IMG/VR virus record: IMGVR_UViG_3300027637_000031
Location: 1 to 22,305 of that record
DNA from: a virus
DNA: 22,305 nt
Direction: 5' to 3' (one strand)
Part shown: positions 1-22,305 of the stretch, piece by piece
How positions within the stretch are numbered: position 1 is the stretch's first letter
Layout: every line of letters begins with the position of its first letter
Made by a program: the position numbers and the translations under genes
Notes under the pieces: generated by a model
What the model saw: only the letters and a program-made list of their open reading frames with translations
What the model was told of the DNA's origin: nothing
Databases searched by the model: none

Positions 1-6
1 CACTCC

Positions 7-345
7 ATGGCCCAACTACTCACCGCCCGCGCCCGCGCCCGGGTCAACCACGGCAGGTGGATCGCCGACTGCCCGCGGCGGTACTGCGCCAACGCCACCC
101 GCCTGCAACCTGGGCAGGCGACGTTCCACTGCGGCGGCGAAGGCGGCTGCCAGACGGTCGCCCCCATCGAGTGGCCCGCGGACGCAGACGGGATTTGGGC
201 CGTGCTGCTGGAGCGGCCGGTGCCCGGCACCCGCAACTGGTACCCGGACGGGCACACCGAGGCGCTCCGTATGGGCCTGCCACACGGGCAGACAGTTGCC
301 GAACTCCGGGACGAGGCGGCACGGTACGAGGCGGAGGAGACCTGA
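7..345 (+). CDS. small Cys-containing phage protein of the tail region
   Basis: A 112-residue protein that I do not recognise as a named family. It starts at an ATG six bases from the window edge, so its upstream context is missing. Two cysteine pairs are visible, CPRRYC near residues 22-27 and CGGEGGC near 42-48, which could bind a metal as a small zinc-ribbon-like fold. The C-terminal half is rich in charged residues and ends in a short helix. The stop lies immediately before the GTG of the next gene, and that gene's ribosome binding site is inside this gene's last codons, so the two are probably translationally coupled. Its place just before virion-type proteins suggests a late phage gene. 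The role is unknown. Confidence 0.75.
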   Translation: MAQLLTARARARVNHGRWIADCPRRYCANATRLQPGQATFHCGGEGGCQTVAPIEWPADADGIWAVLLERPVPGTRNWYPDGHTEALRMGLPHGQTVAELRDEAARYEAEET

Positions 346-346
346 G

Positions 347-889
347 GTGGCCTGGTCAGCGCCAATGACAGCGGTCGCCAACAGCACGTTCACGGCCGCC
401 CAGTTCAATCAATTCGTCCGCGACAATTTGAACGAGACGGCGCCGGCGAAAGCGGTCAGCGCCGGCAGCTACTTCGCCGTGGACGGCCTGAACTCCATCG
501 CGGAACGCACCCCGACCACGGACGGCATCCTCACCTCCGAAACCACCACCAGCACCACGTTCGCGAACCTGGCCACCGTAGGGCCGTCCGTCACGGTCGA
601 CACCGGCCCGTACGCCCTGGTCCTCATCCACTGCCAGGTCGAAAACAGCGGCGCCGGATCCGCGTACGCAGGCGTCGAAGTCTCCGGAGCCACCAGCTAC
701 GCAGCCGCCCTCAACCGCGCCGTGAACGTCTTCAACTCGGCGAACACCCGCATCGGCGCCAGCACAGCCATGCTGTTCCACGGCGGCCTCACCCTCACCC
801 CCGGCACCAACACGTTCACGATGAAATACCGGGTCAGCAGTGGCACCGGCACATTCGCTGACCGCCGCATCATCGTGATGCCGCTCTAA
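347..889 (+). CDS. probable virion/minor tail protein, copy 1 of a tandem pair
   Basis: A 180-residue protein starting at GTG 347, with GGAGGA about 8 bases upstream. This start is chosen over longer alternatives because it makes the N-terminus (VAWSAPMTAV) match that of the downstream paralogue (MAWTAPMTAV). An N-terminal motif, FTAAQFNQFVRDNLNETAPA, resembles a segment common at the start of actinophage tail or fibre-associated proteins. The rest is rich in Thr, Ser, Gly and Val in alternating patterns, as expected for a beta-sandwich. It ends in a conserved KYRVSSGTGTFADRR block. There is no signal peptide or membrane segment. The position after tail-type genes and before the endolysin supports a structural or receptor-contacting role, but this is inferred from context and composition. 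Confidence 0.8.
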   Translation: MAWSAPMTAVANSTFTAAQFNQFVRDNLNETAPAKAVSAGSYFAVDGLNSIAERTPTTDGILTSETTTSTTFANLATVGPSVTVDTGPYALVLIHCQVENSGAGSAYAGVEVSGATSYAAALNRAVNVFNSANTRIGASTAMLFHGGLTLTPGTNTFTMKYRVSSGTGTFADRRIIVMPL

Positions 890-902
890 AGGGGGATGCG
901 AA

Positions 903-1454
903 ATGGCCTGGACGGCACCGATGACCGCAGTCTCTGGGTCGGTGTTCACCGCAGCCCAGTTCAACCAGATGATCCGCGACAACTTGAACGAAACCGCCCC
1001 GGCGAAGGTCACGTCAGCCGGGCAGTATGTCGTCGCCGACGGCGCCAACTCCATCGTCGCCCGCGGCGTCGTCGACGGCTCCGACCTCAACTCAGGAACC
1101 ACGGCTTCCACGACCTTCGCCGACCTCGACGGGCCAGCCGCCGTCGGGCCGCAAGTCACGCTGCTCACCGGCACGCAGGCGCTGGTCTTCTACCACGTGC
1201 AGGCCGTCAACTCCAGCACTGGGGGTGCGCGCGCCAGCGTCGAAGTGACGGGAGCATCGAGCATCGCGACGGCCGACAACCGCTCCATTGCCACGTTCGG
1301 CAGCGTCGACAACGGGATCGGCGCGAGCACGACCGTCTTCTATACCGGCGGCCTGGCCCTCACCCCCGGGCTGAACACGTTCACGATGAAGTACCGCGTG
1401 TCTAGCGGGACTGGCACGTTCGACGACCGCCGCCTCATCGTCATGCCCCTGTAG
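903..1454 (+). CDS. probable virion/minor tail protein, copy 2 of a tandem pair
   Basis: A 183-residue paralogue of the preceding gene, starting at ATG 903 after a 13-base gap containing GGGGGA as a weak ribosome binding site. It shares the N-terminal FTAAQFNQMIRDNLNETAPA motif, the central Thr/Ser-rich beta-strand pattern and the C-terminal KYRVSSGTGTFDDRR and IVMPL ending. The middle parts (about residues 40-130) differ most. This is the usual pattern after duplication, where the attachment end and fold core are kept while exposed loops change. Both copies may sit in one structure as a hetero-oligomer or be alternative surface proteins. The function is inferred from position. Confidence 0.8.
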   Translation: MAWTAPMTAVSGSVFTAAQFNQMIRDNLNETAPAKVTSAGQYVVADGANSIVARGVVDGSDLNSGTTASTTFADLDGPAAVGPQVTLLTGTQALVFYHVQAVNSSTGGARASVEVTGASSIATADNRSIATFGSVDNGIGASTTVFYTGGLALTPGLNTFTMKYRVSSGTGTFDDRRLIVMPL

Positions 1455-1468
1455 GAGGACACCCCCTG

Positions 1469-1948
1469 ATGACCGTGCACGTCTGCTCACTGATCCTCAA
1501 CGAGCCGCAGACCATCCCGCCCGGCGGCTACCACATCGTGCACTTCCCGTTCGGCGGTGGCGAGTCGTACGACGCGCACGGCATGCACCAGATGTTGCAG
1601 CCGGACGGCTACCAGATCACCGACTGGCAGGCGGACGACCGGGCCGGGCTGATCTGGCCGAGCGTGGACGGCTGGGGTGTCCTGACCGGGATCGTCTACT
1701 GGGAGTCCGGGGGCTACACGGAGTTGCGTGACCGGTTCGAACGCGACCCGCTGGACTTGTCGACGGGCCCGGATACGACGGCGACGGATCACCGGCCGCG
1801 CAGTCCGGGCGTGCAGTGCTTCACGAAGACGCATCAGATGTTCGTGCACCCCGAGACGCCGATCGCGTTCCGGGTCGGCCACGACTCCAGCAGTCCGGAG
1901 CGGATTTACCTCGCCGAGTTCAAGCTCGCCATCCACGCAGGAGGCTGA
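1469..1948 (+). CDS. probable phage structural protein, function unknown
   Basis: A 159-residue protein starting at ATG 1469 with AGGAGG at 1453-1458, which overlaps the stop region of the previous gene. It has no signal peptide, membrane segment or familiar catalytic motif. The composition (many Gly, Tyr, Trp and His, alternating hydrophobic residues) suggests a compact beta-rich fold. Examples are the GGYHIVHFPFGGG segment near residues 18-30 and the C-terminal ERIYLAEFKLAIHAGG strand pair. It lies between the paired virion-type proteins and the endolysin, all on one strand with small gaps, so it is most likely a minor virion component. No homologue is recognised with confidence. Confidence 0.75.
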   Translation: MTVHVCSLILNEPQTIPPGGYHIVHFPFGGGESYDAHGMHQMLQPDGYQITDWQADDRAGLIWPSVDGWGVLTGIVYWESGGYTELRDRFERDPLDLSTGPDTTATDHRPRSPGVQCFTKTHQMFVHPETPIAFRVGHDSSSPERIYLAEFKLAIHAGG

Positions 1949-1950
1949 CC

Positions 1951-2709
1951 ATGGCTGATCCGCTGTCTGAGAACAGACTCCTAACCGTACTGAAGACGGA
2001 AGGCGTACGCGTCGCCGAGTACCCCGGCTGGCGCGACCGGGAGCGCGACGACGAGACCGGCAAGCCGTTCGGGCCTGTGCACATGCTGCTGAACCACCAC
2101 ACCGCCGGGACGAACTCGCTGGCCACCGTGGCGAAGAACGGCGTGCCCGGACTCCCCGGACCGCTCGCCCACATCCATCTGGCGAAGAACGGCGTGGCCA
2201 CCCTGTGCAGCGCGGGACGCACCAATCACGCCGGGCTGATGGCACGCAACGCATACGAGTCGTTCCTCAACGAGGCCACCTCGCACCCGGCGCCGACGAA
2301 GGCGTCCGGAACGGTCGACGGCAACGACGCCTCGTACGGCATCGAGACGGAGAACTTCGGCAACGGCAAGGACGTGTATCCGCGGGCGCAGTACGACGCG
2401 TTGGTGCGGATCAACGCCGCCATCTGCCGCGAGTACGGCTGGACCGCAGAGTCCTGCGGCTGCCACAAGGAGACATCGATCGAGGGCAAGGTCGACCCGC
2501 GTGGGCCGGTCGAGGGGTACGGGACGCGGGGCCGGTTCGAGTTCACCCCGACGCAGTTCCGTACGGACGTCGCCGAGCGGTTGAAGCATGCAGCGTCCTG
2601 GTCCCCGCCGACGACCGTTCCGCCACTCCCGAAGCCCACCCCGCCTACGACTGAGGAGCGGCTGGCCGCTCTGGAGAAGCGCGTCACCGTGCTGGAGAAG
2701 GGAACCTGA
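1951..2709 (+). CDS. endolysin: N-acetylmuramoyl-L-alanine amidase (Amidase_2/PGRP type)
   Basis: A 252-residue protein from ATG 1951, with GCAGGAGG at 1938-1945. It belongs to the amidase_2 superfamily, which cuts the bond between the lactyl group of muramic acid and L-alanine in peptidoglycan. Visible features are NHHTAG at residues 48-53 (first zinc histidine), INAAICREYGW near 154-164, and GCHKE with H172 followed by KVDP with D182. The H-then-D pair fits an AmpD-like zinc site, with H49 or H50, H172 and D182 as likely ligands. There is no signal peptide, so release would depend on a holin, and a holin-like gene follows directly. After a Pro/Thr-rich linker (219-234) comes a short C-terminal heptad helix (235-250), probably for oligomerisation rather than wall binding. 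Confidence 0.92.
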   Translation: MADPLSENRLLTVLKTEGVRVAEYPGWRDRERDDETGKPFGPVHMLLNHHTAGTNSLATVAKNGVPGLPGPLAHIHLAKNGVATLCSAGRTNHAGLMARNAYESFLNEATSHPAPTKASGTVDGNDASYGIETENFGNGKDVYPRAQYDALVRINAAICREYGWTAESCGCHKETSIEGKVDPRGPVEGYGTRGRFEFTPTQFRTDVAERLKHAASWSPPTTVPPLPKPTPPTTEERLAALEKRVTVLEKGT

Positions 2710-2712
2710 CCC

Positions 2713-2910
2713 ATGAAGATCAGCCCGTACTGGAAGGCCATCGTCGCCGCGTTCGCCGCAGGCGCCGCGTCGATTGCAACCGCCCTCAACAACGACGACA
2801 CCATCACCGCCGCCGAGGGATGGACGGCACTCATCGCCGTCCTCGCCGCGCTCGGCTTCACTTGGGCCGTGCCGAACAAGCCGGCCACCGGAGAGGACCC
2901 CACCGCATGA
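2713..2910 (+). CDS. holin-like small membrane protein
   Basis: A 65-residue protein starting 3 bases after the endolysin stop, with GAGAAGGGAA upstream as ribosome binding site. Two hydrophobic segments are visible, about residues 7-25 (AIVAAFAAGAASIATAL) and 36-53 (WTALIAVLAALGFTWAV). They are joined by a short acidic turn (NNDDTITAAE), and the tail is charged. The size, two-span topology and position directly after the endolysin fit a phage holin, which forms inner-membrane lesions that let the signal-less endolysin reach the cell wall. Its stop overlaps the ATG of the next gene by ATGA. The exact holin family is not assigned. Confidence 0.85.
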   Translation: MKISPYWKAIVAAFAAGAASIATALNNDDTITAAEGWTALIAVLAALGFTWAVPNKPATGEDPTA

Positions 2911-3131
2911 GCGCCCTCAACGAACGGATCCGCTTGCTCGCCCGCGAGGAAGCTACAGCTCTCCTTGGCGCTGGCCCGACAGCGGCCAGAGCCCAGGAGG
3001 GAGGCGGCGAGGTTGCCGAGCTGCGCGCCCAAGTCGAGGCGCTCACTGCCCGGCTGGACGTGCTCGAGGCAGCCGCCCCGGCCCCGGCGGCGAAGCGCAC
3101 GGGCCGAAAGACCGCGGAGTCCACCGAGTGA
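2907..3131 (+). CDS. small coiled-coil protein of the lysis operon
   Basis: A 74-residue protein that begins at ATG 2907, overlapping the holin stop, and ends overlapping the GTG of the glycosyltransferase. A helical heptad region covers about residues 35-56 (VAELRAQVEALTARLDVLEA). The C-terminus is Ala/Pro/Lys-rich and basic (KRTGRKTAE). No membrane segment or signal peptide is seen. The heptad resembles the C-terminal helix of the endolysin (RLAALEKRVTVLEK), so the two may associate, though simple compositional similarity is equally possible. Function is unknown. The tight coupling suggests a role with lysis or surface modification proteins. Confidence 0.75.
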   Translation: MSALNERIRLLAREEATALLGAGPTAARAQEGGGEVAELRAQVEALTARLDVLEAAAPAPAAKRTGRKTAESTE

Positions 3132-4177
3132 AGGTCGTCGTGTACCCGGCCGACGCCTGGGGGTGTGGTGCGTTTCGTATGCGCTGGCCCGGCGAAACGT
3201 GCGCGGCGGCCGGGCACGATGTGAGCGTGGTCGAGCCGAAGGACCGCAAGCTACGGGTCGTGATGGAAGGCGACACCGTCAAGGACGTCCTCGACGTCGA
3301 CGCCGACGTGGTCGTCCTCCAGCGGGTCACCCACGCCTACATGGCGCAGGCCGTCGCCGTCATGCGCGCCAAAGGGGTCACGGTGGTGGTCGACGTCGAC
3401 GACGACCTCTCCTCCATCCACCCGAGCAACCCGGCATGGGCCGTGCACCGTCCGGGCGCCGGACTGCACTCCTGGCACAACGTCGCGCTGGCGTGCCGGA
3501 ACGCCAGCCTCGTCACCGTGTCTACGCCCGCGCTGCTCGACGTGTATGCCCGGCACGGCCGCGGGCACGTGCTGCACAACTATCTGCCCGACTACTACTA
3601 CGGGCTGCCGCGCGTCGACTCGGATGTGGTCGGCTGGCCGGGCTCGTACCACTCCCACCCGAACGACCCCGAAAGCTTGGGCGGCGCGGTCGCCCGGCTC
3701 GTCGACGAGGGCGCCGAGTTCGTGATGCGCGGCGACTCAACCGGCGCAGGCCGCGCGTTCGGACTCGCAGCAGATCCACTGGGCGGCGGGGTGCCGATTG
3801 AGGAGTGGCCGGCCGCAGTCGCTTCGTTGGGGGTTGGGATTGCGCCGCTGGCGGACACGAAGTTCAACGCCTCGAAGTCGTGGTTGAAGCCAGCCGAGCT
3901 CTCAGCTTGTGGTGTGCCGTGGGTGGCGTCGCCGCGTGCGGAGTACCGGCGGCTGCACGCGATGGGTGCGGGTGTGCTCGCTGACCGGCCGCGGGTCTGG
4001 TACCGCGAGCTGAAACGGCTCCGCGAATCGGCGGCACTTCGGCAGGAGATGAGCGAGGCCGGTCGTACGGTCGCCGAGCGGCTCCGGCTACGAGACAACG
4101 CCTGGCGCTGGCAGGAGGCTTGGGCCAGGGCGTACGAGTTGCAGCAGGCTACGCCGCGCACGGCGATCCCGGCGTAG
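3128..4177 (+). CDS. glycosyltransferase, GT-B fold (GT4-like)
   Basis: A 349-residue protein starting at GTG 3128 inside a 4-base GTGA overlap. The N-terminal half has Rossmann-like strands (VKVVVYPAD at 1-9, DADVVVLQRV near 58-67, VTVVVDVDDDL near 82-92) and WHNVALACRNASLVTVSTPAL near 117-137. The DVDDDL acidic stretch is typical of phage and actinobacterial members of this type. The C-terminal half contains IAPLADTKFNASKSWLKPAE and SACGVPWVAS, matching the sugar-nucleotide binding region of GT-B enzymes, with the Glu of KPAE as the likely donor-binding residue. It would move a sugar from a nucleotide donor onto a phage or host acceptor that cannot be read from the sequence. Its stop is 7 bases from the stop of the convergent RNA ligase gene. 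Confidence 0.85.
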   Translation: MKVVVYPADAWGCGAFRMRWPGETCAAAGHDVSVVEPKDRKLRVVMEGDTVKDVLDVDADVVVLQRVTHAYMAQAVAVMRAKGVTVVVDVDDDLSSIHPSNPAWAVHRPGAGLHSWHNVALACRNASLVTVSTPALLDVYARHGRGHVLHNYLPDYYYGLPRVDSDVVGWPGSYHSHPNDPESLGGAVARLVDEGAEFVMRGDSTGAGRAFGLAADPLGGGVPIEEWPAAVASLGVGIAPLADTKFNASKSWLKPAELSACGVPWVASPRAEYRRLHAMGAGVLADRPRVWYRELKRLRESAALRQEMSEAGRTVAERLRLRDNAWRWQEAWARAYELQQATPRTAIPA

Positions 4178-4188
4178 CTCTCGGCTAC
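4174..4188. terminator. small hairpin between convergent stops
   Basis: A 5-bp stem GTAGC-GCTAC with a 5-base loop spans the stop codons of the glycosyltransferase and the convergent RNA ligase gene. It is symmetric, so it could weakly terminate both strands. It is short and lacks a T-tract, so it may be chance. Confidence 0.25.
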
Positions 4189-4730
4189 TGGAAGTCCCTC
4201 GCCTTGATCTTCACCATCGGCCCGTCAGGGTGGTGGTAGACCAGCCCCTCCCACTCATGGCGCGCAAGGAAGTTCGCGATCTCGTCGTAGGTGCGGATGT
4301 CGAGGCCGGAAGCGACGGTCTCGGCGGTCGCATGACGGATGAGCGTGTGCCGTTCGAGCCCTTCGGGGTTGCCGTTGATCTTCGGCCCGCAGAGTTCGTA
4401 GGTACCGTGCGGCCAGTCGTGCATGATCTCGGCGGCTTCGGCGTGGAACTTCACGAACGAGGACTGCTCGATGGGTTCCCAGCCCACAGTCTTTCCGGTG
4501 ACTTCGTCGCGCTCGACGGGCGCGTAGTTCGCCGGGGGTGTCTTCCCGGGCTTGACCTCGCGGCGCGCCCACCATTCGCCGGACTCGTCGAGCAGGATGC
4601 ATGTCCCGTCGTACTTGCGGGTGGCTACGCCGTACCCGTCCATGACCCATTCGCAGCCGGGCGTGACCTGGTTGAGGACGTGGCGACGGTCTTCGGGGTT
4701 ACGGACAAACAGGGTCGGGATCTTCTGCAT
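4185..4730 (-). CDS. RNA ligase-type nucleotidyltransferase (RNA ligase 1 family-like)
   Basis: A 181-residue protein from ATG 4730, with AAGGAG 9 bases upstream. It shows the ordered motifs of the covalent nucleotidyltransferase superfamily: motif I KYDGT with the AMP-accepting lysine K39, an early WWARREVKPGK block (53-63), motif IIIa-like GTYELCGPKINGN (109-121), motif IV EGLVYHH (161-167) and motif V VKIKARDF (173-180). This is the adenylyltransferase core of ATP-dependent RNA/DNA ligases, which form an enzyme-AMP and seal 5'-phosphate and 3'-hydroxyl ends. It ends right after motif V, so it has no OB fold or T4 Rnl1-type C-terminal domain. RNA sealing is inferred from its similarity to small RNA-ligase-like proteins. 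It is the last gene of a three-gene minus-strand cassette, 21 bases after the WhiB-like gene. Confidence 0.85.
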   Translation of the reverse strand: MQKIPTLFVRNPEDRRHVLNQVTPGCEWVMDGYGVATRKYDGTCILLDESGEWWARREVKPGKTPPANYAPVERDEVTGKTVGWEPIEQSSFVKFHAEAAEIMHDWPHGTYELCGPKINGNPEGLERHTLIRHATAETVASGLDIRTYDEIANFLARHEWEGLVYHHPDGPMVKIKARDFQ

Positions 4731-4751
4731 CGGGCGATGCTCCTTCGCAGT

Positions 4752-5141
4752 TCAGGCTGCGGCTGATGGTAGCGGTGTAGCGGCGATCGGCTCTTCACGC
4801 ACGTCACGGATCCAGGAGATGCCGCACGCGAGGCACAGTTCGTGCGGGTCCTGATACACCAGCGCCGTGCCGAGACACAGCGGGCACTTCGCCCGGGTGC
4901 GCACCCGGCGGAGCTGCGCGCGCTGATATGTCGTCGTCCCACCCCAGTAGCCCTCAGCGCCATGCAGCATCGCCCACGCCAGGCACTGGGTGCGGACGTC
5001 GCAGGTGCGGCACCACTGCTGCGCGGTGGCGAGCCCCTCGTCCGTTTCGACGTCGGGGATGAAGTCGCAGTCGGCGGTGGCGCAGGGGGCGTCCTGCTGC
5101 CAGGCGACGTCATCGGCGGAGAAGAAGTCGACGATGGTCAC
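4752..5141 (-). CDS. WhiB-family regulator fused to a C-terminal zinc ribbon
   Basis: A 129-residue protein from GTG 5141, preceded by GAGGAG. This start gives a normal WhiB N-terminus; a longer reading to 5414 only overlaps the upstream gene. The four Fe-S cysteines are C20, C44, C47 and C53 (C-x23-C-x2-C-x5-C), followed by the GYWGG turn at 64-68 that in WhiB proteins contacts the principal sigma factor. In place of the usual short basic tail, residues 85-110 form a second motif, CPLC at 86-89 and CLAC at 103-106, which looks like a zinc ribbon. WhiB proteins are actinobacterial Fe-S transcription factors, and phage copies can act as dominant regulators of host genes. The Cys pairs suggest an extra nucleic-acid-binding module. 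It is 10 bases after the wHTH gene and upstream of the RNA ligase gene. Confidence 0.9.
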   Translation of the reverse strand: MTIVDFFSADDVAWQQDAPCATADCDFIPDVETDEGLATAQQWCRTCDVRTQCLAWAMLHGAEGYWGGTTTYQRAQLRRVRTRAKCPLCLGTALVYQDPHELCLACGISWIRDVREEPIAATPLPSAAA

Positions 5142-5151
5142 GGCTAACTCC

Positions 5152-5397
5152 TCACGGGCACGGGGTGTCGTCGGCAACGGACCAGACGATCGCCCCACGG
5201 TCGAGGCACTGCCGGATCCGACCCGCCTTGTGGAGGCGCTGGCAGGAGAGGTACACCGCGTCGCGGTCGTAGCCGGTGCGGTCGGCGAGGTCGCGGCGGG
5301 AGCCGATGCCGTTGGCGATGAGCCGGTATATGGCCTCGTCGCGGGCGATGACGTCGGGGTCGCGGGGGCGGCCGGGGCGGCGTGCGGTCTGCTGCAT
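5152..5397 (-). CDS. small winged-helix DNA-binding protein
   Basis: An 81-residue protein from ATG 5397, with GAGGC upstream. A basic N-terminal arm (RRPGRPRDPD, residues 6-15) is followed by helices IYRLIANGIGSRRDLADRTG and YDRDAVYLSCQRLHKAGRI (about 23-61), then a beta-hairpin wing GAIVWSV (68-74). This is the classic winged helix-turn-helix layout of a small DNA-binding regulator. It is the first gene of the minus-strand cassette with the WhiB-zinc ribbon and RNA ligase genes, and may control its own operon. Its operator cannot be assigned. Confidence 0.82.
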   Translation of the reverse strand: MQQTARRPGRPRDPDVIARDEAIYRLIANGIGSRRDLADRTGYDRDAVYLSCQRLHKAGRIRQCLDRGAIVWSVADDTPCP

Positions 5398-5435
5398 GGG
5401 AGCCTCGCATTCACTTAGCCGGAGGGCTGAATACC

Positions 5436-5441
5436 ATTATG
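5436..5441 (-). promoter_or_regulatory. possible -10 element for the wHTH-WhiB-ligase cassette
   Basis: On the minus strand CATAAT (5 of 6 matches to TATAAT) lies about 39 bases upstream of the wHTH start, in the 140-base gap between divergent genes. A TTGG sequence upstream gives only a poor -35 box at short spacing. The assignment rests on the -10 match alone. Confidence 0.3.
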
Positions 5442-5537
5442 CAGAGGGGCGCAAGTGACCAATGCGGCCGGAACGACAGGCCTGCTGCGGCTGCCAAACT
5501 GCCTTTCGAGTGAGGACGGAGCAGGGAGGCGGAACGC

Positions 5538-5885
5538 GTGCCGGACGAGCCGACACTCGGCGAAGTCGTCAGACGCCTAGAGGCCGTGCACCAAGACCTC
5601 AAGGAAGACTTCCGCGACGTCGCCGGGCGGCTCGACGGCAAAGTGTCGATCGAGCGCTTCCAGTACGAGAAAGACGCGCAACTGGAGCGCGAACGGCTGG
5701 TCACTGAGCGGGTCAAGGCAATTGAGGAAGCTCGGGCACAGGAGACACGGGAGAAGCTGGAGGCTGAGCAGAAGGCGGCGGACCGGCGGGCAGCTGACCG
5801 TCGTCTGATCTTCTCGGCTTTGATCGCCCCCGTGCTGATGCTGCTGCTGACCCTCTACCTCTCCAGCCAAGGAGCTGGGACATGA
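5538..5885 (+). CDS. coiled-coil protein with C-terminal membrane anchor
   Basis: A 115-residue protein from GTG 5538, with GGGAGGC 8 bases upstream. A long highly charged helical region (about residues 5-88) has repeated Glu/Arg/Lys patterns such as [19 protein letters not shown] single C-terminal hydrophobic segment (about 90-108, [18 protein letters not shown]) leads to a very short tail. This is a tail-anchored or N-in topology with a cytoplasmic coiled coil. It resembles small membrane proteins found near phage lysis genes, but I cannot assign a family. Its TGA overlaps the ATG of the collagen-like gene (ATGA), so the two products are probably made together. A holin-accessory, spanin-like or membrane-scaffold role is possible. 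Confidence 0.8.
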
Positions 5886-6496
5886 GAACGGGGCATGCGA
5901 ATCAGACGCAGCGGCATCGGCAGGAGGATGCCAGGTTCGCGGTGTTCGCGGTGCTGGTACTGGCGGGGTTTGTACTGCTGGCGTTGTGGGTGCAGGGGCT
6001 GGCGCAGGATCGGGATGCGCTGGCGCGGCAGGTGCAGCAGTTGGGCGGGACACCGGTAGCCGGTCCGCCCGGGATCCGTGGCGAGCCCGGAGCGACGGTC
6101 ACCGGGCCACCAGGCAGACCGGGCGAGAAGGGGGAGCGTGGCGAGCCGGGGAAACCAGGGCGGCCCGCGCCGACCATCACCCCGAGCCCTGGAGCCTCAG
6201 GTGCCTCCGGCGCTCCGGGTAAGCCGGGCGCCGACTCCACCGTCCCGGGGCCGCCCGGTGCGGACTCGACCGTGCCGGGGCCTTCCGGCCCGCCGGGGGA
6301 ACGCGGCGAGAAAGGCGACACCGGTGAGCCGGGAGCGCCGGGCCCGGCCTGCCCGGACGGCTACAGCTTGCAGGCCCCGTCGTACGACCCGGATGCGTTG
6401 GTGTGCCGTCGGGATGGGGTGCCGGATCCGGGGCCGGGTGAGGGTCAGGGTTCTCAGGCTGCGGCGTTGGATCCGCAGCGCCGTCAGTACGTGTAG
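5882..6496 (+). CDS. membrane-anchored collagen-like repeat protein
   Basis: A 204-residue protein from ATG 5882. A basic N-terminus is followed by one membrane segment (about residues 19-38, [19 protein letters not shown]), a short helical stretch ([12 protein letters not shown]) and then Gly-X-Y collagen-like repeats from about residue 61 to 156. The repeats are interrupted by [16 protein letters not shown]. They include [13 protein letters not shown] and [13 protein letters not shown], whose charged triplets favour collagen triple helices, and twice contain the block GADSTVPGP. The end has two cysteines ([19 protein letters not shown]) that could form a disulphide, then a Gly/Pro-rich tail. 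The topology implies a stalk on the outside of the membrane. It is coupled to the preceding coiled-coil membrane protein. No enzyme domain is seen. Confidence 0.85.
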
Positions 6497-6557
6497 GGGT
6501 TGCCCTCGTTGTCTGCTCTTCGGGGCGGGTGGCGGGGGCCGCTGATGCGTTACAGGC

Positions 6558-7010
6558 CTACTTGCCGAGCCGTTCCCGAGCCTGATCCAAACGGGCGCGC
6601 AGCAGGTCGGCGTCGACTTCCTGCAGACCGCCCCGCGTCAACTTGTAGACCCATGGCCCAGGGATGGCGGCGAGGGGCACCAGCTGGTCGTAGAGCTCCC
6701 GGAAGTGGGCGATCCTCTGCCGGGTGGGGGTGTTGTTGTCCGTGAAGACGAGGTATCTCGCCGAGTGGTCGAGAATCGCCTGCAGCTCGAGCAGGTTGCT
6801 CAGGATGGCCTTGTCCGCACCCACACAGATACGGCCAGCCGCGCTGGCATCTGCTATCCAGCGCTCATCCATGATGTTCTCAGCGGGGGCAACTCCGTAG
6901 AGGTCGCCGATGGTCTGGACGTCTGGACACAACTCCCGTGCAGCTTCGGCGAACCGCTTGGCGTTCGTGCTCCGGTCCAGGAACAGACGCAGTCCCCCCG
7001 CTGTGGTCAT
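6558..7010 (-). CDS. PIN-like toxin of a DUF433/VapBC45-type toxin-antitoxin pair
   Basis: A 150-residue protein from ATG 7010, overlapping the stop of the antitoxin gene by 4 bases. The order of motifs fits a PIN-like RNase: LFLDRST with an acidic residue near 12, MDERWIADASAAGRI with a DE pair near 48-49, and VGADKAI with Asp near 66, followed by LLELQAI. PIN-domain toxins are Mg-dependent ribonucleases that cut tRNA or rRNA, and the acidic residues form the active site. The closest remembered layout is the VapC45-like group, where a W and a DK-I motif follow the first acidic residue. That subfamily call is from motif memory. Its partner is the upstream DUF433-like protein. The target RNA is unknown. 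Confidence 0.72.
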   Translation of the reverse strand: MTTAGGLRLFLDRSTNAKRFAEAARELCPDVQTIGDLYGVAPAENIMDERWIADASAAGRICVGADKAILSNLLELQAILDHSARYLVFTDNNTPTRQRIAHFRELYDQLVPLAAIPGPWVYKLTRGGLQEVDADLLRARLDQARERLGK

Positions 7011-7735
7011 GCAGCCTCGCGTTCGATCCGTTCCTGCACTTCGGTGACCTGGTCCTCGGGGAGTCCGTAATCGTCTGCGACGTCAGAGACCGGCTCGCCT
7101 GCCCGCAGGTCGTCCGCCACTACATACAGCGGGGTGCCCGTCTTGGTGAAGAACGGACGGCCGAAATTCACGCCCGGAAGCACGGTGATCTGAGCTACCT
7201 CGTAACCGGGAAGATCGATCTTCCGGGCATACTGGCCGCCGGACTCGTCGTAGTCGATCCGGGTCAGGTACTTCTCGATGGCCTCGCGGAACACGTACTG
7301 CCCGTCCTTCAGGACGATCAGTTTCCGGGTTTCCCGCTTGTCCTCGCCGCCCAGGTCGTCACCGATCTCGTACAGCAGCTGCGCGCCCAGCACGTAGAGC
7401 CGGCGGGAGGCAAGGGCGTGCTCGACACCGATCTGTTCGCGCACCATCTCGAGAGCTGGGCGGATCTTCTGCAGGGGTACGTTCGCGCGCCGCAGGGCGG
7501 AGAGGAACATTCCCTCGGCCAGGCCGATGAATGGGATTGAAGGATGCGGCGAGTGGGGTGAGCCCAGGTAGGTGATCAGCGGCGAGCCGACGACCTCTGG
7601 CCGGTCGGGGAAGGTGTTGCGGTAGCCTCTGGCCCAGTTCCGGAACGTGGACGAGGCCATGTCCAGGTAGCGGGCGGCCTCGGCCTGGGTGTACAGGGGG
7701 ACGCTGAAGCGGACGTCGTCACTCCTGTCAGTCAC
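7007..7735 (-). CDS. DUF433-type antitoxin with N-terminal helix-turn-helix
   Basis: A 242-residue protein starting at GTG 7735, with GGAGG 8 bases upstream; an in-frame start at 7816 lacks a good ribosome binding site. Residues about 12-32 (YTQAEAARYLDMASSTFRNW) form a MerR/XRE-like helix-turn-helix. The middle (PSIPFIGLAEGMFLSALRR, near 61-79) is typical of DUF433 proteins. The C-terminus LRAGEPVSDVADDYGLPEDQV (near 210-230) matches the DUF433 helix-turn-helix-like block. Such proteins pair with PIN-like toxins, bind the toxin and repress their own promoter. The gene order antitoxin then toxin with a 4-base overlap supports the pairing. It is an autonomous accessory unit transcribed against the neighbouring late genes. 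Confidence 0.78.
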   Translation of the reverse strand: MTDRSDDVRFSVPLYTQAEAARYLDMASSTFRNWARGYRNTFPDRPEVVGSPLITYLGSPHSPHPSIPFIGLAEGMFLSALRRANVPLQKIRPALEMVREQIGVEHALASRRLYVLGAQLLYEIGDDLGGEDKRETRKLIVLKDGQYVFREAIEKYLTRIDYDESGGQYARKIDLPGYEVAQITVLPGVNFGRPFFTKTGTPLYVVADDLRAGEPVSDVADDYGLPEDQVTEVQERIEREAA

Positions 7736-7856
7736 GGCCACCACCTCCGCCCCCAGTCTTACAGTCGCAGGGCCAGGACGATACACAGTCGTGCCCCTGA
7801 GCGTGCGGCCAATCACGATCGGGTGATGCGAACAGTCAGTACGCGACGACGCCTCG

Positions 7857-7880
7857 GCCCTCGTTCTCCTTCGGGAGGGC
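7857..7880 (-). terminator. candidate hairpin terminator after the small minus-strand gene
   Basis: GCCCTC and GAGGGC form a 6-bp stem, with an inner CC-GAA-GG possible on the minus strand, lying about 26 bases beyond the stop of the 7907-8095 gene. There is no T-tract, as is common in high-GC actinobacteria. It sits between that gene and the antitoxin gene downstream. Confidence 0.4.
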
Positions 7881-7906
7881 GGGGGCCGCTTTCGTCGTGT
7901 CCGGGG

Positions 7907-8095
7907 TCAGGCCGCTTCGACGATCTCGGCCCGTACCGCAGCCGCCCACTCCGGGACGAGCCGCTCGTACCGGTCCCGCGCTTCGCCCACCAGCTGCACG
8001 CGCGGGTCTCCCCGGTCTCCCCACAGGGCGCGGATCTCGGCGTTCACCACGGCAGCAGAGCGTGCGGAACCAAGGCGCTCACGGTCGGGGGACAT
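7907..8095 (-). CDS. small conserved-type actinobacterial protein, unknown function
   Basis: A 62-residue protein from ATG 8095. It has a charged helical N-terminal half (AEIRALWGDRGD) and a helical C-terminus RYERLVPEWAAAVRAEIVEAA (about 42-62), a combination I associate with small Streptomyces proteins of unknown function near transcription regulators. No cysteines, signal peptide or membrane segment are seen. No clear ribosome binding site precedes the ATG, so leaderless translation is possible. It is divergent from the HTH-helical-repeat regulator gene across a 126-base gap with two inverted repeats, so the two may be co-regulated. Confidence 0.7.
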   Translation of the reverse strand: MSPDRERLGSARSAAVVNAEIRALWGDRGDPRVQLVGEARDRYERLVPEWAAAVRAEIVEAA

Positions 8096-8115
8096 GCGGA
8101 CAAGCCTACGGGAAC

Positions 8116-8152
8116 GCCCCCTGACCGAGCTCGGGGCATCAGATCAGGGGGC
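8116..8152. promoter_or_regulatory. inverted repeat GCCCCCTGA-TCAGGGGGC
   Basis: Perfect 9-bp arms (8116-8124 and 8144-8152) are separated by 19 bases that include the palindrome CCGAGCTCGG. It lies between two divergent genes, upstream of both, so an operator or cruciform-like regulatory element is more likely than a terminator. The binding protein is not known. Confidence 0.45.
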
Positions 8153-8188
8153 ACAACCGACAACTCCACACCAGCACGGAGGAGTAGC

Positions 8189-8211
8189 GTTCTGAGTGTC
8201 TAGGTCAGAAC
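8189..8211. promoter_or_regulatory. inverted repeat GTTCTGA-TCAGAAC before the HTH-repeat regulator
   Basis: Perfect 7-bp arms (8189-8195 and 8205-8211) with a 9-base spacer end 11 bases before ATG 8222, and the downstream arm touches the CGGAG ribosome binding site. This is where an autorepressor would be expected to bind, which makes the adjacent HTH protein the first candidate. Confidence 0.5.
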
Positions 8212-8221
8212 GGAGTCCAGT

Positions 8222-9481
8222 ATGCCCGAGCCCACCGACACCGCACCCCGCCAACTCACCTTCGGCCAGCGCGTCCAACGCGCCCGCGAACGCACCGGCA
8301 AGAGCCGCGCCATCGTCGCCGGTCTCATGGACCAGTCGACCGAGTGGGTCAAGGCCATCGAAAAAGGCAGCATCGGAATGCCCCGCTTCCCCAAACTCCT
8401 CCGCCTCGCGCACGTCCTGGGCGTCGAGGACATCGCCGAACTCACCGGCGACGACCGCATCGCCACAGCCACCTACAGCAAAGCCGTCCACGGCGACCTG
8501 CCCGCCGTGAAACGCGCCCTCACCACCTACCAGTTGCGGACCGTGGACCGCGAACCCGAACCGGCCGACGTCCTCACCGCCCGCGTCCGCGCCGCCTGGA
8601 AGATGTGGCACGCCGGAGACGAGCCGCACCCCGTGCGTCGCGACGTCGAGGGTCACCGGTCCCGTATCGCCAACCTCCTGCCCGCGCTCCTCGTCGACAC
8701 TCAGCACTCTGCGCGCGCCCTCGATGGGGCGGACCGTAGGCGGGCGCTCGTTGCTCTCGCCGAGACCTACCACCTCGCGCAACTGTTCCTCAGCTTCCAG
8801 CCCGCCCCGGATCTCGTCGTCCTCACCGGCGACCGGGCCATGACGGCGGCGCAGGACGCCGACAGCCCGCGTGCGATCGCCGGTGCCGCCTGGTACATGA
8901 ACCACGTCCACCGCGACGCAGGCGAGGCCGCCGAGGCGCGTGTGGAGCTCGCTGAGCAGGCCGCCGCACTCCTCGACCATCGGGAAGACCCGGAGCACAT
9001 CGCCCGCCGGGGCGTCCTGTACCTCGCCGTGGCCCTGTCCTATGCGAAGACCGGGCAGGCCGGGGCCGCGTGGCGGTACTGGGACAAGGCTGATGAGGCG
9101 GCCCGCCAGCTCGGCGACGACTACGCCCACCCGTGGCTGATCTTCGGGCGGGGCATCGTCGACGGCTACGCGGTCACCATGAACAACGATCTGGTTCAAC
9201 CCCTCAAGGCGCTTGAAGTGGCGGAGTCTCTCGATCTCCGTCGGATCCCGTCGGCGACCCGACGCTCGTACCACCTGATCGAAACCGCGCGGGCGCACAA
9301 CATGCTTGGCGAGAGCGTCGCTGCGGTGTCCCTGTTGGGCAAGGCGAAGCAGGAGTCGCTGGAGACGATCCGCTTCAACCTGCACACCCGGAGCGTGCTG
9401 CCGGAGCTGGTGAAGTCGGGGGCGCGCATGGTTCGCGAAGACGCACGCGAGCTGGCTCGGGATCTCGGCGTACCCGCTTGA
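8222..9481 (+). CDS. HTH transcription regulator with C-terminal helical (TPR-like) repeats
   Basis: A 419-residue protein from ATG 8222, with CGGAG 6 bases upstream. Residues about 13-70 form an XRE/Cro-type helix-turn-helix (FGQRVQRARERTGKSR, then STEWVKAIEKGSI and LAHVLGVEDIAEL). The remaining 330 residues are almost all helix and contain degenerate TPR-like repeats, for instance EAAEARVELAEQAAALLDHRE, LYLAVALSYAKTGQAGAAWRYW and SYHLIETARAHNMLGESVAAVSLL. This layout is widespread in Streptomyces regulators and resembles peptide- or protein-sensing RRNPP-type receptors, but no peptide gene is evident next to it. It is probably an autoregulator, given the inverted repeat just upstream, and controls the three genes that follow. 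Confidence 0.85.
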   Translation: MPEPTDTAPRQLTFGQRVQRARERTGKSRAIVAGLMDQSTEWVKAIEKGSIGMPRFPKLLRLAHVLGVEDIAELTGDDRIATATYSKAVHGDLPAVKRALTTYQLRTVDREPEPADVLTARVRAAWKMWHAGDEPHPVRRDVEGHRSRIANLLPALLVDTQHSARALDGADRRRALVALAETYHLAQLFLSFQPAPDLVVLTGDRAMTAAQDADSPRAIAGAAWYMNHVHRDAGEAAEARVELAEQAAALLDHREDPEHIARRGVLYLAVALSYAKTGQAGAAWRYWDKADEAARQLGDDYAHPWLIFGRGIVDGYAVTMNNDLVQPLKALEVAESLDLRRIPSATRRSYHLIETARAHNMLGESVAAVSLLGKAKQESLETIRFNLHTRSVLPELVKSGARMVREDARELARDLGVPA

Positions 9482-9489
9482 TCATCTAA

Positions 9490-9535
9490 GGGGTAGGAAC
9501 CCTACCCCCCGGCGAAGGGGTAGGAACCCTACCCC
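9490..9535. repeat. two copies of a 19-bp palindrome GGGGTAGGAACCCTACCCC
   Basis: Identical copies at 9490-9508 and 9517-9535 are repeated at a 27-base period. Each is a palindrome of two 8-bp arms (GGGGTAGG and CCTACCCC) around AAC. They fill the gap between the regulator stop and the next gene at 9605. Such paired palindromes can be tandem operators or transcript hairpins that attenuate readthrough. The HTH-repeat regulator encoded upstream is the obvious candidate binder, but its own promoter carries a different inverted repeat. Confidence 0.7.
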
Positions 9536-9604
9536 TCGTTGCGCCCTGCCGCTCTTACGGTCTCGTGTGTGAGACAGATCACCGGGACCGTGGAGGCGCG
9601 GGAA

Positions 9605-10168
9605 ATGACCAACGGGGACACCGAACACGCACAGGCCCTGCAACCCGTAGAACCTGAGCCCGGGATGCTCGTACACTCCAGCGCCGACCGGAGACTGGCG
9701 ACAGAGCACTGGCTACTGTCGACCCACCCGACGCCGCGCCAGGCCCGGAAGGAGTGGACCCAAGACGGGATAGCGCTGCTGCCCCTGGGCACCCTGTTCT
9801 CCGCCGTCCGCATCCCCGCCCGCCTCGTACACGCCGCGGCCAGCAGCGAGGACCCCTCGACGGTGGACGCGTTCCTCACCGAAGCACTCCACGGCGGCCC
9901 CGTCATCTGCGACCCCCGCGGGCGCCACTACTACGCGCTAGTGCCCGCCAGCACGGCCTCGAGGTGGCGCCACCCGGCAGCAGAGTGTCTCGGACGGGAC
10001 ACGTATCTGGGGGTGCCGCGGCTGGACGCTGCGGGGCTGGACTCTCGAACGTGGGCCTCGTATTGGTCGGTGCCGATGTCCTCGGCCGCCGAGCTGTGTT
10101 CGCCTGAGGCTGTGTCGCAGATCGTCGTCCTCGGGTCCTTCCGGGCCGCCGAGGAGGGGGCGGAGTGA
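9605..10168 (+). CDS. conserved-type protein of unknown function, possibly a degenerate prim-pol-like fold
   Basis: A 187-residue protein from ATG 9605, with GGAGG 8 bases upstream; an in-frame TTG at 9539 is less likely. The segments GIALLPLGTLFSAVRIPARLVHAAA (about 55-79), GGPVICDPRGRHYYALVPAS (about 97-116) and TYLGVPRLD (near 132-140) recall Streptomyces proteins described as related to the N-terminal domain of bifunctional DNA primase/polymerases. The catalytic Asp pair expected of an active prim-pol is not visible at AVRIPARLV, so an inactive, binding-only fold is more likely. It ends in a GTGA overlap with the next gene, and lies downstream of paired palindromes. The assignment is tentative; the coding call is firm. 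Confidence 0.7.
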   Translation: MTNGDTEHAQALQPVEPEPGMLVHSSADRRLATEHWLLSTHPTPRQARKEWTQDGIALLPLGTLFSAVRIPARLVHAAASSEDPSTVDAFLTEALHGGPVICDPRGRHYYALVPASTASRWRHPAAECLGRDTYLGVPRLDAAGLDSRTWASYWSVPMSSAAELCSPEAVSQIVVLGSFRAAEEGAE

Positions 10169-10392
10169 GGGGCGGCGAAGTGCTGCCGCAGGACTCTGGC
10201 AGCGCCTTCGGGCACATACCGCACTCCGCCAACCGCGAGTACACCCGTGCGCAACTCGCGTACCGCGCCTACTTCGACCACTCCGCCGGATGCGGCGCCT
10301 GCGACCACGGATGGATTCGGTGCCCGAATGCCGAGGAATTGTGGCGCGCGTACCAGGACCTGCGCCCGGATCGCGAAGGGGACGACCAGTGA
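10165..10392 (+). CDS. small protein with CxxC motif, unknown function
   Basis: A 75-residue protein from GTG 10165 overlapping the previous stop. It contains GCGACDHGWIRCP (about 42-54), with three cysteines and a histidine in a zinc-binding-like spacing, preceded by an aromatic helix (TRAQLAYRAYFDHSA). It ends LWRAYQDLRPDREGD. I know no family. It is translationally coupled on both sides (a 4-base overlap with the next GTG), so it is probably produced in fixed ratio with its neighbours. Confidence 0.7.
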   Translation: MRGGEVLPQDSGSAFGHIPHSANREYTRAQLAYRAYFDHSAGCGACDHGWIRCPNAEELWRAYQDLRPDREGDDQ

Positions 10393-10568
10393 AGTTCTGC
10401 GAGCGATGCCAGCGCCTCATCAAGCCCGACGAGGAATACGAGTCGCACGACAAGCTGAGCATCTCGGCCGGCGGGTTCGCGTTCCACTATCACCTCACCT
10501 GCGCGCCCACCGAGAGCCCCGGCCAGCCGGCCACGCCGCGGCCCCGCTCCCGCACGCGGGACATATGA
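10389..10568 (+). CDS. small zinc-binding-type protein
   Basis: A 59-residue protein from GTG 10389, where GTGA overlaps the previous stop. It begins KFCERCQRLIKPDEEYESHD, giving a CxxC pair, and continues with HYHLTCAP, adding His and Cys ligands for a single metal site. The tail is Pro/Arg-rich and basic. It looks like a compact zinc finger or treble clef, which could bind nucleic acid or a protein partner. It is the last gene of the operon and is followed by two tandem hairpins. Confidence 0.7.
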   Translation: MKFCERCQRLIKPDEEYESHDKLSISAGGFAFHYHLTCAPTESPGQPATPRPRSRTRDI

Positions 10569-10571
10569 CCC

Positions 10572-10601
10572 CTGCTGCCCGGATCGCGCTCCCGGTAGCA
10601 G
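10572..10601 (+). terminator. hairpin after the regulator operon
   Basis: Imperfect arms CTGCTgCCCGG and CCCGGtAGCAG flank an 8-base loop just after the stop at 10568. It is the first of two consecutive hairpins. There is no T-tract. Confidence 0.4.
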
Positions 10602-10606
10602 GACGA

Positions 10607-10636
10607 GGCCGCCCGCACCCCCCGAGGTGGGCGGCC
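10607..10636. terminator. strong bidirectional hairpin between convergent genes
   Basis: Perfect 8-bp arms GGCCGCCC and GGGCGGCC flank a 14-base loop in which CACC and GGTG can also pair. It lies between the operon ending at 10568 and the convergent XRE gene ending at 10653, so it can terminate both transcripts. This is the clearest terminator in the window. Confidence 0.65.
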
Positions 10637-10652
10637 GGGAGGCCCGCCGCGG

Positions 10653-10910
10653 TCACGTCGACGACCGCGGCGGGTCACCCCGAACCAACTCGGCGAGCGG
10701 CACGCCGATCGCGTCGGCGATGAGTAGCAGGTGGTCAATGAGCGCGGCGTGGGTGCCCTGCTCGATCCGGTTGACTGTCTTGCGGTCCAGGCCGGCCCGT
10801 TCGCTGAGTCGTTCCTGTGTGAGCTGTTGGCGCTTGCGTTCGGCTCGGATGTTGTCCCCGATGGCTCGACGGCGTTCAAGCACCCAGTCGGGCATGGGGT
10901 CGGTCGGCAC
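10653..10910 (-). CDS. XRE/Cro-family regulator
   Basis: An 85-residue protein read from GTG 10910; ATG 10895 is a shorter alternative, and neither has a good ribosome binding site. Residues about 17-72 form a Cro/C1-type helix-turn-helix: IGDNIRAERKRQQLTQERLS, ERAGLDRKTVNRIEQGTH with the recognition helix DRKTVNRIEQG, and LLLIADAIGVPLAEL. It is a DNA-binding domain with no sensing or cleavage domain. A perfect inverted repeat (10945-10960) in its promoter region suggests autoregulation. The recognition helix differs from those of the repressor and Cro-like proteins further on, so it probably recognises a different operator. Confidence 0.85.
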   Translation of the reverse strand: MPTDPMPDWVLERRRAIGDNIRAERKRQQLTQERLSERAGLDRKTVNRIEQGTHAALIDHLLLIADAIGVPLAELVRGDPPRSST

Positions 10911-10944
10911 ACGTACATGCTGGTAGGGGCGATGATCATTGTCT

Positions 10945-10960
10945 GTACCAGCGTTGGTAC
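10945..10960. promoter_or_regulatory. probable operator GTACCA-GCGT-TGGTAC
   Basis: Perfect 6-bp arms with a 4-base centre lie 35 bases upstream of the XRE gene start, in the 201-base divergent gap. The size and symmetry match dimeric XRE operators, and the adjacent XRE protein is the likely ligand. Confidence 0.5.
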
Positions 10961-10975
10961 ATTCCCGAGTGCGGG

Positions 10976-11004
10976 TTGACTCGGATCAGCAACCCCCCTG
11001 CAAA
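10976..11004 (+). promoter_or_regulatory. possible promoter toward the integrase side
   Basis: TTGACT (5 of 6 matches to the -35 consensus) is followed 17-18 bases later by only a poor -10 sequence near TGCAAAT. It lies 15 bases past the GTACCA operator and faces the small gene at 11112. Low certainty because of the weak -10. Confidence 0.28.
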
Positions 11005-11033
11005 TAAAACGCTCGTTCGGGTGATGCCGCCCC

Positions 11034-11053
11034 CTGGCCATTGTTCAGGCCAG
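11034..11053. repeat. hairpin CTGGCC-GGCCAG upstream of the small gene
   Basis: Perfect 6-bp arms with an 8-base loop (ATTGTTCA) lie 59 bases before ATG 11112. It could be a leader-RNA hairpin or an operator. No further evidence. Confidence 0.35.
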
Positions 11054-11111
11054 CGATTTACCGAACCATTACCTGCACACACCACACAACAGCCGGGAAC
11101 AGGCAACCCAC

Positions 11112-11306
11112 ATGCCCGAGCAGCACCTCACCAACGAACAGACCGCCCGCCTCGACTTCGCCCTCCGCGACCTCGAATCAGCCCGCGCCGCAGAACTCGG
11201 CCAACTACCCCCTGGCAGACTCATCCTCATAGTCGAACGCCTCCGCGGACGCCTGGACGACATGATCCAACTCGTCGACGAGATCACCAACCACACCGCC
11301 CAGTGA
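11112..11306 (+). CDS. small helical protein upstream of the integrase
   Basis: A 64-residue protein from ATG 11112. It is mostly helical and charged (NEQTARLDFALRDLESARAAEL about 8-29; LILIVERLRGRLDDMIQLVDEI about 37-58), with no cysteines, membrane segment or recognisable DNA-binding motif. The ribosome binding site is unclear. It sits 111 bases before the integrase, on the same strand. A directionality-factor-like partner is one possibility based on position only; serine integrase directionality factors are diverse and cannot be recognised by sequence here. Confidence 0.65.
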   Translation: MPEQHLTNEQTARLDFALRDLESARAAELGQLPPGRLILIVERLRGRLDDMIQLVDEITNHTAQ

Positions 11307-11324
11307 CCACCAGCACCACCCACC

Positions 11325-11375
11325 AGCGGTGATCTCTACCCGTAACCCACCCCTCCGAAGCACATTCTCACCGCT
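11325..11375. other. candidate attP upstream of the serine integrase
   Basis: AGCGGTGA (11325-11332) and TCACCGCT (11368-11375) are perfect 8-bp inverted arms 35 bases apart, spanning 51 bp and centred near 11350. Minimal attP sites of large serine integrases are about 50 bp with imperfect inverted flanks around a central dinucleotide, and they often adjoin the integrase gene. Size and place fit, but the rest of the half-sites show little symmetry, so this is tentative. Confidence 0.35.
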
Positions 11376-11417
11376 GAATCTATGTCAGACAGGTGAGTCG
11401 GCCGCTATCCTCAGCGC

Positions 11418-12959
11418 ATGCCGATCGCGCCCGAATACCTCCACCTTGTCTACCCAGACACGGTGTTCCACGCCCTGCTCTACGGCCGCGCCTCCCGCGA
11501 CCCCCGCAAAAAGGGCCGCAGCGTCGGCGACCAACTCGACACCGGACAAGACCTCTGCGACGCCCACGGCTGGCCCGTCGCCGAAACCTTCCGCGACATC
11601 GACCGCTCCGCCTCCCGCCACGCACGCCGAGCCCGCGACGACTTCGAGGCACTCATCGCAGCCATCGAAGCGAAGAAGGGTCGCATCGTCGTCGCCTTCG
11701 AGGCCTCCCGCTACTACCGCGACGTCGAGGTCTACATCCGGCTCCGCAATGCGTGCATGGCCGCCAACGTCCTGCTCTGCTACAACGGCCAGGTCTACGA
11801 CCTGTCCAAGCGCGAGGACCGCAAGGCCACCGCGATGGACGCCATCGCCGCCGAGGACGAAGCCGAAGGCATCCGCGACCGCGTGCTCCGCTCCACCCGC
11901 GCGCAGGCGAAGAAGGGTCTTCCCCACGGCCGCCTCCTGTACGGCTACGCCCGCCGCTACGACCCCGACACCGGCGACCTCATCGAGCAATACCCCCACC
12001 CCGAGCAAGGGCCCACCGTGCTGGAGGTGTTCGAGCGGGTCGCCGCAGGCGAGACCGAGTACTCGATCCTCCAGGACCTCAAGTCGCGCGGCGAACGCAC
12101 GCCCGGGGTGGAGTGGGACTACTACCACCTGCCGAACATGCTGCGGAACGTGGGCTACAAGGGACGCCGCATGCATCGCGGGGAAGACTTCGGCGAGGCA
12201 ACGTGGCCAGCAATCGTGCCGGAAGAACTCTTCGACCAGGTCCAGGAGATTCTCGGGAACGAGTCACGGAGCACGGTGCGGGACTACGCGGTGAAGCACC
12301 TGCTGTCGGGGATCGCACGCTGCGGCGAGTGCCCGGACCACCCGCACCTTCGGGTGGGGAAGTCCCGCGGGCACCTGGTCTATGACTGCTCGGCCCGCTT
12401 CGATACGCAGATGAACAAGGACAAACTCGACGCGTACGTGGAAGAGGCCGTCGTGTCGTGGCTGGGGTCCAGGGCGGCGGTGGCCGCGTTCCAGTCGGAC
12501 GAGCAGGAGAAGCGGGCGGAGCGGGCGCGCGCCCGGCAAAAGGCGCTTCAGCGGCAGCTGGACGAGGCGCGGGAGATGTCGGCAACGTTCAAGGACGACG
12601 GGGTGACGCCGCGCCTGTCACTGACGTCGCTGGCCGTGCAGGAGGACCGGCTCGTGCCGCAGATCGAGGCCGCCAAGGCGGAGGCTCAGGCGATGGACGC
12701 GCCGCCGCTGGTGCGCCGGCTCGTCGGCCGTCCGGATGTTCAGGACATCTGGAACGAGGAGCTGACGATCGAGCAGCAGCGGACGGTGTTGCGGGCGGTG
12801 GTCAACATCCGTCTGAACAAGGCCAGGAGCAGGGGCGTACGAACTATAGAGCCGGGTCGTATCACGCTGCGGTTCTACGGGCATCCGGAGTTCAGGGACC
12901 AACCACGTTATGCCCGCGGGAGCGTTCCCGCCCCGGCTGCTGAGTCGGGAACGGAATGA
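11418..12959 (+). CDS. int: large serine recombinase (phage integrase)
   Basis: A 513-residue protein from ATG 11418. It carries out site-specific strand exchange between phage attP and host attB. The resolvase-type catalytic domain is near residues 16-155, with the nucleophile S26 in YGRASRD followed by SVGDQLDTG. The recombinase domain (about 170-285) includes PHGRLLYGYARRYD and ILQDLKSRG. The zinc-ribbon region starts LLSGIARCGEC with C302 and C305, and a third cysteine is C324 (YDC), but the usual fourth cysteine is absent and only Thr/Gln/Met appear there. A coiled-coil region (about 357-385) follows, and the C-terminus is basic. The length is typical of the family. Its 3' end overlaps the convergent membrane protein gene by 68 bases. 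Confidence 0.95.
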   Translation: MPIAPEYLHLVYPDTVFHALLYGRASRDPRKKGRSVGDQLDTGQDLCDAHGWPVAETFRDIDRSASRHARRARDDFEALIAAIEAKKGRIVVAFEASRYYRDVEVYIRLRNACMAANVLLCYNGQVYDLSKREDRKATAMDAIAAEDEAEGIRDRVLRSTRAQAKKGLPHGRLLYGYARRYDPDTGDLIEQYPHPEQGPTVLEVFERVAAGETEYSILQDLKSRGERTPGVEWDYYHLPNMLRNVGYKGRRMHRGEDFGEATWPAIVPEELFDQVQEILGNESRSTVRDYAVKHLLSGIARCGECPDHPHLRVGKSRGHLVYDCSARFDTQMNKDKLDAYVEEAVVSWLGSRAAVAAFQSDEQEKRAERARARQKALQRQLDEAREMSATFKDDGVTPRLSLTSLAVQEDRLVPQIEAAKAEAQAMDAPPLVRRLVGRPDVQDIWNEELTIEQQRTVLRAVVNIRLNKARSRGVRTIEPGRITLRFYGHPEFRDQPRYARGSVPAPAAESGTE

Positions 12960-13425
12960 CGGAGCTGCGCTCAGGCTGCTTCTGCTTCTGGCTGCGCATC
13001 AGGTCAGCAATCTCGTCCAGGGACTGGCAGATCAAGGCGGCACGTTTCTCCTCGAACTCTGCGTCCAGCTTTGCCCGTTCGGCGATCAGGGTGGCTGCTG
13101 CGTGGGCGCGGTCGGCGGCAGCTGCGCGCATGAGTCGCTGCTGGTCGTTCTCCAGTACGGCCTTAGCGGCGAAGTACCCGTCGCGTTCGTCCCGCGCTGC
13201 TTGGGTGGCGGCAGCCAGTTGGCGGCGCTCGGCGGTGGTGTTGGTGACCCATCGCCTGATCACGGTGAGGGCGATCAGTGTGAGTGCGGTCGTGGTGAGA
13301 CCGACTCCGGCGATGGAGTGTGCGGGGCCGCCTCGTGTTACGCCGTAGAGAATTTCTGCGAGACCTGTGACCAGGACCACCGTCGCCGCGGTGACGGTGG
13401 TCCGAGTGCTGGCTGTGAGATCCAT
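12892..13425 (-). CDS. two-span membrane protein with long cytoplasmic coiled coil
   Basis: A 177-residue protein from ATG 13425, with GGGGGTG just upstream; GTG 13431 is possible. Two membrane segments are visible, about residues 10-27 (VTAATVVLVTGLAEIL) and 37-55 (IAGVGLTTTALTLIALTVI). A charged helical coiled coil (about 64-140) contains many Ala, Glu and Arg residues (EFEEKRAALICQSLDEIADL). The tail is Gln/Pro-rich. It is convergent with the integrase and overlaps it by 68 bases at the stops. No enzymatic motif is present. It sits next to the repressor gene, 13 bases after it on the same strand, so it may be expressed in lysogens, where a membrane role such as superinfection exclusion is conceivable but unproven. 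Confidence 0.72.
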   Translation of the reverse strand: MDLTASTRTTVTAATVVLVTGLAEILYGVTRGGPAHSIAGVGLTTTALTLIALTVIRRWVTNTTAERRQLAAATQAARDERDGYFAAKAVLENDQQRLMRAAAADRAHAAATLIAERAKLDAEFEEKRAALICQSLDEIADLMRSQKQKQPERSSVIPFPTQQPGRERSRGHNVVGP

Positions 13426-13438
13426 GCACACCCCCGGG

Positions 13439-13888
13439 TTACATGCGTGCTGCCGTTCCTCCGTGGGTGTCGTCGGCGGTGTCTTCTTGTGGGCGGGTGA
13501 GTTTGTCGACGACTGCGCGGAACATCATTTTGCCCACGTCGTCGGTGATGCCGAGCCCCTCTGCCACGTCCTCTACGGAGTTGGATTCGGAGCCTACCTG
13601 TGACGGATCAGTTTCGGACAGTGTCTGAAGTGATTCGGGAGAAATCAGCTCGGTTCTGACGAGCAGGTCGATGGGGTTCATGTTGATCGCTTCGGCGAGA
13701 GGTCCGAGGAACCGCAGCTCAGGGATGGCTTGGCCGTTGAGCATGCGGGAGATGCTGCTTTCGGACATGCCGGTGTCCCGGGCGAGTCGGGCTTGGGACC
13801 CGTGGCCGGTATAGCCAGCACGCTGAGCCGCTGGGACGACGACCGCAGCGAAGCGCTGCGCGTGCGTGGGGGGCGTGGCATCGGTCAT
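13439..13888 (-). CDS. XRE-family phage repressor (CI-like)
   Basis: A 149-residue protein from ATG 13888; the open frame continues upstream to 13972 but through palindromic operator sequence. The helix-turn-helix covers about residues 30-64: GSQARLARDTG, then the recognition helix MSESSISRMLNGQ at 41-53, and LGPLAEAINMNPIDLL. The C-terminal part (about 75-149) is acidic and Ser-rich, with a short predicted helix (DVGKMMFRAVVDKL), and has no S24-type self-cleavage Ser-Lys pair. It is divergent from a Cro-like gene across 250 bases of palindromes. Its recognition helix matches that of the Cro-like protein closely, so both may bind the same CTCCCT-AGGGAG sites. It is the most likely lysogeny repressor. 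Confidence 0.85.
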   Translation of the reverse strand: MTDATPPTHAQRFAAVVVPAAQRAGYTGHGSQARLARDTGMSESSISRMLNGQAIPELRFLGPLAEAINMNPIDLLVRTELISPESLQTLSETDPSQVGSESNSVEDVAEGLGITDDVGKMMFRAVVDKLTRPQEDTADDTHGGTAARM

Positions 13889-13903
13889 GTCCCGAAACTG
13901 TAC

Positions 13904-13919
13904 CTCCCTAGTTAGGGAG
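13904..13919. promoter_or_regulatory. operator O1: CTCCCTAGTTAGGGAG
   Basis: A palindrome with 7-bp arms and a 2-base centre, 15 bases from the repressor start. It contains a Shine-Dalgarno-like AGGGAG on the minus strand, so binding here would block the repressor's own initiation region (negative autoregulation). Confidence 0.6.
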
Positions 13920-13948
13920 AATCCAGATAATCCCTGAGCCGCAAGTGT

Positions 13949-13958
13949 CGCGATCGCG
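13949..13958. repeat. palindrome CGCGATCGCG
   Basis: A perfect 10-bp palindrome in the repressor/Cro intergenic region. It is too short and GC-rich to be significant alone, but adds to the density of symmetric sites there. Confidence 0.2.
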
Positions 13959-13964
13959 CCAGCC

Positions 13965-13982
13965 ACCTGCATTAACGCAGGT
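13965..13982. promoter_or_regulatory. palindrome ACCTGC-ATTAAC-GCAGGT
   Basis: Perfect 6-bp arms with a TTAA core, midway between the two divergent genes. It could be an additional operator or host-factor site, and is unrelated to the CTCCCT family. Confidence 0.35.
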
Positions 13983-13997
13983 CACTCGCACATCTAG

Positions 13998-14009
13998 GTG
14001 AAAGTTCAC
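13998..14009. promoter_or_regulatory. palindrome GTGAA-AG-TTCAC
   Basis: Perfect 5-bp arms with a 2-base centre. It is followed by CATAAA, which could be part of a rightward promoter, but no good -35 partner was found. Confidence 0.25.
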
Positions 14010-14037
14010 ATAAAACCGCCCCCATTTACTCCGCAAC

Positions 14038-14053
14038 CTCCCTTGCGAGGGAG
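14038..14053. promoter_or_regulatory. operator O2: CTCCCTTGCGAGGGAG
   Basis: Perfect 6-bp arms (7-bp if the flanking C/G are included) with a 4-base centre, sharing CTCCCT-n4-AGGGAG with O1. Its centre is 134 bases from O1. It sits about 86 bases upstream of the Cro-like start, where a rightward promoter would be expected. Confidence 0.6.
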
Positions 14054-14071
14054 GGACAACTATGCGAGAGT

Positions 14072-14087
14072 CTCCCTCGTGAGCAAG
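14072..14087. promoter_or_regulatory. degenerate operator O3: CTCCCTCGTGAGCAAG
   Basis: The left half is a perfect CTCCCT; the right half AGCAAG matches AGGGAG at 4 of 6 positions. Its centre is 34 bases from O2 (about three helical turns), so paired binding on one face is possible. Confidence 0.45.
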
Positions 14088-14114
14088 GAAACACCCTCTG
14101 AAAACCCCCACCAA

Positions 14115-14130
14115 CCACCCCCCGAGGGAG
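14115..14130. promoter_or_regulatory. possible operator half-site O4 over the Cro-like ribosome binding site
   Basis: The right half AGGGAG is perfect while the left half is poor (3 of 6). Its centre is 43 bases from O3. The sequence also serves as the Shine-Dalgarno site for GTG 14139, so the match may reflect that function only. Confidence 0.25.
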
Positions 14131-14138
14131 GTGACTAC

Positions 14139-14363
14139 GTGTTCCGTCTCGACGTACCCAAGCTCCTCGAAGCCGCAAAGAACCGCGGCGACGACACCCA
14201 GGCCAAGATCAGCCGCCGGACCGGGATCGCCGAATCGTCCGTGTCCCGCTACCTGCGCGGCGAAGCCCAGCCCGACCTGAACTCCGCCATGCGGATCGCC
14301 GAGCAGTACGACCTCGACCTGCGGGGCGTAATCAAGCGCGTCCCCATCCAGGCCGCCGCATGA
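14139..14363 (+). CDS. Cro-like XRE regulator, first gene of the early operon
   Basis: A 74-residue protein from GTG 14139, with GGGAGG 7 bases upstream. The frame is open back to 13998, and GTG 14079 is an alternative, but only 14139 has a good ribosome binding site. Residues about 8-58 form the helix-turn-helix: LLEAAKNRGDDTQAKISRRTG, recognition helix IAESSVSRYLRGE at 30-42, and AMRIAEQYDLDL. The recognition helix is nearly the same as in the divergent repressor (SESSISRMLNGQ). It has only the DNA-binding domain, typical of Cro. It begins a tightly packed operon extending to the end of the window and would switch expression toward lysis. Confidence 0.85.
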   Translation: MFRLDVPKLLEAAKNRGDDTQAKISRRTGIAESSVSRYLRGEAQPDLNSAMRIAEQYDLDLRGVIKRVPIQAAA

Positions 14364-14548
14364 CCCGCGAACAGCGCCGAGCGCTCCTCGGCGACGCCGT
14401 CATCGAGCACATCCACGACCTCGTCGAAGCCGCCCCCGAGCCGGGACCCGAACTGATCAGTCGGCTCCGTCTGATCCTCGCGCCGGCTGCGGCTCGCTTG
14501 CAGGCACGTAAGGCGTCCGAGGCGGCTGCTGCGGCCGACGCCGCCTGA
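14360..14548 (+). CDS. small helical early protein, unknown function
   Basis: A 62-residue protein from ATG 14360, overlapping the previous stop by ATGA. It is wholly helical: TREQRRALLGDAVIEHIHDLVEAA about 2-25 and a helix of Ile, Leu, Arg and Ala (LISRLRLILAPAAARLQARK) about 32-51. The end is Ala-rich. No recognised domain. Coupling to the Cro-like gene suggests joint expression. It is followed by the largest gap in the early operon (88 bases), which contains no convincing terminator. Confidence 0.7.
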   Translation: MTREQRRALLGDAVIEHIHDLVEAAPEPGPELISRLRLILAPAAARLQARKASEAAAAADAA

Positions 14549-14636
14549 CCCCACCAACGCCGAAGGGCCGCCCGACTTCCCGGCCTGGCGACCCAACGAC
14601 TCGGCGACCCCTACACACAGAGAAAGAGAGGCCCCC

Positions 14637-15071
14637 GTGGCCACATCCTTGCAGACCAGCAGCAGAGTTCTTCCGCTGCACCAGGCGCCTCAAGCCCGCC
14701 CGACGACCCTGCCCGCCGTGTTCCGTACGGCCGCCCGGTTGATCGTGGCGAACGGCCACCACCAGGGCGACTACTGCCCCGACCCGTTCGACCGGATCTC
14801 GAAGACGCCGCACGCCGAGCGCCCGCTGTCGATCGTCGCCGCGATCCGCTGCGCGGTGTCGGGGAGCCCGCACCGGGAGACGCCGCTGGCTGAGGCCGCG
14901 GTGAAGACGCTGGCCGGCCGTCTGGAGGTGGACGGCGAACCCGCGTGGAACGACGAGCCGTACTGGCTGGAGGGGCACGTCGCGGCCTGGGGTGACGTGG
15001 AGGGCCGTCGGGTGGAGTCGGTTGTGGCGGTGCTGGAGGCGGCTGCGGATGCGGTCGAGGTGACCGCATGA
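14637..15071 (+). CDS. DUF6197-like early protein
   Basis: A 144-residue protein from GTG 14637, with AGAGAGG upstream. After a variable N-terminus, residues about 25-75 read FRTAARLIVANGHHQGDYCPDPFD and LSIVAAIRCAVSG, a pattern I associate with DUF6197 proteins of Streptomyces and their phages. A second block EAAVKTLAGRL (about 85-95) and WNDEPYWLEGHVAAWGD (about 104-120) follow. The C-terminus is a helix of Val, Glu and Ala that overlaps the next ATG. The function of DUF6197 is unknown. Cytosolic, no membrane segment. The family call is from memory. Confidence 0.65.
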   Translation: MATSLQTSSRVLPLHQAPQARPTTLPAVFRTAARLIVANGHHQGDYCPDPFDRISKTPHAERPLSIVAAIRCAVSGSPHRETPLAEAAVKTLAGRLEVDGEPAWNDEPYWLEGHVAAWGDVEGRRVESVVAVLEAAADAVEVTA

Positions 15072-15817
15072 GCGCCCCGACGATCATGGAGCCGTCGGCG
15101 TGTACGTGGTGCGGGATCGCACGGCGTGGCCATGGGCGGCAGTACGCGGATGCGGCCGGGTGGCACGAGTGGGAGCGGCCGTCGCAGGAGCAGATTCTGG
15201 CGCGGATGAAGGCGCGCCGGTTGCAGTTGGCGGTGGCCCGGATGGGCGCGTTGCCGATGCCGGTGGGCGGGGAGCGCACGCTCGACGTGGTTGAGGAGGA
15301 GTTGACGGGCGTCAACCTCGCCTTGTGGGAGGAAGTTGAGGCGTACGCCCGGCTGCGGCTGGCGTTGGAGTCGGCGAGGCGTGGGCGGCGTGAGCTGCGG
15401 GCTCGGGTTGCCGAGTTGGAGGCGCAGCGTGATCGGCGTCGTGTCCGGCTCGTCGCGCTTCAGAACGACGCGCTGAACATGCGAGGGTCGCTGTCCCCGA
15501 TGGGTGAGGACCGCAAGGTTCCGTTCCCGTTGGGCGAGACGCTGACTCCGGCGGTGGAGTGGCTGATCGCTCGGGTCGCCGAGCTGGAGGCCGAGCCGCT
15601 CGCGTGGGCCTGGAAGCTCGACGCGAAGAGCCTCGACAACTTCCTGATCGCGCTCGGTTCGTTCAGCGAGCACGAGCCGATGGATGAGGCAGTCGACCGT
15701 ATCCACGAGCTGCTGCGGTCGTATCGCGAGACAACGTCGGTGGACGGGGTCACGTGGCGGATCGCCCCGACGCAGGCCCTCCGTGAGGACGAGCCCGAGA
15801 CGGGCGGTGCCTCGTGA
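15068..15817 (+). CDS. CxxC and coiled-coil early protein, unknown function
   Basis: A 249-residue protein from ATG 15068 overlapping the previous stop. The N-terminus has CTWCGIARRGHGRQ (about residues 12-25), a CxxC pair with nearby His that could hold one zinc. A charged coiled coil (about 79-137) with leucine heptads (RARVAELEAQRDRRRVRLVALQ) follows. The C-terminal part has segments such as LTPAVEWLIARVAELE and DNFLIALGSFSEHEPMDE. No enzyme motif is evident. It may be a structural or adaptor protein. GTGA overlap with the next gene. Confidence 0.75.
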   Translation: MSAPTIMEPSACTWCGIARRGHGRQYADAAGWHEWERPSQEQILARMKARRLQLAVARMGALPMPVGGERTLDVVEEELTGVNLALWEEVEAYARLRLALESARRGRRELRARVAELEAQRDRRRVRLVALQNDALNMRGSLSPMGEDRKVPFPLGETLTPAVEWLIARVAELEAEPLAWAWKLDAKSLDNFLIALGSFSEHEPMDEAVDRIHELLRSYRETTSVDGVTWRIAPTQALREDEPETGGAS

Positions 15818-16170
15818 CCGCCTACGAAAGCCGAGGCCGAGGCGTCCTTGTCAGGCTCCGCGTCGATCAGCGCCTGTCCCTGGAGGAATTGGCGCTCGTC
15901 CTGTTCGCCTCGTACGAGGACGTGGACGCCGAGCCGCACTTCACGGTGGACGACATCCGTAAGGCCGTCGCCGCTCAGCTGGTGCGGGGCGGCTCGGAGT
16001 CCACGTTGGACGCCTCCGACCGTATCGGTGCCGCCGCCGAGAACAGTGAGAAAGAGGAGGTGGCCGAGCGTCTGGCGTGGGCCCGGCGCATGGTCGCCAA
16101 GGCGTACCGCCGGGACTTCGTGAAGTTCCCCGAGGTGCTGGCCGCGTTCGAGCGGGGTGAGTCCGCATGA
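15814..16170 (+). CDS. early protein of unknown function
   Basis: A 118-residue protein from GTG 15814 overlapping the previous stop. It begins with a basic segment (GRGVLVRLRVDQRLSLEELALVLF), which could be a helix-turn-helix-like start, and contains an acidic, helical middle (VDDIRKAVAAQLVRGG and NSEKEEVAERLAWARRMV). The end is AYRRDFVKFPEVLAAFERGE. No cysteine pair or membrane segment. I do not recognise the family. It is coupled by 4-base overlaps on both sides. Confidence 0.7.
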   Translation: MTAYESRGRGVLVRLRVDQRLSLEELALVLFASYEDVDAEPHFTVDDIRKAVAAQLVRGGSESTLDASDRIGAAAENSEKEEVAERLAWARRMVAKAYRRDFVKFPEVLAAFERGESA

Positions 16171-16352
16171 ACGCCAACGACGAGCGACGTACCCAGATCG
16201 AGAAGGTCGCGGGCCTCGAACGCGAAGTGTTCGCGCAAGTCCATCCCATGGACCGCAACGGCCATCTCGTCCGCGAGTTCGCGCACGAGGTGAGGGCGCT
16301 CCTCGAACTGATCGCCTCCGCCTACAGCGAGGGCGGTGGCCGGGATGTATGA
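16167..16352 (+). CDS. small helical early protein
   Basis: A 61-residue protein from ATG 16167 overlapping the previous stop. It is charged and helical (ERRTQIEKVAGLEREVFAQV, then REFAHEVRALLELIASAYSEG). No recognised family. Its end overlaps the start of the following membrane protein. Confidence 0.65.
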   Translation: MNANDERRTQIEKVAGLEREVFAQVHPMDRNGHLVREFAHEVRALLELIASAYSEGGGRDV

Positions 16353-16572
16353 CACGCACACGCCCGCCGAGTGGGCGGCGTTCCTGTCGCTCGGTGTCGG
16401 AGTCCATGGCGCGTTCTCGGTGCCGTACTTCCTCCTCGTCGACGCCGAGCACCTCACCCCGCGCTTCGTGCGTGAACTCCCCGCCACGGCACGGGAGGCG
16501 ACGGCGAGCGCTGCTCTGTCGGCGGCCGTGCTCCTGCTGCTCCTCACCGCTCCGAAGGGCGTGACCCGATGA
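16345..16572 (+). CDS. small membrane protein
   Basis: A 75-residue protein read from ATG 16345; an in-frame GTG at 16336 is a slightly longer option. Two hydrophobic segments are visible, about residues 8-28 (WAAFLSLGVGVHGAFSVPYFLL) and 52-68 (ASAALSAAVLLLLLTA), joined by an acidic loop (VDAEHLTPRFVREL). A two-span inner membrane protein in the middle of an early operon is unusual and might act on the host membrane. It could be a superinfection-exclusion or host-takeover factor; nothing in the sequence decides this. Overlaps both neighbours. Confidence 0.7.
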   Translation: MYDTHTPAEWAAFLSLGVGVHGAFSVPYFLLVDAEHLTPRFVRELPATAREATASAALSAAVLLLLLTAPKGVTR

Positions 16573-16946
16573 CCACCGCGATCCGCCTGAAGGTCGTGCG
16601 CTACCAGTGCCCGCACTGCCACCGCACCCACTCCAAGAAACAGGCCGCTGAGCAGCACATCGCCCGCTGCTGGAACAACCCAGCCGCCCACGCCTGCAAG
16701 ACCTGCGAGCACTACACCCCTGCGGACCCTGACGGCCCGTACCCGGAGCACCCCGGCTGGCCCGAGCAGTGCGAACAGGGCCGCAAGTTGCTGTCCGGTC
16801 TCCACGCGGGCTGCCCCCTCTGGGGTCCACAGGCCGCGCCGTGCGCGGAGTGCTCGGCGCAGGTTCCGGCCGGGACTACGTACTGCTCGACCCGCTGCCG
16901 CAACGCGGCCGACCGCCACGACGACATGCCGGGAGGCGAGGGCTGA
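16569..16946 (+). CDS. multi zinc-finger early protein
   Basis: A 125-residue protein from ATG 16569 with three Cys clusters. The first is CPHCHRTHSKKQAAEQHIARC (about 14-34), resembling a C2H2-type finger with CxxC and two His. The second is CKTCEHYT (about 43-50) with later Cys at 68 and 81. The third is CAECSAQVPAGTTYCSTRC (about 92-110), a zinc-ribbon spacing. Up to three metal sites are therefore likely. Such proteins often bind nucleic acid or a host protein. Overlaps: ATGA with the previous gene and one base with the next. Function unknown. Confidence 0.75.
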   Translation: MTTAIRLKVVRYQCPHCHRTHSKKQAAEQHIARCWNNPAAHACKTCEHYTPADPDGPYPEHPGWPEQCEQGRKLLSGLHAGCPLWGPQAAPCAECSAQVPAGTTYCSTRCRNAADRHDDMPGGEG

Positions 16947-17173
16947 TGATGCCGAACTGTGACTGCGGCGCGTGCTGCGACGCGTGCGGGCACTACGACG
17001 ACTGCATTCGCAACGCGGGCCGCGAGTTGAGCGTGGCGGATGAGATCGCGTTGGAGGACGGATACCGGCCGTCGCAGGGCGCGTCGGAGATCAAGCACCC
17101 GACGATGCGGGCCACCCGCAAGCGCCTCGCGGCGAACCCGCTGCCCGAGCAGCAGGACCGGAGGACGGCATGA
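16946..17173 (+). CDS. small Cys-rich early protein
   Basis: A 75-residue protein from ATG 16946, with GGGAGGCGAGGG upstream. The first 25 residues hold CDCGACCDACGHYDDC, with six cysteines in a very dense cluster that could bind one or two metal ions. The rest is charged and basic, including RATRKRLAAN. No family recognised. It ends in an ATGA overlap with the next gene. Confidence 0.7.
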   Translation: MMPNCDCGACCDACGHYDDCIRNAGRELSVADEIALEDGYRPSQGASEIKHPTMRATRKRLAANPLPEQQDRRTA

Positions 17174-17703
17174 GCACCTCCACGTGGATCTGCACGGACA
17201 ACCCGTGGCACGAGTGGGACGGCCTCGCCTGCCGCTGGTGCGACGCCACCCGCACCCCCGCGGAGGCGATCGTGTCGCAGCTCGCGAGTCGGCGCGGCGG
17301 GAGCGAGGCCGCCGCGAAGGCACTCGTCGACGCCCACCGCGCCCAGGTTCTCGCTGGGGCCGATCTGCTGCCCAAAGCGGACGTCGTCGCCTGGCTGACG
17401 AAGAAGGCCCGCGAGAACACGCCGATCGAGCAACTCGCGTCGAAGGTCGCCCGTGGTGCGGTCCGCCCGGACAACCTGCGGATGCTGCCCGCCACGTTCT
17501 TCGAGGCGGACCGCACCTACATCCGCGAGCACCACGGCGACACGATCCGCTTCCTCGTCGAGTACGTCAGCACCTCACCCGACGGCCGTCAGGAGGTCGC
17601 ACACGGCTGGCGGACCCGCTCCTGGGACCCCGGCTGGGAGCCCTCCGACTCGGACGACTTCACCCTCTGGACCGACGTCACCGAGGCGGGTGAGCCGTCA
17701 TGA
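17170..17703 (+). CDS. early protein with N-terminal CxxC, unknown function
   Basis: A 177-residue protein from ATG 17170. The start has WICTDNPWHEWDGLACRWC (residues 6-24) with three cysteines and a histidine in a possible zinc site. A helical middle follows (AAAKALVDAHRAQVLAGADLL, then DVVAWLTKKARENT), then a beta-rich C-terminus (FLVEYVSTSPDG, GWRTRSWDPGWEP). I cannot assign a family. Stop and next start overlap by ATGA. Confidence 0.7.
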   Translation: MSTSTWICTDNPWHEWDGLACRWCDATRTPAEAIVSQLASRRGGSEAAAKALVDAHRAQVLAGADLLPKADVVAWLTKKARENTPIEQLASKVARGAVRPDNLRMLPATFFEADRTYIREHHGDTIRFLVEYVSTSPDGRQEVAHGWRTRSWDPGWEPSDSDDFTLWTDVTEAGEPS

Positions 17704-18164
17704 CCGAGGCAACGATCCGCCGCGAGTACCTCCTCGCCGCCCTCCGGCGCTTCGGCGGACCGGTCACCACCCAGCGGGCCTTGAACATCTACGCCAAGTC
17801 ACGCGAGTGGACCACGACCGGCAGGAACACCGCACGCCGCGACCTACGGGACCTCGCCCGGCGCGCATACCTCGTACCCGCCGAGCACCAAGGACGCCGC
17901 TTCTACCAACTCGGCAGCGACCCCAGCCCCATGCACCCCACCGCACGCGGGTCCCGGAAGGCCGTCCTGGAGGCGATCCAGACGGAGGGCGGCGAGTGGA
18001 CCACCGGCCGTATCAGGCACACGTGGCAACAGCTCATCGGCACGCACATCCTCCGCTTCACCGCGCGCCGCTACCTCGCCGCTCTGCACCGCGACGGCTA
18101 CCTCGACCAGCACGGCCACGGAACACCGCGCCGCTTCTACACCGTCAGGAAGGACAACGCCTGA
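17700..18164 (+). CDS. winged-helix DNA-binding protein
   Basis: A 154-residue protein from ATG 17700. It appears to hold two winged-helix units: the first about residues 5-70 (REYLLAALRRFGGPVTTQRALN, NTARRDLRDLARRAYLVP, wing RRFYQLGS) and the second about 83-148 (SRKAVLEAIQTEGGEW, ARRYLAALHRDGYLD, wing PRRFYTVRK). Repeats of this type bind DNA and may recognise an origin or promoter. It lies immediately before the recombination genes and could act as a replication initiator-like or operon regulator. Function is inferred from fold only. Confidence 0.75.
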   Translation: MTEATIRREYLLAALRRFGGPVTTQRALNIYAKSREWTTTGRNTARRDLRDLARRAYLVPAEHQGRRFYQLGSDPSPMHPTARGSRKAVLEAIQTEGGEWTTGRIRHTWQQLIGTHILRFTARRYLAALHRDGYLDQHGHGTPRRFYTVRKDNA

Positions 18165-19051
18165 TGACGATCGTCGAGCAGGTCGCGGCGGGTGCCCCGG
18201 CCGCCGGCCCCAGCATCACTGAGCCCGGCATGTACGACATGACCAACGAGGAGTACCACTCCCACCGCTACGCCCTCTCCTCCAGTGGCGCCCGCATGCT
18301 CCTCCCCCCGTCCTGCCCCGCCCTGTTCCGGCACGCGCAGGACACCCCGCCCGAGCCGAAGAAGACGTACGAACTCGGCACCGCCGCACACAAGCTGGTC
18401 CTCGGCGAAGGCCCCGACCTCGTACAAGTTGACGCGGACAAGTGGACGACGAACGCAGTCAAGGCCGAAGTCGCCGCGATCCGCGACGAGGGCGGCATCC
18501 CACTGAAGCCCGCCGAATACGAGCAAGTCCACGCGATGGCCGACGCCCTGCGCCGACACCCCATCGCCGCCGCCCTGTTCGACCCCGCGCGCGGGAAGCC
18601 CGAGCAGTCCCTGTTCTGGCGGGACCGGCCGACCGGCGTCATGCGCAGGGCCCGCTTCGACTGGCTGCCCGACGCCCGCTCCGGACGCCTGATCATCCCC
18701 GACTACAAGACGTGCCGATCCGCCGAACCCGCCGCGCTCGCACGGGCGGTGGAGGAATTCGGCTACCACCAGCAAGACGACTGGTACCGCGCCGCCGCAC
18801 GAGCCCTCGGCCTCGCCGACGACACGGCCGCGTTCGTCTTCGTCTGCCAGGAGAAGACCCCGCCGTACGTCGTGACCGTCGTCGAGATGGACGCCACCGC
18901 CCGCCGAATCGGAGCGGCCCGCAACCGGCGCGCCCTCGAAGTCTTCGCCGAGTGCACCGCCACCGGTGTCTGGCCCGGCTACAGCGACGAGATCGCCTAC
19001 CTCTCCCTGCCCACCTGGGCCGAAAACCGTGACACCGAGGAGTACCTGTGA
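18164..19051 (+). CDS. PD-(D/E)XK exonuclease, RecE/exodeoxyribonuclease VIII-like
   Basis: A 295-residue protein from ATG 18164 in a one-base overlap with the previous stop. It belongs to the PD-(D/E)XK nuclease superfamily found in phage recombination pairs. GTAAHKLVLGEG (about 72-83) is the conserved GxxxH helix. D166 in ARFDWLP and D180-Y-K182 (IPDYKTC) form the catalytic D...D-x-K pattern, followed by FGYHQQDDWYRAAA (about 197-210) with Gln and Tyr of the QxxxY motif. The expected reaction is 5'-3' resection of double-stranded DNA to give 3' single strands for an annealing protein. The next gene is a probable annealing protein. Confidence 0.88.
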   Translation: MTIVEQVAAGAPAAGPSITEPGMYDMTNEEYHSHRYALSSSGARMLLPPSCPALFRHAQDTPPEPKKTYELGTAAHKLVLGEGPDLVQVDADKWTTNAVKAEVAAIRDEGGIPLKPAEYEQVHAMADALRRHPIAAALFDPARGKPEQSLFWRDRPTGVMRRARFDWLPDARSGRLIIPDYKTCRSAEPAALARAVEEFGYHQQDDWYRAAARALGLADDTAAFVFVCQEKTPPYVVTVVEMDATARRIGAARNRRALEVFAECTATGVWPGYSDEIAYLSLPTWAENRDTEEYL

Positions 19052-19926
19052 ACTACCCCGCCGAGCGCCCGGCCCCGGCTGCCGCCCCTGCTCGCATCGG
19101 GCAGGGAACCGCTGTCGAGCAGTCCCGCGCCGTCGCCGAGGTCCAGGCCGCGATCGTCGTCGCACAGAACTGCCCCCGCGACATCAACGCCGCCATCGCC
19201 GAGATGCGCCAGTCCTGCCAGCAGATGTTCCTCGCCGAGCGCGCGTTCTTCCGCTACTCCCGAGGCTCCGGCAGCATCACCGGCGCCTCCGTCCACCTCG
19301 CCCGCGAACTCGCCCGCTGCTGGGGAAACATCCAGTACGGCCTCGTCGAGATGCGCCGCGACGACGAGTTCGGCCAGTCCGAGATGCAGGCCTTCGCCTG
19401 GGACGTCGAGAAGAACTCCCGCAATTCATCGACGTTCATCGTTCCGCACAAGAGGGACCAAAAGGGCGGCCCCAAGCAGCTCACCGACATGCGGGACATC
19501 TACGAGAACAACGCGAACAACGGTGCCCGTCGCGTCCGTGAGGCGATCTTCGCGATCCTCCCGCCCTGGTTCGTCGAAGAGGCCAAGCAGATCTGCACCA
19601 AGACGCTGTCCGATGGCGGCGGCAAGCCGCTCCCGCAGCGCATCGCCGACGCGATCCGCGCGTTCGAGGGCATCGGCGTCACGCAGGACCGCATCGAGAC
19701 GAAGCTCGGCCGGCCGTCGGGGAAGTGGACCGAGCACGACGTTGCGCAGCTCCTCGTCGCGTTCCAGTCCATCAACCGCGGCGAAGTGACGGCGGACGAC
19801 GAGTTCCCGCTGCCGCGGGTGACGGTGGACGAGATCAAGCAGCAGGCGGCCACGCCCCCGCCCGCGGCTGAGGGTTCGTCGGAGTGGCCGGCGGCTGCGG
19901 CTCCCGGATCGGGGGCCCGCGCATGA
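19048..19926 (+). CDS. probable single-strand annealing protein (RecT/Redbeta-like role)
   Basis: A 292-residue protein from GTG 19048, overlapping the exonuclease stop. It contains SRGSGSITGASVHLARELAR and WGNIQYGLVEMR (about 71-105), then EMQAFAWDVEKNSR (about 113-126) and IVPHKRD. This layout occurs in a group of actinophage proteins found next to exonucleases. The N-terminus is Pro/Ala-rich, and the tail after about residue 265 is a flexible Ala/Pro/Gly region. The pairing with a PD-(D/E)XK exonuclease is the main support for a single-strand annealing role; motifs alone do not prove it. No ATPase motif is seen, so a RecA-type function is unlikely. Confidence 0.65.
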   Translation: MNYPAERPAPAAAPARIGQGTAVEQSRAVAEVQAAIVVAQNCPRDINAAIAEMRQSCQQMFLAERAFFRYSRGSGSITGASVHLARELARCWGNIQYGLVEMRRDDEFGQSEMQAFAWDVEKNSRNSSTFIVPHKRDQKGGPKQLTDMRDIYENNANNGARRVREAIFAILPPWFVEEAKQICTKTLSDGGGKPLPQRIADAIRAFEGIGVTQDRIETKLGRPSGKWTEHDVAQLLVAFQSINRGEVTADDEFPLPRVTVDEIKQQAATPPPAAEGSSEWPAAAAPGSGARA

Positions 19927-20651
19927 GCTGGCACCTCGGCCGCCTGTGCGGCTTTGATCTAGAGACAACCGGCGTCGACGTCGAGGCCGACCGCATCGTC
20001 TCGGCCTGCGTCGTCCAGTGCGGCGGCGGACACCCCACCCAGTCCGCAACGTGGATGGCCGACCCCGGGATCGAGATCCCCGAGGGCGCCGCGAAGGTCC
20101 ACGGCATCACCACGGAGCGCGCCCGCGCGGAGGGACGGCCGGCCGCCGAGGTCGTCGAGCAGGTCGTCGCCGCGCTCGCCGAGGTTGTCCTCGCCGGGAC
20201 CCCGGTCGTCGCGATGAACGCCTCGTTCGATCTCACGATCCTCGACCGCGAGGCCCGCCGCCACGGCGTGCAGCCCCTCGTCGACATCGTCGGCGATGAC
20301 CTGCGAGTCATCGACCCGCGCGTCCTCGACAAGAAGATCGACCCGCGCCGGCGCGGCGGCAGGAAGCTCGAAGACCTCTGCCGCACCTACCAAGTGGCCC
20401 TCGACGGAGCGCACTCGGCGGACGCCGACGCCATCGCCGTATGCCGGGTGGCGTGGCGGATCGGGCAGAAGGAGTCCGCGATCGGCGGCGCTGAGCTCGG
20501 TTTCCTGCACGGCAAGCAGGTGGATTGGGCCCGTCAGCAGGCCGAGTCGTTGGCGGACTACTTCCGGCGGACGCCCGGCAAGGAGTCGTGGGCCGACGGC
20601 GTACGCGCCGAATGGCCGCTGATCCCGCACCAGCGTGGGGGTGGGGCGTGA
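19923..20651 (+). CDS. DEDDh 3'-5' exonuclease (DnaQ-like)
   Basis: A 242-residue protein from ATG 19923, overlapping the previous stop. The three exonuclease motifs are visible: ExoI FDLETTG with D12 and E14, ExoII NASFDLTIL with D103, and ExoIII HSADADAI with H164 and D169, so all five DEDDh residues are present. This family removes nucleotides from 3' ends with two metal ions and often proofreads or trims recombination intermediates. In this operon it may trim 3' tails after exonuclease and annealing action. The residues after about 180 have no further known motif. Confidence 0.92.
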   Translation: MSWHLGRLCGFDLETTGVDVEADRIVSACVVQCGGGHPTQSATWMADPGIEIPEGAAKVHGITTERARAEGRPAAEVVEQVVAALAEVVLAGTPVVAMNASFDLTILDREARRHGVQPLVDIVGDDLRVIDPRVLDKKIDPRRRGGRKLEDLCRTYQVALDGAHSADADAIAVCRVAWRIGQKESAIGGAELGFLHGKQVDWARQQAESLADYFRRTPGKESWADGVRAEWPLIPHQRGGGA

Positions 20652-21097
20652 TGTGGTTCGTCACCCGCCGCCGCCACAACGCTGAACTCGCCGCCGTCAA
20701 GGCCGAAGCCGACCGGCTCCGCGACGAGCGCGACGCCACCGTCAGCAAGCTGGCCACCGCCGTCTACAACCGCGAACAAGTCCTGCGGCAGAACGCCGAG
20801 CAGGACGCGGCGAACCGGCGCTTGCACGGCCGGATCCTCGAACTCAGCCGCCGCCTCAGCGCTGTCCGGGAAGCCGACCCCGAATACGCGGCCAGCTTGG
20901 AGCGCCGGGTTGCCCGCCTCCGCCTGGTCGGCGTCCGCATCCTCGCCGCCTACGCCGCCGAGAAGAAGCGCGCCGACCGGCTTCAGACCCGCCTCGACGA
21001 CGCCTGCGGCCTCGACCATCCGGCTGTCGTCGAGGGCGCGGCCTGGCAGGCGCGACGCCACGACAAGCCCCGCCGCAAGGAGGCGAGCACGTCATGA
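20651..21097 (+). CDS. coiled-coil early protein
   Basis: A 148-residue protein from ATG 20651; an in-frame GTG at 20648 is also possible. It begins MWFVTRRRHNAELAAVKAEADRLRDER, a short hydrophobic-basic start followed by a long, highly charged coiled coil to about residue 120. No transmembrane span is convincing. The end is basic (RRHDKPRRKEAS). Such proteins occur in Streptomyces phages and chromosomes without known function. A membrane-peripheral or scaffolding role is possible. Overlaps both neighbours. Confidence 0.7.
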   Translation: MWFVTRRRHNAELAAVKAEADRLRDERDATVSKLATAVYNREQVLRQNAEQDAANRRLHGRILELSRRLSAVREADPEYAASLERRVARLRLVGVRILAAYAAEKKRADRLQTRLDDACGLDHPAVVEGAAWQARRHDKPRRKEASTS

Positions 21098-21456
21098 ACG
21101 AGCGGATCACTACCGGAGCCGCAGCCCTCATGGCCAGCCTGTCGCTCCTCACCGGCATCACCCGCCTGTGGCCCGCACCTACCGGACGGCACCGGGCGAA
21201 GCCCGTCCTGCTGCTGCCCGACCAGCCGTTCGCGCTGCCCGCCTCGCCGGTCCGGCATGCGCCGCTCGACGAGGCCGTGTTGGAGCAGCTCCTCGACAAC
21301 GGGGCGATCGCCGCGAATGAGTTCGCCACGTGTCCGGCGGAGGGGCTGCGCCGGTTCCACGCCTTCTACCGCAACGGCATCCGCGAGTGCTGGACGTGCG
21401 GCTCGCAAGCAGCGGGCGACGCGATCGCCGCCACCACAACCACCAAGGGGGACTGA
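21094..21456 (+). CDS. early protein with hydrophobic N-terminus and CxxC
   Basis: A 120-residue protein from ATG 21094. A short hydrophobic stretch (about residues 7-21, TGAAALMASLSLLTG) could be a membrane anchor or uncleaved signal. The C-terminal half contains NEFATCPAEG (about 74-83) and ECWTCGS (about 98-104), giving three cysteines in CxxC-like arrangement. Function unknown. ATGA overlap with the previous gene; a 2-base gap to the next. Confidence 0.65.
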   Translation: MNERITTGAAALMASLSLLTGITRLWPAPTGRHRAKPVLLLPDQPFALPASPVRHAPLDEAVLEQLLDNGAIAANEFATCPAEGLRRFHAFYRNGIRECWTCGSQAAGDAIAATTTTKGD

Positions 21457-21458
21457 CC

Positions 21459-21887
21459 ATGGGCTACATCACCCACGTCACCGGCGAGTTCGCCATCGAA
21501 CCGCCGCTCACCTGGAACGAGATCAAGGCCAGCCCGTTCACCTCACCGAGCTGCCACGACCGCAACGTCCGGCTGCACCGCGCCACCAACCACGAGTACG
21601 ACCTCGTCCTCCGTGTCGAGGAGGAGTCCGTCGACACCGACGACGGCGAGATGGTCCGCCGTACCGCCTCCGCGCTGGTCATGCCGCACATCGACGAGTA
21701 CCGCGCCCGCGGCCTGGTCGAGCAGGTACAGAAGGTCATCGACCTGTTCCCCGGCCACACGTTCACCGGTCGTCTGGAGTGCGAGGGCGAGGAGAACACC
21801 GACCTGTGGCGGGTCGTCGTCCGCGACGGCCGCGCCGTCAAGGTCGAGCCGCGCATCGTGTGGCCGGACGAGGACGGTGGCCAGTGA
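21459..21887 (+). CDS. DUF6205 family protein
   Basis: A 142-residue protein from ATG 21459, with AAGGGGGAC upstream. The sequence MGYITHVTGEFAIEPPLTWNEIK at the start, the VEEESVDTDDGEMVRR block (about 52-67) and the FTGRLECEGEENTDLWRVVV region (about 103-122), ending with KVEPRIVWPDE, match my memory of DUF6205 from Streptomyces and phages. The function of this family is unknown. No metal site or membrane segment is visible. It overlaps the resolvase start by GTGA. Confidence 0.78.
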   Translation: MGYITHVTGEFAIEPPLTWNEIKASPFTSPSCHDRNVRLHRATNHEYDLVLRVEEESVDTDDGEMVRRTASALVMPHIDEYRARGLVEQVQKVIDLFPGHTFTGRLECEGEENTDLWRVVVRDGRAVKVEPRIVWPDEDGGQ

Positions 21888-22305
21888 CCACCCTTTTCGA
21901 CCTCACCCCCGAGAGTCCGGCCGCCAACACGGCGGCCGAGCCCCGGCCCTACGTCATCACCCTCCCCTCCGGCCTGACCCTCCTCAACGCAAACCAGCGC
22001 CTCCACCACCGACCCAAGGGCGAACGCACCGCTGAAATCCGCGCCAAGGCCATGGAAGCCGTCAGCGAGAACCCCGCCCTCATGGACGCACTCGCCGCGG
22101 CCAAGCCCGGCCCGCTGTTCCAGCGCGCTCACGTCCTCGGCATCCTCCACCCGGACCGGAACAACCGGTGCGACCCCGCGAACTGGTACCCGTCCTTCAA
22201 GGCCGCGGTCGACGGGATCGTGGACGCTGGCCTGCTGGACGACGACGACCACACCCGCGTGGTGGGCCCGGACATGAGGCTCGGCCGGAAGGTGAAAGGC
22301 GGGCA
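21884..22305 (+). CDS. RusA-like Holliday junction resolvase (cut by window end)
   Basis: Partial gene from GTG 21884, with 140 codons visible and no stop before the end. After a variable N-terminus, the segment NQRLHHRPKGERTAEIRAKA (about 37-56) is followed by the RusA-type core: NNRCDPANW with D97 and N100, K106 in FKAAVDGIVDAGLLDDDDH, and D110 plus the acidic run 119-122. RusA-type enzymes are dimers that cut four-way DNA junctions using acidic residues. It completes the recombination module of exonuclease, annealing protein and DEDDh nuclease. Confidence 0.82.
   Translation, partial: MTTLFDLTPESPAANTAAEPRPYVITLPSGLTLLNANQRLHHRPKGERTAEIRAKAMEAVSENPALMDALAAAKPGPLFQRAHVLGILHPDRNNRCDPANWYPSFKAAVDGIVDAGLLDDDDHTRVVGPDMRLGRKVKGG

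Follow-up and report, generated by a model that had tools for sequence, protein, structure and literature searches.

The window, the whole stretch of DNA analysed here, is an IMG/VR virus record of 22,305 bp, i.e., a 22-kb fragment. It contains a unit of three co-directional minus-strand genes encoding a small winged-helix protein (wHTH), a WhiB protein with a putative C-terminal zinc ribbon (WhiB-ZnR), and a predicted RNA ligase. The first-pass annotation had claimed these three genes, and we found all of them as open reading frames with the positions and strand that it gave. The features of the locus are as follows.

5435..5442, minus strand: conserved GCATAATG box, -10-like, seen in the alignment upstream of wHTH, directly before the operator-like motif
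5410..5431, minus strand: operator-like motif TTCAGCCCTCCGGCTAAGTGAA, a spaced inverted repeat of 22 bp located 34 bp before the wHTH start
5152-5397, minus strand: wHTH gene, 81 aa, first gene of the unit
4752-5141, minus strand: WhiB-ZnR gene, 129 aa, GTG start
4740..4746, minus strand: ligase ribosome-binding site GAAGGAG
4185-4730, minus strand: RNA ligase gene, 181 aa
3128..4177, plus strand: glycosyltransferase-like gene, convergent (PF13524, E=5e-4, below the cut-off)
11418-12956: large serine integrase, right of the unit

The intergenic gaps are 10 nt between wHTH and WhiB-ZnR and 21 nt between WhiB-ZnR and the ligase, and the ligase ribosome-binding site lies within the latter. On the left are genes for an amidase endolysin, a small holin-like protein, and the glycosyltransferase-like protein, which closes the lysis region and whose 3' end forms the far border of the ligase position. 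The right flank holds a small gene, a collagen-like gene, a PIN_10/DUF433 pair, and then the integrase. By these flanking genes, the unit falls between the lysis region and the integrase and is oriented towards the late operon. Passenger (moron) genes expressed from the prophage are usual at this position. The earlier placement in the late region is thus right in that late and lysis genes adjoin the unit, but the region is not otherwise plus-strand, because a further minus-strand pair lies at 6558-7816. This pair, a PIN_10 protein (gene at 6558-7010) beside an HTH_66/DUF433 protein, resembles a toxin-antitoxin pair, and the DUF433 protein also has a weak match to the PADLOC mad1 profile. The collagen-like gene (5882-6496, plus strand) encodes GXX repeats after a membrane segment, and several relatives have similar stretches next to the module. 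Positions 18114-19866 (plus strand) are 75% identical at the DNA level to genes of Streptomyces phage OnionKnight that carry the annotations Cas4 exonuclease and DNA-binding protein. In a related locus, L011, an integrase 92% identical to that of the window lies near the same wHTH-WhiB module. Rfam, tRNA, and sigma-70 scans across the window were all empty, and none of the three proteins matched a PADLOC profile. All three genes are under purifying selection, with dN/dS of about 0.12 for the ligase against that of L002, 0.12-0.15 for WhiB-ZnR against its nearest relatives, and 0.03-0.5 for wHTH.

The ligase matches phrog_14301 (E=4e-53), and its profile matches Yasminevirus RLIG1 (E=7e-21). 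Against PF17720 (formerly DUF5565), the family of RLIG1 (C12orf29 in humans), it scores 24.1 bits, just under the Pfam gathering cut-off of 25, and we therefore call it RLIG1-like; all 21 of its relatives match PF17720 at E<=0.01, the best at 1.2e-14. The AlphaFold model (pLDDT 91.8) superposes on Yasminevirus RLIG1 (PDB 9c6l) with a TM score of 0.78. In a structure search, the top 12 PDB hits were all Yasminevirus RLIG1 chains (best E 2.9e-12), and the next hits followed at an E of about 0.01, so that the NTase-only fold of the model is closest to RLIG1. Residues K39, D41, R56, E112, H133, E161, and K174 align with K73, D75, R89, E174, H195, E240, and K253 of YspRLIG1. All seven catalytic residues, covering KxDG and motifs Ia, III, IIIa, IV, and V, are intact; among 21 homologues six are invariant, including K39 of the nucleotidyl-transfer motif KYDGT, and H133 is at least 90% conserved. 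Their YspRLIG1 counterparts were shown to be needed (PMC11494293). The earlier observation that the core stops just past motif V and lacks an OB or C-terminal domain is accurate, with seven residues following the lysine K174. This absence is normal for RLIG1-like ligases, because RLIG1 has already been described as a minimal ligase fold without an RNA-binding domain (PMC11494293), and for the same reason we rejected the OB-less architecture as a novelty. By sequence and model, the protein is a predicted minimal RLIG1-like 5'-3' RNA ligase.

Several known ligases help to place it. The window ligase shares the NTase-only fold and the catalytic residues with Yasminevirus RLIG1 (PDB 9c6l/9c6m), and the OB/RNA-binding domain is absent in both, whereas it has 181 residues against 277 in the crystallised Yasminevirus construct and is known from sequence and model. 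Members of phrog_14301, annotated "RNA ligase", from the cluster K5 mycobacteriophages Waterfoul, Gengar, and Paola and from Nocardia phage NTR1 are 46-47% identical along the entire length. The ligase of Waterfoul, NTR1, and Cellulophaga phi10:1 lies among hypothetical genes without the wHTH-WhiB pair. The T4 Pnkp/Rnl1 tRNA repair system likewise has a 5'-3' ATP-dependent RNA ligase in a phage, but the window ligase lacks the Rnl1 C-terminal domain, and a kinase/phosphatase partner was not found in the window.

WhiB-ZnR scores 44.7 bits against PF02467 (cut-off 23.6, E=2e-11) and carries the four cluster cysteines, which places it in the WhiB/Wbl family. In 29 homologues, none of these cysteines (C20, C44, C47, and C53) or of those in the extension (C86, C89, C103, and C106) varies, and there is very little change in the tail EEPIAATPLP. 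A WhiB protein with four Fe-S cysteines and a second CxxC...CxxC module, as proposed in the first-pass annotation, is thus well founded. Solved WhiB structures match the protein to about residue 89 and none beyond, and so the ribbon is an addition to the WhiB core. Because the AlphaFold model is poor (pLDDT 52), the zinc-ribbon assignment rests on cysteine spacing and conservation. No full-length match was found in INPHARED (about 50,000 phage records), where phage WhiB proteins share 33-45% identity, largely confined to the core. Actinophage WhiB proteins, including TM4 WhiB (PMC8612146), have the WhiB core, the four cysteines, and a basic tail in common, and the window protein differs from them in the CxxC...CxxC ribbon, the EEPIAATPLP tail, and the wHTH partner; zinc is unmentioned in the survey of these proteins (PMC8612146). 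The wHTH protein gave only weak HTH matches in Pfam and no match in the same INPHARED records. It has an N-terminal GRPR (AT-hook-like) motif, C64, and a C-terminal TPCP tail, and its residues R7, G9-R12, C64, W72, P79, and C80 are invariant among 27 homologues.

We fetched homologues of WhiB-ZnR and the ligase from IMG/VR, and of WhiB-ZnR also from bacterial genomes, in which the named hosts are Streptomyces. The resulting WhiB-ZnR set comprises 39 distinct proteins besides the one in the window, from IMG/VR contigs and five Streptomyces genomes. The wHTH gene lies upstream of WhiB-ZnR in all 39 loci, one of them only partly visible at a contig edge, whereas the ligase accompanies the pair in four and is missing from the other 35. 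The three genes had been proposed to travel together; this is true of wHTH and WhiB-ZnR and fails for the ligase. A dedicated three-gene system was dropped as the default because the ligase is kept in so few relatives.

The glycosyltransferase gene was located in 38 loci. In 22 of these, the WhiB gene overlaps the convergent glycosyltransferase gene by about 29 nt, which leaves no room for a third gene. The remaining 16 have inserts of 139-1144 nt; four of these contain the ligase, and twelve contain either different ORFs or none that is clear. Behind its insert, L025 repeats 19 residues of the WhiB tail, the relic expected of an insertion into overlapping genes, and this marks the insert as inserted. 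We read the cargo-less arrangement as ancestral. A possible vestige of the WhiB tail (ATPGSPCAA*) also stands behind the window ligase; it is ambiguous because the overlapping glycosyltransferase gene constrains those bases as well. Other occupants of the slot were seen too. L025 and L034 encode a 138-140 aa protein (GTVITLDDGR.VQLA.T.DCCAYTELKSFLLHADRIDHVITGVGTTDGY) in the ligase position. Distant WhiB-ZnR proteins of L148, L149, and L151 face the same glycosyltransferase without a wHTH, and L148 and L149 have a gene of 75-91 aa in the slot. In L058, the C-terminal tail of WhiB is present in a further copy, upstream of wHTH (1209-1295). A search of the five Streptomyces genomes that carry the pair, run without a positive control, did not find the ligase.

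The region upstream of wHTH contains TTCA-N14-TGAA in 30 of 38 loci, 34 bp before the start codon except for one at 36, and the copy at 5410..5431 is the sole match in the window. Pairing within the inverted repeat is incomplete, at 5-9 of 11 positions across loci and 6 in the window. Searching the fetched loci (about 2.1 Mb, with overlaps between loci counted) for a strict form with a CCGG centre gave 31 hits, none of them away from a wHTH gene. In two of the five Streptomyces genomes (9.7 and 10.9 Mb), the motif also occurs once each, within the prophage contigs that were fetched; the other three genomes lack it. The centre varies with the type of wHTH: it is absent in 6/6 loci whose wHTH has a "TTDLV" recognition region and present in 22/24 with other wHTHs. 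With WhiB distance controlled, operator and wHTH covary (partial Mantel r=0.59, p=0.0002; 0.19 the other way), a correlation that shared recombination could mimic since operator and wHTH gene adjoin on the DNA. A single-copy motif that varies with the wHTH type suggests that wHTH is probably the autoregulator of the operon. A consensus promoter scan recognised no sigma-70 pair at the GCATAATG box and no -35 box, and the wHTH promoter is for this reason a putative one. Upstream of wHTH in L025, L057, and L059, a different palindrome stands where the TTCA/TGAA operator stands elsewhere (GATCACCGGATCGGTTGATC in L025 and L057, GATC-based in L059).

Among 77 ligases placed in a tree, the five linked to WhiB require four label changes, three of them forced by well-supported branches, and they occupy at least three places. 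The window, L002, L011, and L022 share an almost identical junction between WhiB and the ligase, and that of L043 differs. The conserved junction fits one founding insertion followed by exchange of the ligase, so that the three tree positions need not mean three independent insertions; the simplest reading of these sequences is that there were at least two junctions and that ligase bodies were swapped by recombination behind one. Most ligase records have no WhiB gene nearby. Once the glycosyltransferase context that the loci share is set aside, WhiB-type genes were the only notable recurrent neighbours in 76 ligase loci. Two unrelated loci, L009 and L016, likewise have a WhiB-family gene immediately upstream of the ligase (2 seen against 0.18-0.37 expected; P 0.015-0.05, counted after the fact). 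tRNA genes are present in 15 of the 76 ligase loci, a figure with no control set; DUF5565 neighbourhoods have been described as enriched in tRNA genes (PMC10364804). The absence of a kinase/phosphatase from the window, as noted earlier, is borne out by the lack of an AAA_33 match in this 22-kb fragment. We rejected such a kinase as a regular partner of the ligase, since AAA_33 exceeded the cut-off in 4 of 49 related ligase records and was absent from 45. The PIN/DUF433 pair was likewise rejected as a partner, as it is in no other fetched locus.

We consider it probable that the locus is a two-gene regulatory module (wHTH and WhiB-ZnR) of Streptomyces temperate phages with co-transcribed cargo, here an RLIG1-like ligase. 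This reading is based on the constant pair, the variable slot, the operator-like motif, and the intact ligase active site. One transcript from the wHTH promoter would span the operon. The wHTH protein would control the operon, presumably by autorepression, through binding to the single operator that separates the -10-like box from the wHTH start codon. WhiB-ZnR may modulate transcription via sigma-factor contact, like other Wbl proteins, and its extra ribbon could give a further DNA or protein contact. The ligase would join broken RNA whose ends are 5'-phosphate and 3'-hydroxyl, cut tRNA being its most likely substrate. If the lesion already has such ends, the scarcity of kinases near the ligase is easier to understand. 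Repair of tRNA is plausible by analogy with the tested RLIG1 homologues.

Three other explanations were weighed against the two-gene module. In one, the three genes form a dedicated RNA-repair system in which an Fe-S WhiB senses redox or nitrosative stress and turns on the ligase. The co-directional genes with short gaps, the good ribosome-binding site of the ligase, the ligases from at least three tree positions behind WhiB-ZnR, and the post hoc count of L009 and L016 all agree with it. It is nevertheless improbable: most relatives keep the pair without the ligase, WhiB is absent near most ligases, unrelated genes also occupy the slot, and the operator evidence points to wHTH as the autoregulator of the operon.

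The ligase could instead be a counter-defence enzyme that reseals tRNA cut by PIN/VapC-type nucleases of the host or a prophage, a possible explanation that we hold only tentatively. PIN/VapC nucleases probably leave 5'-phosphate and 3'-hydroxyl ends, which would be sealable without a kinase/phosphatase. The scarcity of AAA_33 kinases and the PIN_10 gene of the window fit this explanation, but the PIN pair is not a recurrent neighbour of the ligase, and the tRNA gene count has no control set to compare with. In its favour, homologues of RLIG1 ligate the two halves of an anticodon loop that bear 5'-phosphate and 3'-hydroxyl ends (PMC11494293). In mycobacteria, VapC toxins cleave tRNAs in the anticodon loop (PMC6459853), and tRNAs of phages seem to escape these toxins (PMC10264068). 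Finally, WhiB-ZnR may act on the host (division or superinfection exclusion) with the ligase unlinked to it, as TM4 WhiB is reported to be a dominant-negative regulator with a superinfection-resistant phenotype (PMC8612146). The distant phages that have WhiB-ZnR without wHTH are consistent with such a role, whereas the low and largely core-confined identity to INPHARED phage WhiB proteins weakens the comparison, and we regard a host-acting WhiB as rather unlikely.

Under the two-gene module, the ligase would be an exchangeable passenger inserted behind the pair in some Streptomyces prophages, that of the window included. The parts are all of known kinds; what appears new from the sequences is the fused WhiB, the wHTH partner with its single-site operator, and the cargo slot. 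A very unlikely extension is that wHTH and the Fe-S/zinc WhiB form a two-input switch, with an operator-bound wHTH and a redox-sensing WhiB placing the cargo of the slot (RNA repair or other) under stress control. If true, it would parallel, in a phage, the role in oxidative stress that has been reported for human RLIG1. The module provides a Streptomyces prophage regulator pair with a specific, directly testable single-site candidate operator, and the RLIG1-like ligases in its recurrent cargo slot may offer a tractable bacterial setting for finding what RLIG1 ligases repair.
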